Assembly (NCBI RefSeq): GCF_018847975.1
Contig: NZ_CP072597.1
Span: 1,116,001-1,180,000 of the forward strand
Origin: Lysobacter sp. K5869
Lineage (GTDB): Bacteria > Pseudomonadota > Gammaproteobacteria > Xanthomonadales > Xanthomonadaceae
Reading direction: 5' to 3'
DNA length: 64,000 bases
Part shown: positions 1-64,000 of the stretch, in pieces
Layout of the letters: each line of letters begins with the position of its first letter
Position numbering within the stretch: position 1 is the first letter of the stretch
Notes under the pieces: generated by a model
The model's input: only the letters and a program-made list of their open reading frames with translations
Told to the model about the DNA's origin: nothing
Database searches by the model: none
Program-made: the position numbers and the translations under genes

Positions 1-87
1 GGCGCGCGAGCCGAGGATGCGGTAGGCCAGCCCGGTCAGCATCGGGGCGTGCTGGGCGAAGAGGAGGTCGTCGTCGGTGGCGGTCAT
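1..87 (-). CDS. ECF-type RNA polymerase sigma factor, N-terminus only
   Basis: Only the first 29 codons are in the window; the gene runs off the left edge. The visible residues contain LLFAQHAPMLTGLAYRILGS, which matches the start of sigma region 2 in ECF sigma factors of the SigJ/ECF41 type (typically F-x-x-x-R-P-x-L-x-G-x-A-Y-R-x-L-G-S). The ATG lies at 85-87 on the minus strand. The rest of the protein, including region 4 and any C-terminal SnoaL-like domain, cannot be seen, so the subclass is inference. It has no partner visible here; the stretch to its right holds an intergenic palindrome. Confidence 0.6.
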   Translation of the reverse strand, partial: MTATDDDLLFAQHAPMLTGLAYRILGSRA

Positions 88-197
88 GGGGCGGGTTCGG
101 GGGATGGCGGGAGAGGGTTATAGCTGGTTCGACGATCCACGCGGGGCGGGCGTGACATCGTTTCGGGGGTTCTTGGCTGGCTCGGCGGTGGAGGGTT

Positions 198-262
198 CGC
201 GGTCGCAGCTCACGCAGTTCCTACAACAGCCCCCTGTAGGAGCTGCGTAAGCTGCGACCGCG
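198..262. repeat. Intergenic palindrome, GTCGCAGCT-type arms
   Basis: The left arm begins CGCGGTCGCAGCT and the right arm ends AGCTGCGACCGCG, separated by an AT-poor loop. The arms also include TCCTACA / TGTAGGA. The same arms recur at 19295-19378, where they are a perfect 30-bp inverted repeat, so this is one member of a dispersed REP-like family. It lies between the 3' end of the response regulator and the sigma factor start. Confidence 0.75.
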
Positions 263-286
263 AAAACCAAACAACGACGCACCCCT

Positions 287-925
287 TCAAATCACCCGCA
301 ACGTAATCGCCTTCAACACCGCCCGCGTCCGATCCCGCGTATCCAGCTTCTCCAAAATCACCGACACATAGTTCTTCACCGTCCCCTCGGCCAGGAACAT
401 CGCCTTGGCGATCTCCTTGTTCGAGTACCCGCCGGCCATCAACCGCAGCACCGCCACTTCGCGCTCTGTGAACAAGGCGCGCGGCGCGTCGTCGGCGTGG
501 TAGCGGTAGCGCGCGCGCACCGGCTCGGTGCTGACCGGCTGCAGCAGGGTCTCGCCGGCGGCGACGCGGGCGATGGCGTCGCGCAGGTCTTCCGGCGCGG
601 CGTCCTTGAGCAGGAAGCCTTGCGCGCCGGCCTCGGCGGCGCGCAGCAGCAGTTCGCTGTCGTCGAAGGTGGTCAGCAACAGCACCGGGGTGCGGTCGCC
701 GCGCTCGCGCAGGGCCAGCAGCGCGTCGATGCCGTCCAAGCCGGGCATGCGGATGTCGCTGAGCACCACGTCCACCGGCGCAGCGGCGAGCTTGTCCAGC
801 AGCGCCTGGCCGTCGTCGGCTTCGAAGACGATGGTCAGGCCCAGGCGTTCGAGCAAGGCGCGCAGGCCGGCGCGGACCAGGGCCTGATCGTCGGCCAGGG
901 CGAGGCGGATCGGCGCGGCGCTCAT
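287..925 (-). CDS. NarL/FixJ-family response regulator
   Basis: 212 residues. An N-terminal receiver domain (about 5-120) has the acidic pair D12-D13, the phospho-acceptor D57 in VLSDIRMPG, the switch Thr in LLLTTFDD and K107 in GFLLKDA. The C-terminal LuxR-type helix-turn-helix (about 145-205) contains FTEREVAVLRLMAGGYSNKE and EGTVKNYVSVILEKL. It is the DNA-binding output of the kinase encoded immediately upstream: its ATG overlaps the kinase TGA in an ATGA, so the two are translationally coupled. DesR/LiaR-like regulators have this organisation, but the target genes are not evident; the divergent hydrolase gene is one possibility. A much longer open frame continues upstream but is only the antisense of GC-rich DNA. 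Confidence 0.93.
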   Translation of the reverse strand: MSAAPIRLALADDQALVRAGLRALLERLGLTIVFEADDGQALLDKLAAAPVDVVLSDIRMPGLDGIDALLALRERGDRTPVLLLTTFDDSELLLRAAEAGAQGFLLKDAAPEDLRDAIARVAAGETLLQPVSTEPVRARYRYHADDAPRALFTEREVAVLRLMAGGYSNKEIAKAMFLAEGTVKNYVSVILEKLDTRDRTRAVLKAITLRVI

Positions 926-2067
926 GCCGGCCTCGCGACGGCCGCGAGTGCGGGACGGTGCAGCGGAAAACGGGCGTGGATGCGCATGGAGCCTTCGGGG
1001 CCGAGAGAGAAATGGAGTTCGCCGCCGGCCGCTTCGACGCGTTCGCGCATGCCCGACAAGCCGTTGCCTTCGCGCAGCGGCGCGCGCACGCGGCCGTCGT
1101 CGTCGATGCGCAGGTCCAGCGCGGCGCCGTCGCGGTGCAGGGCCACGCGCAGATGCGCGGCGTCGGCGTGGCGCGCGGTGTTGGTCAGCGCTTCCTGGAC
1201 CACGCGCAGCAGGGTTTCGGCCAGGGCGGCGTCGGTGAGCTGCAGGTCGTCGTCCAGTTCCAGCGCCAGCGCCGGCTTGGGCAGCGGCGCGGCCAGCGCG
1301 CGCAGCGCGGTCGCCAGATCCAGCCCGCGCGCGTCGCGCAGCGCCTGGACCACGGCGCGGATGTCGCCGAGCAGTTCCCCGGCCAGTTGCTGCGCCAGTT
1401 GCACTTCGCGGCGCTGGCCCAGTTCGGGTTCGGCCGCCAGCGCGCGCAGGTTGAGCATCATCGCGGTGAGCTTGTGCCCGGCCACGTCGTGCAGCTCGCG
1501 CGCCATGCGCAGGCGCTCGGCGTCGCGCGCGCTGTCGGCGAGCAGGGCGCGGGTCGCGAGCAGGTCGGCGTTGACCAGGGCGAGGCGGTCGCGCGCTTGT
1601 TCGGCGCGGCTGGCGTAGTGCGCGACCAGCACGGCGAAGCCTTGGAAGCCGGCGAAGCACAGAGTGATGATGAGCGCGCCGCGCTGGCCGGCGGCGGACA
1701 GGATCAGGTACAGCGCCACGTCCAGCGCCGCCGCCAGCAGGATCGCGCGGCGCAGCGGATAGGACATCGCCAACTGCGCGACCAGGATCACCAGCAGCGC
1801 CGGCGCCGCGCCGCCGCGCGGGGCCAGCCAACACACCGCCAGCGCCGCGAGCGCCTGCAGGCAGAACCAAAAGCCGCGGCGCGCGCGCTGCGCGCCGAAC
1901 AGTTCGTCGCCGAGGAAGGCGATCAGGAACGCGGCCATCACCGTCCACACCAGCGGCCCTTCGCTGCCGCGGTCGTAGGGCAGCGACAGCCCGACCGCGA
2001 GCCAGCACAGCACGGCCGGCAGGTTCAACGGATGCAGGATCGCGCGCAGCGGCGAAGAAATGGCCAT
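922..2067 (-). CDS. DesK/NarX-type sensor histidine kinase
   Basis: 381 residues from ATG 2067. The N-terminal half (about 15-150) contains five or six hydrophobic membrane segments and no recognisable periplasmic sensor domain. It is followed by a HisKA_3 dimerisation domain with H193 in MARELHDVAGHKLTAMMLNL, and a HATPase_c domain with N-box VVQEALTNTARHA and G-box GNGLSGMRERVEAAGG. This is the membrane-sensing kinase class typified by DesK. The open frame extends 75 codons further upstream, but that stretch is Arg/Ala-rich low-complexity sequence, so the internal ATG before the first membrane segment was preferred. It forms an operon with the regulator (4-nt overlap) and is divergent from the hydrolase gene. 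Confidence 0.9.
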   Translation of the reverse strand: MAISSPLRAILHPLNLPAVLCWLAVGLSLPYDRGSEGPLVWTVMAAFLIAFLGDELFGAQRARRGFWFCLQALAALAVCWLAPRGGAAPALLVILVAQLAMSYPLRRAILLAAALDVALYLILSAAGQRGALIITLCFAGFQGFAVLVAHYASRAEQARDRLALVNADLLATRALLADSARDAERLRMARELHDVAGHKLTAMMLNLRALAAEPELGQRREVQLAQQLAGELLGDIRAVVQALRDARGLDLATALRALAAPLPKPALALELDDDLQLTDAALAETLLRVVQEALTNTARHADAAHLRVALHRDGAALDLRIDDDGRVRAPLREGNGLSGMRERVEAAGGELHFSLGPEGSMRIHARFPLHRPALAAVARPA

Positions 2068-2383
2068 GCCGCCATGCTGCGCGGCGGCCGCGGCGCTGGC
2101 AACGGGGCGGCGGCGGAAAGTGACTTCCGGCAGGTCGCATCGCGGCCCGGCGGGCGCGGCTTCGGCGCTGTCGCGGTCGGACGGCGCGGCCTCGCTTTGC
2201 CTCGCCGGTTCGGGCCGCCGGCGCGAACGGTCGCCGCCAAAGTCGCGGACGCATCGACGCGCAGCACATCGCCCTGCAAAAAGAAAGTGCACAGCGTTGA
2301 GGGCGCGATGCGATTTTGCGTTGCAACCGTGGCGGCGAAGCGCGCATCACAAGCAACGACCTCCCTCCTTCACGGCCGCCCGC
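2068..2383. other. Divergent intergenic region between kinase and hydrolase genes
   Basis: No gene is convincing here. It must contain the promoters of both flanking genes. A 24-nt stretch at 2119-2142 (contains GTGACTTCCGGCAGG) recurs with one mismatch at 10542-10565, upstream of the fimbrial operon and in the same orientation, so it may be a regulatory or repeat motif. Nearer the hydrolase start the sequence is less GC-rich (AAAAAGAAAGTGCACAGC around 2278), the most likely promoter position. Confidence 0.4.
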
Positions 2384-3739
2384 ATGAACCTGACCATTCC
2401 CCGCATCGCCGCACTGACCGCCGCGCTGTCCGCGGCCGCCGCCGTCCACGCCGCCGAGCCCGCGCCGGCGGCCAAGGGCGCGGACATGACGTGCTTCGTC
2501 GGCGCGTACCGTCTCGACGACGGCGGCTCGGTCACGCTGGGCCGCATCGACGATCCCGCCGCGCTGCGCTGGCGCCTGCTCGACGGCCGCACCGGCAAGC
2601 TGGTGCGCAAGGACGGCGCGCTGGTCAGCACCGGCGGCTGGGGCGATCGCGCCGACGGCGTGAAAGTCGAATTGGGCCAGTGCGGCGAACCGATCGTGTT
2701 CGAAGGCCATCGCGGCGAACGGATCAAGTTCGACATCGTCGACACCGCCTTCGAAGGCGCCGGCGTGAAGCTGCGCGGCCGCCTGGTGTTGCCGGCCGGC
2801 CGCGACAAGGTGCCGGTGGTGGTGATGGTGCACGGCTCGGAGAACTACTCCGGCGTCGACCTGTATTACCAGCAGCATCTGTTCCCGACCGAGGGCGTGG
2901 GCGTGTTCGTCTACGACAAGCGCGGCACCGGCGGTTCCACGGGCAAGTACACGCAGAACTTCCACGAACTCTCCGACGACGCTGCGGCGGCGTTGCGCGA
3001 GGCGCAGCGCCTGGGCGGCGAGCGCGTGAGCAAGATCGGTTACCTCGGCGGCAGCCAGGGCGGCTGGATCGCGCCGCTGGCGGCGAGCAAGACGCCGCAA
3101 GCCCAATTCGTCGAAGTCGGTTTCGGCTTGGCCGACGGCGTGCTGGCCGAGGATCGCGATCAGGTCGTGCTGGACCTGCGCGCGGCCGGTTTCGGCGATA
3201 AGGCGACGCTGCGCAAGGCGCGCGAACTCACCGACGCCACCGGCCTGATCGCGTCGAGCAACGGCGCGCGCGGCTGGACCGAGTTGGACGCGGTGCGCAA
3301 GAAGTACGAGAAGGACACCTGGTGGAAGTCGGTCAAGGGCGAATACAGCGGTCTGGTGGCGACCCACACGCGCGACGAGGTCATGGCCGAGTTCAAGAAA
3401 TACGATTACGAAGTGAGCTGGGACTACGACCCGATGCCGGTGCTGCGCACGCTCAAGACTCCGCAGCTGTGGGTGCTCGGCGGCGACGACATCGAGGCGC
3501 CGTCGGAGGAAACCCAAAAGCGCCTGACCGCGCTGGGCCGCGCCGGCCGTCCGATCACCACCGTGGTGTTCCCGCAGGCCGATCACGGCATCCTGGAATT
3601 CGAAAAGGACGCCAAGGGCGAGCGCACGCACACCCGCACCGCCGACGGCTATCTGCGCATGCTGTTGGACTGGATCAAGCGCGGCCAGCTCGACGGTTGG
3701 CCGTACGGCACGGCGAAGCAGCTGGCCGGGCCGAAGTGA
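2384..3739 (+). CDS. Exported alpha/beta hydrolase (prolyl oligopeptidase/dienelactone hydrolase-like fold)
   Basis: 451 residues. An N-terminal signal peptide (about 1-24, hydrophobic core AALTAALSAAAAVHA, cleavage likely after VHA) directs it to the periplasm or outside. A roughly 110-residue N-terminal domain of unknown role precedes an alpha/beta hydrolase domain: oxyanion strand VVVMVHGSENYSG, YDKRGTGGSTG, nucleophile S224 in LGGSQGGW (G-x-S-x-G), a likely acid Asp in LGGDDIEAP and catalytic His in QADHGILEF. The substrate cannot be inferred; peptidase, esterase or acyl-hydrolase activity are all possible. The frame is open further upstream, but the ATG at 2384 gives the proper signal peptide. 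Monocistronic; followed by two strong hairpins. Confidence 0.88.
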   Translation: MNLTIPRIAALTAALSAAAAVHAAEPAPAAKGADMTCFVGAYRLDDGGSVTLGRIDDPAALRWRLLDGRTGKLVRKDGALVSTGGWGDRADGVKVELGQCGEPIVFEGHRGERIKFDIVDTAFEGAGVKLRGRLVLPAGRDKVPVVVMVHGSENYSGVDLYYQQHLFPTEGVGVFVYDKRGTGGSTGKYTQNFHELSDDAAAALREAQRLGGERVSKIGYLGGSQGGWIAPLAASKTPQAQFVEVGFGLADGVLAEDRDQVVLDLRAAGFGDKATLRKARELTDATGLIASSNGARGWTELDAVRKKYEKDTWWKSVKGEYSGLVATHTRDEVMAEFKKYDYEVSWDYDPMPVLRTLKTPQLWVLGGDDIEAPSEETQKRLTALGRAGRPITTVVFPQADHGILEFEKDAKGERTHTRTADGYLRMLLDWIKRGQLDGWPYGTAKQLAGPK

Positions 3740-3768
3740 TCGCGCAGTCGCGCGATAGCGTAGCGATC

Positions 3769-3801
3769 GATATCCCTCGCGCGATTCGCGCAAGGGATAT
3801 C
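3769..3801. repeat. Short near-perfect palindrome
   Basis: GATATCCCT and AGGGATATC form outer 9-bp arms, and the interior GCGCGA/TCGCGC also pairs after one mismatch, giving an almost continuous hairpin. It lies 30 bp after the hydrolase stop codon. It lacks a T run, so it is more likely a REP-like element than an intrinsic terminator. Confidence 0.6.
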
Positions 3802-3841
3802 GGGGCCGAAGCGCTCGGCCTTCGATAGAAAGCGTTCGGGC

Positions 3842-3895
3842 TGAAGGCCCTCCCATCCGGCGGCTACGGTGGCCGCCGCGGTGGGAGGGCCTTCA
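3842..3895. terminator. Strong hairpin downstream of the hydrolase; terminator or REP element
   Basis: TGAAGGCCCTCCCA (3842-3855) pairs perfectly with TGGGAGGGCCTTCA (3882-3895), and the interior CGGCGGC/GCCGCCG extends the stem to more than 20 bp. There is no U-tract, so rho-independent termination is not certain. The 250 bp from here to the next gene (4144) contain no convincing gene; AGGAGC just before ATG 4144 is that gene's ribosome-binding site. Confidence 0.55.
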
Positions 3896-4143
3896 TGCAC
3901 GCGATCCGGCGCCGCGCGCAATTTCCCAGAAATGCAGGGAAAAACATCGAGGCGCGACGCCGCTCGCGCGAGCGAACGACGCCGTGACGCCGTCTTGCAG
4001 TTCCGCGACAAGCGTGATGCCGAATCGTCATGACGACCTTCCGCATCGTCCAGCGCGCTTTACGAACCGGTAACCGCCGCTTTACACCCCGCCGCGCGCA
4101 ATCCACTAGAACGACTGCTCCCACCCAATGCAGGAGCAGCCCC

Positions 4144-5526
4144 ATGCGCATCACCATCATCGGCGCGGGTTTCAGCGGCAGCGCGTTGGCCGGCGAACTG
4201 GCGCGCAGCGCCGGTCCCGGCGTGGAGTTGTGTCTGGTCGGACAACCCGAAAGCTACGGCCGCGGTGTGGCCTACGGCGAAGCGCGGCCGGAGCATCTGC
4301 TCAACGTGCGCGCCAGCGATCTGGGCGCCACGCCCGACGCGCCGGGCGGTTTCGCCGACTGGCTCAACCTCACCGACCGCGCGCGCGGCAGCTATCTGCC
4401 GCGGCTGTTGTTCGGCGAATACCTGCATGCGCAGTTGCAGGCGGCGGTGGCCGGCAGCACCGCCGGCTTCAGCCAGATCCGCCACGAAGCCATCGCGGTG
4501 GAGCGCGCGTCGGCGGGCTTTCGCGTGCATCTGGCCGATGGCAGCGATTTCCTCAGCGACAAGGTGGTGCTCGCGGTCGGCGCGTTGCCGCCGCAACCGC
4601 TGGCGGGCGTGGGGCCGCGCTTGGCGGTGCATCCGAGCTACATCGGCTGGCCGTGGCAGGACGGCGCCATCGACGCGATCGCGGCGGATGCGCGGCTGTT
4701 GATCGTCGGCACCGGCCTGACCATGGCCGACACCGTGGCGACGCTGCACAAGCGCGGCCATCGCGGCCCGATCCTTGCGCTGTCGCGCCACGGCCTGCTG
4801 CCGCGCGCGCACGACGAAGCCGCGCCGGCGCCGGTGGCGCTGCCGCCCGCGGTGCTGCACGCGCTCGACAGCCACGCGCCGCGCGAACTGCTGCGCGCGC
4901 TGCGCACGCTGGCGCCGGTGGTGGCCGATTGGCGCAGTCTGGTCGATGCGCTGCGGCCGTACCTGCAAGGCTTCTGGGCCGGCATGCCGGCGGCGCAGCG
5001 CGGCAGCTTCCTGCGCCATCTGCGTTCGTATTGGGAAGCGCTGCGCCATCGCATCGCGCCGCAATTGGCCGACGAACTGCAGGCCTTGCAGGACTCCGGC
5101 CAGTTGCAGATCCGCGCCGGCCGGCTGCTGCGCGCGCGCCGCGGCGACGACGCGGTGGAGGCGCTGATCCGCGAACGCGGCGGCCAGCGGCTGCACACCG
5201 AACGCTTCGATGCGCTGATCCGCGCGACCGGCTTGGACACCGATGTGGAGCGCACCACGCATCCGTTGATCGCGCATTTGCGCGAATCGGGGCTGGTCGC
5301 GGCCGATCCGCTCGGCCTGGGGCTGCGCACCTCGGCGCGGTTCGAAGCGCTCGACCGCAAGGGCGAGGCGGTGCGCGGGCTGTACGCGATCGGGCCGCTG
5401 CTGCGCGCGCAGTGGTGGGAGATCACCGCGGTGCCGGAGTTGCGCGTGGCGGCGCGGGATTTGGCCGGGCGGTTGTTGGCGACGGCGGCGGTGGCGCGCC
5501 AGAGTCCCGCCTTGGCGACGGCGTAG
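4144..5526 (+). CDS. FAD/NAD(P)-binding oxidoreductase-like protein (NAD_binding_9 type)
   Basis: 460 residues starting MRITIIGAGFSGSALAGEL, with a dinucleotide-binding G-x-G-x-x-G (G7-A-G9-F-S-G12) at the extreme N-terminus. Further motifs are YGRGVAYGEARPEHLLNVRA, typical of the NAD_binding_9/hydroxyacylglutathione-reductase-like family, and a second glycine-rich motif IVGTGLTMADTVATLHKRG near residue 190. Proteins of this family are predicted cytosolic flavoproteins; substrates are mostly unknown. AGGAGC lies 6 nt upstream of this ATG, which decides the start although the frame is open for another 38 codons. Flanked by palindromes on both sides, so probably transcribed alone. Confidence 0.85.
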   Translation: MRITIIGAGFSGSALAGELARSAGPGVELCLVGQPESYGRGVAYGEARPEHLLNVRASDLGATPDAPGGFADWLNLTDRARGSYLPRLLFGEYLHAQLQAAVAGSTAGFSQIRHEAIAVERASAGFRVHLADGSDFLSDKVVLAVGALPPQPLAGVGPRLAVHPSYIGWPWQDGAIDAIAADARLLIVGTGLTMADTVATLHKRGHRGPILALSRHGLLPRAHDEAAPAPVALPPAVLHALDSHAPRELLRALRTLAPVVADWRSLVDALRPYLQGFWAGMPAAQRGSFLRHLRSYWEALRHRIAPQLADELQALQDSGQLQIRAGRLLRARRGDDAVEALIRERGGQRLHTERFDALIRATGLDTDVERTTHPLIAHLRESGLVAADPLGLGLRTSARFEALDRKGEAVRGLYAIGPLLRAQWWEITAVPELRVAARDLAGRLLATAAVARQSPALATA

Positions 5527-5528
5527 CG

Positions 5529-5623
5529 GTAGGAGCGGCGTGAGCCGCGATTGCGATAACGCAACTGCGCCGAAACGCTCGTCGTCGCTTCGTTGCCGCG
5601 GTCGCGGCTTACGCCGCTCCTAC
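5529..5623. repeat. REP-like inverted repeat (GTAGGAGCGGCG family)
   Basis: GTAGGAGCGGCGTGAGCCGC at 5529-5548 is mirrored by GCGGCTTACGCCGCTCCTAC at 5604-5623, with about 55 bp between the arms. A second copy is at 28992-29076 and a single arm at 12031-12056. It lies between the stop codons of two convergent genes and may act as a bidirectional terminator. Confidence 0.85.
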
Positions 5624-5639
5624 AGGGGCTTCGGCAACC

Positions 5640-7607
5640 TCACCTCGGCCGCGTCGCGCCAATTTCCAGGCGCGCCGCGTCGCGCACCGACACCCGCACC
5701 GTCGCCGGCGCTTCGCTCAGCGACCACGGCAGCGGCAGGTTGTCGGCGAGCACTTGCACGCGGTGCTCGCCGACGCTCACGCGCGAGAACGCGAACGCGC
5801 CGCTGCTGTCGGTGCGCGCGCTCCAGCGGCCGTCGAGCACGACGGTGACGTTGGCCGCCGGCAGTTCGGAGGCGGCGCGGACGCCGTCGCCGTTGTCGTC
5901 GAGGAACACGACGCCGGCGATGTCGCCGCTGGCCGCGCCCGGCGCGGCGCCGAGCACCGGCAGCGGGCGGCCGGCTTGCCAGTCGTAGCGCAAGGTCAGC
6001 AGCGCCGAGCGTTCGCGCGGCAGGCGTTGCAGCGGCGAATCCACGGCCAGCGGGTCGAGCAGGAACGGCGAGCGCTGCCAGCCGCGGCTTTGGTACAGCG
6101 CGGCGCTCAGCGACCAGCCGCGCGCCAAGGCGCCGCTCAGGCTGAGGTTGATGTCGCTGCCGCGCGTCGCCGACGGGCCGTCGCCGCGGGTCCAGCGCGC
6201 GTTGCCGTCGAGGCTCCAGCGCTGGCCCAAACGCAGGCCGCCGTACAGCGACACGCTGGCGCTGTGGGTGGGGTCGAGGCCGCGCTGGCCGAGTTCGGCG
6301 TAGGCCAGCGACACCGACAAGTGCTGGCCTTCCGGCAACGGCAGCGCTTGATCGACGCTGGCCTGCCAGCTGCGCTCGCCGCCGCCGGCATCGGCGCGGT
6401 CGAGCTGGACGCGGGTCTGGCCCCAATCGCTGCGGTAATCGGCGAAGCCTTGCAGCGAGTAGGCGTCGCCGCCGCGATCGGCGTGGCGCAAGCTGGCGCT
6501 GGCGCCGTAGCCCAGGCGGGTGCTGGCCTGATAGCGCGCGAACGCGGTGGCGTAGCGGCCGTCGAAGCCGCGGCCGCTGATCGAACGGATTTCGTCGAGG
6601 CCGGCGTTCCACAGCCAGCGCCCGTATTGGTAGCCGAGACGGTAGTAGCCGCCGCGCGCGTCTTGGTTGATCGGCAGCGCGCCCCAGGCCAAGCCCGGGT
6701 CGAGCGAGAACACGCCGGCGTCGTGGCGGAAGCGGCCGCGGCGCGCGCTGGCGTCGATCCAGCCGCCGCTGGCGTCGCCGTCGCGGCCGTGGCTGCTCAG
6801 CAGATTGAACTGCACCGAGTCGGCGCCCGAACTCCAGCGCGCGGCCCAATGCCCGGCCTGGGTCGCGCCGGGCACGAACGACGCGTCGCCGCGGTCGTCC
6901 GGCGCGATCCGGCCGGCGGTGCTCAGCAGCGAGGCCGACGCGGTCCAGTGTTCGGCCGGCCGCCATTGCCCGCCGAGCGCGGCGACCTCGCCGTCGGCCA
7001 AGTCGAAGCCGACCGTGCGGGTGCCGTCGAACACGCCGGCGCGGCCGAACGCGGCGTAGACGCTGCGGCCGTCGGCGTCGCGGCTCCATTGGCTGCTGAC
7101 GCCGGCCATCGCCACCGAGGGCAGATAGAAGCGGTATTGGTTGCGTTGCAGCTCCGGCGCCGGGGTGGCGAGCACGCCCAGGCCGTTGTCGCCGCGCCAG
7201 CCGCCGTCGAGGTAGACGCCGCGCTGCCACAGCGTGGCCGCGCCGCTCCAGCCGCGCGCATCCATGCGGCCGTTGCGGCGCAAGGCGGTGGCGTCGAGCG
7301 AGAAACTGCCCCAGTCCGCGGTTTCCCAATAGCCGCCGAGGCTGAGGCCGCGTTCGTCGTAGGTCTCGTCGCCGCGTTCGTTGCGGGCGTAGTCGAAGCC
7401 GATGCGCAGCGAACGCGGCAGGCCGCTGTCGTCGCGTTCGTCTTCCGGGTCCGGCGGCAGCGGCGCCAGCGTTTGCGGGGCGATGATGCGGTCGCGGTAC
7501 TCGCCGGCGGGCGCGTCCTGCGCCGCGGCCGCCGGAGCGGACGCGGTCAGGGCGAGCGCCAGCGCCGCGGCGAGGCGGCGGCGCGACGGCGGGGCGAGAG
7601 CGATCAT
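5640..7607 (-). CDS. Outer-membrane beta-barrel protein with C-terminal SdrD_B/Cna_B-like domain (usher-like component)
   Basis: 655 residues with a signal peptide (core AAALALALTASAPAAA, cleavage near AAA-QDAP). Residues about 60-550 are alternating short amphipathic strands ending in aromatic residues (GSFSLDATALRRNG, SLSAALYQSRGWQRS), the pattern of an outer-membrane barrel. The C-terminal ~100 residues contain GVVFLDDNGDGVRAASELPA and TDSSGAFAFSRVSVGEHRV, a Cna_B/SdrD_B-type beta-sandwich. Last gene of a five-gene minus-strand operon, 10 nt after the chaperone gene. The position and C-terminal domain suggest it does the usher's job for the subunits encoded upstream, but it is shorter than a classical FimD (about 800-850) and lacks domains I can name as usher NTD or plug. 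Function is inferred from context. Confidence 0.7.
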   Translation of the reverse strand: MIALAPPSRRRLAAALALALTASAPAAAAQDAPAGEYRDRIIAPQTLAPLPPDPEDERDDSGLPRSLRIGFDYARNERGDETYDERGLSLGGYWETADWGSFSLDATALRRNGRMDARGWSGAATLWQRGVYLDGGWRGDNGLGVLATPAPELQRNQYRFYLPSVAMAGVSSQWSRDADGRSVYAAFGRAGVFDGTRTVGFDLADGEVAALGGQWRPAEHWTASASLLSTAGRIAPDDRGDASFVPGATQAGHWAARWSSGADSVQFNLLSSHGRDGDASGGWIDASARRGRFRHDAGVFSLDPGLAWGALPINQDARGGYYRLGYQYGRWLWNAGLDEIRSISGRGFDGRYATAFARYQASTRLGYGASASLRHADRGGDAYSLQGFADYRSDWGQTRVQLDRADAGGGERSWQASVDQALPLPEGQHLSVSLAYAELGQRGLDPTHSASVSLYGGLRLGQRWSLDGNARWTRGDGPSATRGSDINLSLSGALARGWSLSAALYQSRGWQRSPFLLDPLAVDSPLQRLPRERSALLTLRYDWQAGRPLPVLGAAPGAASGDIAGVVFLDDNGDGVRAASELPAANVTVVLDGRWSARTDSSGAFAFSRVSVGEHRVQVLADNLPLPWSLSEAPATVRVSVRDAARLEIGATRPR

Positions 7608-7617
7608 CGCGCGCGGC

Positions 7618-8418
7618 TCAAGGCGTCAGGCGCTGGTCGAGCGGCAACGTCTGCCGGTCCCATTCCAGCGCGCCCTTGAGCTGCAGCGGATAGGCCAGCG
7701 TCGGCGCCGGCGCGTTGGCGTCGTCGGCTTGCGGGGTCAGCGCCAGGGTGCGGGTTTCGCCGGGCAGGATCGGCAGGCTCGACGGCTGCAGGCCGTAGCG
7801 GCGGCCCTTGGCGTCGATGCCGTCGACCAAGCCTTCCAGGCGCGTGTGCGCATTGCCTTCGTTGCGCACGCGCAGCACCGGCACGCGCTGGCCTTCGACC
7901 TGCGCGGTGGTGGTTTCGATCACCCGCAGCTTCGCCGCGGCATCGCCGATGCCGAGGTAGACGATGATGCCGATGCGCCCGGCCACCGGCAGCGCTAGCG
8001 CGCCGCCGACGTTTTCCGGCGCGCCTTCCAGCAGGATCGCGAAGCGGCATTCGCCGGCCGGCGCGTCCTTCGGCACGGCGACTTCGAAGCGGTAGCGGCG
8101 CTTGCCGTTGCCGGCGACATCGATTTGCGCCGCTTCCAGCCCGACCCACGGCCGGCAACTGCCGGGCGCGAGCGCGGTGTCGAAGGCGACCGCGCCGTTG
8201 CCGTCGATGGTCCAGTCGGCGGTCTTGAGCGTGTAGCGCGCCGCGCGTGCGGAGACGTTGGTGATCTCCACCACGTTGCGGTAGACGCTGCCGGGCTGGG
8301 CGCGGTCTTCGAACCGCGGCGGCGAGACCAGCGCGGAAAAACCTTGCGCGGCGGCGGCCGCGGGCCACAGCGAGGCGAACAGGCACAGCGCGGCGAGGGG
8401 ACGCGTGAGGGAGCGCAT
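7618..8418 (-). CDS. PapD-like periplasmic fimbrial chaperone
   Basis: 266 residues. Signal peptide 1-24 (LAALCLFASLWPAAAAAQ). The mature N-terminus FSALVSPPRFEDRAQPGSVYRNVVEITN is the first strand pair of a pilus-chaperone domain, followed by a second beta domain (VLRVRNEGNAHTRLEG and LPILPGETRTLALT). Such chaperones complete the immunoglobulin fold of pilin subunits by donor-strand complementation in the periplasm. Its start ATG overlaps the stop of the upstream minor-subunit gene (TGATG), showing tight translational coupling. It resembles chaperones of alternate (alpha-fimbrial) systems more than FimC, but the subfamily is not settled from sequence alone. Confidence 0.8.
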   Translation of the reverse strand: MRSLTRPLAALCLFASLWPAAAAAQGFSALVSPPRFEDRAQPGSVYRNVVEITNVSARAARYTLKTADWTIDGNGAVAFDTALAPGSCRPWVGLEAAQIDVAGNGKRRYRFEVAVPKDAPAGECRFAILLEGAPENVGGALALPVAGRIGIIVYLGIGDAAAKLRVIETTTAQVEGQRVPVLRVRNEGNAHTRLEGLVDGIDAKGRRYGLQPSSLPILPGETRTLALTPQADDANAPAPTLAYPLQLKGALEWDRQTLPLDQRLTP

Positions 8419-8882
8419 CAGGGTTCGTCCAGGTCGATTTCGAAGGAGAAATTCAGGGTTTCGGCGCGGTCCAGGCGCTGGCCGTCGGCTTGCACGGTCA
8501 GGCGCAGGCGGTCGCGCAGCGCGTCTTGGGCGATGGGGCCGGCGAAGATCAGCGCGCGTTCGCCGGCGATCAGGCGGCCGGGCAGCAACTGGCCCTGGGT
8601 GGTCCACGCCGCTTGCAGCGGGCCCGAGGGCGAGACCGGCAAGGTCATGTAGATGCGGCCGGTGCGGCCGCGCCACGCGGCCACGTCCAGGCGCAGCGCG
8701 ACGTCCAGCGCGCCGGTGACGCCGCGGCCCTGCGCGCCGGGAACGGTGGCGTCCCAGCGCATCTGCACGTTCGGGTTCATCACCTGAGTGCCGCTGTCGT
8801 CGACGCGATGCGTCGCCGCGTTCGCCATCGACGCGGCGAGCGCGAAGCACAGCGCGGCGCCCAGGCGCGCGGCGCGGCTCAC
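8418..8882 (-). CDS. Small exported fimbrial-type subunit (minor subunit candidate), GTG start
   Basis: 154 residues. The chosen start is a GTG at 8882 overlapping the preceding stop (GTGA); it gives a good signal peptide (LGAALCFALAASMANA-AT), whereas no ATG in the frame does. The mature part is beta-rich, with GALDVALRLDVAAWRGRTGRIYMTLP and a last strand ending LNFSFEIDLDEP, reminiscent of secreted pilin-like subunits that end in an alternating hydrophobic strand. No family is recognised with confidence. It lies between the pilin-like gene and the chaperone gene, overlapping both, which supports a role as a minor or tip component of the same fibre. Confidence 0.65.
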   Translation of the reverse strand: MSRAARLGAALCFALAASMANAATHRVDDSGTQVMNPNVQMRWDATVPGAQGRGVTGALDVALRLDVAAWRGRTGRIYMTLPVSPSGPLQAAWTTQGQLLPGRLIAGERALIFAGPIAQDALRDRLRLTVQADGQRLDRAETLNFSFEIDLDEP

Positions 8883-9532
8883 GGCGCGCTCAGGGTGTAG
8901 GTCACCCTGCCCGTGTAGGTGCCCGCGCCGACCACGGCGTCGTTGGCGTAGCGGAAGGTGTGGCAGCTCTCGCGCCAGGTGTTGATCGGAAAACTGGTCA
9001 GCAACTGCGTGCCCGGCTGGAAGGTGCCGGCCGGAATCGGCTGCGCGCCGGTGTCGCCGTTGCCGCTGGAGGTCCAGGAAATCTGCGAGAACGCGATGCT
9101 CTCGCCCTGCGCGTTGGTCAGCCCGGCGGGCACTGTCGCGGTCAGGCTGGCGGCGCCGCCGGCGCCGCTGCGGCGATAGAAACCGCCGACGTAGATCTGC
9201 GCCGGCACGTTGCAGAACGCGTAGCCGTCGTAATTGCTCACGCCCGAGGACGCGGTGGTGGTCATGACCTGATCGGTGCCGTTGCCCAGCGCCGCGGCCG
9301 GCACCGTCACCGACACCACGTCGATGCCGCCGCCGTTGCCGGGCGTGCCGTTGCCGGTATAGGTGCCGGTGTAGATGCCGTCGCCGACGCGCAGATAGAT
9401 CGCGCGGGTGCCGGGATTCAAGGTCGCGGTGAACGCGGCGGCGGCCGGCGCGAAGGCGGCCAGCCCAGCGCTCAGCGCGGCGATCGCGGCGACGGACCGG
9501 CGCGGGGCCGGGCCGCACGGGCGTGCGGTCAT
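8879..9532 (-). CDS. Pilin-like exported subunit, paralogue of the 9614-10240 product
   Basis: 217 residues from ATG 9532, preceded by GGAG 9 nt upstream. Signal peptide core IAALSAGLAAFAPAAAAF. The mature part starts TATLNPGTRAIYLRVGDGIY and shows the pattern VSVTVPAAALGNGTDQVM, closely parallel to FLRVGTGTDY and IAFTVPAANVGNGTAVA in the neighbouring gene. The end, GTYTGRVTYTLSAP, matches GTYGG...RVTYTASMP there. Two Cys (CNVPAQ and ESCHTF) could form a disulfide. These features are those of chaperone-assembled structural subunits. It is probably a second pilin or adaptor; the relative roles of the two paralogues cannot be read from sequence. Confidence 0.7.
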   Translation of the reverse strand: MTARPCGPAPRRSVAAIAALSAGLAAFAPAAAAFTATLNPGTRAIYLRVGDGIYTGTYTGNGTPGNGGGIDVVSVTVPAAALGNGTDQVMTTTASSGVSNYDGYAFCNVPAQIYVGGFYRRSGAGGAASLTATVPAGLTNAQGESIAFSQISWTSSGNGDTGAQPIPAGTFQPGTQLLTSFPINTWRESCHTFRYANDAVVGAGTYTGRVTYTLSAP

Positions 9533-9613
9533 GACGGAGTCTCCGGGGGAAGGCGCCGCCGCGAGCGCGGCGGCGCCGGATGCCCGCGCGAGGCGCGGGA
9601 CGCACTGCATCGC

Positions 9614-10240
9614 TTACGGCATCGACGCGGTGTAGGTGACGCGGCTGTTGTTGGCGTTGACGCCGCCGTAGGTGCCCGGCGCGACCACGGCGCCGTTGAG
9701 GTAGGCGTAGGTCCACTTGGCGTCGAGGTTGACCACCTTGGTGCCGGCGCCCGGGGCGACCGTGGTGCTGGTCACCGCGCCGTCGGCCAGCGCCGGCGCG
9801 TTGAGCGCGGTGGCGGTGGTGTTGGTGGCGACCGTGGTCTGGATCTGGCTGTAGGAAATGCTGTCGCCCGAACCGTTGCCGAGCGCGCCGACCGTCGAGG
9901 ACGACAGGGTGATGGTGCCGTTGTTGCCGACCAGCTTGGCGGTGACCGCGCCGTTGCCGAGGTTGCCGGAGCCGGCGGTGGCCGCGACCGCGGTGCCGTT
10001 GCCGACATTCGCGGCCGGCACGGTGAAAGCGATCTGGTCGATCGTGGCGACGCTGGTGTAGTCGGTACCGGTACCGACCCGCAGGAACAGGATCTTCGGC
10101 ACGGTGATCTGGAAATCGAGGCGGGCGGAGGCGGTGATCGGCGAGGCGGTGCCGGTCGTGTACTGCGACTCGGCCTGGGCGAGCAGCGGCAGGCCGGCCA
10201 GCAACGCGGCGGCCAGGAGAGCGGTCGGAAGCTTGCGCAT
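9614..10240 (-). CDS. Major pilin-like exported subunit
   Basis: 208 residues, first gene of the fibre operon. Signal peptide MRKLPTALLAAALLAGLPLLAQA. The mature protein is Thr/Ser/Asn/Gly-rich and Cys-free, with LDFQITVPKILFLRVGTGTD near its start and RVTYTASMP at the end. Composition (many T-G-N-A runs) and the terminal beta-strand are typical of polymerising pilins that use donor-strand exchange. The most upstream position in the operon suggests it is the abundant subunit. The family was not identified with certainty; spore coat U, alpha-fimbrin (CblA-like) and DUF4402-like families share these traits. Confidence 0.7.
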   Translation of the reverse strand: MRKLPTALLAAALLAGLPLLAQAESQYTTGTASPITASARLDFQITVPKILFLRVGTGTDYTSVATIDQIAFTVPAANVGNGTAVAATAGSGNLGNGAVTAKLVGNNGTITLSSSTVGALGNGSGDSISYSQIQTTVATNTTATALNAPALADGAVTSTTVAPGAGTKVVNLDAKWTYAYLNGAVVAPGTYGGVNANNSRVTYTASMP

Positions 10241-10295
10241 GGAAGGTGTCCGAAGGGAGTCGGCGCCGGGGGATCCGGCGCTCCGGCCAGATCAC

Positions 10296-10310
10296 GCACA
10301 TTCCATGCCA
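10296..10310 (-). promoter_or_regulatory. Candidate sigma-54 promoter of the fimbrial operon
   Basis: On the minus strand TGGCATGGAATGTGC has GG and GC separated as in the -24/-12 consensus TGGCACG-N4-TTGC, with two deviations (T for C in the -24 element, G for T in the -12 element). It would place transcription start near 10284 and a leader of about 45 nt before ATG 10240. No sigma-54 activator gene is seen nearby. Confidence 0.35.
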
Positions 10311-10705
10311 CGAGCGTGATTCAAGTCTCAGATTGGTTTGTTAGCGCAGCGTGATTGAGTGTGAAGAATTGTGAACGTGTTCATGAAAATGAAGGGGCCG
10401 CGTGCTTGGGCGGGAAGCGCCCAGGCGCGTCATCCGCGACGCAACGAAAGTGACGTTACGCGTCAAATTAGACGTCTCAAAAAATCCAAAACTCCGTAAG
10501 CGGAGTGCTGGGGTCCGCCGTCGCCCCGCCCTGCCCCAGGCAGTGACTTCCGGCAGGCCGCATCGATGACCGCCGGGACTGCGCCGCGCGCCGCCCGCGG
10601 CGGAGCATGAGCCCCATGCCGCGGCGATCGCGGCCCGCCGGCAAGCCCTCCCGCCGGCCGCGCTCACCCACTCCTTCCCGCATCCGCGCACCGAGGCCAT
10701 CCGCC
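10311..10705. other. Divergent intergenic region upstream of fimbrial operon and DUF6622 gene
   Basis: The part from 10320 to 10500 is clearly more AT-rich than its surroundings (runs such as GAATTGTGAACGTGTTCATG), so it probably carries regulatory sites. TGAACGTGTTCA at 10373-10384 is a small dyad (TGAAC/GTTCA). At 10542-10565 lies a 24-nt motif shared with 2119-2142. No gene is convincing; the open frame crossing it from 10607 is Arg/Pro-rich and only its part from 10706 is a real gene. Confidence 0.4.
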
Positions 10706-11221
10706 ATGCACGCCACCCAACTCCTCCAGGGCACCCCGCTGTGGGTCTACGCCATCTTCGCCGTGCTGCTCTACCTCGGCCTGCGCCGCCTGCGCAGCGG
10801 CGTGCAATCGCTGGCGCGGGTGTGGGCGGTGCCGGCGGTGTTCATCGCCTGGGGCTTGTTCGGGCTGGCCGCGCACGCCGGCGCGCCGCTGGAAACGCTG
10901 GCGCGCTGGTTCGTCGGCGCGCTGGCCGGCGGCGCGCTCGGGTATGGGTCGCTGGATCCGGCCGCGCTCGCCTTCGACCACCAGCGCCGGCTGGTGCGCC
11001 AGCCCGGCAGCGCGCTGCCGCTGCTGCGCAACCTCGGCATCTTCGGCGCGCATTACGTTCTGCAAGTGATCGCCGCGATCCAGCCGCAACTGCACGACAG
11101 CGCCTTGGGCTGGGATCTGGTGGTGTCGGGCTTCAGCGCCGGCTACTTCGCCGGTTGGGCGGTGCGCTTCCTCGCCGGCCAGCGGCGCGCGCCGCAGACG
11201 GATTTGGCGGCGATGGCGTGA
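10706..11221 (+). CDS. DUF6622-type integral membrane protein
   Basis: 171 residues, starting MHATQLLQGTPLWVYAIFAV. The opening LQGTPLWVYAIFAVLLYLGL with the following RRLR is characteristic of DUF6622 membrane proteins. Hydrophobic segments lie at about 10-30, 38-60, 70-90, 115-130 and 138-160, suggesting four or five membrane spans. Function unknown. The open frame continues 33 codons upstream through Arg/Pro-rich sequence; the ATG at 10706 matches the family's N-terminus. No obvious operon partner: the next gene is convergent. Confidence 0.75.
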   Translation: MHATQLLQGTPLWVYAIFAVLLYLGLRRLRSGVQSLARVWAVPAVFIAWGLFGLAAHAGAPLETLARWFVGALAGGALGYGSLDPAALAFDHQRRLVRQPGSALPLLRNLGIFGAHYVLQVIAAIQPQLHDSALGWDLVVSGFSAGYFAGWAVRFLAGQRRAPQTDLAAMA

Positions 11222-11290
11222 GCGCTCGCTTCGGACCCGATGTCGTTCGAGCGGCGCGAACCGGATCGAACGCGTCGGGCCCGAGGAGTC

Positions 11291-11932
11291 TCAGACCTCG
11301 ACCTGCGGCGCGTACGGCCGCTCCGCCGGCAACAGCGCGGCGGCTTCGTCGAGCTGCCGCGCCTGCACCAAGTCGTGCAGGCGATGCGCCAGCGGCGTGA
11401 TGTCCTCGATGCGCTGCGTCCATTGCTCGACATAGCGCAGCACCGCCGGCCGGCCCAGGCCGATCTGGATCGAGCGGTGATCGAGCGGATGGAAGTTCAG
11501 ATTGCGCTCGGGATCCCACTGGATCCGCACCGGCGTCGCGTCGCGGTGGCGCTGCCACTGCTCCGGCGTCATCGCCGGGTCCGGGTGCGAGGGACAGCTG
11601 TTCGCCAGCGCCCACTCGAAGCCTTCGCGACGGATGTCGATGGCGAGGATGCGGCGCTGGTTGTCGTCTTTGTAGCCCCAGCCGGCGCGGTACATCATCC
11701 AGCGGAAAGAGGGCTTGATCCAGGTCATGCGCGAACGCGAGAACGGCTCGACGAAGCGGCCGGCGGCGAGCGCGGCGTCGGCGATCTGGTCGTTGAAGGC
11801 TTGGTAGACGCGGATCGTGGCGTCGTCGTAGACGGCGCGGATCTGGCGATAGGGAAGGCCGCTGGCGGTCTGCGCCGCGGCGGCGTGGCCCGCACCCATG
11901 TGCGGGGGCTTGCTTTGGTTTTCTTCGTTCAT
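11291..11932 (-). CDS. DUF4291 family protein
   Basis: 213 residues. The region from about residue 25, PYRQIRAVYDDATIRVYQAFN, together with RMTWIKPSFRWMMYRAGWG, DIRREGFEWAL and RVQWDPERN-like IRIQWDP motifs, is the signature of DUF4291, a family of small cytosolic proteins of unknown function found widely in bacteria and fungi. The start at 11932 was preferred to one 25 codons upstream because the upstream extension is low-complexity. An internal Met at residue 12 could also serve. No operon partner. Confidence 0.85.
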   Translation of the reverse strand: MNEENQSKPPHMGAGHAAAAQTASGLPYRQIRAVYDDATIRVYQAFNDQIADAALAAGRFVEPFSRSRMTWIKPSFRWMMYRAGWGYKDDNQRRILAIDIRREGFEWALANSCPSHPDPAMTPEQWQRHRDATPVRIQWDPERNLNFHPLDHRSIQIGLGRPAVLRYVEQWTQRIEDITPLAHRLHDLVQARQLDEAAALLPAERPYAPQVEV

Positions 11933-12030
11933 CGGTGCGCAGTGTAGCGCCGGGGCGAGCGAAGCGAAGGCGCCGCTCGGCGTGGACGAGCGGCGGCAAG
12001 GCATCACGCTTGCGTCGTAGGTGCGGTGGC

Positions 12031-12056
12031 GCGGTCGCGGCTTGCGCCGCTCCTAC
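12031..12056. repeat. Single arm of the GTAGGAGCGGCG-type repeat
   Basis: GCGGTCGCGGCTTGCGCCGC followed by TCCTAC is identical to the right arm at 29051-29076. The matching left arm is absent or badly decayed (GTAGGTGCGG at about 12018), so this is a solo or eroded copy. It lies between the phhA stop and the DUF4291 start. Confidence 0.7.
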
Positions 12057-12090
12057 AGGGGGAAATCCTGCGGCGACGCGATCTTTGGGA

Positions 12091-12981
12091 TCAGACGTCG
12101 CCGTCGGTCAGCCAGCCTTCGCCGGTGCCGCGGGTGAACACCGTGTCGGCCGTCAGCACGTCGCCGGCCGGGACCGAGTCGTGCTGCGCCAAACGCTCGT
12201 AGATCGGGGTGAAGTCCGGCTCGGTCGCGCGCATCAGCTGCTCGAAGCTGTCGATGACGAAGTAGGTCTTCTGGAACGTGTCGATGCGGTAGCGCGTGCG
12301 CATGACCCGCTCCAGATCGAAGCCGATGCGGTTGGGCGCGGGCGATTCCAGGCTGTAGATCGATTCGCTCTTGGACGAAACGATGCCGCTGCCGTAGATG
12401 CGCAAGCCGTCGGCCTGCTTGATCAGGCCGAATTCCACCGTGTACCAGTACAGCCGGGTCAGGTGCACCAGCGCGTCGGGGTCGATGCCGTGCGCTTTCA
12501 CCCCGCCCAGGCCGTACGCCTGCATGTAGTCGGCGAACACCGGGTTCATCAGCAGCGGCACGTGGCCGAACAAGTCGTGGAACAGATCCGGCTCGGACAG
12601 GTAATCGATCTGCTCGGGCTTGCGGATCCACCACGTCACCGGGAAGCGGCGGTTGGCCAGATGATCGAAGAAGGTCAGCTCCGGCAGCAGGCCTTCCACG
12701 CCGATCAGCTCCCAACCGGTGTGCGCGCGCAGGGTGCGGTTGAGGTCGTCGAACTTGGGGATGCGGTCGGGCGTCATGTGCATGGCGCGCTGGGCGACCA
12801 GGAACTCGTCGCTGGCGCGGCCCACCAACACCTTCTGCTGGCGCTCGAACAGCTGCGCCCACACCCCGTGGTCGTCGGCCGAATACGAGCTCCACGGCTG
12901 TTCGACCACGGCGGTCGTGTAGACCGGCACGTAGCCCTTGTCGGTGAGCTGATGTTCGACGCGTTGCGGGGGGGTGTTCAT
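12091..12981 (-). CDS. phhA: Phenylalanine 4-monooxygenase (phenylalanine hydroxylase)
   Basis: 296 residues, the size of monomeric bacterial enzymes. It converts L-Phe to L-Tyr with tetrahydropterin and O2 in the cytosol, the first step of Phe catabolism. The non-haem iron facial triad is visible: H135 and H140 in PDLFHDLFGHVPLL and E183 in LYWYTVEFGL. PVTWWIRKPEQIDYL and YFVIDSFEQLM are further family motifs. ATG 12981 is preceded by GGAG 10 nt upstream; 39 extra codons of open frame overlap the divergent promoter and are rejected. No pterin dehydratase (phhB) gene is adjacent. Divergent from an Lrp/AsnC-type regulator that probably controls it. Confidence 0.96.
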   Translation of the reverse strand: MNTPPQRVEHQLTDKGYVPVYTTAVVEQPWSSYSADDHGVWAQLFERQQKVLVGRASDEFLVAQRAMHMTPDRIPKFDDLNRTLRAHTGWELIGVEGLLPELTFFDHLANRRFPVTWWIRKPEQIDYLSEPDLFHDLFGHVPLLMNPVFADYMQAYGLGGVKAHGIDPDALVHLTRLYWYTVEFGLIKQADGLRIYGSGIVSSKSESIYSLESPAPNRIGFDLERVMRTRYRIDTFQKTYFVIDSFEQLMRATEPDFTPIYERLAQHDSVPAGDVLTADTVFTRGTGEGWLTDGDV

Positions 12982-13038
12982 ACCGACTCGCTCCAGGGCC
13001 CCTGGCAGGGCCGATGCAACGACTTTAGCCGTGTCGCG

Positions 13039-13063
13039 GCGCAATAGGCTTGCGTTATTGCGC
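13039..13063. promoter_or_regulatory. Inverted repeat, candidate Lrp-type operator between phhA and its regulator
   Basis: GCGCAATA (13039-13046) and TATTGCGC (13056-13063) are perfect 8-bp arms 9 bp apart, centred between the two divergent start codons. A weaker GCGCA...TGCG dyad follows at 13079-13094. Lrp/AsnC proteins bind such spaced dyads, so this is a likely shared operator for phhA and the regulator gene. Inference from position and symmetry only. Confidence 0.5.
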
Positions 13064-13118
13064 TTGTAACCGGGTTCGGCGCAACATTTGTGCGTCAATG
13101 GCCTCAGGGGCGCCGAAA

Positions 13119-13595
13119 ATGACCACCATCGAACTGGACCGCACCGACATCGTCCTGCTGGCCGAATTGCAGCGCGACGGCCGCCTCACCAACGCCGAAC
13201 TGGCCGAGCGCGTGCACCTCTCGGCTTCGGCCTGCCTGCGCCGGGTGCAGCGGCTGGAACGCGAGGGCGTGATCCGCGGTTACCGCGCCGAAGTCGACGC
13301 CGCGCGCCTGGGCCTGGGCCTGCAGGCCTTCGTGCGCGTGCGCCTGGGCCGCCACGACAGCGAGGCGGTGGCCGCCTTCGCCGAATTCGTCGGCGCCTGG
13401 GACGAAGTGGTCGCCTGCTACGCGCTGACCGGCGACATGGACTACCTGCTGCAGATCGTCGTGCGCGACCTCGAACACCTCTCGCGCTTCCTGCTCGACC
13501 GCCTGCTCAATCAGGCCGGCGGCGCCGACATCAATTCCAGTCTGGTGCTGCGCACGGTGAAGGAATTCAAGGCGCTGCCGCTGCCGGGCAAGTGA
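13119..13595 (+). CDS. Lrp/AsnC family transcriptional regulator
   Basis: 158 residues. N-terminal winged HTH (about 4-60): LDRTDIVLLAELQRDGRLTN, AELAERVHLSASACLRRVQR and EGVIRGYRAEV. C-terminal RAM/ligand-binding domain (about 70-150) with VVACYALTGDMDYLLQIVVRD and NSSLVLRTVKEFKALPL. The family acts as octameric amino-acid-responsive DNA-binding proteins. ATG 13119 gives the normal family length; ATG 13098, seven codons upstream, is possible. Its divergence from phhA makes control of phenylalanine breakdown the simplest hypothesis. Confidence 0.92.
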   Translation: MTTIELDRTDIVLLAELQRDGRLTNAELAERVHLSASACLRRVQRLEREGVIRGYRAEVDAARLGLGLQAFVRVRLGRHDSEAVAAFAEFVGAWDEVVACYALTGDMDYLLQIVVRDLEHLSRFLLDRLLNQAGGADINSSLVLRTVKEFKALPLPGK

Positions 13596-13601
13596 GGCGG
13601 G

Positions 13602-13638
13602 GCGGCGCGAACCGCCGCCCGCCGCGGTTCACGCCGCC
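13602..13638. terminator. Hairpin between convergent genes
   Basis: GGCGGCGCGAACCGC (13602-13616) and GCGGTTCACGCCGCC (13624-13638) pair with a single mismatch, giving a 15-bp stem with a 7-nt loop. It begins 7 nt after the regulator's stop codon and overlaps the last codons of the convergent Coa1-like gene. No T run follows; probably a bidirectional termination or stabilising hairpin. Confidence 0.5.
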
Positions 13639-14153
13639 GCCGATTCCTCGGCCGGCGCGTCGGGATCGTCTTCTTCCGGTTCCGGCGCCGCTTCGGGCGG
13701 CGCGGCTTGCGCGGGCGCGGCCGATTTGTCCGCGCCGAGCAGATCGATGCGCCGCTCGCTGCCGTCGATGGCGACTTCGATCAGGCGGTAGGTCCAGCGA
13801 TCCGCTTCGCGCTCGCCCTTCACGTACAGCCGGCCGCTGCCCTTGGGGCCCTTGAGCGGCAGCGACAGGTCGGCCGAGCCGCGGTCGTTGTCGGTGCGCA
13901 ACGAGCCCTGGAAGCCCATACCGGTTTCCAGCGGCTGGCCGAGCGCGGCGGTCACTTCGGGATTGTCCTTGGCCAGCTGCATGGCGTGGCGGACCGGCTC
14001 GCTGCCGCTCATCAAGCCGGACATGCCCTTGATGCCGAGCCCGATCAGGCCGAACAGCACCAGCGCGCCGAGCAGCAGCACGGTGAGGCAGCCGGTGGGC
14101 ACGAACCATTTCCAATTGCGGCCGAACCAGCCGGGATTGGGGCGATCGTTCAT
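13629..14153 (-). CDS. Coa1/Tim21-like membrane protein (cytochrome oxidase assembly factor Coa1 family)
   Basis: 174 residues. WFGRNWKWFVPTGCLTVLLL opens the protein and is the usual entry of bacterial Coa1-family proteins; one membrane helix spans about 17-40 (VPTGCLTVLLLGALVLFGLIG). The exterior domain (about 50-140) has AMQLAKDNPEVTAALGQPLETG and GSADLSLPLKGPKGSGRLYVKG, matching the Coa1 fold. A low-complexity Pro/Glu/Ala tail follows (about 145-174). In yeast Coa1 helps assemble cytochrome oxidase; the bacterial role is not established. ATG 14153 is preferred over an extension of 21 codons. Confidence 0.8.
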   Translation of the reverse strand: MNDRPNPGWFGRNWKWFVPTGCLTVLLLGALVLFGLIGLGIKGMSGLMSGSEPVRHAMQLAKDNPEVTAALGQPLETGMGFQGSLRTDNDRGSADLSLPLKGPKGSGRLYVKGEREADRWTYRLIEVAIDGSERRIDLLGADKSAAPAQAAPPEAAPEPEEDDPDAPAEESAAA

Positions 14154-14234
14154 TGCGGACTCCGTTCGCGATGCAGCGGGAGGCCTAGTGTCGCCCGACG
14201 ATGCGTCCGCCACCAAGCCTCGGCGTGCGCCGCG

Positions 14235-14948
14235 TCAGCCGGCGCCGATCGAGGCCAGCGCCGCGGCGCGCGCGTGCAGCGCGGCGGTGTCGAACAGCGG
14301 CACTTCGACATCGCCCTCGCCGATCAGCAGGCCGATTTCGGTGCAGCCCAGGATCGCGCCCTGCGCGCCGCGCGCGACCAGGCCGGCGATGATGTCGCGA
14401 TACACCTGCCGCGATTCTTCGCGGATGACGCCCAGGCACAGCTCGTCGTAGATGATCCGGTGCACGGCTTCGCGTTCGGCCTCGTCGGGCACCAGCACCT
14501 CCAGCCCGTGCCGCTGCGCCAGCCGTTGGCGATAGAAGTCCTGCTCCATGGTGAAGCGCGTGCCGAGCAGGCCGATGCGGCTCAGCCCGGCGGCGCGGAT
14601 CGCCGCGCCGGTGGGATCGGCGATGTGCAGCAGCGGCAGTTGCGCCGTTTGCTCCACCGCGTCGGCGACCTTGTGCATGGTGTTGGTACAGATCACCAGC
14701 AACTGCGCGCCGCCGTCGCGCAGCGAGCGCGCGGCGCGGCCGAGCAGCGCGCCGGCCGCGTCCCAATCGCCGGCGTGCTGCAGACGCTCGACTTCGGCGA
14801 AGTCGACGCTGTACAGCAGCAAGCGCGCCGAATGCAGGCCGCCGAGGCGTTCGCGCACGGTCTGGTTGATCAGGCGGTAGTACGGCAGGGTCGATTCCCA
14901 GCTCATGCCGCCGAGCAGGCCGAGAGTGCGCAGGTGGGGTTCGCTCAT
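14235..14948 (-). CDS. Aspartate/glutamate racemase family protein (RacX/YgeA type)
   Basis: 237 residues. The two catalytic cysteines expected in cofactor-independent racemases are C87 in VICTNTMHK and C202 in ILGCTEIGLLI, with GLLGGMSWESTLPYYRLINQ at the N-terminus and IGLLGTRFTM in the middle. The MSWEST opening is typical of the YgeA/RacX branch, which racemises amino acids other than Asp/Glu as well; the substrate is therefore left open. Cytosolic. It lies 33 nt downstream of the M28 peptidase gene on the same strand, so co-transcription is likely. Confidence 0.92.
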   Translation of the reverse strand: MSEPHLRTLGLLGGMSWESTLPYYRLINQTVRERLGGLHSARLLLYSVDFAEVERLQHAGDWDAAGALLGRAARSLRDGGAQLLVICTNTMHKVADAVEQTAQLPLLHIADPTGAAIRAAGLSRIGLLGTRFTMEQDFYRQRLAQRHGLEVLVPDEAEREAVHRIIYDELCLGVIREESRQVYRDIIAGLVARGAQGAILGCTEIGLLIGEGDVEVPLFDTAALHARAAALASIGAG

Positions 14949-14981
14949 GCGTTCGAGTATAGGCGGATGCGCGCGGCGCGC

Positions 14982-16664
14982 TTACGGCTTGGCCGCCTTG
15001 CCGAACTTCTCGGCGAAGAAGTCGCCCCGGTTCCAGGCCGGCCGCTGCGGCGCATCGGCGATGGCCTCGCCGATGCGCGCGTTGAGCCGCGCCAGCCGCG
15101 CCGCGTCGGCGTACTGGATCGGCTGCGAGACATCGTCGCCGGGTTGGTGGTACTCGCCGCGCAGGAACTTGCCGAGCTGCTCCTTGGCCGCCTCGCTGCC
15201 GGATAGGCCGCCGATCAGATACACCGCCGGCACGCCGTTGCGGATGAAGGCGTACTGGTCGCTGCGGATGAAGATGCTCTCCTCGGGGATCGGATCCGGC
15301 GACAGCGTCACCCCGGTCTGTTCGGCCGCGCGCTGCAGCACCGCTTGCAGGCTGGAGTGTTCGACGCCGATGGGAATCGCGTCGGTGGTCGGCGCCAGCA
15401 GCACCGGCATGTCCATGTTGACGTTGGCCACCAGCGCGGCGCCGGCGGGGCTCGGATGGCTGGCGAACCAGTGCGCGCCGAGCAGGCCTTTTTCCTCGCC
15501 GGTCAGCGCCACGAACAGCAGCGAGCGCTTGCGCGGCGCGGTCTCGCGGGCGAGTTGCTGCGCCGCTTCCAGCATCACCGCCACGCCCAGGGCGTTGTCG
15601 AGCGCGCCGTTGTAGATCGCATCGCCCTTGACCGGCGCGCCGATGCCGAGGTGATCGAGATGCGCGGTGAACACGACGTGCTCGGCGCGCAGCGCCGCGT
15701 CTTGCCCGGGCAAGCGCCCGACCACGTTGCGCGATTGCGCCGGTTCGATGCGGTTGCGCGACGACAAACTCAGCGTGCCCGGCAAGTCGTAACCGCGCAG
15801 CGTGCCCTCGCGGGCCTGACGGAACAGTCCGGGCGCGCTGCGGTCGCCGGCGTCGAGCACGGCCGCGGCGCGCGCGGCCGAGACCTGCGCGACCACGCGC
15901 AACTGCGGGAAGGTGTCGATCGCGCGGCCGTCGCTGCCGCGCAGGCGCATGCCGGGCTTCTCCCACTGCAGCGCGCCGCGCGCCCACGGATTGCGTTTCT
16001 CCTCGTCCTCGGTGGCGACGACCACCGCGCCGACCGCGCCGCGCTGCGCGACCGCGGCGAGCTTTTCCAGATAGGAGCTGTAGAACGCGCGCCGGTCGTG
16101 ATCGAAGCGCTTGGGCGCGCCGGCGAAGAACACCGCGATCTTGCCGTGCAGGTCGATGCCGGCGAAATCGTCGTGTTCGAGTTCCGGCGCGAACACCGCC
16201 TGACCGACGAACGCGGCCGGCGCGGTGACCTCGTTCTCGCCGCTGGCGAAATTCAACTGCGGCAGGAATTCGTCGCGGAACTTCAGCGACACCGAGCCGG
16301 TGGCGCGGTCGATGCGGAACCCGCCGCCGCCGTCGATGCGCTGCGCGCGCAGCAGCGGCACGGCCTGGAAGTAAGTGCCGTCGTCGCCGGCCGGTTCGGC
16401 GCCGATGGCTTGCAGGCGCTGGGCCGCGTACAGCGCGGCCAGATCGTAGCCGCGGGTCGCGGTTTCGCGGCCTTCCAGCAGATCGTCGGCGAGGAAGCGC
16501 ACGTCGGCTTCGATCCGCCGCGCCTGCGCGGCCTCGCTGTCGGCGGCGGGCGAAGACGGCGCGCTCGCCGTCGGCGCGGCGCGCTGGCAAGCGGCCAGGG
16601 CGAACGCGGCGCAACAACACAGAGCGAGGCTACGGCGGACGAACGGGCGGGCAAGACGGTGCAT
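14982..16664 (-). CDS. M28-family zinc aminopeptidase, lipoprotein
   Basis: 560 residues with a lipoprotein signal (FALAAC, lipidated C26), so probably membrane-anchored in the periplasm. An inserted PA-like segment is present (about 150-260, GVDLHGKIAVFFAGAP-type IDLHGKIAVFFAGAPKRFD). The M28 catalytic domain shows all expected zinc ligands: His in VFTAHLDHLGIG, bridging Asp in NGALDNALGVAV, Glu pair in ALTGEEKGLLGAHWF, Asp in NVNMDMPVLL and final His in GEYHQPGDDVSQ. It removes N-terminal amino acids from peptides. ATG 16664 is preferred over a start 17 codons upstream because it gives the better signal peptide. Lysobacter is rich in such hydrolases. Confidence 0.92.
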   Translation of the reverse strand: MHRLARPFVRRSLALCCCAAFALAACQRAAPTASAPSSPAADSEAAQARRIEADVRFLADDLLEGRETATRGYDLAALYAAQRLQAIGAEPAGDDGTYFQAVPLLRAQRIDGGGGFRIDRATGSVSLKFRDEFLPQLNFASGENEVTAPAAFVGQAVFAPELEHDDFAGIDLHGKIAVFFAGAPKRFDHDRRAFYSSYLEKLAAVAQRGAVGAVVVATEDEEKRNPWARGALQWEKPGMRLRGSDGRAIDTFPQLRVVAQVSAARAAAVLDAGDRSAPGLFRQAREGTLRGYDLPGTLSLSSRNRIEPAQSRNVVGRLPGQDAALRAEHVVFTAHLDHLGIGAPVKGDAIYNGALDNALGVAVMLEAAQQLARETAPRKRSLLFVALTGEEKGLLGAHWFASHPSPAGAALVANVNMDMPVLLAPTTDAIPIGVEHSSLQAVLQRAAEQTGVTLSPDPIPEESIFIRSDQYAFIRNGVPAVYLIGGLSGSEAAKEQLGKFLRGEYHQPGDDVSQPIQYADAARLARLNARIGEAIADAPQRPAWNRGDFFAEKFGKAAKP

Positions 16665-16772
16665 CAGGCCTCCGACGGCGGCGCGCGGCGCGCGCACTGC
16701 CGGCGACGCTAGCACCGGCGCGCGGACGGCGCCACGCCCGCGCCTGCGGATTCGCCGTCGCCGCGGCGCGGC

Positions 16773-17357
16773 TCAGCCGGCGGGATACGCGTCCATCAAT
16801 CCGATCAGCATGACCAGCCACAGCAGCGCGCCGAGAATCGTCCACACGTAATTGGCCGCGCTGAAGCCGCGATTGGAATCGCCGCGCGCGTCGCCGCTGG
16901 CGAGATTGGCGGCTTGTTGCAGGCGCAGCAGGCTCAGGCCGATCGGTATCAGCATCGCGAGGCTGACCAGATCGACCGCGGCCGAATCCATGCGCGCGGT
17001 GAAGCGGTCGAACAAGGTGCTGGCGATCTGCGCGAGCACGTACAACGTCGCCACGCCGCCGGGCGACCAGTCGTAGCGTTCGCCGCGTTCGCGCAGCACC
17101 GCGTCGATGCGGCCGGCCAGCGCGTGGGTGTAGAAGATCGCGAAGATCGTGCGCGGCACCGCCCACAAGGTTTCGCCGCTGTGGCGGCGGTAGCGCGCCC
17201 ACTGCATGTAGAACCAATACAACTGGTACAGGCCGAGGGTGGCGAAGAACAGCAGGCAGAACTTGTACGGCGCGACCACGTAGAACGCCGCGCCGGCCGC
17301 GCTCGGCGCGGGCTCGACGACGTTGCTGGCGGGCGGGGCGTAGAGATTGTCTTCCAT
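16773..17357 (-). CDS. Integral membrane protein of unknown function
   Basis: 194 residues. The N-terminus MEDNLYAPPASNVVEPAP resembles the cytosolic N-PYAPP leader common in small bacterial membrane proteins. Hydrophobic segments lie at about 27-48, 68-82, 103-120, 128-145 and 170-192; PYKFCLLFFATLGLYQLYWFYMQW is a strongly aromatic first helix seen in DUF4234-like proteins. No catalytic motif is evident. It is 33 nt upstream of the gene at 17391-18173, in the same direction after it, and may share its transcript. Confidence 0.7.
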   Translation of the reverse strand: MEDNLYAPPASNVVEPAPSAAGAAFYVVAPYKFCLLFFATLGLYQLYWFYMQWARYRRHSGETLWAVPRTIFAIFYTHALAGRIDAVLRERGERYDWSPGGVATLYVLAQIASTLFDRFTARMDSAAVDLVSLAMLIPIGLSLLRLQQAANLASGDARGDSNRGFSAANYVWTILGALLWLVMLIGLMDAYPAG

Positions 17358-17390
17358 GCGCGAAGCTCCTGCGGAACGAAACGGCGGCGA

Positions 17391-18173
17391 TCAGTCGAAG
17401 AAGAACGACACGCCGACGCCGCCTTGCCAATCCGGGCTGGCGTCGTTCAAGCCCGCGTCGAGCGAGGCGTCGAGCTGGATGCGCGGGGTGGCCATGAAGA
17501 TCGCGCCGAACCCGGCCACGCCGGTGTCGGGCGCGTGCGCGGCGCGGGTCCAGCCGGCTTCGACGTAACCGCTCCAGCGCGCGCTGAAGGCGCGGCTCAG
17601 GCTCGGCGAAAAGGTCCAGGCATCAATGCCGCCGCTGCGTTCGACGTTGAGGTACAGCGAGCCGGAGACCGCGTCGCTGAAGTCGTACGCCGCCGCCGCG
17701 CCGAGCGCGTAGCGGTCGCGGCCGTCGCTGAAGTCGCTCGCGCCGGTGGCGACGGTGGCGCTGCCGAGCAGCGCCCAGCTGAACTTGTCGTGCGCCGACG
17801 GCAGCGCCAGCTTGATCGCCAGCGAGGCGTCGCCGCCGCCGTGCGCGCTGCGGCGCGCGCCGTGGCCGCTTTCGCGCAGATAGTTGTAGGGCGAGGCCGA
17901 CAGCTGCAATTCCACGGTGTCGGTCAGGCCCAGGCGCAGGTTGGTGCCGGCGCTGTAGCTGAGGCTGCGCACGCCGCCGCTGCGGTCGCGTTGGAAATCC
18001 GGCAGCCCTTGTTCCCAGGCGAAGCTGCCGCGGGGCAAGGTGCCGGTGGAGAACGCGATGCCGGGGCGGTCGAACGACGGCGTGTCGGCCCGCGCCGCCG
18101 GCATCGCCAGGGTCGCCGCCGCCAGCGCCGCGGCGACCGCGCCGCGCCGGCCCAGGCTCAAGGCGCGACCCAC
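17391..18173 (-). CDS. Outer-membrane beta-barrel protein (phenol-degradation MetA/transporter-like)
   Basis: About 260 residues. Signal peptide AAALAAATLAMPAARAD, then repeated amphipathic strands such as NLRLGLTDTVELQLSASPYN, ARWSGYVEAGWTR and a final strand GGVGVSFFFD ending in Phe-Asp, typical of outer-membrane barrels in the Phenol_MetA_deg/transporter family. Function is not established for most members. No ATG is available before the signal peptide: GTG 18173 (overlapping the previous gene by 16 nt) or TTG 18161 (overlapping its stop as TTGA) are the candidates; GTG was chosen. This overlap suggests translational coupling to the small cysteine-containing protein upstream. Confidence 0.7.
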   Translation of the reverse strand: MGRALSLGRRGAVAAALAAATLAMPAARADTPSFDRPGIAFSTGTLPRGSFAWEQGLPDFQRDRSGGVRSLSYSAGTNLRLGLTDTVELQLSASPYNYLRESGHGARRSAHGGGDASLAIKLALPSAHDKFSWALLGSATVATGASDFSDGRDRYALGAAAAYDFSDAVSGSLYLNVERSGGIDAWTFSPSLSRAFSARWSGYVEAGWTRAAHAPDTGVAGFGAIFMATPRIQLDASLDAGLNDASPDWQGGVGVSFFFD

Positions 18174-18529
18174 TTGCCGCGTTGCGCCTCGCAGGCGTTG
18201 CGCACCATCGTCAGCGCCTCGGCCGAGCGCTTGTAGTAATAGATCCGCGCCGGCGCGCCCATCGGCCCCTCGCACACGCCGCTGGCGCCGCTCGGGCAGG
18301 CCGCGACCACGCGCGCATCGGCGTGGCCGCCGACTTCGGCCAGCCCCGGCACCTTGCCGTTGCACTGCTGCTTGAGCTGATCGTCGGGAACGTTCTGATC
18401 GGTTTCGGTGCACTCGTCGATGACCATGCCGCCGACTTGCCCTTGGATATGGCAGGCGCTCTTGGCCTGCGCCAGCAGCGGAACGGCGGCGATCGACAAC
18501 GCGGCGAGGCAAACGCAGAGACGGTGCAT
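18158..18529 (-). CDS. Small exported Cys-rich protein of unknown function
   Basis: 123 residues with signal peptide MHRLCVCLAALSIAAVPLLAQA. The mature part contains five or six cysteines (KSACHIQG, DECTET, QQCNGKVPG, AACPSGASGVCEG, RNACEAQRG), an even spacing suited to disulfides in the periplasm. ACPSGASGVCEGPMGAPARIYYYKR resembles sequences in other small secreted proteins of unknown role. ATG 18529 begins the signal peptide; 101 upstream codons of open frame are low-complexity. The gene at 17391 overlaps its end. Confidence 0.7.
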   Translation of the reverse strand: MHRLCVCLAALSIAAVPLLAQAKSACHIQGQVGGMVIDECTETDQNVPDDQLKQQCNGKVPGLAEVGGHADARVVAACPSGASGVCEGPMGAPARIYYYKRSAEALTMVRNACEAQRGKWVAP

Positions 18530-18669
18530 GGCGGGCTCCGGTCGGAAGGGGAGGCCACGACGACGGGACGGCCGAAGGCCGCGGTCCCGGTCCGTGGACG
18601 CGGCCCACTGTAGCGCGGGACGCCGCCCGGCGGCAGCGCGCCGCGCGCGAACCGCCGACCGCGCGGCGT

Positions 18670-19143
18670 TTACGGTTTGACCGGCTTGGGTTTGGCGTAC
18701 CACAGCGCGTTGACGATGACCCAGCGCTCGCCGAATTTGCCGAGGTGGAAGAAGTCGACGAACCACGGCGTTTCCGCGCGCGCGACCGCGACGTTGCCGG
18801 CGACGTCGAGCGCCGCGCAGCTGCGGTCCCATCGCTCCTTCGGCGTCTTCAACGCGCCTTGGCGGGTCAGTTCGACCAACTCCTCCTTGCTCATCCGGCG
18901 CAGCCCGAGCTTCTCGTCGGCGGTTTCGCCGAGCACGCGGCGCTTGGCCAGATCCGGATGCAGCGCGCGGGCGACGCGCGCGGGATCGCCTTCGAGCTGG
19001 CCGTCGACGTAATCGAAGCAGGTGGCTTCGATGGCGGCGCGGGTGGCGGGGTCGATGGGCGCGGTTTCGGTCGCGAACACCGAGGGCGCCGCGGTCAGCA
19101 GGACGGCGACGGCGAGCGCGCGCAACGGGCGAGGAGCGGTCAT
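18670..19143 (-). CDS. Exported NTF2/SnoaL-like protein (lumazine-binding-like)
   Basis: 157 residues. Signal peptide RALAVAVLLTAAPSVFA-T, then IEATCFDYVDGQLEGDPARVARALHPDLAKRRV, the hallmark of the putative lumazine-binding/DUF4440 group of the NTF2 superfamily, with a C-terminal sheet WVIVNALWYAKPKP. Such cone-shaped domains bind small ligands; no catalytic assignment is possible. The frame stays open nearly 280 codons upstream, but that region is the repeat-rich intergenic zone and is not coding. Confidence 0.82.
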   Translation of the reverse strand: MTAPRPLRALAVAVLLTAAPSVFATETAPIDPATRAAIEATCFDYVDGQLEGDPARVARALHPDLAKRRVLGETADEKLGLRRMSKEELVELTRQGALKTPKERWDRSCAALDVAGNVAVARAETPWFVDFFHLGKFGERWVIVNALWYAKPKPVKP

Positions 19144-19294
19144 GGCGGATGGCCGGTTCGTGGCGGGAAGGCGCCGAGGATGCGGGGCGGCGGCGGCGCG
19201 CGCAAATGCCGTGGGTTGCCCCGTCGCTTTGTGTCGGTGCGGGTCGAGGGTGTGGGTGAGTGGCTGCGATGCGGCGTTCGCGGTAGCCGTAATG

Positions 19295-19378
19295 TCGCGG
19301 TCGCAGCTTGCGCAGCTCCTACAGTCGGATACGAACCGGCCGAAGACGCTGTAGGAGCTGCGCAAGCTGCGACCGCGA
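19295..19378. repeat. Perfect 30-bp inverted repeat (GTCGCAGCTTGCGCAGCTCC family)
   Basis: Positions 19295-19324 (TCGCGGTCGCAGCTTGCGCA...) and 19349-19378 are exact inverted copies separated by 24 bp. A second, slightly diverged copy of the element is at 198-262. Such elements form long hairpins on both strands; REP-like function is inferred. Confidence 0.85.
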
Positions 19379-19426
19379 AAACGCAACGACGGTGAGCCCT
19401 GCCTATCAACACGACAGCAACAATCG

Positions 19427-20141
19427 TTGCTGTTGCTGTTCGTTTTGACGCATCCCCAAGCAAAGCACACGTTCCAAAGCCCCGGAGGGCGTGCGCATGG
19501 ATGCGCACGCGCGCCATGGGTCAGGATGACCCTTATGGCGCGGCCCCGCGCCCCTTTGAGCCCTAGTGGCTCTTGATTCGAAAACAAGGAAAGCGCCTTT
19601 CTTTGGTTACTTTCTTTGGCAAGACAAAGAAAGTGACCCGGCCGCTTGCGGACGGAACGCTCTGGATTGTCGCTTGTCCTCACTCGTTGTTGCGTTGAGA
19701 GCGAACCCACAGCAAAGTCAAAATGGGTTCCGGCTTTCGCCGGAATGACGGTGGGTAGGGTGTCCGCTACCGCCACCTGCGAGAAGCGCAGCTCACACTC
19801 CGTCATTCCGGCGAAAGCCGGAATCCATTTTGATGTTGCTTCCGCTCCCGCTCGCAAGAGCGCACGACGACAAGCGAAGATCAAACGCTTAAAGCTTTCG
19901 TCCGCAAGCGGCCGAGTTACTTTCTTTGCCTTGCCAAAGAAAGTAACCAAAGAAAGGCGCTTTCCTTGTTTTCGAATCAAGAGCCACTAGGTCCAGCACC
20001 CGACGCGGGGCTGCGCCGTAAGGGGCATCCATGCCCCTACGGCGCACGCGCGCATCCATGCGCGCGCCCTCCGGGGCTGCGCGGCGTGTGCTTTACGTGG
20101 GGATACGTCAAAGCGAAGGACAACGGCAACAGCAACAGCAA
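19427..20141. repeat. Long (about 235-bp arm) imperfect inverted repeat element, 0.7 kb, non-coding
   Basis: The left arm (about 19427-19660) and right arm (about 19893-20141) are imperfect inverted copies: CTAGTGGCTCTTGATTCGAA at 19563-19582 returns as TTCGAATCAAGAGCCACTAG at 19971-19990, and outer parts such as CATCCCCAAGCAAAGCACAC / GTGTGCTTTACGTGGGGATA also match. Between the arms is a nested pair of the GGCTTTCGCCGGAATGACG / CGTCATTCCGGCGAAAGCC repeat (about 19731-19751 and 19802-19830). The GC content is visibly lower than in flanking genes. Open frames here (including ones encoding WVPAFAGMT-like peptides) are by-products of the repeat. No transposase is present. The 80-bp margins on each side (19379-19426, 20142-20200) hold nothing recognised. 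Confidence 0.8.
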
Positions 20142-20200
20142 AAATGGCCTTCGGCTTTAGCAGGAAGGACGGACTGAAGGATGCGAGGCCTGTAATAGGC

Positions 20201-20719
20201 TCAGCGAAGCTTCGTCGCCTCGCTCGAACCGAGGTTTTCGCAGAAACCCTGATGGGAAAGCGCGAAAGCCGACGCATGAAAGACATCGACCGAAAGCACA
20301 TGCCGATACCCCCACCGCAGATCCCCGCGCCGCCGCCCCGGTCCGGCATCGTTGCGGACAGTCACCCCCTCGCGGCGCCACAGTTGTCCATCGCCGACCT
20401 CCCGGACCTCGCCGGCGCCCAACGCAGAGCGCAATGCGGCGGCGCTGCGCCGGTATTCGGGCCGGATCGCCCGCCGATTCGGCCGCCAGCGATAAAGCTG
20501 CACTTCCCGCAGCGTGTCGGTCTCAGCGACGAAGTTGAACCAGTAAGCGGCGCGATACCCGAGCAACGTGAACGTCAACAGGGTGTCGCCGTGCGCGCAG
20601 GCCTCGAAGCGGCGGCGCGGAATCGCGTCGTAGAGTTGCGCCGGCGTGCATTTCCAAGGAACCACGACGCCGTATTCCGGCACGCGGATACCGGTGCGCA
20701 GATCGGAGAGTTCGGACAT
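20201..20719 (-). CDS. Hypothetical protein
   Basis: 172 residues, not recognised. From ATG 20719 the product begins MSELSDLRTGIRVPEYGVVV and contains PWKCTPAQLYDAIPRRRF, LLTFTLLGYRAAYWFNFVAE and EVQLYRWRPNRRAI, an alpha/beta-looking soluble protein without signal peptide or membrane segment. The last ~35 residues run towards the long inverted repeat and look less conserved in composition, so the original C-terminus may have been altered by the repeat. The size and composition resemble orphan immunity-like proteins, but nothing proves this. Confidence 0.55.
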   Translation of the reverse strand: MSELSDLRTGIRVPEYGVVVPWKCTPAQLYDAIPRRRFEACAHGDTLLTFTLLGYRAAYWFNFVAETDTLREVQLYRWRPNRRAIRPEYRRSAAALRSALGAGEVREVGDGQLWRREGVTVRNDAGPGRRRGDLRWGYRHVLSVDVFHASAFALSHQGFCENLGSSEATKLR

Positions 20720-20792
20720 GGAGCGAGGGCCCGGTCGGGCCGAGAAGAACGCGTGGCGGCAGTCTAGCCGGTCCGCATTGCGATGCGCCGGA

Positions 20793-21578
20793 TCAATGCG
20801 GCGGGTTGTCGTCGCGCGGCGGAAACCGCAACACCACCCCCGCCTGCACATCCCGCGGCTCCGGCCGGTTCCACAGCACCGGCACGTTGCGCGGGCTCGG
20901 CGGTTCCAGTTCGTCGTTGAGCGGCACCAGTTCGGCGTCCTCTTCGTCTTCCCAGCTGTAGCGCTTGCGCGGCGGCAGCGGGTCCTTGAGGCGGAACGCG
21001 AACGCCGCGGCCACGCCGGCGACCGCGCCGCCCAGGTGGGACTGCCAGGACACCCCGACTTCGCGCGGCAACACCGTCAGCAACATGCCGCCGTACAGCA
21101 GGAAGGCGATCATCGCCGCGGCGATCGACGGCCGGTCGCGGCGCAGCAGGCCCAGGGTCATGACCAGGAACATCAGGCCGTGGGTGACGCCGCTGGCGCC
21201 CAGATGATGGCTGCCGGGCTCGCCGAGCAGCCACGCGCCCAGGCCCGAGCCCAGCCACACCAGCGGCAGCGCGCGCACGGTGGCCTTGGGGTAGACCGCG
21301 CCGGCCAGGGTGCCCAGCAGCAGCAACGAGGTCGCGTTCGCGGCCAGATGCTCGATCGAGCCGTGCAGCAGCGGCGCGGTCAGCAGGCCCAGCAGGCCCT
21401 CGGCCGACCAGGGCTGGACCGTGAACGGGCGGAGGTCGAACCCGCCCTGAGCGGCGAACACCGCCGCCAGCACCAGCACGAAGGCCAGGCTGGCGTTGAG
21501 GGCCCGGACCAGCCGTGTGCGGTCGGCCTTGCGTTGCGCCGGGGTGTCGGGGATCGGGGCGTCGGTGGGCAGGTGCAT
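20793..21578 (-). CDS. Rhomboid family intramembrane serine protease
   Basis: 261 residues, six predicted membrane helices between about 28 and 195. The catalytic dyad is present: S129 in LGASGVTHG and H181 in SWQSHLGGAVAG; the conserved HLAANATSLLLLG helix (H77, N81) is also in place. A soluble Pro/Arg-rich C-terminal tail (about 200-261) follows. Rhomboids cleave membrane proteins within the bilayer. ATG 21578 is directly upstream of the first helix. Divergent from the rRNA methyltransferase gene, with 126 bp between starts. Confidence 0.93.
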   Translation of the reverse strand: MHLPTDAPIPDTPAQRKADRTRLVRALNASLAFVLVLAAVFAAQGGFDLRPFTVQPWSAEGLLGLLTAPLLHGSIEHLAANATSLLLLGTLAGAVYPKATVRALPLVWLGSGLGAWLLGEPGSHHLGASGVTHGLMFLVMTLGLLRRDRPSIAAAMIAFLLYGGMLLTVLPREVGVSWQSHLGGAVAGVAAAFAFRLKDPLPPRKRYSWEDEEDAELVPLNDELEPPSPRNVPVLWNRPEPRDVQAGVVLRFPPRDDNPPH

Positions 21579-21692
21579 GCACACGAGATTGGCACCGGCC
21601 GGCGGCAAAACAAGCCGCCCCGTCTGGGCTTCTTTGTCCCGCCGGCGGGATCGGGCGGTCGGTCGCGTTCCGGGCCGGGGCGCCCGGCCCGG

Positions 21693-21705
21693 TAGAATGG
21701 CGCGA
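21693..21705 (+). promoter_or_regulatory. Candidate -10 element giving a leaderless transcript for the rRNA methyltransferase gene
   Basis: TAGAAT at 21693-21698 is a good -10 hexamer and lies only 6 nt before the ATG at 21705, the distance at which RNA polymerase normally starts. There is no Shine-Dalgarno between them (GGCGCG). The start of transcription would therefore be the A of the ATG or within a base of it. No strong -35 box is evident. Confidence 0.4.
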
Positions 21706-22874
21706 TGACTACCGAACTCCCCACCGTACGCCTCAAGAACGCCTGGAAATCCACCCACCCCTGGATCTTCCAGCGCCTGGTCGACAAGCCCACCCAGCGC
21801 CCCAAGCCGGGCAGCATCGTCGATGTGATCGGCGTGGACGGCGTGTGGATCGGCCGCGGCTTCTACAACGGCCATTCGCGCATCGCCCTGCGCATGCTCG
21901 AGAACGATCCCGATGTGACGGTCGACGCCGACTGGTTCGCGCGCAAGATCGCCGCGGCCGTGTCGCTGCGCCGCGACGTGCTCAAGCTCGATCAGATCAG
22001 CGACGCCTGGCGCGTGGTCCACAGCGAAGGCGACGGCATCAGCGGCCTGGTCGTCGACCGTTACGGCGATCTGCTCGTGGTCGAGTACTTCAGCGCCGGC
22101 GCGTTCCGCCACCGCGAATGGATCTACGACGCGCTGCGCGCGCAGTTCCCCGGCTGCCGCTTCTACGCCTTCGCCGACGAGCACGTGCAGAAGCAGGAAA
22201 GCTTCGATTTCCGCGGCACCGAAGCGGTGCCGCCGGCGATCATCACCGAATACGGCATCAAGTTCCGCGCCGACCCGGCCGGCGCGCACAAGACCGGTTT
22301 CTTCGCCGACCAGCGCGAAAACCGCGAGTGGCTGTCGCAGCAGGTCGCCGGCAAGCGCGTGCTCGATCTGTGCTGCAACACCGGCGGTTTCGGCGTCTAC
22401 GCCAAGGCGCGCGGCGCCGAGGAAGTGATCGGCGTGGACATCGACGCCGACGTGATCAACATCGCCAAGGGCAACGCCAAGCTCAACGGCGCGAACGTGA
22501 AATTCGTCCAGGCCGACATCTTCCCGTACCTGCGCGACATGGGGAACGCCGGCGAGCGCTTCGACGTGGTCATCCTCGACCCGGCCAAGATGACCCGCGA
22601 CCGCGAGCAGGTGATTCCGGCGCTGAAGAAGTACCTGGACATGAACAAGCTGGCGCTGAGCGTGGTCAAGCCGGGCGGTTTGTTCGCGACCTTCTCGTGC
22701 ACCGGCTTGGTCAGCGAAGACCAGTTCCTCGACATGCTGCGCCGCGCCGCGTTCTACGCCGGCCGCACCGTGCAGGTGCTGCGCGTGGCCGGCGCCGGCG
22801 CCGACCACCCGTGGCTGGCGCAGGTGCCGGAGTCGCGTTACCTCAAGGCGGTGTTCTGCCGCGTGCTGGACTAG
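21705..22874 (+). CDS. rlmI: 23S rRNA (cytosine) methyltransferase, RlmI type
   Basis: 389 residues, the usual size. N-terminal PUA domain (about 5-75) begins LKNAWKSTHPWIFQRLVDKP and includes GSIVDVIGVDGVWIGRGFYN. A central linker with EGDGISGLVVDRYGDLLVVE is followed by the Rossmann methyltransferase domain: SAM motif VLDLCCNTGGFGVYAKARG (about 216-234), acidic EVIGVDIDA, catalytic-loop DVVILDPAKMTRD, and FATFSCTG with the cysteine expected for m5C methylation (near residue 330). RlmI methylates C1962 of 23S rRNA in E. coli. The DPAKM motif differs from E. coli DPPKF, so the precise target is inferred. Confidence 0.88.
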   Translation: MTTELPTVRLKNAWKSTHPWIFQRLVDKPTQRPKPGSIVDVIGVDGVWIGRGFYNGHSRIALRMLENDPDVTVDADWFARKIAAAVSLRRDVLKLDQISDAWRVVHSEGDGISGLVVDRYGDLLVVEYFSAGAFRHREWIYDALRAQFPGCRFYAFADEHVQKQESFDFRGTEAVPPAIITEYGIKFRADPAGAHKTGFFADQRENREWLSQQVAGKRVLDLCCNTGGFGVYAKARGAEEVIGVDIDADVINIAKGNAKLNGANVKFVQADIFPYLRDMGNAGERFDVVILDPAKMTRDREQVIPALKKYLDMNKLALSVVKPGGLFATFSCTGLVSEDQFLDMLRRAAFYAGRTVQVLRVAGAGADHPWLAQVPESRYLKAVFCRVLD

Positions 22875-22963
22875 GACGCGTCTGAATTTGGCGGCTGCGG
22901 CGTTGGCAGCGCCGCGGCCGTGGATCACACTCGCGGCCTCGCTTGTCCGCCGAGCCGCCCGCG

Positions 22964-24628
22964 ATGGCCGAACTGTTCCGCAACCGGTCGGCGTGCCTGC
23001 GCGCCAACTCGCTCGACGTCGACGCGCCCTGCCTGGTGGTTTCGTTCGCGCCCTGGTCGGGGCGGCCGAACCTGGACGCGCTGGGGTGGGCGGAAAAATT
23101 GTGCGAATCCCAGCGATGGCCGGCCTTGCATGTGATCTCGGCCGATGACGACTGGTACCAGTCCGACGGTGCGCAGGAGGCGGTGGAGCGCGCCGCCGGC
23201 ATCGCCCGGCGTTATCCGCGGGTCGTGACCTACGGCAGCAGCATGGGAGGCTACGCCGCGCTCAACTTCGCCAACGACCTGCGCGCGCGCATCGCGTTCG
23301 CGGTCGCGCCGCAGTTCTCCATCGACCGCGCCAAGGTCGGCTTCGAAACCCGCTGGGCGGCCGAGGCCGGGCGTACGACGTTCCTGCGCGACCGGGTCGC
23401 GGCGATCTCGCCGCGGGTGCGGCCCGTGCTGGTGTACGACCCGTGGTTCGCGCCGGATGTCCGCCATATCGAAGCGATCGCGGCGCACTGCGAACCGGTG
23501 CGGGTGCCGCTGCCGCTGATGGGCCACGACGGTGTCGGCGGCCGGGTGCTCAAGCCGATGCTCGCCGCGGCGCGCGAGGACGCGCCGTGGCGTATGCGCG
23601 AGGACGCCATCGCCCGTCACCGCCGCGAGCGCAAGCACACCGCCACGTACTACCTGCAACTGGTCGAGCGGGGGCGTTCGCTGTCGCCGCAGGCGCGCCT
23701 GGAGCTGCTGCGTCGCGCTCACGCGCTCGAGCCGACCCATGTCGGCGTCGCACTCAAGCGTTCGACCCTGTTGCTGGCCGGCGGCTGCGCCGAGGCGGCG
23801 TTGGACGTGCAGCAGGAGGCGCTGCGTCATGCCTCGCCCGCGTTCTTCGCAACGCTGACCAGCCATCGTGCGCAGGCGCTGGCGGCGCTCGGGCGCGAGG
23901 CGGAGGCGCTGGCCGCGGCCCGGCAGGCGCGCGAGGCGGCGCCGCACAATCCTTTCTTCGCCCACCACCTGGCGCAGTTGCTCGGCCGCGCGGGGCAGTG
24001 GCCGGACGCGTTGCGGCATCAGCGCGCCGCGCTGGCGTCGCATCCCGGCCATCCCGCGTATTCGCAGCAGTTGGCGGCGCTGGAGCGCGCTGCGGCCGCG
24101 GCGACGGTGGCGCCGCCGTCCTCGCGGTCCCCGCCGGAGCCACCGGAGCCGTCGTTGCCGCGCGATCCGGAACGGTCGCGCCTGGGCGAGGCCGCGGCCG
24201 GCGTGCCCGCGCCGGAGCGCGAGCGGATGCTGGCCCAGGCTTGCGCGGTAGAGCCTTCCTACAGCGGCGCCGCCGCGCGCTTTTCCAGCGCACTGCTGGT
24301 GGCCGGTTATTGCAGCGACGCGCTGGCGGTGCAGGACGAGGCGTTGGAGCGAATCGCGGACACGCCCTTGCTGTTGAGCCATCGCGCGCAGGCGCTCGAG
24401 CGGCTCGGCCGGCCGCGGGCGGCGTTGGCCGCGATCGCTCGCGCCGTCGCTCTGGCGCCGGACAACGCCTGGTTCCGCCACCAGTACGCCGGCCTGTTGC
24501 TGGCGGCCGGCGATTGGCGCAAGGCCGAACGCGAGCAATTGGCGGCGTTGGAACGGGCTCCGGCCCAGGCCGGCTACCGTGAGCGCTTGCAGCGGATCCG
24601 CGAGCGATCGGCGCTGGCGGCCGGCTGA
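22964..24628 (+). CDS. Alpha/beta-hydrolase domain fused to tetratricopeptide-like repeats
   Basis: 554 residues. The first ~210 residues form an alpha/beta hydrolase-like domain: VVSFAPWSGRPNLDALGW, nucleophile S93 in TYGSSMGGYAALNFA (G-x-S-x-G), and a possible catalytic His in PLMGHDGVGGR. From about 225 to 540 the chain consists of Ala-rich helical pairs of TPR type (LELLRRAHALEPTHVGVALK, EALAAARQAREAAPHNPFFA, AALAAIARAVALAPDNAWFR), interrupted by a Pro/Ser linker (APPSSRSPPEPPEPSLP). The hydrolase part is like those found in polysaccharide and glycosyltransferase clusters. ATG 22964 is used; a TTG 7 codons upstream is possible. No signal peptide, so cytosolic; function unknown. Confidence 0.8.
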   Translation: MAELFRNRSACLRANSLDVDAPCLVVSFAPWSGRPNLDALGWAEKLCESQRWPALHVISADDDWYQSDGAQEAVERAAGIARRYPRVVTYGSSMGGYAALNFANDLRARIAFAVAPQFSIDRAKVGFETRWAAEAGRTTFLRDRVAAISPRVRPVLVYDPWFAPDVRHIEAIAAHCEPVRVPLPLMGHDGVGGRVLKPMLAAAREDAPWRMREDAIARHRRERKHTATYYLQLVERGRSLSPQARLELLRRAHALEPTHVGVALKRSTLLLAGGCAEAALDVQQEALRHASPAFFATLTSHRAQALAALGREAEALAAARQAREAAPHNPFFAHHLAQLLGRAGQWPDALRHQRAALASHPGHPAYSQQLAALERAAAAATVAPPSSRSPPEPPEPSLPRDPERSRLGEAAAGVPAPERERMLAQACAVEPSYSGAAARFSSALLVAGYCSDALAVQDEALERIADTPLLLSHRAQALERLGRPRAALAAIARAVALAPDNAWFRHQYAGLLLAAGDWRKAEREQLAALERAPAQAGYRERLQRIRERSALAAG

Positions 24629-24638
24629 GCCGACCGCC

Positions 24639-24962
24639 TCAGTCGCGCCACCACAGAATCGCCGGCGGGTCGTCCGGGCGCGCCTGTTCGAGCCGGCGCA
24701 GCGCGTCCACGTCGAGCCCGGGCAGGTGCGCGCTGAGGGCCCGGGCGACGTCCGGGTAACCGGGCCAATCGGTGCGCAATTCCAGACGTTCGCCGCTGGC
24801 GGTGCCCAGTTCGACGTAGATCAGCCGGCGTTCGATGGCGTCGATGGCGTAGCCGTCGATCCCGTCGATGTCGCGCCAGCGGATGCCGTGGACGCGGCCG
24901 GCGCCGTCGTCGCGCCAGACGCCGCGCGGGTCGGCAAAGAGTCGGGGTGCATCCGGATTCAT
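24639..24962 (-). CDS. Small hypothetical protein
   Basis: 107 residues from ATG 24962. Contains GVWRDDGAGRVHGIRWRDID, GYAIDAIERRLIYVELGTAS and GERLELRTDWPGYPDVARAL, a compact alpha/beta protein without signal or membrane segment. The RIRWRDI...VELGTASG...ELRTDWPG pattern recalls PH-domain-like small cytosolic proteins, but no family can be named. Convergent with the hydrolase-TPR gene (10 bp between stops). Confidence 0.6.
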   Translation of the reverse strand: MNPDAPRLFADPRGVWRDDGAGRVHGIRWRDIDGIDGYAIDAIERRLIYVELGTASGERLELRTDWPGYPDVARALSAHLPGLDVDALRRLEQARPDDPPAILWWRD

Positions 24963-25107
24963 GGGCGGGCCGCTCCGGTGCGGCTGCCGCGGCGCGGCGG
25001 CCGGCCTTGCTCGACGGGGACATCCTGTTCGCTGCGATTTCATACCCGCGATCGGGCGCGGCGAAAGGGCGTCGCGGTCCGCCGATGCCAGGACTGTGAT
25101 CGCACTA

Positions 25108-25150
25108 ACAAAAAAGCGCCGGCCCGATGCGGACGACGCACCGGGCCGGC
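25108..25150 (-). terminator. Rho-independent terminator of the EamA transporter gene
   Basis: Read on the minus strand, a GCCGGCCCG / CGGGCCGGC stem (arms 25142-25150 and 25118-25126) is followed by a U-rich tract (complement of AACAAAAAA at 25107-25115). It lies about 85 bp beyond the transporter's stop codon in the direction of transcription. Confidence 0.8.
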
Positions 25151-25233
25151 GGGTTGAATCGGCGGGGAATCGGCGGGCCGGCGTGATGGCTCGATGCGGC
25201 AGCAGCGGGCCGGCGCGATGGCTCGAGGCGGGA

Positions 25234-26169
25234 TCAGCGGGCGACGGCGACGGCCGGGACGACGGCGGCGCGCGGCGCGGCGGCCGGGGCGGCGACGACG
25301 CGGCGGTTGGCCAGGACCACCCCGGCGAACACCAGCGCCACCGCCGGCAGGAAGCTCCAGCCCAGGCGCTCGTCGAACAGCACCGCGCCCCAGACCACGC
25401 CGGTCAGCGCGACCACATAACCCAGCTGGCTGTAGGCGACGCTGTCGGCGATGCGCTGCAGCGCGGCGGCGGCGACGTTGGCGGCCAGGGTCACCAGCAC
25501 CATCGCCAGCAGCAGCGGCCACACCGTGGCGATCCGCGCGGCGCTGCCTTCCAGCTCGCTGCCGGCCAGCAGCGGCAGCACCGCCACGGCCTGGACCAGC
25601 ATGGTGCCGGCGGTCGACATCGGCGCGCTGAGCCCGGTCGGCCAGCGGCGGCTGCGGTAGACGTTGCCGATCGCCAGCAGCACCGGCACGCCCAGGGCCG
25701 CGCCCAGCGCCAGCGCCTGTTCCGGTTCCACCGACTGCGCGCGCGGCGCCAGCACCAGCAGGACGCCGATCAGGCCCAGCGCGGTGCCGGCCAGCGCGGT
25801 CGGGGTCGGCCAGCGGCGTTCGACCAGGGCGTTGAACAGCGAGGTGAACATCGGCGACAGGGTCACCACCACGGTGAAGATGCCGGCCGGGATCCGCGCC
25901 AGCACCCAGTTGCCGACCAGGGCCGAGCCGGTCACCGCGATCAGGCCGGCGATGCCGTAGAAGCGCAGCGCGGCCGGGTCCAGCGGCAGGCGCTGGCCGC
26001 GGCCGCGCAGCACGGCCAGGATCAGCCCGGCGGCGCCGGCGGTCTGCACGAAGGAAACGATGAACGGGTTCAGCCCGGTGCTCAGCAGGAGCTTGCTGAG
26101 CACGAAGATGGCGCCGACCAGGCTGCCGGCGGTCAGGGTCAAAACGAGGCGCAGTGCGGTGGCGTTCAT
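25234..26169 (-). CDS. EamA/DMT superfamily transporter
   Basis: 311 residues with ten hydrophobic segments arranged as two EamA repeats (about 5-140 and 150-285). Typical residues are SLVGAIFVLSKLLLSTGLNP in helix 1, GNWVLARIPAGIFTVVVTLSPMFT (helix 4 PxxxT region), FNALVERRWP, and VVWGAVLFDERLGW near the end of repeat 2. Inner-membrane exporters of metabolites or drugs; the substrate is unknown. A short Ala/Pro-rich tail follows helix 10. Divergent from a LysR regulator (93 bp between starts), which probably controls it. Confidence 0.93.
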   Translation of the reverse strand: MNATALRLVLTLTAGSLVGAIFVLSKLLLSTGLNPFIVSFVQTAGAAGLILAVLRGRGQRLPLDPAALRFYGIAGLIAVTGSALVGNWVLARIPAGIFTVVVTLSPMFTSLFNALVERRWPTPTALAGTALGLIGVLLVLAPRAQSVEPEQALALGAALGVPVLLAIGNVYRSRRWPTGLSAPMSTAGTMLVQAVAVLPLLAGSELEGSAARIATVWPLLLAMVLVTLAANVAAAALQRIADSVAYSQLGYVVALTGVVWGAVLFDERLGWSFLPAVALVFAGVVLANRRVVAAPAAAPRAAVVPAVAVAR

Positions 26170-26261
26170 GGCGGCGGGGCGCGGGAGCAGTGAGGACGCG
26201 CTCAGATTAGGCGTCGCCGGCGCGCGGATAATCGGCCTCGGAGTGGCTAAACTGTTTCCCT

Positions 26262-27239
26262 ATGTCAACAATCCTGCTGCAGAAGCTGCCGGTGCCCGAC
26301 CTCGCCGGCCTGCTCGCCTTCGTTCGCGTCGCCGAACTCGGCAGCTTCGTCCGCGCCGCCGACGCGCTGGGGCTGTCCAAGGCGGCGGTGAGCAAACAGG
26401 TCTCGGCGCTGGAACGCCGGCTCGGCGCCCAGCTGCTGCACCGGACCACGCGCCGGCTCAGCCTGACCGAAGCCGGGCAGGCCTATCTGCGCCACGCCCA
26501 GAGCGCCTTCGCCGAGGCGCGCGCGGCCGAGGACGCGGTCGCCGGCACCCACGCCGCGCCGCAGGGACGGCTGCGGGTGTCGGCGCCGATGACCTTCGGC
26601 GCCCTGCACGTGGCGCCGTGGCTGGCCGGTTTCCTTGCGCGTTATCCACAGGTCGATCTGGACCTGCAGCTCGACGACCGCGAGCACGATCTGGTCCAGG
26701 GCAGTTTCGATCTGGCGATCCGCCTGGGTCGATTGGAGGCTTCGAGCTTGGTCGCGCGCACGATCGCCTACAGCCGGGTGGTGGTCTGCGCCTCACCGGC
26801 TTATCTGGAACGCGCCGGCCGCCCGCAGCGCCCCGACGAACTCGGCGCGTACGACTGCCTGCACTTCACCTTGTCGGCGAGCGGCCGCACCTGGAGCTTC
26901 GCCCGCGGCGCCGAGCTGGTGCGGGTGGCGCTGGGCGCGCGCCTGGACGCTAATTCCAGTCTGGCGTTGAAGGCGGCGGCGCTGGCCGGCGCCGGGATCG
27001 TGCGCGTGCCCGAGTTCGCGGTCGCGCGCGAGCTGGCCGACGGCGCGCTGGTGCGCGTGCTGCCGGATTGGGAGCTGCCCGGCCTGGACGTGCACGCGGT
27101 CATGCCCGAGCGGCGCTACGTGCCGGCCAAGGCGCGCGCCTTCGTCGAGCATCTGGTCGAAGCCTGGATGGGCGGCGGCGGTTGGAGCGACGCGGCGTCG
27201 CTGCAGCCGCGCCCGCCGGCCGCGCATCTCAGAAGCTGA
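26262..27239 (+). CDS. LysR family transcriptional regulator
   Basis: 325 residues. N-terminal winged HTH (about 10-70): LLAFVRVAELGSFVRAADAL, SKAAVSKQVSALERRLGAQLLHRTTRRLSLTEAG. C-terminal substrate-binding domain (about 95-300) with GRLRVSAPMTFGALHVAPWL and DLAIRLGRLEASSLVARTIA, the CrgA-like subgroup. The short 5' leader contains a TAAACT -10-like hexamer 8 nt before the ATG, so the transcript may have little or no leader. Divergent from the EamA gene, the usual arrangement for regulator and target. Confidence 0.95.
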   Translation: MSTILLQKLPVPDLAGLLAFVRVAELGSFVRAADALGLSKAAVSKQVSALERRLGAQLLHRTTRRLSLTEAGQAYLRHAQSAFAEARAAEDAVAGTHAAPQGRLRVSAPMTFGALHVAPWLAGFLARYPQVDLDLQLDDREHDLVQGSFDLAIRLGRLEASSLVARTIAYSRVVVCASPAYLERAGRPQRPDELGAYDCLHFTLSASGRTWSFARGAELVRVALGARLDANSSLALKAAALAGAGIVRVPEFAVARELADGALVRVLPDWELPGLDVHAVMPERRYVPAKARAFVEHLVEAWMGGGGWSDAASLQPRPPAAHLRS

Positions 27240-27359
27240 GACTCACGTGGTTAGACTAATGGCCCATAACCGCACCTCGAACGTGGATCGCCGCCGCGCC
27301 GCGCGCGCCCGCGTTCGCCGTTCCGCCCGCCGCCGCACCGGCTCCGACCGAGCGACCCG

Positions 27360-28973
27360 ATGCCCCTGACCGCCGCCCTCGTTTCCATCGCGTTCGCGCT
27401 GCTGATCGGCGCCGTCCTGGCGTGGCTGCTGGCCCGCGCCGGCGCCGCGCGCGCGCAGGAGGCCGCGCGCGCCGAACTCGGCGCCCAGCTCAACACGGCC
27501 AACACCGAGCGCGCCCAACTGGCCGAGCGCTGCGCGCGCATTCCCGAACTGCAGGCGCGGCTCGACGAACTCGACGCGCAGCGCCACCAACTGGTGCGCG
27601 ACGGCGGCGTGCTGCGCGAAGCCATCGGCCGCAGCGGCGCCGAACTCGACAAGGAACAGCAAGCCTTGCAGCGCCTGCGCATGGAGTTCGAACAGCTCGA
27701 ACGCGAGCGCGACGCGCTGGCCGGCGAGCTCAACCAGCGCAAGATCGAACTCGGCCGCATGGCCACCCAACTCGAAGCCGAGCGCGGCCAGGCGCAGGAA
27801 AAGATCGCCCAGCTGCGCGAGGTGCGCGACGAACTCAGCGCGCAGTTCCGCAACCTCGCCAACGAGATCCTGGAAGAGAAGAGCCGCCGCTTCACCGAGC
27901 AGAACCGCAGCCACCTGGGGCAGTTGCTCGACCCGCTGCAGCAGAAGCTGGCCGAATTCCAGACCCGGGTGGAAACCGTCTACGACAACGAAACCCGCGA
28001 CCGCACCGCGCTGGGCGAGCAAGTGCGCCAGCTGATGGCGCTCAACCAATCGCTCAGCGAAGACGCCAAGAACCTCACCACCGCGCTCAAGGGCTCGAAC
28101 AAGACCCAAGGCGCCTGGGGCGAACTGGTGCTCGAACGCGTGCTGGAGTCGGCCGGCCTGCGCAAGGGCGAGGAATACGACGTGCAGGAAAGCCACGGCA
28201 CCGAGGACGGCGAGCGCCGCCCGGACGTGACCCTGCACCTGCCGGAAGACCGGCACATGATCGTCGACGCGAAAATGTCGCTGGTCGCCTACGAACAGTT
28301 CGTCAGCGCCGAGGACGAGGACACCCGCGCGCGCGCGCTCAAGCGCCACATCGAATCGATGCGCCAACACATGCGCGGCCTGTCGGAGAAGCGCTACGAA
28401 GAGCTGTACGGCCTGCGCTCGCTCGACTTCGTGCTGATGTTCGTGCCGGTGGAACCGGCGTTCATGCTCGCCGTGGCCAACGACCGCGGTTTGTTCATGG
28501 AAGGCTGGGACCGCAACGTGCTGATGGTCAGCCCGTCGACGCTGCTGTTCGTGCTGCGCACGGTCAAGCATCTGTGGCGGCAGGAAGCGCAGAGCCGCAA
28601 CGCGCAGGAGATCGCCAAGCGCGGCGCGCTGTTGTACGACAAGCTGGCCGCGTTCGTGGCCGATCTGGACAAGGCCGCGAGCCAGCTCGATGGCGCCAAC
28701 AAGACGCTGGAAGCCGCGCGCGATAAGCTCGGTCGCGGAAAAGGCAACGCGATCCGTCAGGCCGAAATGCTCCGCGACTTGGGGGTCAAGCCGAACAAGG
28801 CGATGCCGGCCAAGCGGGTGGAAACGGCGCTGGATGAAGACGAGGGCGAGAGCGAAGACGATTCGGCGCCGCTGGCCTTGCCGGCGGTCGATGACGACGC
28901 GGCTGCGTTGGAGCCCGATGGCCCGCGGCCGATCGAAGGCGCGGCGGGTTTGCCGGAACCCGACCCGAGCTGA
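27360..28973 (+). CDS. rmuC: DNA recombination protein RmuC homologue
   Basis: 537 residues. An N-terminal membrane anchor (PLTAALVSIAFALLIGAVLAWLL) is followed by a long coiled coil (about 30-190, Glu/Arg/Gln-rich heptads) and the RmuC domain (about 200-455): NKTQGAWGELVLERVLESAG, DVTLHLPEDRHMIVDAKMSL, LRSLDFVLMFVPVEPAF and VSPSTLLFVLRTVKHLWRQE. The D...VDAK motif corresponds to the PD-(D/E)XK-like nuclease core. RmuC limits inversions and gene-amplification-type rearrangements. An acidic disordered tail follows (about 480-537). Monocistronic, followed by a REP-like element. Confidence 0.95.
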   Translation: MPLTAALVSIAFALLIGAVLAWLLARAGAARAQEAARAELGAQLNTANTERAQLAERCARIPELQARLDELDAQRHQLVRDGGVLREAIGRSGAELDKEQQALQRLRMEFEQLERERDALAGELNQRKIELGRMATQLEAERGQAQEKIAQLREVRDELSAQFRNLANEILEEKSRRFTEQNRSHLGQLLDPLQQKLAEFQTRVETVYDNETRDRTALGEQVRQLMALNQSLSEDAKNLTTALKGSNKTQGAWGELVLERVLESAGLRKGEEYDVQESHGTEDGERRPDVTLHLPEDRHMIVDAKMSLVAYEQFVSAEDEDTRARALKRHIESMRQHMRGLSEKRYEELYGLRSLDFVLMFVPVEPAFMLAVANDRGLFMEGWDRNVLMVSPSTLLFVLRTVKHLWRQEAQSRNAQEIAKRGALLYDKLAAFVADLDKAASQLDGANKTLEAARDKLGRGKGNAIRQAEMLRDLGVKPNKAMPAKRVETALDEDEGESEDDSAPLALPAVDDDAAALEPDGPRPIEGAAGLPEPDPS

Positions 28974-28991
28974 CGCTGTCGCGTATTCCCG

Positions 28992-29076
28992 GTAGGAGCG
29001 GCGCGAGCCGCGGCTGCGCAACCTCGCTTACGGCGCGAGCGGGCGACCCCGCGGTCGCGGCTTGCGCCGCTCCTAC
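28992..29076. repeat. REP-like inverted repeat (GTAGGAGCGGCG family)
   Basis: GTAGGAGCGGCGCGAGCCGC (28992-29011) is mirrored by GCGGCTTGCGCCGCTCCTAC (29057-29076). Same family as 5529-5623 and 12031-12056. It lies between the convergent ends of rmuC and mlaA. Confidence 0.85.
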
Positions 29077-29112
29077 AGGGGGAAACCGATGGTTCGCGGC
29101 GGCTCAAAACAA

Positions 29113-29140
29113 AACGGCCCGGATTCGCATCCGGGCCGTT
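29113..29140 (-). terminator. Rho-independent terminator at the end of the mla operon
   Basis: A perfect 12-bp stem AACGGCCCGGAT / ATCCGGGCCGTT with loop TCGC. On the minus strand it is followed by a U-rich tail (complement of CAAAACAAAA at 29105-29114). It begins 25 bp after the mlaA stop codon. Confidence 0.9.
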
Positions 29141-29165
29141 CGTTCGTCCAGCGCTGCGTGACGCT

Positions 29166-30371
29166 TCAGCGCACGCCGGCCCCATCCGTCGGCATCACCG
29201 GCATCGCGTTCGCCGGCACGCTCGGGTTGCTGTCGTCCTGCAGGTAGTCCGGCAGCTGGGTCTCGCCGTTCTTCTCCAGGCGGTCGCCGAAGATCTGGTA
29301 ATCGCGGCGCTGCATCCACGAATCGCGCACCAGCGCGTACTCGTCCTCGGCGCCTTCGCGCAGGTTGTCCAGCGGCAACAGCTGGGCGCGGATGTCGACC
29401 AGCTGCAAACCCTGCAGGCCGATGCGGATGCGGTCGCGCTCGATCCGGCGCAGCGGGCTCAGCGGAGCGTCGCCGACCGCGCCGAAGGCGTCGCGCACGG
29501 TGCGCGGGCCGAAGAACGGCAGTTCCAGGTAACGCGAGCGCTTCCAGCCCCACACGCCCAGGGTCTGGCCGAAGTCCTCGCTGCGGTTGGGCAGCTTGGC
29601 CGCGGTGGCCGGGTCGAAGATGCCGCCGATGCCGAGCGTGGTGTTGAGCGCGAACCGGCCCAGCGACTGCGCCGCCTGCTTGGGCTTGCCCTGCAGCAGC
29701 GCGTTGACCATCGACACCGGCTGGCCGAGGTTGTTGAAGAAGTTGCTCACGCCCAGGCGCACCGGCCGCGGCACCACCTTGGTGTAGGCGCGCGCCAGCG
29801 GCTTGGCCACGCCGCGGTCCACCGCGTTGTTGAAGCGGTGCATCTTGCGGTTGTACTTCTCCCACGGATCGAAGCCGCCGGGCACGTTGGCCGGCGCCGG
29901 CAGGGTGGGATCGGCGACCGGGTTGTACTCGGCCTGCGGGTTGCCGTAGAGCGCGTCGAAGTCGCGTTCGGCGTCGGTGCGCGGGTCGTCGGTCGCGGCC
30001 GGTTCGGCCGGCGGCGGCGCGGCCGCGGCGGTCGGATCGACCTGGGCGACGGCGTAGTCGAGCGCGTGCGCGTCGGGCGCCGGTTGCGCCTCGGCGCTCG
30101 GCGCGTCGGCGGCCGCGACATCGGCCGGCGCGACGCCGGCCGAGGCCAGCGCGCGCGCCGAATCGGTCTGCACCGGCGCGGTCGCGGCTTCGCTCGCGGA
30201 CGGCCCGGCGGCGCCGGCGTGCGCCGCAGCGGCGGCCGCCAGCGCGGCCGAATCGATCATCAGCGCGGACGAGTCGCCCGGCAGGGCCGGCGCGGCGTCG
30301 TTCGCCAGGGCCGGGACGGTGTGCGCGGCCAGGGCCAGGGCCAGCGCGAGAGGGAGTGCGTGGGGGCGCAT
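29166..30371 (-). CDS. mlaA: MlaA-family outer-membrane phospholipid-transport protein, without lipobox
   Basis: 401 residues, well above the usual ~250. A signal peptide (LALALALAAHTVPALAN) has no lipobox cysteine, unlike typical MlaA/VacJ lipoproteins. Residues about 25-150 are an Ala/Pro/Asp-rich low-complexity stretch. The MlaA domain (about 160-375) begins DPWEKYNRKMHRFNNAVDRG and has NFFNNLGQPVSMVNALLQGK, LNTTLGIGGIFDPAT, EDFGQTLGVWG and LPFFGPRTVRDAFG. MlaA removes misplaced phospholipids from the outer leaflet of the outer membrane and passes them to MlaC. Last gene of the mla cluster, 110 bp after mlaB and before a terminator. Confidence 0.9.
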   Translation of the reverse strand: MRPHALPLALALALAAHTVPALANDAAPALPGDSSALMIDSAALAAAAAAHAGAAGPSASEAATAPVQTDSARALASAGVAPADVAAADAPSAEAQPAPDAHALDYAVAQVDPTAAAAPPPAEPAATDDPRTDAERDFDALYGNPQAEYNPVADPTLPAPANVPGGFDPWEKYNRKMHRFNNAVDRGVAKPLARAYTKVVPRPVRLGVSNFFNNLGQPVSMVNALLQGKPKQAAQSLGRFALNTTLGIGGIFDPATAAKLPNRSEDFGQTLGVWGWKRSRYLELPFFGPRTVRDAFGAVGDAPLSPLRRIERDRIRIGLQGLQLVDIRAQLLPLDNLREGAEDEYALVRDSWMQRRDYQIFGDRLEKNGETQLPDYLQDDSNPSVPANAMPVMPTDGAGVR

Positions 30372-30481
30372 GGTTGCAGTCTAGTCTTCCGGGACAGCGG
30401 TGGGGGCGGCCAGGCCACGTCCGTGGGCGTCGGCGACCGCAACGATGGGGGATGGGCGACAGCGATCCGGCGGCGCGGTCC

Positions 30482-30769
30482 TCAGCGCCCGAAACCGAGC
30501 GATTCGTCCAGGCGATACGCCGCGCGCAGCTCCGCCAGACCGGCCGGTTCGCCGACCACGGCCACGCCCGGCGCCTGCGCGGCCAGTTCGGCCAACAGCG
30601 CCAAACCGGCGCTGTCGACCGAGGCCACGCCGGTCAGGTCGAACCGGCGCGCGCCGGGCGCGAGCGGCCGCGCCTGCGGCCACAGCGCGGCCGCCGCCGC
30701 GCGGTCGAGCGTGCCGGCGAACGCCAGCGTCTCGCCGTCGCGCCGCACGCTGGCCGCGCCGGTGCTCAC
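30482..30769 (-). CDS. mlaB: MlaB, STAS-domain subunit of the Mla ABC transporter
   Basis: 95 residues from a GTG start at 30769 that overlaps the mlaC stop (GTGA). The STAS fold is visible: beta-strand TLAFAGTLDRAAAAALW, RRFDLTGVASVDSAGLALLA with the D52-S53-A-G signature, and VAVVGEPAGLAELRAAY. MlaB binds MlaF on the cytoplasmic side and is needed for ATPase activity and complex stability. The GTG start and overlap explain why no ATG-initiated version is found. Confidence 0.85.
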   Translation of the reverse strand: MSTGAASVRRDGETLAFAGTLDRAAAAALWPQARPLAPGARRFDLTGVASVDSAGLALLAELAAQAPGVAVVGEPAGLAELRAAYRLDESLGFGR

Positions 30770-31428
30770 TTGTTGCCGCTCGCCTGCGCCTGCAGCTTGC
30801 CGGCCTTGATGTCGGCGGCGACCTGGGCGATCGACTTCTGGCTCAGCGGCGAGTCGAACTGGTTGCGGAAGGTCTGCACGAAGCTGACGCCTTCCACCAT
30901 CACGTCGAACACCTTCCACTGCGAACCGCTCTTGCGCAGCAGGTAGTCCACCGGCACCGGCTCGCCGCCCTGGCGCAGGAACTCGCTCGACACCTTGACG
31001 ATGGCGCCGCCGCGCAGCGGGGTTTCCGACTTGATCCGCACCTGCAGGCGGGTGTTGAAGTCGAGCAGGGCCGAACCGTAGCGCTGCATCAGGCTGCTGG
31101 TCAGCGCGTCGGCGAAGTTGGCCACGTCGGCATCGGCGGCGCCGCGGCCGTGGGTGCCCAGGACCAGACGCGCGGCGTAGTCGCGGTCGAACAGCTGGTT
31201 GAACTCGGTGGTGACGAACTGGCTCAGCGCGGCGCGGTTCTTGCTGAACTCGGCGCGGCGCGATTCCAGGGTCGACAGGATCCGCGTGGTGTTGGTCAGC
31301 ACCATCGCGCTCGGCGTGCCGGCGGCCGGCGCGGTGCCCGGCGCGGCGGTGGCCTGGGCCAGCGCCAGGGACGGAACGCCGGCGAGCAGGGCGCAGGCGA
31401 GGAGGGAGGCGGTGAGGATGCGCTTCAT
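30766..31428 (-). CDS. mlaC: MlaC, periplasmic phospholipid-binding protein
   Basis: 220 residues. Signal peptide ILTASLLACALLAGVPSLALA. The MlaC/Ttg2D domain spans about 40-205 with QLFDRDYAARLVLGTHGRG, LVNTALLxxYG-like LTSSLMQRYGSALLDFN, PVDYLLRKSGSQWKVFDVMV and GVSFVQTFRNQFDSPL. MlaC ferries phospholipid between MlaA at the outer membrane and MlaD in the inner membrane. ATGA overlap with mlaD upstream and GTGA overlap with mlaB downstream place it in a tight operon. Confidence 0.95.
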   Translation of the reverse strand: MKRILTASLLACALLAGVPSLALAQATAAPGTAPAAGTPSAMVLTNTTRILSTLESRRAEFSKNRAALSQFVTTEFNQLFDRDYAARLVLGTHGRGAADADVANFADALTSSLMQRYGSALLDFNTRLQVRIKSETPLRGGAIVKVSSEFLRQGGEPVPVDYLLRKSGSQWKVFDVMVEGVSFVQTFRNQFDSPLSQKSIAQVAADIKAGKLQAQASGNK

Positions 31429-31997
31429 GGCTTGCTCTCGCTGGAGGGGGCGGTTTGCTCGCCCTTGAGGTAATCGGGAACGTCGTTGGCGGCCGGCTTG
31501 GCGGCATCGCCGCCGGCGGCGTTGCCACCGCCTTGTGCGCCGCCGCCGCTGAACATGTACTTGCCGACCAGCTGGATCAGGTCGATGGCCGGCTGGGTCA
31601 GGTAGATCTCGTCGCCCGGCTTGAGGTCGTCCGGGTCGCCGCCCGGGGTCAGGCCGATATAGCTTTCGCCGAGCAGGCCGCTGGTGAAGATGCCGGCCGA
31701 GGTGTCGGCGGAGAGCTTGTTGTAGCGCTTGTCGATGGCCAGGGTGACCACCGAGGCGTAGCTCTTCGGGTCCAGCGAAATGTCGGCGACCTGGCCGACG
31801 GTGACGCCGCCGATCTTCACCGGCGCGTTCGGGCGCAGCGCGCCGATGCTGGTGAACTTGGCGGTGACCTCGTAATTGTCGCGGCCGAAGCCGAACTTGC
31901 CGTTGGTGGAGGCGATCGCCAACACCAGCAGCGAGGCCAGGGCGAGCAGCAGGAACGCGCCGACGGCGAATTCGATGCGGGGACTGCGGACGGACAT
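31425..31997 (-). CDS. mlaD: MlaD, MCE-domain subunit of the Mla transporter
   Basis: 190 residues. One N-terminal membrane helix (about 9-30, VGAFLLLALASLLVLAIAST) and one MCE domain (about 38-115): VTAKFTSIGALRPNAPVKIG, GVTVGQVADISLD and the pore-loop region GIFTSGLLGESYIGLTPGG. MlaD forms a hexameric ring binding lipid in the periplasm. A Gly/Ala-rich tail follows the C-terminal helix AIDLIQLVGKYMFSG. ATG 31997 is preferred over a start 12 codons upstream. 212 bp separate it from mlaE, unusually for this operon. Confidence 0.95.
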   Translation of the reverse strand: MSVRSPRIEFAVGAFLLLALASLLVLAIASTNGKFGFGRDNYEVTAKFTSIGALRPNAPVKIGGVTVGQVADISLDPKSYASVVTLAIDKRYNKLSADTSAGIFTSGLLGESYIGLTPGGDPDDLKPGDEIYLTQPAIDLIQLVGKYMFSGGGAQGGGNAAGGDAAKPAANDVPDYLKGEQTAPSSESKP

Positions 31998-32149
31998 GGG
32001 CACCACCTTGGGGATAAAGCCCGCGCGGATCAACGCGGCTGGGGAAACGGTTTGTCTGTTCGGAGCTACGGCGAAGCGTCGAAGCCCTGTCCCGCGGGCG
32101 GAAGAGAGACGGCGGCGAGGGCGCGCGTTGCGCGGCCTCGATCGCCTTG

Positions 32150-32203
32150 CGTGCCCTCATCCGCCCCGTCGGGGCTCCCTCTCCCGCCGGCGGGAGAAGG
32201 ACA
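32150..32203. repeat. Palindromic repeat between mlaE and mlaD
   Basis: TCTCCCGCCGGCGGGAGA at 32180-32197 is a perfect 18-bp palindrome inside a wider sequence (GCCCTCATCCGCCCCGTCGG...) of a type dispersed in Xanthomonadaceae genomes. It begins 13 bp past the mlaE stop codon, inside the 212-bp gap of the operon, and could stabilise or attenuate the transcript. The rest of the gap, 31998-32149, contains no gene. Confidence 0.65.
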
Positions 32204-32209
32204 CAGCGG

Positions 32210-32959
32210 TTACTTGAACAAGAACGCCGACATCACGAAGTTGAACATCAGCACCAGCAGCGAGGCGTTGACCACCGCCTGCGTCGTCGCCACCGAGGTG
32301 CCCTCGATGGTCGGCTCGGCGTGGTAGCCCACGTAGGCCGCCACCAGCGCCGCGGTGCCGCCGAACACGGCCGACTTCACGAACGCCATGAGGAAGTCGT
32401 CGAAGAAATCCACGCTGTCCTTGAGCACCTGCCAGAAGATGCCGGGCTCCAGGCCGATCACGTGCACCGACTCGAAGTAGCTCGCGCTGATCGCCAGACT
32501 GCAGAAGAAGCCGGTCAGCAGCGGCACGCACAGCACCGCCGCCCAGAACCGCGGCGCCACCGCCTTGCCGACCGGATCGATCGCCATCAGGCCCAGCGCG
32601 GTGATCTGGTCGGTCGCGCGCATCAGGCCCAGTTCGGCGGCGATGGAGCTGCCGGCGCGGCCGATGAACAGCAGCGCGGTCAGCACCGGGCCGAGCTCGC
32701 GGTACAGGCCCAGGCCGAGCATCGCGCTGACCTGATTGGCCGCGCCGTAGGTGTCGAGCGCGCGGTAGCCCAGCAGGGTCACCGACAAGCCCACGAACGC
32801 GCCGCCAACGGCGATGATCGGCAGCGAACGCGCGCCGATCTTGTAGATCTCGCGGATCAGCTCGCGGAAAAAGTCGGGCGTGGGCTTGGACGCGCGGAAC
32901 ACCGACAGCGAGAACAGGCCGGCGCGGCCCAGCGAACGGACGACATCGAACAACGCCAT
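32210..32959 (-). CDS. mlaE: MlaE, permease subunit of the Mla transporter
   Basis: 249 residues, typical MlaE length, with an interfacial N-terminal helix and five membrane helices. Motifs: SLPIIAVGGAFVGLSVTLLG, GPVLTALLFIGRAGSSIAAE (the conserved G-R-A-G-S-S-x-A-A-E), IDPVGKAVAPRFWAAVLCVP and SVATTQAVVNASLLVLMFNF. MlaE forms the inner-membrane path for phospholipid. Its ATG overlaps the mlaF stop by one base (TAATG). Confidence 0.96.
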   Translation of the reverse strand: MALFDVVRSLGRAGLFSLSVFRASKPTPDFFRELIREIYKIGARSLPIIAVGGAFVGLSVTLLGYRALDTYGAANQVSAMLGLGLYRELGPVLTALLFIGRAGSSIAAELGLMRATDQITALGLMAIDPVGKAVAPRFWAAVLCVPLLTGFFCSLAISASYFESVHVIGLEPGIFWQVLKDSVDFFDDFLMAFVKSAVFGGTAALVAAYVGYHAEPTIEGTSVATTQAVVNASLLVLMFNFVMSAFLFK

Positions 32960-33750
32960 TACGCGGCCTCCGAAGTGCGCGGCGCGGCGTCGAAGCCGAT
33001 CGGGCCGTCGGGCTCGCCGCGCAGGAACTGGCGCACCAACGGGTCGTCGCTGCGCTCCAGCTCGGCCGGGGTGCCGGAGAAGACGATGCCGCCGTTGGCG
33101 ATGACGATGGCGTGGTCGGCCACCGGCAGGGTTTCGTGGACGTGGTGGGTGACCACGATGCTGGTCAGGCCGAGGGTGTCGTTGAGCCGGCGCACCAGGC
33201 TCATGACCACGCCCGAGGCGATCGGGTCCAGGCCGGTCAGCGGTTCGTCGTAGATCATCAGCGGCGGGTCCAGCGCCAGCGCGCGCGCCAGCGCCACGCG
33301 CCGGGCCATGCCGCCGGAGAGCTCGCGCGGGAACGCGTCGGCGGCGGCGCTCAGGCCGACCGCGTGCAGCTTCATCAGCACCAGCCGGCGGATCACCGGG
33401 TTCGGCAATTTGGTGTGCGCGCGCAGCGGCAGCGCCACGTTCTCGGCCGCGGTCAGGTCGGTCAGCAGGCCGTTGCCTTGCAGCAGCACGCCGATGCCCT
33501 TGCGCAGTTCCAGCAGTTCGCGCTGGTTCTGCGGCACCGGCTGGCCGAACACTTCGACCGTGCCCGAGGCCGGCGCGAGTTCGCCGGTCAGCGCCGACAG
33601 CAGCGTGGACTTGCCGCTGCCCGAAGGGCCGAGCACGGCGACGATGCTGCCGCGCGGCACGCTCAGATTGATCCCGCGCAGCACGCTGCGGCCGCCGCGG
33701 TCCAGGCGCAGGTCGGTCAGGCGGACGATGGGCGTCGAAGTCGTCGTCAT
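32959..33750 (-). CDS. mlaF: MlaF, ATP-binding subunit of the Mla transporter
   Basis: 263 residues. Walker A GPSGSGKST (41-49), ABC signature LSGGMARR (144-151), Walker B LMIYDEP with catalytic E169, D-loop GLD and switch His in VVTHHVHETL. The sequence fits the MlaF/Ttg2A branch. It drives phospholipid transport with MlaE, MlaD and MlaB. First gene of the operon; the ~500-bp region upstream must contain its promoter. Confidence 0.96.
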   Translation of the reverse strand: MTTTSTPIVRLTDLRLDRGGRSVLRGINLSVPRGSIVAVLGPSGSGKSTLLSALTGELAPASGTVEVFGQPVPQNQRELLELRKGIGVLLQGNGLLTDLTAAENVALPLRAHTKLPNPVIRRLVLMKLHAVGLSAAADAFPRELSGGMARRVALARALALDPPLMIYDEPLTGLDPIASGVVMSLVRRLNDTLGLTSIVVTHHVHETLPVADHAIVIANGGIVFSGTPAELERSDDPLVRQFLRGEPDGPIGFDAAPRTSEAA

Positions 33751-34252
33751 GCGGTGCGGCTATCCGATGGGGACGTGCGGGACGAACGCCCGATCCGTCC
33801 GAAACCTGGAAAAACGGGCGTTCACAAAACGGCGCAGCTTGGCCCAGCCCGCCTGAACGGGGATGGAGCGCGAACCATTGTCGCAGCTTAGCCGTCCATG
33901 GGCGTCGCCGCCGGCGCGCCGGTGGGTCGACCGGTTCGACCCGACCGTCGGGACGGGCTCGCGCGCGGACAGCGCGATTGGAGCGAGGAGCGATTAAAAC
34001 GGTTTTAAGTCGCGCGGTTAGCGCGCCGGTTTCGCGCCGGGCGCTCGCGCCGAAACCGACGCCGCGGACCGCGCGACCGATGCGCCGCCCGCGAGCCGCC
34101 CCGCAGGGTAAGCGCGGATCCGCCCGCGCTGGGTAACGACGCGTAACCACCGCGCACCGGCGCCGCATCGCGCGCGTGCGCCGGTCACGCGCCGCGCAAC
34201 CGCCCGATGCGCTGCGCGCGCGTCGCGCCGGCTTGCGGCAACATGGCGCCCT
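33751..34252. other. Divergent intergenic region between mlaF and recC
   Basis: No gene is convincing. Contains a perfect odd palindrome TTAAAACGGTTTTAA (33994-34008) that stands out as AT-rich within GC-rich DNA and may be an operator or promoter part. Two GC-rich stretches (33900-33960, 34020-34200) are rich in short GCGC motifs only. The ATG of recC at 34253 is preceded by CAACATGGCGCCCT, with no clear Shine-Dalgarno. Confidence 0.45.
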
Positions 34253-37200
34253 ATGCCCGCGCGTCCCGATTTCCGTCTCTACCATTCCAATGCGCTGGAC
34301 GTGCTGGCCGGACTGCTCGCGCAGGAACTGCGCACGCCGGCGCCCGGGCAGCCGTTGCTGGCGCCGGACACCATCCTGATCCCGCAGGTGGCGATGCGCC
34401 GCTGGCTGCAGGCGACCCTGGCGCAGGCGCACGGCATCGCCGCCAATCTGGAATTCCTGACCCCGGGCGAATTCGTCCAGCGCGCGCTCGCCGCCAACGT
34501 GGCCGGCGGCGAGGACGACCTCGACGCCGCCGCGCTGCGCTGGCGGCTGTACGCGCAACTGGCCCAGCCGGCGCAATTGCGCGAGCCGGCGTTGGCGTCG
34601 CTGCGCGGCTATCTGGACGGCGACGACCCGCTCAAGGCGTGGTCGCTGTCGGGCGAGCTGGCCGGCCTGTTCGAGAAATACCAAGCCTGGCGCCGCGACT
34701 GGCTGCTGGCCTGGGACGCCGGCCACGAGCGCCACGACCCGCAGGCCGCGCTGTGGCGCAAGATCGCCGGCGGCCGCCGCTACCGCGCGCGCCGCATCGA
34801 CGACTACCTGGGCCGCTTCGGCGGCGACGGCGAACGCGACGAAGCGCCGCTCGGCCTGCCGCCGCGCTTGTTCGCCTTCGCCACGCTCAACATCTCGCCC
34901 GACGTGCTGCGGGTGATCGCCACCCAGGCCCGCGCCGGCACCCTGCATTTCTATCTGCCGACGCCCACGCGCAAGTACTGGGGCGATCTGGGCACGCTCG
35001 CCGAGCGCCTGCGCCAGGGCGAACAGGCCGCGTTCGGCGAAGACGACAACCCGCTGCTGCAGGCCTGGGGCGCGGCCGGGCGCGATTTCATGGCGGTGCT
35101 GGGCGGTTACGAGGTCGTGCATCCCTCCGGCGAAATCGCCGCCTACGCCGACCCGGAAGAAAGCCGCTACGACGATCCCGCGCGCGACAGCCTGCTGCAG
35201 CGCCTGCAGCGCGACCTGCTGCACCGGCGCGCGCTGCCGGCGCAGCCGTGGCGCGCGCAGCTCGACCGCTTCGACGCCAGCGTGCAAGTCCACGCCTGCC
35301 ACACGCGCTTGCGCGAAGTGCAGGTGCTGCACGATCAGTTGCACGGGCTGCTCGACCCGACTTCCGAACAAGGCCGCCGCTTCGACCCGCCGCTGCAGCC
35401 GCGCGACATCGCCGTGCTCGCGCCCGACATCGATCCCTACGCGCCGCACATCGCTGCGGTGTTCGGCGGCTTGGCCGGGCGGCCGGGCTTCATCCCGTAT
35501 GCGCTGGCCGACGTCAGCCCGCTCGCCGCCGAACCGCTGGCCGAAGTGTTCCTGCGCCTGCTCGCGCTGCCGGTGTCGCGCTTCGGCCTGAGCGAAATCC
35601 TCGACCTGTTGGCGACGCCCGCCATCGCCGAACAAGCCGGCCTCGACGGCGACGGCCTGGAGCGCCTGCGCGTGTGGCTGGGCGAAGCCGGCGCGCGCTG
35701 GGGCATCGACGCCGCCCACCGCGGCCGCCACGACGCGCCCGGCGACGACGCCTACACCTGGGCGTTCGCGCTCGACCGCTTGCTGATCGGCCACGCCGCG
35801 GGCGACGGCGACGGCGACGACGACGGCGCGCTCGTCGCCGGCGTCGCGCCCTACGCCGAACTCGAAGGCGCCGCGCTCGACGCGCTCGACGCCTTGATCC
35901 GCTTGCTGCGCGTGCTGGCGCGGTTCGAACGCGGCCTCGCCGCCGAACTGACCCCGGCGCAATGGTCGCAGCGCCTGCTCGGCCTGCTGCGCGCGTTGCT
36001 GCCCGAACGCCCGCGCGACAGCGGCGACCAGCGCACGCTCGAACGCTTGCGCACGCTGGTGGAAACCTTCGCCGGCGACGCCGCCGCGGCCGGTTTCGAC
36101 GGCGCGGTCGCGCCGGAAGTGGTGCGCGCGCATTTCCGCGCCGCGCTGGCCGAGGCCGACGCGCGCGCGCCGCTGCTCACCGGCGGCGTCAGCTTCGGCC
36201 GCATGGTGCCGATGCGTTTGATTCCGTTCCGCGCGATCTGCCTGCTCGGCATGAACGACGGCGACTACCCGCGCCGCGACCCGGCCGGCGGCCTCAACCG
36301 CCTCGCCGCCGAACTCGGCACCGGCGCGCGCCGCCACGGCGACCGCTCGCTGCGCGACGACGACCGCTTCTTGTTCCTGCAGTTGTTCGGCGCGTCCTCC
36401 GACGCGTTCTATCTGAGCTACCTCGGCGCCGACCCGCGCGACGGCAGCCAGCGCGAACCCTCGCCGCTGGTGTCGGAACTGCTCGACGCCATCGCCCGCT
36501 ACCACGCCGACCCGGCCCAGGCGCGCGCGCAGTTCACCGTGCGCCAGCCGCTGCAGCCGTTCGCGCCGGCCGCGTTCGGCGGCGACAGCGGCGCCGCCGC
36601 CGAGCCGCGCCGCTTCAGTTACCGCAGCGAATGGCGGCCGGCGGCCGAAGCCGGCGCGGGCCGCCGCAACGAGTTGGGGCCGTGGCTCGACGACGCGCTG
36701 CCGCCGTTGGAGCACGACGGCGGCGAGCGCCGCTTGAATTACCAGGACCTGCGCAGCTTCCTGCGCGATCCGCCCACGGCGTTCCTGCGCCAGCGTTTGG
36801 GCTTGCGGCTGCCGGACGAAATCGAAACCGCCGACGACGTCGAGCCCTTGGTGTTGCCGGGCCGCGGCCTGCTGCGCCAGCAATTGCAGCGCGCGGTGTT
36901 CGACGATTTGCTCGCCGGCGACGGCGCGCTCGACCGCGACCGCCTGCAAGCCTCGCTGCGCGCGCGCGCGTTGCTGCCGTCGGGGCCGCTGGGGCGGCGC
37001 CAGCTCGACGCCCTGCTCGGGCAAGTGCGGCCCTACGCCGACGCGTTCGCGCGCTGGCGCGGCGGCGCGGCGCAGACGCTGCCGTTCGAGCTCGACGTGG
37101 ACGGCACGCGCCTGCTCGGACGGCTCGACGAGTTGTATCCCAGCGGCTTGGCGCGGCTGCGCTTCGATACCTTGCACGGCCCCTCGCAGATCGCCCACGG

Positions 37201-37621
37201 CCTGGATTGGCTGGTGCTGTCGGCGCTCGGCGACGCGCGCCCGCTCGCGCAGTTCGCCCAGGCCAGCGACGGCCCCGGCCCGCACCTGCGCGCCGCGCTG
37301 CCGCCGCGGCAAGCGCGTGCCGCGTTGGCCGCGCTGCTGCGCCTGCGCGACTACGGCCTGCGCATGCCGTTGCCGTTCCTGCCGCGCGCCGGCTGGCTTT
37401 GGTACGAAGCGGCGATGCAGGACAAAGACGGCTGGGGCAAGGCCGAAGCGCAATGGCATGGCGGCCCGCGCCACTGGGGCGAAGGCGGCCAACCCGGCGT
37501 GCGGCTGGCGCTGCGCGGGCGCGATCCGTTCGCCGACGCCGATCTCGGCGAGCAGTTCCGCGGCATCGCCAAGCTGGTGTTCGACGCCGTAGTGCTCGGC
37601 CGCGATGAGGACGCCGCATGA
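34253..37621 (+). CDS. recC: RecBCD exonuclease V subunit gamma (RecC)
   Basis: 1122 residues, the same length as E. coli RecC. N-terminal motifs FRLYHSNALDVLAGLLAQEL and LIPQVAMRRWLQATLAQAHG are typical; the middle contains FGRMVPMRLIPFRAICLLGMNDGDYPR and the C-terminal domain LNYQDLRSFLRDPPTAFLRQ. RecC is an inactive helicase/nuclease-like scaffold that recognises Chi and splits the DNA strands. First gene of recC-recB-recD; its TGA overlaps the recB ATG. The upstream leader lacks a clear ribosome-binding site. Confidence 0.96.
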   Translation: MPARPDFRLYHSNALDVLAGLLAQELRTPAPGQPLLAPDTILIPQVAMRRWLQATLAQAHGIAANLEFLTPGEFVQRALAANVAGGEDDLDAAALRWRLYAQLAQPAQLREPALASLRGYLDGDDPLKAWSLSGELAGLFEKYQAWRRDWLLAWDAGHERHDPQAALWRKIAGGRRYRARRIDDYLGRFGGDGERDEAPLGLPPRLFAFATLNISPDVLRVIATQARAGTLHFYLPTPTRKYWGDLGTLAERLRQGEQAAFGEDDNPLLQAWGAAGRDFMAVLGGYEVVHPSGEIAAYADPEESRYDDPARDSLLQRLQRDLLHRRALPAQPWRAQLDRFDASVQVHACHTRLREVQVLHDQLHGLLDPTSEQGRRFDPPLQPRDIAVLAPDIDPYAPHIAAVFGGLAGRPGFIPYALADVSPLAAEPLAEVFLRLLALPVSRFGLSEILDLLATPAIAEQAGLDGDGLERLRVWLGEAGARWGIDAAHRGRHDAPGDDAYTWAFALDRLLIGHAAGDGDGDDDGALVAGVAPYAELEGAALDALDALIRLLRVLARFERGLAAELTPAQWSQRLLGLLRALLPERPRDSGDQRTLERLRTLVETFAGDAAAAGFDGAVAPEVVRAHFRAALAEADARAPLLTGGVSFGRMVPMRLIPFRAICLLGMNDGDYPRRDPAGGLNRLAAELGTGARRHGDRSLRDDDRFLFLQLFGASSDAFYLSYLGADPRDGSQREPSPLVSELLDAIARYHADPAQARAQFTVRQPLQPFAPAAFGGDSGAAAEPRRFSYRSEWRPAAEAGAGRRNELGPWLDDALPPLEHDGGERRLNYQDLRSFLRDPPTAFLRQRLGLRLPDEIETADDVEPLVLPGRGLLRQQLQRAVFDDLLAGDGALDRDRLQASLRARALLPSGPLGRRQLDALLGQVRPYADAFARWRGGAAQTLPFELDVDGTRLLGRLDELYPSGLARLRFDTLHGPSQIAHGLDWLVLSALGDARPLAQFAQASDGPGPHLRAALPPRQARAALAALLRLRDYGLRMPLPFLPRAGWLWYEAAMQDKDGWGKAEAQWHGGPRHWGEGGQPGVRLALRGRDPFADADLGEQFRGIAKLVFDAVVLGRDEDAA

Positions 37622-40600
37622 GCGCCGAACAAGACCCGGCCGTGAGAGACCCATTTCTCGACTTGCCGCTCGACGGCCTGCGCCTGATCGAGGCCAGCGC
37701 CGGCACCGGCAAGACCTACACCTTGGCGACGCTGGTCGCGCGCCTGGTGATCGAGCGCGGCCTGAGCGTGAGCCGCATTCTCGCAGTGACCTTCACCGAC
37801 GCCGCCACCCAGGAATTGCGCGAACGCCTGCGCCGGCGCTTGCTGCTGGCCGCGCGCATCGCCGCGGACGATCCCTCGCTGGACGAAGCCGACGACGATG
37901 CCGAGCGCGCGCTGACCCGCGCGCTGGTGCGCGCGCAAGCCGGCATCGAAGGCGACGCGCCGCTGCGCGCGCGCCTGCAACGCGCCGCGCGCGAGATCGA
38001 TCTGGCCGCGGTGGTCACCATTCACGGCTTCTGCGCGCGCGTGCTGGCCGAGCACGCGCTGGAAACCGGGCAAGCGTTCGCCGCGCCGGAACTGATCGGC
38101 AGCGAACGCGAGCTGCACGACGAGATCGCGGTCGACCTGTGGCGCGCGTTCGGCAACGACGCGGGCGAGGCCGAACTGCTGGCGCTGCAATGGCCGGCCG
38201 GCCCGCCGTCGCTGGCCGCCGACCTCGGCGCGTTGTTGCGCACGCCGCTGCTGTTGCCGGCCGCGCCGCGCGCGGCGGACGATCCGCTGATCGAGTTGGA
38301 GCAAGCCGGCGCCGCGCTGGCCGAGGCGTTCGTAACCCATGCCGACGACGCCTTCGCCGCGCTCGACGCCGCCATCGCCGGCAAAGTACTCAACGGCAAC
38401 AGCTACCGCGCCCATCTGCCCGCCGAGCTGCGCGCGCAATTGAGCGCCTGGTGCGCGAACGGCGATTACGGCCAGCCGCTGGACGAGCGCGCGCAGAAGC
38501 TCGCGCCCGGCGCGTTGGCGTCGAAGGCGAACAAGGGCAAGGAAGCGCTGGTGCCGGCGTCGCCGTTGTTCGACGCGGTGGCGCGTTATCTCGACGCGGC
38601 CCAGCGCCGCGAGCAATGGTTGGCGGGACAGCGGCTTGCGCTCGCGCACCGCATCCGCGCGGCGGCGGCGCAGCGGCTGGCCGAACTCAAGCGCGTGCGC
38701 CGGGTGCAGAGCTTCGACGATCTGATCGCCGACGTCGCCACCGCGCTGGAAGGCCCGCACGGCGATGCCCTAGCCCAGCGCCTGCGCGAGCAATACGCGG
38801 TGGCTTTGGTCGACGAATTCCAGGACACCGACCCGCGCCAGTGGGCGATCTTCCGCCGCGTATTCGGCGAAGCCGCGCCCGACGGCGCCGGGCTATTCCT
38901 GATCGGCGACCCCAAGCAAGCCATTTATGGCTTCCGCGGCGGCGACGTGCACACCTATTTGTCGGCCGCCGCGCAAGCCGAGCCGGCGCCGCCGCTGGAC
39001 CACAACTTCCGCTCGCGCCCCTCGCTGCTGCGTGCGATCGCCGCGCTGTACGCGCAGGCCGGCGCGGCGGCGTTCGTCGATCCGCGCATCCGTTTCCGCG
39101 AAGTCGAAGCCGGCGGCGCGGTCGCCGACGCCGACTTGCAGCGCGACGGCGCCATCGCGCCCGCGCTGACCTTGCGCGCGCTGCCGCCGCCCGACGACGG
39201 ACGCAAGAAACCCGAATGGAGTTCGCCCGAATCGCGCGAACTGGCCGCGCGCGCCTGCATCGCCGCGATCCACGGCTGGCTCGGCGAGGCCCGCGCCGGC
39301 CGCGCGACGATCCAAGGCCGCCCGGTGCGCCCGGCCGACATCGCGGTGCTGGTGCGCAGCCACGACGAAGCCGCGCAGATCCAGCACGCGCTGACCGCCG
39401 CCGGCATTCCGGCGGTCGCCGCCGGCCGCCGCAGCTTGTTCGCCACCGAACAGGCGATGGAAACGTTGACCCTGTTCGACGCGTTGCTGCATCCCGGCGA
39501 CAGCGGCCGCCTGCGCGCGGCGTTGGCGACGGTGTTGATCGGCCTGGACGGCGCGCAGGTCGCGCGCTTGGCCGCCGACGAAACCGAACAAGCGCGCTGG
39601 CAAGCGCAGGCGCTGCAATGGCGCGAGCGCTGGCAGCGCCACGGCCCGCTGGCGTTGCTGGCCGACCTGTGCGCGCAGCAGGCGCCGCGCCTGCTCGCGC
39701 TCAACGACGGCGAGCGCCGCCTGACCAACCTGCTGCAACTGGCCGAAACCCTGCAGGAAGCCGACAGCCGCGCGCTCGGCCTGCACGGCCTGCGCGACTG
39801 GTTGCGCCTGCGCATCGCCGAGGCCGACGACGGCGACGAGAAGCAGCAACTGCGCTTGGAATCGGACGCGCACCGGGTGCAGATCCTGACCCTGCACAAG
39901 AGCAAAGGCCTCGAATTCGGTCTGGTGTTCCTGCCGTTCGTCGCGCTCGGCCGCGAACCGCGCGCGGGCCGCTGGTGCGAATATCCCGATCCCGAACACG
40001 GCCGGGTGATGCAGTTGCAGAGCGAGCTGTTCGACCCGAACGCGCCGGACTGGGACGCCGCGCGCGAACGCGCCGCGCTGGAAACCCGCGCCGAGGATGC
40101 GCGCCTGCTCTACGTCGGCCTGACCCGCGCGCGTCACGCGCTGTGGATCGCCACCGGCCCGCTCTATCACGCGCCGCTGTCGCCGCTGCAACCGATGCTC
40201 GCCGACATCGAAGCGCTGGCGCGCGAACCCGGCGTCGCCATCGACGCCGGCGCGATCGAACCCCCGCCCGCGCCGTTGCCGCCGGCCGCCGACGGCGCGG
40301 TGCCGCCGGCGCGCGAAGCGCGCAGCAAGGCCGCGCGCGACTGGTGGGTCTACAGCTTCACCCAACTCACCAACGAAGACGCCGGCTTCGACCCGGCCGC
40401 GCAAGACGAACGCGGCGCCCAGGACGAACCGGAGACCGCGCCCGCCGCGCCGCTGCCCGGCGACGCGCGCTTCGGCGGCAGCCGCTTCGGCAACGTCGTC
40501 CACAACGCGCTGGAACGGGTGGATTTCGGCGCTTGGCGCGAGTGGCGCGAAGGCGATCCGGCGCCGCCGCAACAAGCCGAAATATTGGCCTCGGCGATGG

Positions 40601-41199
40601 CGAAGGAAGGCTACGCCGAGGCCGAAATCGCCGACGGCGTCGAACTGCTGACGTCGCTGGTCGGCCGCACCTTGGTCGCGCCGCTGCCGGAAGGCGCGCG
40701 TCTGTGCGAGGTGCCCGAACCCGCGCGCCGCAGCGAAATGGAATTCCACTTCGCGCTCGACGCCGCGCCGGTCGACGCGCTGCTGGCGGCGCTGCACGCG
40801 CACGGGCAAGTGCGCGAACGCCGCGCGTTCGGCTCGCGCCGGCGCCTGGAAGGCTTGATGACCGGCAAGATCGACTTGGTCTACGCGCACGAGGGCCGTT
40901 ATTACGTGCTCGACTACAAGACCAACCGCCTGCCCGGCTTCGACGCCGCGCAGGTCGAACGGGCGATGGCCGAAAGCGAGTACGACTTGCAATCGCTGAT
41001 CTACACCGTGGCCCTGCACCGCTGGCTGCGTTTCCGTCTGGGCGAGGCCTACGACTACGAACGCGATTTCGGCGGCGTGCGTTATCTGTTCTGCCGCGGC
41101 CTCGACGCGAGCGATCCGAACGCGGGCCTGCACGCGGCCAAGCCGCCGTTCGCCTTGATCGAAGCGATGGACGCGGCGTTCGCGGGAGGCCCGCGATGA
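37618..41199 (+). CDS. recB: RecBCD exonuclease V subunit beta (RecB)
   Basis: 1193 residues. UvrD/Rep-type helicase with Walker A ASAGTGKTYT (26-35), Walker B VDEFQDTDPRQW, motif III FLIGDPKQAIYGFRGGD, HNFRSRPSLL, and LTLHKSKGLEFGLVF / LLYVGLTRARHALW. C-terminal RecB nuclease domain with KIDLVY (D1086), VLDYKTN (D1099, K1101) and LIYTVALHRWLRF; the D-x13-D-x-K spacing equals E. coli D1067/D1080/K1082, so nuclease activity is expected. Overlaps recC and recD by ATGA at both ends. Confidence 0.97.
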   Translation: MSAEQDPAVRDPFLDLPLDGLRLIEASAGTGKTYTLATLVARLVIERGLSVSRILAVTFTDAATQELRERLRRRLLLAARIAADDPSLDEADDDAERALTRALVRAQAGIEGDAPLRARLQRAAREIDLAAVVTIHGFCARVLAEHALETGQAFAAPELIGSERELHDEIAVDLWRAFGNDAGEAELLALQWPAGPPSLAADLGALLRTPLLLPAAPRAADDPLIELEQAGAALAEAFVTHADDAFAALDAAIAGKVLNGNSYRAHLPAELRAQLSAWCANGDYGQPLDERAQKLAPGALASKANKGKEALVPASPLFDAVARYLDAAQRREQWLAGQRLALAHRIRAAAAQRLAELKRVRRVQSFDDLIADVATALEGPHGDALAQRLREQYAVALVDEFQDTDPRQWAIFRRVFGEAAPDGAGLFLIGDPKQAIYGFRGGDVHTYLSAAAQAEPAPPLDHNFRSRPSLLRAIAALYAQAGAAAFVDPRIRFREVEAGGAVADADLQRDGAIAPALTLRALPPPDDGRKKPEWSSPESRELAARACIAAIHGWLGEARAGRATIQGRPVRPADIAVLVRSHDEAAQIQHALTAAGIPAVAAGRRSLFATEQAMETLTLFDALLHPGDSGRLRAALATVLIGLDGAQVARLAADETEQARWQAQALQWRERWQRHGPLALLADLCAQQAPRLLALNDGERRLTNLLQLAETLQEADSRALGLHGLRDWLRLRIAEADDGDEKQQLRLESDAHRVQILTLHKSKGLEFGLVFLPFVALGREPRAGRWCEYPDPEHGRVMQLQSELFDPNAPDWDAARERAALETRAEDARLLYVGLTRARHALWIATGPLYHAPLSPLQPMLADIEALAREPGVAIDAGAIEPPPAPLPPAADGAVPPAREARSKAARDWWVYSFTQLTNEDAGFDPAAQDERGAQDEPETAPAAPLPGDARFGGSRFGNVVHNALERVDFGAWREWREGDPAPPQQAEILASAMAKEGYAEAEIADGVELLTSLVGRTLVAPLPEGARLCEVPEPARRSEMEFHFALDAAPVDALLAALHAHGQVRERRAFGSRRRLEGLMTGKIDLVYAHEGRYYVLDYKTNRLPGFDAAQVERAMAESEYDLQSLIYTVALHRWLRFRLGEAYDYERDFGGVRYLFCRGLDASDPNAGLHAAKPPFALIEAMDAAFAGGPR

Positions 41200-43037
41200 G
41201 TCTGCTCGACGCCCTGTTCCGCGACGGCGCGCTGCGCACGGTCGATCACGCCCTGGCGCAGGCGCTGCGCCGGCTCGACCGCGACACGCCCGACGAGGTG
41301 CTGGCCGCCGCGGCCTTGGCCTCGCAGGCGATCGCGCGCGGCCATGCCGCGTTCGATCCGCGCCGCCCGCAGTTGCTCAGCGAAGCGGCGATCGAATGGC
41401 CCGAGCCCGACGCGTGGCTGGAGACGCTGGCGCAATCGCGCTGGGTCGCGACGCCCGCCGCCGACGAGGCCTCCGAAGCTGCCGCGCCCTTGGTGCTCGA
41501 ACGCGGCCTGCTGTATCTGCGCCGTTATCGCGAATACGAACGGCGCCTCGCCGCCGGACTGCGCCGGATCGCCGAGTTCGCGCCGCCGCCGGCCGATCTG
41601 GACGCGCTGGCGCCGCTGTTCGCGCAACTGTTTCCACACGCGCACGACGACGACCGCCAGGCGCGCGCGGCCGCGCTCGCGCTGCTGCGATCGCTGCTGC
41701 TCGCCACCGGCGGCCCCGGCACCGGCAAGACCACGACCATCGCGCGCCTGCTGGTGCTGCTGATCGCGCAAGCGCGCCTGGACGGCGTGACGCCGCCGCG
41801 CATCGCGCTCGCCGCGCCGACCGGCCGCGCCGCCGAACGCATGGCCGAAAGCCTGCGCAACGCCGCCGAGCGCTTGCGCGAATTGCCGGGCGTCGATGCC
41901 GATCTGCTCGCCGCGTTGCCGCAGCAAGCCGGCACGCTGCACCGCTTGCTCGGCGTCGTGCCCGACCGCCCGCGCTTCCGCCACGACGCGCGCAACCCGC
42001 TGGCCTTCGACGTGGTCGTCGTCGACGAAGCCTCGATGGTCGATCTGCCGCTGATGTGCAAGCTGGTCGAAGCCGTGCCCGACGGCGCGCGGCTGATCCT
42101 GCTCGGCGACCGCGATCAATTGCCGTCGGTGGAAGCCGGCGACGTGCTCGCCGCCATCGTCGATGCCGCGGGCGACGACGACGGCTTGCCCGCCGCGCAA
42201 GCGCTAGCGCTGCGCCCGTTGCTCGGCGACGCCGTGCCGGTGTCGCCCGCGCCGACCCGGCTCAGCGCCAGCCGCGCGCACCTGCGCCGCGGCTACCGCC
42301 AAGCCGAAAGCCTGCAACTCGCGCCGCTGGCCGACGCCGTGCGCGCCGGCGACGCCGACGTCGCGCTGGCCCTGCTGCGCGGCGGCGAACTGCGCGGCGT
42401 GCATTTCCACGAAGACGTGCACGACCCGCTCGCCAGCGGCGGCCGCGAGCGCCTGCTGCCCGCGTGGCGCGCCATCGGCGAGGCCGACGATCCCGAACAA
42501 GCGCTGGCCCTGGCCGCGCGCCTGCGCCTGCTGACCGCGCTGCGCGACGGCGGCCAAGGCGCCGCGCCGCTCAACGCGCGCATCGAAGAAGCGCTGGCCG
42601 GCGCCCACCGGCCCGCCTACTTCCACGGCCGCCTGCTGCTGATCACCGAAAACAGCTACCGCCACGGCCTGTTCAACGGCGACATCGGCGTCTGCCTGCG
42701 CGCGCGCGCCGCCGACGGCCGCGAAGACCCCGCCGCCGGCACCCTCGCCTGGTTTCCCGGCGGCCCCCAAGGCCCGCGCGCCTTCCACCCCTCCGCCCTG
42801 CCCGCCCACAGCGGCGCCTTCGCGATGACCGTGCATAAATCGCAAGGCTCCGAATTCGACCGCGTGTGGCTGCAACTGCCGCGCCAGGACGCGCGGCATT
42901 TGTCGCGCGAGCTGGTCTACACCGGCCTCACCCGCGCCCGCGGCGAACTGCATCTGGCCGCGAGCGAGACCGTGCTGCGGCTGGCGCTGTCGCGGCATGC
43001 GGCGCGGGTGTCGGGGTTGGCTTGGCGGTTGGGGTGA
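41196..43037 (+). CDS. recD: RecBCD exonuclease V subunit alpha (RecD)
   Basis: 613 residues, near the E. coli length. SF1B 5'-3' helicase: Walker A TGGPGTGKTTTIAR (K178), IALAAPTGRAAERMAESL (motif Ia), VVVVDEASMVDLPLM (Walker B), LILLGDRDQLPSVEAGDVLA (motif III), and C-terminal FAMTVHKSQGSEF and LSRELVYTGLTRAR (motifs V/VI). The N-terminal ~110 residues are the RecB-contact domain. Ends 5 bp before the convergent OmpA-like gene; no terminator hairpin is evident between them. Confidence 0.97.
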   Translation: MSLLDALFRDGALRTVDHALAQALRRLDRDTPDEVLAAAALASQAIARGHAAFDPRRPQLLSEAAIEWPEPDAWLETLAQSRWVATPAADEASEAAAPLVLERGLLYLRRYREYERRLAAGLRRIAEFAPPPADLDALAPLFAQLFPHAHDDDRQARAAALALLRSLLLATGGPGTGKTTTIARLLVLLIAQARLDGVTPPRIALAAPTGRAAERMAESLRNAAERLRELPGVDADLLAALPQQAGTLHRLLGVVPDRPRFRHDARNPLAFDVVVVDEASMVDLPLMCKLVEAVPDGARLILLGDRDQLPSVEAGDVLAAIVDAAGDDDGLPAAQALALRPLLGDAVPVSPAPTRLSASRAHLRRGYRQAESLQLAPLADAVRAGDADVALALLRGGELRGVHFHEDVHDPLASGGRERLLPAWRAIGEADDPEQALALAARLRLLTALRDGGQGAAPLNARIEEALAGAHRPAYFHGRLLLITENSYRHGLFNGDIGVCLRARAADGREDPAAGTLAWFPGGPQGPRAFHPSALPAHSGAFAMTVHKSQGSEFDRVWLQLPRQDARHLSRELVYTGLTRARGELHLAASETVLRLALSRHAARVSGLAWRLG

Positions 43038-43042
43038 GACGC

Positions 43043-43993
43043 TCAGTCCGTGGTTTCGGATTCGTAAGCGATGTGCGCACGGCGATTCTTCGCCCGTCCT
43101 TCCGCGCTAGCGTTGTCGCCGATGGGGCGGGCCGCGCCGAAGCCCTTGGGGGGATTCAGCCGCGCCGGTGGTATGCCGTGATCGATGAGCCATCGATGCA
43201 TCAGTTCGGCTCGGCGCAGCGACAGGCGTACGCAGGCTTCGCCACCGCACTCCTCGGTGTCGGTGTAGCCGACGACGCGCAGCCGCTCGTCAGCCGGCAC
43301 CGTCGGAATCATGGCCAAATCGTGCCGTAGCGCGGCCTCCGACAGCTTCGGCAGAGGCGCCGATGCCGGCAGCAGTGGTTCATCGATTCGAGGTTCGCCC
43401 GATTCGAAATGGATACCGTGGAAGTCGTCGGCGTTGATGAAGACCTGAGTACGGTCCGCGGGTAATTCCTTCGACACAGGTTCTTCGTCGATCCAGACCT
43501 CGACGCGACGCGAGATATTTCGATCGCCTTCGGCGTAGATTACAGAGCCCATATAAGGACCATTACCTACCGCTCTCAGCCTCGATCTCGAAATTCCGTT
43601 CGCGACCAACCAATCGATCAGTACCTGCGCGCGCCGCTGCGACAGCGCGATGCATTCGGCGCCCGCGCATTCGATATCGTCCGTCGACCCGACCACTTTC
43701 ACGGGCATGGAACCCAGGCGCTCGATCAGCCTGAGATTGTCGCGCATGTGCGCGCGCATGAGCCCGGGTCCCATCATCGATTGATATAGGCGCTCGCCCG
43801 CCACCGGGTGGCCGCTGCGGAACTGTGGCGAGAAGAATTCCGGTCCCTCCGGGTAAAGCACGTCCGCGTAGCGTACGTGCGAGGCCGCGCAAGAGGTCAG
43901 AAAGGCGAGTAGAACGGCTGATGCCGCCGCCCGCACGATTCGATCGGCAGTGGCGCCGCACTCGATATGCGCTATCGCATTCGTCGATATCAT
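43043..43993 (-). CDS. Lipoprotein with two OmpA-C-like domains carrying C-x4-C motifs
   Basis: 316 residues. The start region has an unusually long N-region followed by hydrophobic AASAVLLAFLTSC, a possible lipobox (C35). Two related domains follow (about 52-170 and 190-312). Each starts with an F-x-S-G-x-P motif (PQFRSGHPVAGE, IHFESGEPRIDE) and has the OmpA peptidoglycan-binding residues Asp and Arg (VGSTDDIEC...LSQRRA, VGYTDTEEC...LSLRRA). Between them sits C-x4-C (C109/C114, C249/C254), where normal OmpA-C domains have no cysteines. Probably periplasmic or outer-membrane, binding peptidoglycan. Downstream-most of three such genes next to an Rhs locus; role unknown. Confidence 0.75.
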   Translation of the reverse strand: MISTNAIAHIECGATADRIVRAAASAVLLAFLTSCAASHVRYADVLYPEGPEFFSPQFRSGHPVAGERLYQSMMGPGLMRAHMRDNLRLIERLGSMPVKVVGSTDDIECAGAECIALSQRRAQVLIDWLVANGISRSRLRAVGNGPYMGSVIYAEGDRNISRRVEVWIDEEPVSKELPADRTQVFINADDFHGIHFESGEPRIDEPLLPASAPLPKLSEAALRHDLAMIPTVPADERLRVVGYTDTEECGGEACVRLSLRRAELMHRWLIDHGIPPARLNPPKGFGAARPIGDNASAEGRAKNRRAHIAYESETTD

Positions 43994-44017
43994 GAAGCCC
44001 TCAAGTACGGGTCTGCC

Positions 44018-44518
44018 TCACTCATAGCTGATATATGCGCGCCGATTGAGCGCGCGCCCCGCTTCAGTCACGTTGTCGCCGATGGGTTGTTCTGTGCCGA
44101 AGCCTTGTGGCCGGGACAGCCTCGTTCTGTGCACGCCGTGATCGACGAGCCAATCGGCCAGAAACTTGGCCCGGCGCAGGGACAACTCACGGCAAGCGAC
44201 CCCGGAGCACTCGGCCGAATCGGCGAAGCCGGCGGTTCCCAGAGCGATGTCGGTGGGCGCCGCTTTGAGCAGTTCCAAGTCGCTTTTCAGCGCTGCTTCG
44301 TCGGCGGGCGATTGAAGCGCCGCAAGGGAGGGCGTCTCGCCGGCGCGAGGTCGGCCCGCCTTGAATGTGATGCCGATGAAGTCGGCGGGGTCGGAAAAAT
44401 AGATCCGATGGACGTTGTCGCTTATTGAGGATGAGGGAACTCGCTCGGTCGCGTGCGCGAAAATGGCGAATGCAAAACATGCGATCGCAATCAAAGTGAT
44501 GTGCCGGCAAGATGTCAT
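44018..44518 (-). CDS. Exported single OmpA-C-like domain protein with C-x4-C motif
   Basis: 166 residues. Signal peptide HITLIAIACFAFAIFAHA-T. One domain: ITFKAGRPRAGETPSL, GFADSAECSGVACRELSLRRAKFLADWLVDHG (Asp, C104/C109, Arg of the OmpA signature) and GDNVTEAGRALNRRAYISYE at the end. It is closest to domain 2 of the gene 24 bp downstream, so the two arose by duplication. ATG 44518 is preceded by GGAAGAG 8 nt upstream; a TTG two codons earlier is not needed. Probably co-transcribed with its neighbour. Confidence 0.75.
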   Translation of the reverse strand: MTSCRHITLIAIACFAFAIFAHATERVPSSSISDNVHRIYFSDPADFIGITFKAGRPRAGETPSLAALQSPADEAALKSDLELLKAAPTDIALGTAGFADSAECSGVACRELSLRRAKFLADWLVDHGVHRTRLSRPQGFGTEQPIGDNVTEAGRALNRRAYISYE

Positions 44519-44785
44519 GAGCAAGCTCTTCCTTGATCGATGTTCATGCGTCGCGCCTCAGGCATAGAAGAACCGCTGCGTAGATTGTTTGGGTCGTTTG
44601 TTCGAGGGTGGATCGCCGCTAAGCGTCGAGGTGCCGGATTGTCTTATTGGAGCGCTCGCGGCCATGCGTCGTTAGAAAGAAGATCGTACTTGCTCAGGCC
44701 CCTCTCTATACCCAACGGAATCCGAAGAACGACGTGATTTAGCACCTATGCGGATCGGCTTGTATAGCGAAGTTCGTATGTTCGC

Positions 44786-45298
44786 TCAATCGACAGACTG
44801 CAAAATTTCCACTCGCCGATTTCTGGCTCTTCCTTCAGCGGTCTCGCCTATATCTAGTGGCATGACACTGCCTCTTCCATTGGGAGGATTGAGCGATTTC
44901 GGAGATATGCCTCTCGAAATCAGCCACCGGTAAACCAATTCCGCTCTCGCGGCTGACAGGTCTTTGCACGCGACTGCGTTGCATTCGTTGTAATCCGTGT
45001 AGCCGATCACATCGAACTTTAGGTGCGGATTGTTTTCTATGATCTGCTTGTCCCTTACCAACGCTTTCAAATCGAAGCTGCGGCTAGCCAATGCCGACGC
45101 CAGTGACTCGTTCGTCCGCGGATGCCCAGACTTGAATTCGACCGAAGTCGTGGACAGCCCACAAGATGACGATGGCAATTCTCCTTGAGTCGAATTATTA
45201 GAGTGAGTCCGAGGCAGTTGCGTGCAAGAGCAGGCGGTCGTTAAAAAAATGGCCAGGGCTGCCGATCGGATCGATGTAGCACTTGCGCTGACCGTCAT
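44786..45298 (-). CDS. OmpA-C-like lipoprotein with C-x4-C motif
   Basis: 170 residues. Start fixed by a strong GGAAGGAAG 5-13 nt before ATG 45298. Lipobox IFLTTAC (C23). The domain includes VEFKSGHPRTNESLA, VIGYTDYNECNAVACKDLSA with C106/C111, ARAELVYRWLISRGISPKSL and the terminal EGRARNRRVEILQ. It shares the four-part pattern of the other two genes but is the most divergent, and its DNA is visibly lower in GC. The flanking gaps of 267 bp (44519-44785) and 279 bp (45299-45577) are AT-richer and contain no other convincing gene. Confidence 0.75.
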   Translation of the reverse strand: MTVSASATSIRSAALAIFLTTACSCTQLPRTHSNNSTQGELPSSSCGLSTTSVEFKSGHPRTNESLASALASRSFDLKALVRDKQIIENNPHLKFDVIGYTDYNECNAVACKDLSAARAELVYRWLISRGISPKSLNPPNGRGSVMPLDIGETAEGRARNRRVEILQSVD

Positions 45299-45577
45299 CG
45301 CAACTTCCTTCCATGCAGGCATTGATGGTGCTCCGTGCGCGCGGGAGGTCACCTGAGGTCTCGACTTCGGCCGACTATGCGCTGGAGCCGGCGGCATTTT
45401 TCGTGGAACTTAGGACGAGCCCGCATGCTGCTTAGGGGCCATGCCATCGCTGAAATCAGGCTCCAATCGGCGTCCCTAAAAGACTGCAGTAGGGAATGGA
45501 ATTCCAATGCGCGAGCATGGCGATCTCTCTCGTCGGAGCGTCAGCATCGAAGACTGATGCGACTGTCCGCGCCACCT

Positions 45578-46093
45578 CTACGGCGTGAGCTTAGGCAGCT
45601 TCTCCGCCGCGGTTTGTACGATCCCAAGCTTCTTTCCGAAGCGCTCAAAGAAATCCGGCTCCTCGATGCCTATGCCGTAAGTCTTGCCCAATTCGGATGT
45701 GACATAAGGGGTGTCATAGGAAATAAGTCTGAAATAGGTGTTGCGCGGCTGGGCTAGCACTACAGCATCCGCCGAGAAAACTATTTCCTTCGATTTATTT
45801 ATTTTCCCGGCGATGATGTAGTTCTCCGAAATCAAGATCGGGGCGGGCCCGCAGAGCTTTACTTTTCTTCCAGGGCGGATATCGCCTTTTAGCGCCTGCC
45901 GAACTCTCATTAGATATATGGCGTTAGGGTTTTCACCAGCGCATGAGCCGAGGCTTGCGCTGACAACAAGGCCGGATACTACGGTATCTGCATCTTCGTA
46001 GACCGAACTGAGTGGGCGAGTAATGCCATTCTCCGCGTGGCTTTCGACGGAAACTGCAAGAAGAATAAGAAAAACAACGGGCACCATTTTCAT
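45578..46093 (-). CDS. Exported protein of unknown function, candidate immunity partner of the Rhs-core/peptidase gene
   Basis: 171 residues. Signal peptide VVFLILLAVSVESHA. The mature part includes SVYEDADTVVSGLVVSASLG, YLMRVRQALKGDIRPGRKVKL, ILISENYIIAGKINKSKEIV and FFERFGKKLGIVQTAAEKLP; the V-x-G-x-V...V-x-x-x-LKGD pattern occurs in OB-fold, TIMP-like secreted domains that can inhibit metallopeptidases, but that is only a resemblance. One pair of Cys (GSCAGE, KLCGPA). Its ATG overlaps the stop of the upstream gene (ATGA), so it is made in step with the toxin-like protein. Base composition is low-GC for this genome. Confidence 0.6.
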   Translation of the reverse strand: MKMVPVVFLILLAVSVESHAENGITRPLSSVYEDADTVVSGLVVSASLGSCAGENPNAIYLMRVRQALKGDIRPGRKVKLCGPAPILISENYIIAGKINKSKEIVFSADAVVLAQPRNTYFRLISYDTPYVTSELGKTYGIGIEEPDFFERFGKKLGIVQTAAEKLPKLTP

Positions 46094-47034
46094 TGCTGTT
46101 TGTCCTTTTGATCGATATTCCGATGTCCCCCGGCAGGAAATCCAAGCGACCTCTGGAAGTTGTCCGCGTCAATTTCATACGCTGATCCAGGGCCCATATG
46201 CATCCTTGCGTCGCGTTGTTCATTGTAGATTAGGACGTTGCCGGCAGTGAAGTGATGGATCTCATGGAGCATCATGCCCAAATGGAAGCCCGCCCATAAA
46301 TTTGAGAACGGCGTGGCGTTAATGATCATGTCGTAAGTGGGCGGCTTTGTAACGAAGGCCTTCTCAGCTCCGGTTTGCTCCACGGACATATAAACACTCA
46401 TTTTGTTGAATATTTGGACGTGCTCGTTCAAGCCCCGTTCGCCTAGTTCTTTTCCTGCGCGGTTGAGTGCGTCAGCGGCTTTTTCCCGTTCGGGATAAAG
46501 CTCGTCGGCTTTATTTGATCCAGTTGCTAGCGGAACTGGTGTTTGCGACCGAGCGTTGTACGACTGAATAACCGTTATGTCACTCGCCGAAAAGGTCTTT
46601 GTATTGAAGCAGATGCGAGTGCCTGTGCGCGGCTCACAGCGCCCATCCGGATCAGTGAATTTATATGGGTTGTTCAATGCATAGGTGTAGCGGCCGAATC
46701 CACCGCCGGTTTTTGTATCGGTCATTACCGGGTCGACGCTAAGGAATCGTCCGATTTCTGAATCAAAGTAGCGTTGTTGCATATAGGACAAGCCGGTTGC
46801 CGAGTCGCTTACGTGCCCGGTGTATCCAGGGCCGTCCGAGGGAAGGCGATTGGTTAGGCGCCCGTATGGTTCGTATTCGCTACGTTCGACCACGTTCTGG
46901 CTGCTATCGGTCACGGCGACCGGCGAACCCAGCCCATCAGTGTGGATGTACTCCACCACGACTTGAGCTCGAGCTGAGAGCGAAGAAGTTACAAGTGCTA
47001 CGGTCCACGCCCACTTCGGAATGTTCCTTTTCAT
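46090..47034 (-). CDS. Exported Rhs core fragment fused to a putative HExxH metallopeptidase (toxin candidate)
   Basis: 314 residues. Its own signal peptide (AWTVALVTSSLSARAQ) precedes an Rhs-associated core: EYIHTDGLGSPVAVTDSSQN, EYEPYGRL, PGYTGHVSDSATGLSYMQQRYFDSEIGRF, LSVDP and NNPYKFTDPDG, where polymorphic Rhs toxins begin their variable C-terminus. The variable part (about 132-314) contains MMLHEIHHFTAG (H257-E-x-x-H261) and, 26 residues on, YEIDAD (E287-x3-D291), a gluzincin-like HExxH...ExxxD set. This suggests a zinc peptidase toxin domain; activity is unproven. Normally these core residues are part of the large Rhs protein, which here is encoded separately 10 bp upstream. Confidence 0.78.
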   Translation of the reverse strand: MKRNIPKWAWTVALVTSSLSARAQVVVEYIHTDGLGSPVAVTDSSQNVVERSEYEPYGRLTNRLPSDGPGYTGHVSDSATGLSYMQQRYFDSEIGRFLSVDPVMTDTKTGGGFGRYTYALNNPYKFTDPDGRCEPRTGTRICFNTKTFSASDITVIQSYNARSQTPVPLATGSNKADELYPEREKAADALNRAGKELGERGLNEHVQIFNKMSVYMSVEQTGAEKAFVTKPPTYDMIINATPFSNLWAGFHLGMMLHEIHHFTAGNVLIYNEQRDARMHMGPGSAYEIDADNFQRSLGFPAGGHRNIDQKDKQQ

Positions 47035-47044
47035 TGTATTCGCC

Positions 47045-48440
47045 TCAATCCATCGGCTCAGTGCGTCGGGTCGCGGGATATGCCGGCGTCGACCACGCCG
47101 AGCACCCACCCGTCCCGCAAGCGCGCACCGCATAGTTCAACGCGCAGTACTGTCCGCTAGAGGCCGAAGCCACCTGCGTCGCCGCGCCGCGATACAGCAG
47201 CGCGCCGGTATCCGCCGACTGCAACTCATAGTTCTGTGTTTTCGCGGAGGCGTTCCAGCGCACCGTGCAGGTGTCGTTGACCACGCGCCCACGCAACGTA
47301 TTGCGCAACCAGTCCGCCAGCGTGATGGCGGGTGCCGCGGGCGGCAGGTCCACGGTGATGAAGCGCGCCTCCGAATACGGTCCGCAGCCGGGGTAGTGGC
47401 ATCCACGCGCGCGGTAGGCGTAGCGGCCGTCGCCGCGGCCGCTGATGGTCGCGTTCGGCGCCCAGTCTTGGTACACCATCGTCCAGGCGCCGCCTTCGCG
47501 GCTTTCCTCCAATTGATAGGACGTGGCGCCGGCGACCATGTTCCAACTCAATGCATAGGTGCCGGCGTTGCTGGTGGCCTCCAGATTGATCGAGGGTGCG
47601 GTGGTCGGCGGTCCCGTCACCGCGACGCTGACCTCGGCCGAAGTAGCGCCGCAGCCGGCGGCGTTGCAGGCGCGCGCGCGATAACGATAGGTTCCGGTAT
47701 CGCCCCCGACGATGGTGCGACTCGTGTCCGCCGACTCTTGGATCAGCGTCCAACCGCCGCCCAGCGCGCTTTGCTCCAGTTGATAGCGATTCGCCCCGCC
47801 GACAGCGTTCCACGCGACGACGAAACTGCCGCGATCGCTCTGCGCCGGCGCGCTCAAGGTCGGGGCCGAACCCGGCGGGTACAGAACCGAGACGTTGCTG
47901 ACGGCTGAGGTCGGACCGCAGCCCGCCGGGTTGCAGGCCTTCGCGCGATAAGCGAACTCCCCGTAAGGCTTGGCCGAGAACGCCTGCGCGAGCGCTGCGC
48001 CGCTGTAGGCCGTGCTCCAAGCGCCACTGTTGAAGCTCTCTTCCAGCGCATAGTCGGTAGCGCCGCCGACCGCGGCCCAGCTGACGTTGTACAGCCCGTT
48101 CAATGCCGTGGACGGTGCGGCCAATACGGGCGCTTCGGTCGGGGGGCGTTGCACTTGCACGGTCGCCTCCACGCTCCACAGGCCGCAACCGCCACTGCCG
48201 TTGCAGGCGCGCACCCGATAACCGTAGCCGCCGCTGACATGCCCGGAAATCGCGCGGCTGCGTTCGGTGCCGCTGTATAGCGCCTGCCAGGCGCCGCCGT
48301 TGGTGCGTTCCTGCAACTCGTAACTGCCGGAAGCGGTAACGTTGCTCCAGGTGACGGTGTAACTGGTTTGCGAGACATAACTGGGCGCGGACAACACCGG
48401 CACATCGGGGGCCGTCGGCGCGGTCGCCTTCGCCACCAAG
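47045..48440 (-). repeat. Five tandem Fn3-like repeats at the end of the Rhs protein
   Basis: Each unit is about 87-90 codons and ends in a pattern such as YRARACNAAGCG or YRAKACNPAGCGPTS with two Cys per unit; units start with APVLxAPS/APTLSAPA. The first four are clearly related (for example YNVSWAAVGGATDYALEE, VVAWNAVGGANRYQLEQ, LSWNMVAGATSYQLEE). The fifth is more divergent (CTVRWNASAKTQNYELQS, NYAVRACGTGGCSAWS). They could display the protein at the surface or bind the split core partner. Confidence 0.8.
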
Positions 48441-51400
48441 CTCCCGTTCAAGTGGAAGTAGGCGGTGTCCTTCTCCTTGCGGAAGTCGCGCTGATAGCGC
48501 AGCACGCCGTCCTGGCTGTACATCGAGACGATGCGGCCGAGCGAGGGACTGGTGGACAGCACGCGACGGCCGTGGGCGTCGTAGCGATAGGATTCGGCAT
48601 CCTTGGCTTCGCGCAGGCGGTTGCCGAAGTCGAAATCGAACGACTGGCCGTTCTTGTTGCGCAGGTTGCCCTGCTCGTCGTAACCCAGGCCGATTACGCC
48701 GGCGCCGGCCGGAGTCTTGACCAGTTCGAGCTGGTTCAATCCGTTGTAGTGGTAGACGTGCTGACGACCCGGAACGATCGCCGTGCCGGCAACGTCGACC
48801 GTGCGCAGATTGTCGAGCGCGTCGTAGCTGTAGGACGCATTGCCGAACATCGACGACGCGGCGGCCGTCAGCCGGTCCAATCCGTCGTAGGTCATGCTGC
48901 GGTTGCCCGGCGCGCCCGCGCGGCCGTCGCTGATGGCGGCGACGTTGCCGTTGGCGTCGTAGTCGTAGCTGTCGTCCAGCACGGTGGCCGTGCCGGCGTC
49001 GCGGCTGCGCTCGGCGAGGCCGCGCGCGTTCTGCTGCAGGGTATGGACGATGCCGTTGCCATAGACGAAGCGCGCCATGCCGCCGTTGGCGAAATAGCTC
49101 ACCTCGCTGGCGTAGCTGCCCGAGCGCGTGGGTTGGCCGAGGCCGTTGGTGTCGTAGGCGATCTGTTGCCCGTTGGGATAGGTGTGCGAGGCGAGTTTCC
49201 CCTCGTTGGTATAGCCCAGTCCGAAACCCCACTCGAAGCTGTCGAAAATCATTTGCTCGGCGGTCGGCAAACGCAGTTTGTTGTACGAGTAGCGGTTGGT
49301 GACCGTGTCGCCGCCGGCCTTGTTCTGAGTCGCGATTTCCTTAGGCAGGCCATCGGGGTAGTACGTCCAGGTCTGGTTGCCGCGGCCGTCCGGGAAGCTC
49401 AAGGTCTTGACGCGATTGCGCGCGTCGTAGGTGCGGCCGACCGCGCGGCCGGAGGCCAAGGCCTCGTCGCGATTGCAGTTGTCGGTCGCCCCCAAGGACA
49501 GGCCGGACGCGCTCCAGGCGGGATTGTTGGCCGCGTCGTAACCGACCACGGTGGCGCCGGTTTCGGGTTCGACGGTCTTGCACAGGCGATGCTGGCCATC
49601 GAAGACGTAGCTTCGGGTGACCTGCGTCGCTCCATCCTCGCTGCTGCGACGAATCGCGGTCGCGGCGCCGAGAACGTCGCGCCAAATGTTGGTGCGCGCC
49701 CCTTCAGGATGAACGATCGACACCGGCGCGTCGGTGCTGGGTTGGTCGAAGGTCTGGTAGGCCGTGGTGGTTTGGGACTGGCGCGGGTTGGTGGTGCGGG
49801 TGAGGAACCCCGCCAGATACTCGGTGCGCGTGCTCAACCGACCCAATTCGCTGTCCTGCTGAACCAGCGAAACGCGGCCGAGGGTGTCGTAGTCGGTGTA
49901 GGCGCCCTTCAACGTCGTGGAGAAGACATCGGGGAAGGCTTCGGCATAGCCCAGCGGATAGCTAGCGAAAACCGTGCGCCCTTTTTCGTCGTAGCGTTGC
50001 ACGCTCGCGCGCAACGTACCCGGGATGTCGGCGCAGTCCCATTCGTGGGTGAGGACCGGCCGCCAGAAGCCATCCAGGAACACGTTCTTGCAGTAGCGTC
50101 CACCGACGATCGTGGTGTGCTTCCAGTGGCCCGGTGCGAGGCCGTACTCCGTCGTGTCCCGGCGGGTCAGGCTGATCTCGGTCGAACTCCATGTGTTGGT
50201 GTCGCCGGTCGGCGGCGTAACCGTATTCAACCGGCCCGCAGGATCGTAGGCGTAGCTCGTGGTGTAGCCGTTTTCGTCGGTCACCGAACTCAGCCAGCCG
50301 TTGTCGTCGACTACGGCCGCATCGCTGCTGGCGTCCGCGTACTGGATCGATTGCGGCACGCCGCGCTTCCAAGAGCCCAGAGTGGTGACGTTGCCGGCGC
50401 CGTCGGTGACCGTCGCGAGAGTGCCGTCGGCGTTGTAACCGTAGCTTTCGATCAAGCGGCCGAATGCGTAGCGTTGCGAAGGCCGCGCCTGCGCGTCGTA
50501 AGCGGTTTGGGACGTTACCCAGCCGGTGTCGGAGTTGGTTTCCTTGGCGGGCTGCCCCAACACCCACAGGGCGAGATCGTCGTGGTACTCGGTGGCGGTG
50601 GTGCGGCTGCCGTCGTTGGCGGTGCCGGAGGACCATGCCGTCGTGTTGGTCGGCCGCGCCAGTGCATCGAAGGCATTGATGGCGCGGTTGAACGCGGCGC
50701 CGTCCTGTTGCGTGGACACGTTCTTGAGCGGCCGGTTGGAATTCGGCAGCTTGTCCGCGTATTCATCGCCGTTCGTGCCCATCCAATCGGGAAAGGGCAT
50801 GCCGCCGGCTTCGGCGTCGCCGACATAGGTGTTGAGCGCGGTGCGGTAGGTCGTGCCGTCCTTTTTGGTTTCGACCTTGAGCAGTTGCCCCTCGTTGATG
50901 TCGCGGTCGCGCCCGAAGGTGTGGACGTTTTGGGTGCCGTCGGGCTCGGTGACGGTTACGGTCTTGTAGTTCGGGGCGGGCGGCGCGTACTTGGCGTTCC
51001 AGCCCGCACCGATATCCCATCGCGACTCGTCCTGCGTTTGATAGCCCTCGCCCAGGCCGTCGTAGCCGTAGCGGTAGACCTTCTCGGCGACGCCCGCGGC
51101 GCTGACGTGCTTCTCGACGATCGACCACGTGTCGTGGAAGGTGGAGTAGCGGTTGCGGGGACTGTTGTCGTTGATGCCGGTCTCGCAAGAGAAGGGCACG
51201 TTGGTCCGACCATGCCGCATCGACTTGAAGACGTACTCGGCGACGGCGCCGGAGGGATGGGTGATGCGCGCCTTGCTGAGGGTGTCTTTCAAAATAGCGC
51301 CCGGCGAACAGGGCACGTTTTGTTTGATATAGGTCTGATTGGTGTCGGGATTGAGGAGATACTCGGCGACGTCGAGCCGGAAGGTGCCGAGTTGTCCAGG

Positions 51401-52414
51401 GCCTTCGTACTTCCAGGCAGTGCCGTCCGGGTTTTGAATGTTGCCGCCGTCGCCCGACGGATAAGCGAAGTACCAGGTCCGGCCGTTGGCCGTGGCCGAG
51501 AGGAGGTTGGTCTGCACGTTCCCGGCGAACAGGTACGGCGCCGGATCCGTGTAGGTCATCGTGATCTCGCGCCCGTCGTTGGCGTAGATCCGCTTGGGAT
51601 GGTCGTACTCCCACTCGTACTTCACCCAGTTGCCGAAGCGGTCCTCGATCTTGGTGACGTAGAGCTTGAGTTTGTAGCGGTGGAGCAAGGCATTGGAGAC
51701 GTTGTATCCCCAGGGATGGGTGATCGACGAATAGCGCCGATAAACGAGCCAGTCGAAGGTGTATTTGCTGCCGTCGGGCGCATAGCCGACGAGGCCTTTG
51801 CCGGGGCCGTTCTGCACGCTGGGCAGTTCGGAGAAGTACCAGCCGTCCTTGGTGGCGAAGGTGTAGGTCACCGAATTGTTCGGCTTCACCCGTTTGGGAT
51901 CGTCGGTGATCTTGAGCAAATCGCCGCCGCCGCCGCCGTTGAGGGTCAGGCGGTTGCCGCTCCAGAACATCGAGTAGTCGAAGTCGACGTAGCCGTTGTT
52001 GACCGGCGACGGCACCGGCACCCAGCCGTTGGCCTCGGCGCTTTTGCTGTGATGCACCGCGCCGACATAGGGGATGTCCAGATCCCAGTTGCCGTTCAGC
52101 GGTCCGCCCGTGATGTCGTGCGGATCGAGGAAGACGCCTAGCGCGACCAGCAGCGCGCTGTTGCCCGGCAGCGAGATCACGTCGTGGCTGAAGCGCACGG
52201 TCCCGTTGAACAGATTCACCTTGTCGCCGAAAGCGTCGTCCGACAGGGGCGAGACGTTCTCGGTGGCGCGCACGCGCTTGGCGTACTCGTTCGGCCAGTC
52301 GGTGTTTTGGGCGCGCGCTGGGCTGAGCGCGAACGCCAAAGCGAAAAACAGCGTCCAGGAGAAACCGAATCGCAGCGCGTCGCTGCGAAGAAATCGTGCG
52401 TTCATAAAATTCAT
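47045..52414 (-). CDS. Giant exported Rhs/YD-repeat protein ending in Fn3-like repeats
   Basis: 1789 residues. Signal peptide FGFSWTLFFALAFALSPARAQ. The mature N-terminus (NTDWPNEYAKRVRATENVSP, DKVNLFNGTVRFSHDVISLP) and the following ~450 residues form the Rhs N-terminal part; YD repeats (GYDALGR-type: AYDPAGRLNTVTPPTGDTNT, YDANGNVAAISDGRAG, LGYDEQGNLRNKNG, YRYDAHGRRVLSTSP) continue to about residue 1330. The chain then passes from YFHLNGSLVAK directly into five Fn3-like repeats (to 1789) rather than the Rhs core. No PAAR, VgrG or T6SS gene is present, so export by Sec is likely. ATG 52414 and ATG 52405 are both possible starts. Confidence 0.88.
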   Translation of the reverse strand: MNFMNARFLRSDALRFGFSWTLFFALAFALSPARAQNTDWPNEYAKRVRATENVSPLSDDAFGDKVNLFNGTVRFSHDVISLPGNSALLVALGVFLDPHDITGGPLNGNWDLDIPYVGAVHHSKSAEANGWVPVPSPVNNGYVDFDYSMFWSGNRLTLNGGGGGDLLKITDDPKRVKPNNSVTYTFATKDGWYFSELPSVQNGPGKGLVGYAPDGSKYTFDWLVYRRYSSITHPWGYNVSNALLHRYKLKLYVTKIEDRFGNWVKYEWEYDHPKRIYANDGREITMTYTDPAPYLFAGNVQTNLLSATANGRTWYFAYPSGDGGNIQNPDGTAWKYEGPGQLGTFRLDVAEYLLNPDTNQTYIKQNVPCSPGAILKDTLSKARITHPSGAVAEYVFKSMRHGRTNVPFSCETGINDNSPRNRYSTFHDTWSIVEKHVSAAGVAEKVYRYGYDGLGEGYQTQDESRWDIGAGWNAKYAPPAPNYKTVTVTEPDGTQNVHTFGRDRDINEGQLLKVETKKDGTTYRTALNTYVGDAEAGGMPFPDWMGTNGDEYADKLPNSNRPLKNVSTQQDGAAFNRAINAFDALARPTNTTAWSSGTANDGSRTTATEYHDDLALWVLGQPAKETNSDTGWVTSQTAYDAQARPSQRYAFGRLIESYGYNADGTLATVTDGAGNVTTLGSWKRGVPQSIQYADASSDAAVVDDNGWLSSVTDENGYTTSYAYDPAGRLNTVTPPTGDTNTWSSTEISLTRRDTTEYGLAPGHWKHTTIVGGRYCKNVFLDGFWRPVLTHEWDCADIPGTLRASVQRYDEKGRTVFASYPLGYAEAFPDVFSTTLKGAYTDYDTLGRVSLVQQDSELGRLSTRTEYLAGFLTRTTNPRQSQTTTAYQTFDQPSTDAPVSIVHPEGARTNIWRDVLGAATAIRRSSEDGATQVTRSYVFDGQHRLCKTVEPETGATVVGYDAANNPAWSASGLSLGATDNCNRDEALASGRAVGRTYDARNRVKTLSFPDGRGNQTWTYYPDGLPKEIATQNKAGGDTVTNRYSYNKLRLPTAEQMIFDSFEWGFGLGYTNEGKLASHTYPNGQQIAYDTNGLGQPTRSGSYASEVSYFANGGMARFVYGNGIVHTLQQNARGLAERSRDAGTATVLDDSYDYDANGNVAAISDGRAGAPGNRSMTYDGLDRLTAAASSMFGNASYSYDALDNLRTVDVAGTAIVPGRQHVYHYNGLNQLELVKTPAGAGVIGLGYDEQGNLRNKNGQSFDFDFGNRLREAKDAESYRYDAHGRRVLSTSPSLGRIVSMYSQDGVLRYQRDFRKEKDTAYFHLNGSLVAKATAPTAPDVPVLSAPSYVSQTSYTVTWSNVTASGSYELQERTNGGAWQALYSGTERSRAISGHVSGGYGYRVRACNGSGGCGLWSVEATVQVQRPPTEAPVLAAPSTALNGLYNVSWAAVGGATDYALEESFNSGAWSTAYSGAALAQAFSAKPYGEFAYRAKACNPAGCGPTSAVSNVSVLYPPGSAPTLSAPAQSDRGSFVVAWNAVGGANRYQLEQSALGGGWTLIQESADTSRTIVGGDTGTYRYRARACNAAGCGATSAEVSVAVTGPPTTAPSINLEATSNAGTYALSWNMVAGATSYQLEESREGGAWTMVYQDWAPNATISGRGDGRYAYRARGCHYPGCGPYSEARFITVDLPPAAPAITLADWLRNTLRGRVVNDTCTVRWNASAKTQNYELQSADTGALLYRGAATQVASASSGQYCALNYAVRACGTGGCSAWSTPAYPATRRTEPMD

Positions 52415-52608
52415 GAATTCATCCGTGTGATCCGGCCGTTGCGGCTGGAGTCGATCGTTCAGGGCGTCCGTGGCCTGCCCCGGCGCGATGATCGCAGGAG
52501 CTGAAATCGTGATGCAAGGCTGATTTTTTGTGCGTCGCGATGCGCGTGATTTGCCGGTATCGTTCAAGCGCAAAAAGCATGCGGTGCGCGCAACTCACAC
52601 AGCCACCC

Positions 52609-52645
52609 AAAAAAAACCCCGCCGCCTCGACCGCGAGACGACGGG
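52609..52645 (-). terminator. Rho-independent terminator of the LysR gene
   Basis: Arms CCCCGCCGCCTCG (52617-52629) and CGAGACGACGGGG (52633-52645); read on the minus strand the two mismatches become G-U pairs, so the RNA stem is continuous, and it is followed by a U run (complement of the A run 52609-52616). It lies 42 bp beyond the LysR stop. Between it and the Rhs gene (52415-52608) nothing else is recognised. Confidence 0.85.
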
Positions 52646-52687
52646 GGATCCACACAACGAACTGGTTCGGCGCGCAGCGCCTGCGGG

Positions 52688-53848
52688 TTACGCCAGCGCG
52701 GCGTCCTCGTCGCTCGGCGTGTCGTCGCGCTTGGCCGGCGCGTCGGGTTTGGCCGCGCCGCGCGATTTGCCGGGGCGCTTGCCGCCGTCCACCGCTTCGG
52801 CGATGGCTTCGATCGCTTCCACCACCGGCACCGCGATGGTGCGGGTTTCGCCGGCTTCCTTGGCGAAGCCGTGGGCGAGCGCGGCTTCGGCTTCCTCGGA
52901 AGCCTTGCGGAAGCGCTTGGCGTCGGGGCACAGCACCTGCATGTAGTCGGCGTCGAAGTTCAGGCGTTCGACCAGGAAGTCGACGAAGGCGCGCACTTTC
53001 GGCGATTGCACCTGGCCGCGCGGGAACACGGCGTTGAACTCGTACTCCGGGCCGGTCCAGCCGGCCAGCACGCGCTGCACGTAGCCTTGTTCGGCGAAGG
53101 CCTTGACGGTGACGTCGGCGGCCAGCATCAGCGCTTCGCCGCACAGCAGCGCGCCGCGCAGCGGGCCCGGGTCGTTGGCGACCATGACCGGGTCGATCAC
53201 GTAATCGACGGTGCGTTCGCCGTCGCTGAGCGGCCACACGTATTCGTTGTTGCTGCGCCGCGACTTGGGCATGGCCAGGGTGCGGTGGTGGCGCAGGTCG
53301 TCGGGGTGCAACGGTTCGCCGTGGCGCGCCAGGTAGTTCGGGCTGGCGTAGATCTGGGTGCGGAACACCGCGAGCTTGCGCGCGATCAGGTTGGAATCGG
53401 GCAGCGCGCCGACGCGCAGGGCGACGTCGATGCCCTGGTCGATCATGTCGACGGTTTCGTTGCTGAGGTTCATCTCCACCCGCACTTCCGGGTGGCGGGC
53501 GTGGAATTCGCCCAGCAGCGGCGCGATCCAGGTGATGCCGACCGAGTACGGCGCGGTGATGCGCAGCCAGCCGCGCGGGCCGCCTTGCAACTGGCCGACC
53601 GCGCTTTCGGCCTCGTTCAATTCGCGGGCGATGCGCTGGCAGTGTTCGAAGTAGACGTTGCCGGCCTCGGTGAGGCCGAGCTTGCGGGTAGTGCGGTGCA
53701 GGAGCTGCGCGCCCAGGCGCGTTTCCAGTTCCTGCACCTTGCGGCTGACCGTGGTCTTGGGCAGGCGCAGCGCCTGCGCGGCGGCGATGAAGCTGCCGCT
53801 TTCGACCACTTTGACGAAGATCAGCGTGTCGTTGAGATCGTGAGCCAT
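52688..53848 (-). CDS. LysR family regulator with a C-terminal extension
   Basis: 386 residues; typical LysR proteins have about 300. HTH domain (about 5-65): TLIFVKVVESGSFIAAAQAL, LPKTTVSRKVQELETRLGAQ, LLHRTTRKLGLTEAG. Substrate-binding domain (about 90-300): GWLRITAPYSVGITWIAPLL, DVALRVGALPDSNLIARKLA, SPKVRAFVDFLVERLNFD. The extra ~85 residues are charged and Ala/Lys-rich (GKRPGKSRGAAKPDAPAKRD). Divergent, across 507 bp, from the DUF2798-SDR-RND operon, so control of that efflux operon (as MexT controls MexEF-OprN) is the natural hypothesis. Confidence 0.93.
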   Translation of the reverse strand: MAHDLNDTLIFVKVVESGSFIAAAQALRLPKTTVSRKVQELETRLGAQLLHRTTRKLGLTEAGNVYFEHCQRIARELNEAESAVGQLQGGPRGWLRITAPYSVGITWIAPLLGEFHARHPEVRVEMNLSNETVDMIDQGIDVALRVGALPDSNLIARKLAVFRTQIYASPNYLARHGEPLHPDDLRHHRTLAMPKSRRSNNEYVWPLSDGERTVDYVIDPVMVANDPGPLRGALLCGEALMLAADVTVKAFAEQGYVQRVLAGWTGPEYEFNAVFPRGQVQSPKVRAFVDFLVERLNFDADYMQVLCPDAKRFRKASEEAEAALAHGFAKEAGETRTIAVPVVEAIEAIAEAVDGGKRPGKSRGAAKPDAPAKRDDTPSDEDAALA

Positions 53849-54355
53849 GGGGGTATGGACTCCTGGTTCGATGGCCGGAACACAGCGCCGCATGCCCGGG
53901 ATCGGTCAGCGATTGTGTTCGAACGCGAGACGGAAGTTGTGTCGATGTGTACGTGCAGCGATGACGCGGGGTCGGCAGCGATGCGCGGTCGTGGCGGGCG
54001 CGTCGGCGACGCGGTACCGGACGCGGCCCGCCGGAATGGGACCGGCGCAGTCCATTGGGTTGGCGCCCGCCGGCTCCTGCCGGCGCGGTGTACGTGATGA
54101 CGGCTGTCACCGGCGTGGATTGATCGCCTCCACTGCCGCCGTCGACGGCGAACGCCGAAAGTGGCGCCGTCGTGCGAAGCATCGCGTGGCGGGCCCCTTC
54201 CGCGAAGTTTGGGTTGGGGGCGGGCCACCCGGCCTTCAAGGGGGCCGGACCGAGATTGGACCGTTGCCGGGACAATTATTCCCTGAATCCCGGGCTAATC
54301 AAGACCCGTTCGCGTCTCTACTCTTTGCCGCACATCGTCACGAGGTCCCCCCGCC
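53849..54355. other. Divergent intergenic region between LysR regulator and RND operon
   Basis: No gene is convincing; frames crossing it are low-complexity. GTTCGAAC at 53917-53924 is a perfect 8-bp palindrome near the regulator start. CCGGGA (54267-54272) and TCCCGG (54288-54293) form a dyad around AATTATT about 60-90 bp before ATG 54356, the best operator or promoter candidate for the efflux operon. TAATCA at 54296 could be its -10. Confidence 0.4.
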
Positions 54356-54637
54356 ATGTTGACTCCACGCCAAGCCCGATACGCCTTCCTGCCGGTGATG
54401 TCGGTGGCCATGTCCGCCCTGATCGGGTTGGCCGTGGTCGTGTTCCGCCAAGGCCTAGCCCAGGGCGCCGAAGAGGCGTGGATGCTGGCCTGGGTGCTCG
54501 CCTTCACCATCGCCCTGCCCGCGGCCATGCTGTTGATGCCGGCCGTCGGCGCTGTGCTCGCGCACTACACCCGGGATGACAAGCGTCACGGGATCGTCCC
54601 GGTTGTGGGAGAGAAAGTCCCAGGGGCGGGACAATGA
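54356..54637 (+). CDS. DUF2798 family small membrane protein
   Basis: 93 residues with two membrane helices (about 10-30, FLPVMSVAMSALIGLAVVVF; about 43-68, LAWVLAFTIALPAAMLLMPA). The opening PRQARYAFLPVMSVAMSALI and the WVLAFTIALPAAMLLMPAVG motif are those of DUF2798 proteins. Function unknown. Its TGA overlaps the next ATG, so it is the first gene of the efflux operon. Confidence 0.85.
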   Translation: MLTPRQARYAFLPVMSVAMSALIGLAVVVFRQGLAQGAEEAWMLAWVLAFTIALPAAMLLMPAVGAVLAHYTRDDKRHGIVPVVGEKVPGAGQ

Positions 54638-55608
54638 AAGCCCCTTTGGTTGTACTCGGTGCCACCGGCGGCGTTGGCCGCGGGGTCGTGCAGGCCGCGA
54701 TCGACAGCGGCCGCCCGGTCATCGCGGTCGCGCGCCGGTCCAGCGAACTCAAGGCGCTCAAGGCCGGCTACCCCGACGCCGACCTGACCGTCGTCACCGG
54801 TTCCGTCGCCAACGACGCGGCCGGCGCCAAGCTCGCGCGCGCCCTGCGCAAGCTCGGCCGCCCGCTCGCCGGCGTGGTCGCGGCGGTGTGCGGCGGCGCC
54901 GAGCGCGGCCGCCTGCTCGACAACCCGGCCGAGTTCCTGCGGCGCAAGCTCGACGAGGACCTACTCCCCCACCTCGCCGCGGCGCGCCACTTGCTGCCCC
55001 TGCTGGCCGAACGCGACCGCGGCGGCACGTATGTGCTGATCGGCGGTCCCGGCAGCGAACACCCGTGGGCCGGTTACGGCCACCGCTCGATCGGCGCCGC
55101 CGCGCTGCGCATGCTCGCGCGCGTGCTGCACGACGAAGCCCGCCAACTGGCGGTGCGGGTGCAGCTGCTGGCCGTGGACACGCCGGTGTGCACCGAGTTC
55201 AACCAACGCCATTCCTGCCCCGAATGGCCCAGCGCGCTGTCGGTCGGCCAGCGCGCGATGGCATTGATCGATCACGACGTGAGCGAGGAACCGCCGCGTC
55301 CGATCGTGCCGTATGCGTTGCGCATGCCGGCGCCGACCTTGCTGCCGCCGCGGGCGAGCGTCCCCCCTCCGCCCGCCAGCCGCGTCGACGACGCCTCGCC
55401 AGCCCGCTCCGCCGACCCCGCTCCGCGCTCCGCCGCCCCGCCCACTACCAGCCGCCACACCGTACCCAAGACGGTCCCGCTTCAGGCAACTGCGCAAGAA
55501 CCGGATTGTTCGCCGGACGACACCCAACAACGATGTCTGCACGACGCGCGCGCCCTGCTGAAGTCGCTGACCGCACCGAATCCCAAACAGGAACCCACCC
55601 CACGATGA
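54634..55608 (+). CDS. SDR-fold NAD(P)-binding protein with disordered C-terminus
   Basis: 324 residues. N-terminal Rossmann nucleotide site VVLGATGGVGRGVVQAAIDS (G-x-x-G-x-x-G), a classical SDR core to about 225 with VLIGGPGSEHPWAGYGHRSI and an alpha-helix GAAALRMLARVLHDEARQLA. The YxxxK pair of active SDRs is not obvious: GHRSIGAAAL sits where Tyr-x3-Lys would be expected, so it may be non-catalytic. Residues about 235-324 are Pro/Ala/Ser-rich and probably unstructured. Overlaps both neighbours by ATGA, so it is part of the efflux operon; its role there is unknown. Confidence 0.75.
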   Translation: MKAPLVVLGATGGVGRGVVQAAIDSGRPVIAVARRSSELKALKAGYPDADLTVVTGSVANDAAGAKLARALRKLGRPLAGVVAAVCGGAERGRLLDNPAEFLRRKLDEDLLPHLAAARHLLPLLAERDRGGTYVLIGGPGSEHPWAGYGHRSIGAAALRMLARVLHDEARQLAVRVQLLAVDTPVCTEFNQRHSCPEWPSALSVGQRAMALIDHDVSEEPPRPIVPYALRMPAPTLLPPRASVPPPPASRVDDASPARSADPAPRSAAPPTTSRHTVPKTVPLQATAQEPDCSPDDTQQRCLHDARALLKSLTAPNPKQEPTPR

Positions 55609-56822
55609 GCACCCGTCACTTTTCCGTCCGCTCCGGCAAGCCCGGCGTCGGACTCTCCGTGCTCGCGTTGACCGCGAGTCTCGTCATCGCCCTGGCGGCC
55701 GTCGGTTGCGGCAGTCAGGCCGCTCCGCACGAAGGCGGCGCGCCGCCGCCGCCGGAAGTCAGCGTCGCCCAGGTCCTGAGCAAGCAGGTCCGGCAGTGGG
55801 ACGAGTTCACCGGCCGGGTCAGCGCGCCCGAATCGGTCGAGCTGCGCGCCCGCGTCAGCGGCTACGTGGATCGCGTCGCCTATAAGGAAGGCCAGGACGT
55901 CAAGAAGGGCGACCTGCTGTTCGTGATCGACCAGCGCCGCTACCGCGCCGAACTCGCCCGCGCCCAGGCCGAACTGGAACGCGCGCGCGCCGAAGCGCGT
56001 CTGGCCCAGACCCAGGACAAGCGCGCCCAGACCCTGGTCGAGGCCAAGGCGATCTCGCGCGAAGAGTTCGAGACCCGCCGCGCCGCCAGCACCCAGGGCG
56101 ACGCCGCGGTGCGCGCGGCCGAAGCCGCGGTCGCCTCGGCCCAGCTGGACCTGACCTTCACCGAAGTGCGCTCGCCGATCAGCGGCCGCGCCGGCCGCGC
56201 CCTGATCACCGTCGGCAACCTCGCCTCGGCCGATCAGACCGTGCTGACCACGGTGGTCTCGCAGAACCCGATGTACGTGTACTTCGAGGCCGACGAGCAG
56301 ACCTACCTGCGCTACAACGATCTGGCCCGCAAGGGCGAGCGCGCCGGCGACAAGAACCCGGTGCGCGTCGGCCTGGCCGGCGAGAGCGGCTACCCGCACG
56401 CCGGTACCGTGGACTTCACCGACAACCAGCTCGACGCCAACACCGGCACCATCCGCGCCCGCGCGGTGTTGCCGAACGAAGACCGCGTGCTGTCGCCGGG
56501 CCTGTTCGCGCGCGTGCAGATGGAAGGCAGTGGCGACTTCAAGGCCATGCTGGTCGACGACAAGGCGGTGCTGACCGATCAGGACCGCAAGTACGTCTAC
56601 GTGCTCGGCCCGAAGAACGCCGCGCTGCGCAAGGACGTGGTGCTCGGCCGCATGATCGAGGGCCTGCGCGTGGTCCAGTCGGGTCTGGCGCCGGACGACA
56701 AGGTCATCGTCCACGGCGTGCAGAAGGTGTTCTTCCCGGGCATGCCGGTCCAGCCCAAGACCATCGCCATGGGCGCGCCCGCGCCGGTGCCGCAGGCCGC
56801 GCAGGCGGCCGGGTCGAAGTGA
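55605..56822 (+). CDS. RND efflux periplasmic adaptor lipoprotein (MexE/AcrA type)
   Basis: 405 residues. Lipoprotein signal LVIALAAVGC (C35). Membrane-fusion protein domains: beta-barrel/lipoyl start VELRARVSGYVDRVAYKEGQ and VKKGDLLFVIDQRRYRAELA, alpha-hairpin (about 110-175, Ala/Glu/Arg-rich), second lipoyl half LTFTEVRSPISGRAGRALIT, and membrane-proximal part VLTDQDRKYVYVLGPKNAAL. It links the RND pump to the outer-membrane factor. The closest named relatives by these motifs are MexE-like adaptors; substrates are unknown. 237 bp precede the pump gene. Confidence 0.93.
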   Translation: MSTRHFSVRSGKPGVGLSVLALTASLVIALAAVGCGSQAAPHEGGAPPPPEVSVAQVLSKQVRQWDEFTGRVSAPESVELRARVSGYVDRVAYKEGQDVKKGDLLFVIDQRRYRAELARAQAELERARAEARLAQTQDKRAQTLVEAKAISREEFETRRAASTQGDAAVRAAEAAVASAQLDLTFTEVRSPISGRAGRALITVGNLASADQTVLTTVVSQNPMYVYFEADEQTYLRYNDLARKGERAGDKNPVRVGLAGESGYPHAGTVDFTDNQLDANTGTIRARAVLPNEDRVLSPGLFARVQMEGSGDFKAMLVDDKAVLTDQDRKYVYVLGPKNAALRKDVVLGRMIEGLRVVQSGLAPDDKVIVHGVQKVFFPGMPVQPKTIAMGAPAPVPQAAQAAGSK

Positions 56823-56927
56823 GTCCGCGATCGAACACACCCTTCCGAACCGGTTGAGCCGTCCGCTGCGGTTGCCGCGCACGCGGGAACCCAGGGCTTT
56901 CCGGGCGGGAACGTTTGACGCCTTCGG

Positions 56928-56947
56928 ATTCCCGCGTTCGCGGGAAT
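56928..56947. repeat. Short palindromic repeat between adaptor and pump genes
   Basis: ATTCCCGCGTTCGCGGGAAT is a perfect palindrome (9-bp arms, TT loop) followed by GACC, matching the dispersed CCCGCGTTCGCGGGAATGAC repeat of Xanthomonadaceae. A related degenerate GCGGGAACCC...GGGCGGGAAC stretch lies just upstream (56883-56912). It lies inside an operon, so it could lower expression of downstream genes or stabilise the upstream mRNA. Confidence 0.7.
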
Positions 56948-57059
56948 GACCGGCGCAAGCGCTCCGCCCGATCCGGTTCAAAAGCAATCAAGGCCGATCC
57001 CGCCTCCAACGGGCCGGCCGGGGACCCATGCGGCTCATCGCCGCACCAAGGAATCCGTC

Positions 57060-60000
57060 ATGGACTTTTCCAAATTTTTCATCGACCGGCCGATCTTCGC
57101 CGCGGTGCTGTCGATCGTGATCTTCGCCGCCGGCTTGATCGCGATTCCGATTCTGCCGATCAGCGAATATCCCGAAGTGGTGCCGCCCTCGGTGGTCGTG
57201 CGCACGGTCTATCCGGGCGCCAACCCCAAGGTCATCGCCGAAACCGTCGCCACGCCGCTCGAAGAAGCGATCAACGGCGTCGAAGACATGATGTACATCA
57301 AGTCGGTCGCCGGTTCCGACGGCGTGCTGATCACCACGGTGACCTTCAAGCCGGGCACCGACGCCGACGACGCGGCCGTGCGCGTGCAGAACCGGGTCAG
57401 CCAAGCGCTGGCGCGACTGCCCGAGGACGTGCGCCGCCAGGGCGTGACGACGCAGAAGAAGTCGCCGGTGTTCCTGATGGTGGTGCACCTGACCTCGCCC
57501 AACGGCAAGTACGACACGCTGTACCTGCGCAACTACGCCCGCCTGCACGTCAAGGACAATCTGGCGCGCCTGTCGGGCGTCGGCGACGCGCAGATCTTCG
57601 GCGGCGGCGACTACGCGATGCGCGCCTGGCTCGATCCGGACAAGGTCGCCTCGCGCGGCCTCACCGCCGGCGACGTGGTCCGCGCCATGCGCGAGCAGAA
57701 CGTGCAGGTCTCCGCCGGCCAGCTCGGCGCCGAGCCGATGCCCAACAGCAGCGACTTCCTGACCCTGATCAACGCCCAGGGCCGCCTGCGCGACGAGAAG
57801 GAATTCGGCGAGATCGTGATCAAGCGCGGCAACGACGGCGAAGTGGTGCGTCTGTCCGACGTCGCCCGCCTGGAACTGGGCGCCGGCGACTACAGCCTGC
57901 GTTCGCAGCTCGACGGCAAGAACGCGGTCGGCATCGGCATCTTCCAGGCGCCGGGCGCGAACGCGCTGCAGATCCAGGAGCAGGTCATCGGCACGATGAA
58001 CCAGCTCTCCAAGTCGTTCCCGGACGGCATCAAGTACGAAGCGGTGTACGACACCACGATCTTCGTGCGCGACTCGATCAAGGCGGTGGTCTCGACCCTG
58101 CTCGAAGCCGTGCTGCTGGTGGTGCTGGTGGTGATCCTGTTCCTGCAGACCTGGCGCGCGTCGATCATTCCCTTGATCGCGGTGCCGGTGTCGGTGGTGG
58201 GCACGTTCTCCGCGCTGTACCTGCTGGGCTTCTCGATCAACACCCTGAGCTTGTTCGGTCTGGTGTTGGCGATCGGCATCGTGGTCGACGACGCGATCGT
58301 CGTGGTCGAGAACGTCGAGCGCAACATCGAGGAAGGCCTGAGCCCGCTCGACGCGGCGCATCAGGCGATGAAGGAAGTGTCCGGTCCGATCGTGGCGATC
58401 GCGCTGGTGCTGTGCGCGGTGTTCGTGCCGATGGCGTTCCTGTCGGGCGTGACCGGCCAGTTCTACAAGCAGTTCGCGGTCACCATCGCCATCTCCACGG
58501 TGATCTCGGCGATCAACTCGCTGACCCTGTCGCCGGCTCTGGCCGCGCGCCTGCTCAAGCCGCACCACGCGCCCAAGGACGCGGCGACCCGCCTGATCGA
58601 CCGTCTGTTCGGCTGGCTGTTCCGTCCGTTCAACCGCTTCTTCGCCACCAGTTCCGAGAAGTACCAGGGCGCGGTCTCGCGCACCCTGAGCAAGCGCGGC
58701 GCGGTGTTCGTGGTCTACGCGGTGCTGCTGGTCGCGACCGGCTTCATGTTCAAGATCGTGCCGGCCGGCTTCATCCCGCTGCAGGACAAGCTGTACCTGA
58801 TCGCCGCGGTGAAGCTGCCCGAGGGTTCCTCCATCGCCCGCACCGACGCCCTGCTGAGCAAGGTGACCGACGTGGCGATGAAGACCGAAGGCGTGCAGCA
58901 CTCCATCGCCTTCCCGGGCCTCAACGCGGTGCAGTTCTCCAACACGCCCAACACCGGCGTGGCGTTCCTGCCGCTCAAGCCTTTCAGCGAGCGCAGCCGC
59001 AGCGCGGTGGAGATCACCGCCGAGCTGAACCAGAAGATCGGCGGCTTCCAGGAAGGCTTCACCTTCGCGCTGATGCCGCCGCCGATCCTCGGCCTGGGCA
59101 ACGGCGCGGGCTACCAGATGTTCATCCAGGACCGCAACAACCTCGGCTACGGCGCGCTGCAGAACGCGGTGAGCGCGTTCCAAGGCACGATCATGCAGAC
59201 CCCGGGCATGGGCTACGCCAACAGCACCTATCAGGCCAACGTGCCGCAGCTCGACGCCGAAGTCGACCGCGTCAAGGCCAAGGCGCAAGGCGTGCCGCTG
59301 ACCGAGCTGTTCGACACGCTGCAGACCTACCTGGGTTCGGCTTACGTCAACGACTTCAACCAGTTCGGCCGCACCTGGCAGGTCATCGCCCAGGCCGACG
59401 GCAACTTCCGCGACAGCGTCGAAGACATCGCCAACCTGCGTACCCGCAACGACCGCGGCGAGATGGTGCCGATCGGTTCGATGGTCACGATCAAGCAGAC
59501 CTTCGGTCCCGACCCGGTGCTGCGCTACAACGGCTACCCGGCCGCCGACATCGCCGGCGACGTCGATCCGCGCGTGATGTCCTCGGCGCAAGCCATGGAC
59601 GTGGTCAAGGACGTGGCGTCCAAGGTCCTGCCCAATGGCATGGACATCGAGTGGACCGACCTGAGCTACCAGCAGGCCAGCCAGGGCAACGCGGCGCTGA
59701 TCGTGTTCCCGCTCGCCATCCTGCTCGCGTTCCTGGTGCTGGCCGCGCTGTACGAAAGCTGGACCCTGCCGCTGGCGGTGATCCTGATCGTGCCGATGTG
59801 CATGCTCTCGGCCCTGCTCGGCGTCAAGCTGACCGGCGGCGACAACAACGTGTTCGTGCAGGTCGGTCTGGTGGTGTTGATGGGCCTGGCGTGTAAGAAC
59901 GCGATCCTGATCGTCGAGTTCGCCCGCGAACTGGAACTGCAGGGCAAGGGCATCGTCGAAGCCGCGCTGGAATCCTGCCGCCTGCGTCTGCGTCCGATCG

Positions 60001-60233
60001 TGATGACCTCGATCGCCTTCATCGCCGGCACCGTGCCGCTGGTGCTGTCGCACGGCGCCGGCGCCGAGGTCCGCTCGGTCACCGGCATCACCGTGTTCGC
60101 CGGCATGCTCGGCGTGACCCTGTTCGGTCTGTTCCTGACCCCGGTGTTCTACGTGGCGCTGCGCAAGCTGGTCGGCAACAAGCTGGTCTCGCACGGCGAC
60201 CACCACAATGTTTCGGAGACGGTCCATGCGTAA
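57060..60233 (+). CDS. RND multidrug efflux pump, inner-membrane subunit (HAE1 family, MexF-like)
   Basis: 1057 residues, twelve membrane helices and two large periplasmic loops. Start MDFSKFFIDRPIFAAVLSIV is standard for HAE1 pumps. Proton-relay acidic pair D410-D411 in LAIGIVVDDAIVVVENVERN, and a second relay region LVVLMGLACKNAILIVEFAR in helix 10/11. It exports drugs or solvents using the proton gradient, with the adaptor and outer-membrane channel encoded beside it. An open frame of 38 codons upstream covers the palindrome and is not coding. Its stop overlaps the start of the next gene by 8 nt. Confidence 0.96.
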   Translation: MDFSKFFIDRPIFAAVLSIVIFAAGLIAIPILPISEYPEVVPPSVVVRTVYPGANPKVIAETVATPLEEAINGVEDMMYIKSVAGSDGVLITTVTFKPGTDADDAAVRVQNRVSQALARLPEDVRRQGVTTQKKSPVFLMVVHLTSPNGKYDTLYLRNYARLHVKDNLARLSGVGDAQIFGGGDYAMRAWLDPDKVASRGLTAGDVVRAMREQNVQVSAGQLGAEPMPNSSDFLTLINAQGRLRDEKEFGEIVIKRGNDGEVVRLSDVARLELGAGDYSLRSQLDGKNAVGIGIFQAPGANALQIQEQVIGTMNQLSKSFPDGIKYEAVYDTTIFVRDSIKAVVSTLLEAVLLVVLVVILFLQTWRASIIPLIAVPVSVVGTFSALYLLGFSINTLSLFGLVLAIGIVVDDAIVVVENVERNIEEGLSPLDAAHQAMKEVSGPIVAIALVLCAVFVPMAFLSGVTGQFYKQFAVTIAISTVISAINSLTLSPALAARLLKPHHAPKDAATRLIDRLFGWLFRPFNRFFATSSEKYQGAVSRTLSKRGAVFVVYAVLLVATGFMFKIVPAGFIPLQDKLYLIAAVKLPEGSSIARTDALLSKVTDVAMKTEGVQHSIAFPGLNAVQFSNTPNTGVAFLPLKPFSERSRSAVEITAELNQKIGGFQEGFTFALMPPPILGLGNGAGYQMFIQDRNNLGYGALQNAVSAFQGTIMQTPGMGYANSTYQANVPQLDAEVDRVKAKAQGVPLTELFDTLQTYLGSAYVNDFNQFGRTWQVIAQADGNFRDSVEDIANLRTRNDRGEMVPIGSMVTIKQTFGPDPVLRYNGYPAADIAGDVDPRVMSSAQAMDVVKDVASKVLPNGMDIEWTDLSYQQASQGNAALIVFPLAILLAFLVLAALYESWTLPLAVILIVPMCMLSALLGVKLTGGDNNVFVQVGLVVLMGLACKNAILIVEFARELELQGKGIVEAALESCRLRLRPIVMTSIAFIAGTVPLVLSHGAGAEVRSVTGITVFAGMLGVTLFGLFLTPVFYVALRKLVGNKLVSHGDHHNVSETVHA

Positions 60234-61677
60234 TCTCAAACTGCCCGCGGTCGCGCTGCTGACCCTGGCGCTCGCGGCCTGCGCGGTCGGTCCGGACTAT
60301 GTCCGGCCGACCCTGGCCACGCCGGACAAGTTCGCCCGCGCCGACGCCGAGGCCGCCACCGACGGCACCGCGGCGCCGGATCCGGCCGCCGAGTTCTGGC
60401 GCGAGTTCAACGACCCGGTGCTCACGCGCCTGGTCGAGGAATCGCTCGGCGCCAACCACGACCTGCGCATCGCCCTGGCCAACTACGACCGCGCCAACGC
60501 GCTGTTGCGCGGCGCCAAGTTCGACCGCTTCCCCACCATCACCGCCAGCGCCACCGGCAGCGACACGCGTTCGAGCTCGGACCAGATGCCCGGCGCGAGC
60601 AACGACGCCCGCGACAACAAGAGCTACAGCGCGCAGGCCAACGTGAGCTGGGAACTCGACCTGTTCGGCCGCGTGCGCCGCAACGTCGAATCCCAGCGTG
60701 CCGACACCTGGGCCAGCGCGGCCGACCTGCAGGCCATGCAGGTGTCCATCGTCGGCGAAGTCGCGCGCAGCTACGTCGAGTTGCGCGGCCTGCAGGAACG
60801 CCTGCGGGTCGCGCGCGAGAACGCCGAGAACCAGAAGGAAACCCTGCGTCTGGTGCAGGCGCGCTTCGACGCCGGCCGCGGCACCGAGTTCGACACCTCG
60901 CGCGCCCGCGCCCAGCTCGAAGCGACCTTGGCGCGGGTGCCGAACCTGGAAGCCCAGGTCGCGGTGACCGAGCATCGCCTCGCCGTGCTGACCGGGCAGA
61001 CGCCCGATTCGCTGGTGGCCGAGCTCGATCAGGCCACGCCGCTGCCGGCCTTGCCGGCGCGGCTGGACGCCGGCACGCCCGGCGAGCTGCTGCGCCGCCG
61101 TCCCGACGTCGCCGCCGCCGAGCACCGCCTGCACGCGGCCACCGCGCGCATCGGCGTGGCCACCGCCGATCTGTTCCCGCGCTTCACCTTGTCGGGTTTG
61201 ATCGGTTCGCAGGCCATCGACACCAGCGCCTTGTTCGAGCGCGCCAGCGAAACCCGTCTGGTTGCGCTGGGCATCGACTGGTCGTTCCTCGACATCGGCC
61301 GGGTGCGTTCGCGGATCAAGGCCGCCGACGCCACCGCCGAGGGCGAACTGGCGCGTTACCAGCAAAGCGTGCTGCTGGCGCTGGAAGACACCGAGAACGC
61401 GTTGGTGCGCTACGCCCGCGCCCGGGTCGAGGATCAACACCTCGAACGCGCCGCGCAGGACAGCCTGAAGGCGGCCAAGCTCGCGCGCGTGCGCTACGAG
61501 GCCGGCGCCGCCGACCTGTTCGAGGTGCTCGACGCCGAACGCACCCAGCTGCAGGCGCAGGACGCCTTCGCCGACGGCCGCACGCGTTCGGTCACCGGCG
61601 CCATCGCGCTGTACAAGGCGATGGCGGGTGGTTGGTCTTCGCGCGAGCCGGTGCGCGAGGGCGTGGCGCGGCGGTGA
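60226..61677 (+). CDS. RND outer-membrane factor lipoprotein (OprM/OprN-like TolC family)
   Basis: 483 residues. Lipoprotein signal VALLTLALAAC (C19) and the motif GPDYVRPTLATPDKF that opens NodT-family channels. Two duplicated OEP domains (about 60-260 and 270-465): VSWELDLFGRVRRNVESQRA, ARFDAGRGTEFDTSRARAQL, ELLRRRPDVAAAEHRLHAAT and RYEAGAADLFEVLDAERTQL. It forms the trimeric exit duct of the pump. ATG 60226 overlaps the pump's TAA; an earlier ATG at 60208 is less likely. End of the operon. Confidence 0.95.
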   Translation: MRNLKLPAVALLTLALAACAVGPDYVRPTLATPDKFARADAEAATDGTAAPDPAAEFWREFNDPVLTRLVEESLGANHDLRIALANYDRANALLRGAKFDRFPTITASATGSDTRSSSDQMPGASNDARDNKSYSAQANVSWELDLFGRVRRNVESQRADTWASAADLQAMQVSIVGEVARSYVELRGLQERLRVARENAENQKETLRLVQARFDAGRGTEFDTSRARAQLEATLARVPNLEAQVAVTEHRLAVLTGQTPDSLVAELDQATPLPALPARLDAGTPGELLRRRPDVAAAEHRLHAATARIGVATADLFPRFTLSGLIGSQAIDTSALFERASETRLVALGIDWSFLDIGRVRSRIKAADATAEGELARYQQSVLLALEDTENALVRYARARVEDQHLERAAQDSLKAAKLARVRYEAGAADLFEVLDAERTQLQAQDAFADGRTRSVTGAIALYKAMAGGWSSREPVREGVARR

Positions 61678-61860
61678 TCGAGCGGGAATGGTGAAGCGGG
61701 AATAGGGAATAGGAGCGAGGAATGGCGGGTCGCGTTAGCGATCCGTCGGACCTCGCGATGTCGAGCAACGCGTTGCGGACAAATCGCGCCGTAAGCGACA
61801 CCCACCTCCGACACTCACCCTTCCCTGTTCCCCAATCCCCGTTCCCTGGCTTTTTCCGAC
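61678..61860. repeat. GGGAAT-type inverted repeat downstream of the efflux operon
   Basis: The left side has AAGCGGGAATAGGGAATAGG and the right CCTTCCCTGTTCCCCAATCC followed by CCGTTCCCTGG, an imperfect inverted repeat of about 40-bp arms around 61684-61725 and 61812-61850. This G-GGAAT / ATTCCC repeat is common between Xanthomonadaceae genes. No T run follows, so termination is uncertain. Confidence 0.6.
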
Positions 61861-62299
61861 CGACGACTCCGGCCCGCGGCGCGGCCCCTCCCCTCTCTCA
61901 ACCGCCGCGGGTCGCTCGTCGGTCCTTTTGAACGCTTACGGCGCGGCGTCCTCGCCGCGCCGTCCACGAATCGATTCGCCCGGGACGCGTCGCGCGCTCC
62001 TCGCGGTGGGGCGCGCGCGGCGCGCCCGGGCGGTCGGTTCCTGCATGCCGCGGCCGCGCAGGCCGCGGCGCCGCTTTCCTCGGTCCGACGGGCCGGTCGC
62101 GGCGGCTTGCGCGGCACGGCATTGGGTTCCGGCCGCCGCGCAGTGCGCGGGCGCGACCTGGTAGCGCGCCCGCGCCGCCGCTGCCGCGGCCGTCTCGTCG
62201 GCTTTTTCGCGAACGCATCCGAGGTTCCCGCTTGCGTTCGCGCAAGCGCGGCGGACCCGCCGCCTCAGTCGACCCGCGCCGGCCACGCCGTCCGCCGGC
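61861..62299. other. GC-rich region without a convincing gene
   Basis: Frames on both strands are Arg/Ala/Gly-rich. The longest readable one (minus, 61936-62286, 116 codons) includes ARARYQVAPAHCAAAGTQCR and then GPSDRGKRRRGLRGRG; it lacks a ribosome-binding site and any family resemblance, and could be either a small Xanthomonadaceae-specific protein or chance. GGCGCGGCGTCCTCGCCGCGCC at 61941-61962 is a GC-rich hairpin. Confidence 0.35.
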
Positions 62300-62725
62300 T
62301 CAGCCGCCGACCTGCGCGACCCAATGATCGAGGTTGTAGTAATTGGTCACGCGCACGATGCGGCCGTCGCGGATCTCGAAGAACGCACCGCCCGGCAGCG
62401 CGTACTTTTGCCCGCGCGCTTCCGGCAAGCCCGGATCGGTGGCGAGATATTCGCCGTGGACCACGTACTCGGCCGCGGCGCGGGTGCCGTCCGCGGAGGC
62501 CATCACCACGATGTCGCGCAGCTGTTCGCGGTAATGCCGCGACATGCGTCGCAGGAACGCCGCGAACGCGTCGCGGCCGCTTTCGCGCGCGCCCTGGTTG
62601 AGGTCGTGGACGACGTCGTCGGCGAGCGTGTCGAGCATGCCGTCCCAGTCGCCGCGGTTGAAGGCGGCGTAGTAGGAGAGCACCCGTTCGGTGGCGAGGT
62701 CGTGGCGGCGCGGGCCTTCGGTCAT
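62300..62725 (-). CDS. SnoaL/ketosteroid isomerase-like protein
   Basis: 141 residues, without signal peptide. NTF2-fold cone: ERVLSYYAAFNRGDWDGMLD, LADDVVHDLNQGARESGRDA, AAEYVVHGEYLATDPGLPEA and the terminal FFEIRDGRIVRVTNYYNLDHWVAQVG, typical of the ketosteroid isomerase-related (TIGR02096-like) group. The substrate is unknown; members act in polyketide or steroid chemistry or as ligand binders. ATG 62725; transcribed leftwards after the MHYT gene but separated from it by a terminator. Confidence 0.85.
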   Translation of the reverse strand: MTEGPRRHDLATERVLSYYAAFNRGDWDGMLDTLADDVVHDLNQGARESGRDAFAAFLRRMSRHYREQLRDIVVMASADGTRAAAEYVVHGEYLATDPGLPEARGQKYALPGGAFFEIRDGRIVRVTNYYNLDHWVAQVGG

Positions 62726-62806
62726 CGTCTGCGGTCCTGCGGAAGTCGGGGCGGGGCAGGCGCATGATCGCGCATTCGCGCCGGGGCGACGAGTCGCGCC
62801 AACGAA

Positions 62807-62833
62807 CGAAAGCCCGCGCGAGGCGGGCTTTCG
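62807..62833. terminator. Bidirectional hairpin terminator
   Basis: CGAAAGCCCGC (62807-62817) and GCGGGCTTTCG (62823-62833) form a perfect 11-bp stem with a 5-nt loop. It lies 46 bp beyond the MHYT gene's stop codon. The AAAG/CTTT ends of the stem give a short U-rich tail on either strand. Confidence 0.75.
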
Positions 62834-62878
62834 TCGGCGATGCGGCGAGCGGCCGCCGCGCTCAGGACCGCACGCGGT

Positions 62879-63622
62879 TCAGATCCGCACCATCGCGCGC
62901 TGCCGCTGACGCAGCAGGCTGATGGTCAGCACCGCCGCGAGCAGCGCGGTGGTGACCACGAAGATGCCCACGCCCAGATAGCCGCCGCTGACGCCGCCGG
63001 CCGCCGCCGCGGTCTTGTCGGGGATGAAGCTGGCCGCGAGCATGCCGGTGTAGTGCATGCCGCACACCGCCACGCCCATCACCAGCGCGCTGCCGAGCAT
63101 CTGGCCCCAGCCGCGCAGGTTGAACGCCAGCCACAGGGCGACGATCGAGGCGACCACGGCGATCGCCGCCGAGGCCACCACCAGGCTCTGGTTGTAGACG
63201 GTGTCGGCCGGCATCAGCATCGCGCCCATGCCGGCGTAGTGCATGCCGGTCACGCCCAGGCCCATCAGCACGCCGCCGACGATCAGCTTGCCCCAGTTGA
63301 AGACGCCGGTGCCGGCGATGGCCAGGCCGGCCATGCACGACACCACCGCGACCACGGCCGAGCCCAGGGTGACGGGCAGGTCGTAGGTCACCTCCACGTT
63401 CATGCGGCAGGCGAGCATGGCGATGAAGTGCATCGCCCAGATCGCGCCGCCGCCCATGGCGATGCCCGCGGCGGTGATGGCGCGCCAACGCGCGCCGCCG
63501 GTGGCGCCGGGAATGCCGATCGCCAACTGCAGGGCGGTGAACGATCCGAGCACCGACACCACATAGGAAAGGATGACGAGCAACGGGTCGTGGACGCATT
63601 GAATCGCTTGATCGAGCGGCAT
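62879..63622 (-). CDS. MHYT-domain integral membrane protein
   Basis: 247 residues, seven membrane helices. Three MHYT-type motifs are visible: WAMHFIAMLACRM, VTGMHYAGMGAM and VCGMHYTGMLAAS; each is proposed to help bind copper and sense a diatomic gas. SYVVSVLGSFTALQLAIGIP at the N-terminus fits the family. There is no EAL/GGDEF or kinase output domain, so this is a stand-alone sensor or transport module. The upstream sequence AGGGGGTTCGCC-ATG gives a clear ribosome-binding site at 63622; a further 97 codons of open frame are not coding. Confidence 0.92.
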   Translation of the reverse strand: MPLDQAIQCVHDPLLVILSYVVSVLGSFTALQLAIGIPGATGGARWRAITAAGIAMGGGAIWAMHFIAMLACRMNVEVTYDLPVTLGSAVVAVVSCMAGLAIAGTGVFNWGKLIVGGVLMGLGVTGMHYAGMGAMLMPADTVYNQSLVVASAAIAVVASIVALWLAFNLRGWGQMLGSALVMGVAVCGMHYTGMLAASFIPDKTAAAAGGVSGGYLGVGIFVVTTALLAAVLTISLLRQRQRAMVRI

Positions 63623-63776
63623 GGCGAACCCCCTGGTGGATGGGTTGTAGTGGGATAGGAACGGCAATCGGCTGCTCAGGCGCCGTCCCGCGCCAAAGCG
63701 GCATCCCACGCCGGCGCGTGCGTCGGCGCGTGGCGCCGCGGCGATCCCGGCCGCGGCGGTCGACCGGTCTGTCCGG

Positions 63777-64000
63777 TCAGGCTTCGAACTCGAACCGGCA
63801 GGTCTCCGCGCCGGTGTTGCGGCACTGGCTTTCGACCACCCGCACGTTGCCGCCGTGCTGGCCTTCGAGCAGGCCGCCGAGCATGCCGCGCAGGAAATGG
63901 CAGCACTCGCCATGTTCGCCGCGATGGCAGAAGGGGCTGTTGCGCACGCGCAGGACGTCGTCCTGCAGTTCCGCCTGGACCAGCTGGCGCATCGCCGGCA
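63777..64000 (-). CDS. V4R-domain protein, C-terminus only
   Basis: At least 74 residues; the frame continues past the right edge. The visible part has RQLVQAELQDDVLRVRNSPF, GEHGECCHFLRGMLGGLLEG and NVRVVESQCRNTGAETCRFE, the cysteine-rich end of the V4R (4-vinyl reductase/XylR_N-like) small-molecule or metal-binding domain. Whether other domains (for example DNA-binding or sensor) precede it cannot be seen. The MHYT gene follows 154 bp downstream on the same strand. Confidence 0.75.
   Translation of the reverse strand, partial: PAMRQLVQAELQDDVLRVRNSPFCHRGEHGECCHFLRGMLGGLLEGQHGGNVRVVESQCRNTGAETCRFEFEA

What the first reader, a model, noticed from the sequence alone, without database searches (positions are those of the whole stretch)
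46090..52414. An Rhs protein split into two separately exported polypeptides
In family members I know, the stretch HLNGSLVAK is followed within a few tens of residues by the core (HTDxLGSPVAVT...GYTGHV...GLxYMQQRYYDxxIGRFLSVDP). Here YFHLNGSLVAK is in the first gene, followed by five Fn3-like repeats and a stop. The core continues in the second gene, which starts 10 bp later with a fresh signal peptide and EYIHTDGLGSPVAV. The cut is at the natural junction and each part is intact, so this looks like an evolved two-component Rhs rather than a frameshift. The two parts may reassemble outside the cytoplasm, or the second may be a mobile tip swapped independently.
Basis: partly seen in the sequence, partly recalled or inferred. 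Interest (0 to 1): 0.85.

Follow-up and report, generated by a model that had tools for sequence, protein, structure and literature searches.

The report
Rhs toxin shell exported in pieces
A large bacterial Rhs toxin, normally one long chain, is made here as two separately exported proteins (a shell, and a cap carrying the toxin), an arrangement that recurs in many related bacteria and matches in type a known Xanthomonas bacteriocin in which both genes are needed to kill.

Summary
ORF1 (47045-52414, -) is a signal-peptide Rhs shell without the Rhs core, ending in five Fn3-like units. ORF2 (46090-47034, -), 10 bp on, has its own signal peptide, the missing core and a zincin-like C-terminus. In one-chain relatives the two matches abut at this cut; by fold ORF1 ends at teneurin-like-protein residue 2036 and ORF2's core starts at about 2041. 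It is not a frameshift: 45 of 107 core-only frames sit within 100 bp of a coreless shell. The second idea (tip swapped as a whole gene) is mostly not supported: identity is lost inside the core. Published genetics of the similar X. perforans Bcn-A locus show that shell gene, core gene and type II secretion are needed for killing (PMC7259588); its authors did not read it as a split Rhs. Assembly outside the cytoplasm remains inferred.

The parts
47045..52414 (-). ORF1: coreless Rhs shell chain (1789 aa): Sec signal peptide (..SPARA-QN), RHS/YD repeats, wall up to residue 1333, then five Fn3-like units (1334-1789)
47048..48415 (-). Fn3-like array at the C-terminus of ORF1 (residues 1334-1789); holds 12 of the 18 Cys of ORF1
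   Evidence: Cys; Fn3 sequence/fold; alignment of 30 sequences
47035..47044 (-). 10-bp gap between the two chains; in one-chain relatives a short linker between shell and core lies here (cut site S3)
46090..47034 (-). ORF2: second exported chain (314 aa): signal peptide, Rhs core (about 27-132), zincin-like C-terminal domain (about 141-300)
46966..47034 (-). signal peptide of ORF2 (residues 1-23, AxA-type site ARA-Q)
   Evidence: read; below my own predictor's cut-off; 112 of 119 listed homologues pass it
46639..46956 (-). Rhs core with the paired aspartates of the self-cleavage motif (D101, D128, 27 apart); DPDGR where many Rhs have DPxGL (recalled)
   Evidence: TIGR03696; D101 and D128 invariant in the 20- and 41-sequence alignments; a DP..DPxG pair by pattern in 89 of 107 S3 frames
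46135..46614 (-). C-terminal domain of ORF2 with HExxH (residues 257-261), zincin-like fold predicted
45578..46093 (-). ORF3: 171-aa protein with a signal peptide, overlapping ORF2 by 4 bp; candidate periplasmic immunity protein
   Evidence: position and N-terminus; no Pfam, NCBIfam or PDB match; two homologues besides itself

Best explanation
ORF1 and ORF2 are the two chains of one Rhs bacteriocin-type toxin. ORF1 is the cocoon wall; ORF2 is the last piece of the wall (the core, which closes the cocoon and carries the self-cleavage aspartates) plus the toxic C-terminus, a zincin-like metallopeptidase. Each chain crosses the inner membrane by Sec as its own polypeptide; they combine after export, are released by the type II system, and act on competing bacteria. 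ORF3 is the likely immunity protein. The Fn3 array added at the cut probably serves outside the cell (anchoring, target or partner binding). Shown here: gene structure, complementarity of the two chains, recurrence with signal peptides, zincin-like predicted fold. Shown elsewhere for the similar Bcn-A locus: need for shell gene, core gene and T2SS, and a downstream immunity gene. Inferred: physical assembly, its compartment, self-cleavage here, target and immunity function.
For: Complementary chains: in 11 of 11 one-chain relatives ORF1's match ends at 1328-1335 and ORF2's starts at most 13 residues later; the ORF1 model covers TLP 9ifo residues 1355-2036 and the core profile covers 2041-2143 (taking sequence index as residue number). 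Recurrence: 45 of 107 S3-type core frames lie within 100 bp of a coreless shell, 44 of those 45 shells matching the Fn3 part; 10 more lie 492-962 bp behind one. Strong signal peptides: 89 of 107 S3 second chains against 5.7% of control frames, 0 of 19 remnant-type cores, 4 of 48 at the same place in chains cut elsewhere or not at all. The shell is also cut at S1 (18 of 21 frames start at 603/604; 16 of 21 strong signal peptides, control 9%) and S2 (11 of 14, but control 31%). Selection against L181: shell dN 0.09 dS 0.59, first core part dN 0.19 dS 1.47. Most of the core (68-141) is predicted with pLDDT below 50 alone while the C-terminus is about 90, as expected if the core needs the shell. 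Bcn-A: ORFA, ORF2 and ORF4 mutants each lost killing, activity was in the supernatant, not the cell fraction, and lost in an xpsD mutant, ORF5 gave immunity (PMC7259588, Results part 1 and Discussion part 1 read); primers printed there match the shell ends of L150 (18/19) and L071 (17/19), both ending in LYQLLL. The window's genome has a gspD above cut-off.
Against: No direct evidence that the chains touch. 36 of 107 S3 cores have no shell within 1.5 kb upstream, and 3 of the 12 genomes with such orphans that I checked have no shell at E<=1e-20. The Bcn-A type differs: no Fn3 tail, and two small genes between shell and core, one of them essential there, none here. Low pLDDT of the core could be a shallow-alignment effect. 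The self-cleavage motif ends in Arg. The window's ORF2 signal peptide is weak, and the signal-peptide stretch is the least conserved part of the chain before the exchanged region (dN 0.53 against L181).
Confidence: 0.72

Rival explanations
1. ORF2-type proteins are free-standing small secreted toxins that merely descend from an Rhs tip; ORF1 is a separate adhesin or delivery protein.
For: 30 of 90 signal-peptide S3 cores (two of them in this genome) have no shell within 1.5 kb upstream; 3 of 12 genomes checked that hold such genes have no shell.
Against: Both shell and core genes are needed for Bcn-A killing (PMC7259588); 9 of those 12 genomes do hold a shell; an orphan tcC product of Yersinia entomophaga joins a shell encoded elsewhere (PMC11067744, passages); most of the core lacks a confident fold alone.
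Confidence: 0.15
2. Frameshift, sequencing error or decaying gene: the two ORFs are a broken single-chain Rhs.
For: Only that one-chain versions exist.
Against: New signal peptide and a 456-residue Fn3 array at the cut; same order in many genomes and several genera; purifying selection on both chains; remnant-type frames look different, 0 of 19 with a strong signal peptide and scattered starts.
Confidence: 0.02
3. The second gene is a mobile tip cassette exchanged as a whole gene between shells; the split exists to make that easy.
For: In the 12 closest shell pairs (of the 528 pairs among 33 full loci) the C-termini show no BLASTP match at E 1e-3 (12 of 12), even at 1.4% shell difference; tip copies that follow a tip behind a detected split shell keep a signal peptide (8 of 8); four tips follow one shell in L185.
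Against: In the 4 pairs mapped, DNA identity persists into the core and is lost inside it; in 2 of the 4 it does dip at the signal peptide first. Shell and core distances still correlate (r 0.28, reached by 0 of 2000 permutations).
Confidence: 0.11

Closest known systems
Bcn-A locus of Xanthomonas perforans (PMC7259588)
   Same: Rhs shell gene (1,398 aa) plus a separate 290-aa signal-peptide protein with some Rhs/WapA similarity, followed by an immunity gene; the printed shell-end primer and one further primer match loci of this survey (L071, L150).
   Different: Those loci have no Fn3 tail; two small genes (124 and 100 aa) lie between shell and core, one essential. The authors took ORFA as the toxin and ORF4 as delivery/processing; the split-Rhs reading is mine.
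Tc (ABC) toxins, TcB + TcC
   Same: Rhs cocoon made from two polypeptides, the second carrying core and toxin; an orphan tcC product can join the shell (PMC11067744, passages).
   Different: TcC also carries a large part of the wall (YenC2 4-572 matches ORF1 about 876-1335); ORF2 carries only the core. No SpvB domain found in ORF1. A signal peptide on the first chain is not itself a difference (Table 1 of PMC3482391 lists one for the TcdB/TcaC type); one on the second chain is, as far as I recall.
Bacterial teneurin-like proteins and one-chain exported Rhs of the same family
   Different: One chain.
Type VI Rhs effectors (RhsA, Tse5, Tse15)
   Same: Wall fold and core.
   Different: No PAAR/VgrG part found in ORF1; Sec signal peptides instead; one chain.
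Orphan Rhs-CT modules
   Same: Core plus toxin without a shell.
   Different: Orphans are headless fragments; here the second gene starts at a fixed place with its own signal peptide.

Membership tests
Rhs/YD-repeat polymorphic toxins | YD/RHS repeats forming a cocoon wall | tested here: met
Rhs/YD-repeat polymorphic toxins | Rhs-associated core with paired aspartates before the toxin | tested here: met
   TIGR03696 in ORF2; D101 and D128 invariant in 41 aligned sequences; on the second chain
Rhs/YD-repeat polymorphic toxins | Self-cleavage at the core | not testable with these tools
   DPDGR at the site; needs protein
Rhs/YD-repeat polymorphic toxins | Exchangeable C-terminus | tested here: met
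   12 of 12 closest shell pairs have C-termini without BLASTP similarity
Rhs/YD-repeat polymorphic toxins | Immunity gene next to the toxin | tested here: inconclusive
   ORF3 overlaps ORF2 by 4 bp; in 52 of 54 S3 loci with such a frame the first open frame of 80 aa or more starts within 20 bp, a loose test that any open frame can pass; function not tested
Bcn-A-type split Rhs bacteriocin | Coreless shell plus separate signal-peptide core/toxin gene | tested here: met
Bcn-A-type split Rhs bacteriocin | Two small genes between shell and core | tested here: not met
   Only 10 bp between ORF1 and ORF2
Bcn-A-type split Rhs bacteriocin | T2SS-dependent export | not testable with these tools
   gspD present in the genome; dependence unknown
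Tc toxin TcB/TcC | SpvB and integrin-like propeller in the B chain (Table 1 of PMC3482391, passage) | tested here: not met
   No such Pfam match in ORF1 at E 0.1
Tc toxin TcB/TcC | Second chain carries some hundreds of wall residues before the core | tested here: not met
   ORF2 carries only the core
Tc toxin TcB/TcC | TcA partner | not tested
   No search for TcA was made
T6SS Rhs effector | PAAR/VgrG N-terminus | tested here: not met
   None in the Pfam scan of ORF1 at E 0.1; signal peptide instead

The most novel reading that the evidence does not exclude
A whole lineage of Rhs toxins builds its cocoon outside the cytoplasm from two or three separately Sec-exported chains, cut at three fixed surface loops, so that one shell can be closed by any of several interchangeable tips, including tips encoded elsewhere in the genome, before type II release as multi-component bacteriocins.
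Probability: 0.45. Interest if true: 0.82.

Novelty: new variant of a known kind. Interest (0 to 1): 0.68.

Why it matters
Rhs cocoons are usually thought of as single chains (or TcB/TcC) folded in the cytoplasm around their toxin. Here wall strands that belong to one continuous sheet are made as separate exported proteins, cut at recurring positions. If they assemble after export, the toxin must be enclosed outside the cytoplasm, which can be tested with two genes. It also gives a new reading of the Bcn-A genetics: the essential small ORF4 would be the toxin, not a delivery factor. And it predicts mixed toxins from one shell and several tips.

Tried and rejected
Frameshift or error: rejected by recurrence, signal peptides and selection. 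Whole-gene tip exchange at the gene boundary: mostly rejected. Strict need of every tip for a shell in its genome: not upheld, 3 of the 12 genomes checked lack one (the 12 were chosen from those with shell-less tips, not all of them).

Searching the transmembrane peptides printed for Bcn-A ORF4 in my loci gave no exact match; one weak match to the C-terminus of L197 (50% over 26 residues, E 7e-5). Of nine printed primers, the shell-end primer (18/19 in L150, 17/19 in L071; other loci up to 15) and ORF3F (21/27 in L071, 20/27 in L150; other loci up to 19) matched best; ORF2F and ORF2R fell in the expected order in both loci but scored no better or hardly better than background; the other five did not place. 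So those loci are of the Bcn-A type, not the same sequence.

Limits of the counts: the 184 distinct core frames (of 223; duplicates by core plus C-terminus dropped; 10 at contig edges not classed) come from 158 sources (window, 2 loci of its genome, the 77 loci kept, 78 chosen regions), so proportions are not frequencies. My signal-peptide test is crude: control rates 9% (S1), 31% (S2), 6% (S3), 3% (late), and it misses the window's own ORF2, which it counts as lacking one. Of 19 S1 second chains with a shell upstream, 15 shells end at residue 588-596 with at most 11 residues more, 4 do not. Of the 7 middle chains, all pass the loose test but L125's signal peptide looks doubtful to me. Tips following a tip whose own head had no shell detected are mixed (8 of 16 with a signal peptide).
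Full report
WHAT IS THERE. On the minus strand, ORF1 (47045-52414, 1789 aa) begins with a signal peptide, contains RHS repeats and ends with five Fn3-like units; no Rhs core was found in it. Ten bases later ORF2 (46090-47034, 314 aa) begins with its own signal peptide, has the Rhs core (TIGR03696, 4e-19) and a C-terminal domain with HExxH. ORF3 (45578-46093, 171 aa, signal peptide) overlaps ORF2 by 4 bp. Twelve of ORF1's 18 cysteines lie in the Fn3 part, in keeping with export.

RECURRENCE AND CONTROLS. From 158 sources (window and 157 loci) I took 223 core-bearing frames, 184 distinct. By where they begin in ORF1 numbering: 13 one-chain; 21 at S1 (18 at 603/604); 14 at S2 (886-985); 107 with only the core (S3, the window's type); 19 'late' with scattered starts 1007-1274; 10 at edges not classed. 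Strong signal peptides before the first aligned residue: S1 16 of 21 (control 9%), S2 11 of 14 (control 31%), S3 89 of 107 (control 6%), late 0 of 19 (control 3%). In the 80 residues before the core, chains not cut there show one in 4 of 48, S3 in 89 of 107. The late class is what headless orphan remnants look like; the S classes are not. Independently, 112 of 119 short homologues listed (the best 120 of 1649, window included) pass my signal-peptide test.

PARTNERS. Within 100 bp upstream there is a coreless shell for 45 of 107 S3 (window included), 18 of 21 S1 and 12 of 14 S2 frames. S2 shells end at 923-928 in 12 of 12; S1 shells at 588-596 with at most 11 further residues in 15 of 19 (one of the 19 lies 170 bp off); S3 shells match the Fn3 part in 44 of 45. 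Ten further S3 frames lie 492-962 bp behind a shell that ends in LYQLLL-like sequence without Fn3; small open frames with signal-peptide-like starts, judged by eye, lie between. Thirty-six S3 frames have no shell within 1.5 kb, 12 follow another core gene, 4 lack flank. No late frame follows a coreless shell; 11 of 19 follow another core gene. Seven middle chains spanning S1 to S3 pass the signal-peptide test, one doubtfully; in L055, L125, L185 and L188 the N-terminal chain is seen upstream and a tip downstream, and L089 shows the same three parts, so some loci make the shell from three chains. L185 has four tips. The S2 cut falls between strands 319-325 and 332-339 of the model, S3 after strand 726-734. 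The signal-peptide S2 second chains have 167-722 residues of open frame before the first match to ORF1.

DISTRIBUTION. 103 of 197 genomes of the family hold a close core (E<=1e-20) against 12 of 276 drawn from the class, 3 of which are of this family. Of the 150 matches listed (more were not listed), open frames were <650 aa in 88, 650-1000 in 4, 1000-1400 in 30, >=1400 in 28; the short ones include remnants.

EVOLUTION. Against L181, dN and dS are 0.09 and 0.59 for the shell, 0.13 and 1.06 for the Fn3 part, 0.19 and 1.47 for the first 55 core codons; the signal peptide is freer (0.53 and 1.49), and for the rest of the core dS could not be computed. In the 12 closest shell pairs among 33 full loci the C-termini have no BLASTP similarity. 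In two of four mapped pairs identity runs on through junction, signal peptide and half the core and then drops; in the other two it dips at the signal peptide, recovers in the core, then drops. So toxins appear to be exchanged inside the core. But tips that follow a tip behind a detected split shell keep a signal peptide (8 of 8), while cores following one-chain, S1 or S2 heads mostly do not (2 of 14, one of them an independent S2 locus); behind S3 heads without a detected shell it is 8 of 16. The split can thus make a displaced tip a complete exportable gene.

WHAT IS KNOWN. PMC7259588 (abstract, Results part 1 of 3, Discussion part 1 of 2 and passages read) describes the Bcn-A locus: ORFA 1,398 aa, ORF2 124, ORF3 100, ORF4 290 (signal peptide, some WapA/RhsA similarity), ORF5 145 aa. 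Loss of ORFA, ORF2 or ORF4 abolished killing, loss of ORF3 reduced it, activity was in the supernatant and was lost in an xpsD mutant, ORF5 gave immunity. The paper's shell-end primer matches L150 (18/19) and L071 (17/19), with ORF3F next best and ORF2F/ORF2R in order. By this survey's logic ORF4 is the core plus toxin. PMC11067744 (passages) shows that an orphan TcC assembles with a TcB shell. PMC11639067 (passages) lists BCN-A and glycinecin R as Rhs-containing bacteriocins. Eight literature searches listed no description of a split exported Rhs that I could see.

MECHANISM. Most likely: ORF1 and ORF2 are exported apart by Sec, ORF2's core closes the ORF1 shell in the periplasm or later, the core may cut itself (aspartates kept, motif ending in Arg), and the complex leaves by type II secretion (a gspD is present) to attack competitors; ORF3 protects the producer. 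Assembly, compartment, cleavage and target are inferred. Against a strict shell requirement: 3 of 12 genomes checked with shell-less tips have no shell.

Noticed in passing
43043-43993, 44018-44524, 44786-45397 (-): Three OmpA-domain genes in a row behind ORF3; homologues also lie in L012, L017 and L179, downstream of tip genes in L012 and L017. Possibly part of the immunity or envelope side of these loci.
   Followed up: partly
L012:8461-9465 (+) and L013:4848-5825 (-), same genome: Two further signal-peptide tip genes without a shell next to them; candidates for using the ORF1 shell in trans.
   Followed up: partly
L020, L026, L048 (S1) and L049, L072, L175 (S2): The same Rhs wall cut at two other places, second chain with signal peptide; S2 chains start with long extra N-terminal stretches.
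   Followed up: yes
L055, L125, L185, L188, L089: Three-chain Rhs loci: N-terminal chain, middle chain, signal-peptide tip; L185 has four tips. For L061 and L079 the N-terminal chain was not seen.
   Followed up: partly
L071, L150, L015, L153 between shell and tip: Small exported-looking genes (about 100-140 aa) between shell and tip, function unknown; one is essential in Bcn-A.
   Followed up: no
L073, L086, L121, L142, L143: Tip genes of Stenotrophomonas type with no shell in the fetched stretch; three genomes of one genus (g25) lack any shell at E<=1e-20. May be a free-standing lineage.
   Followed up: partly
G000:C1:5850153-5851589 (-): A second, weaker gspD-like match in the same genome, below cut-off, with a TGA inside the matched stretch.
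   Followed up: no
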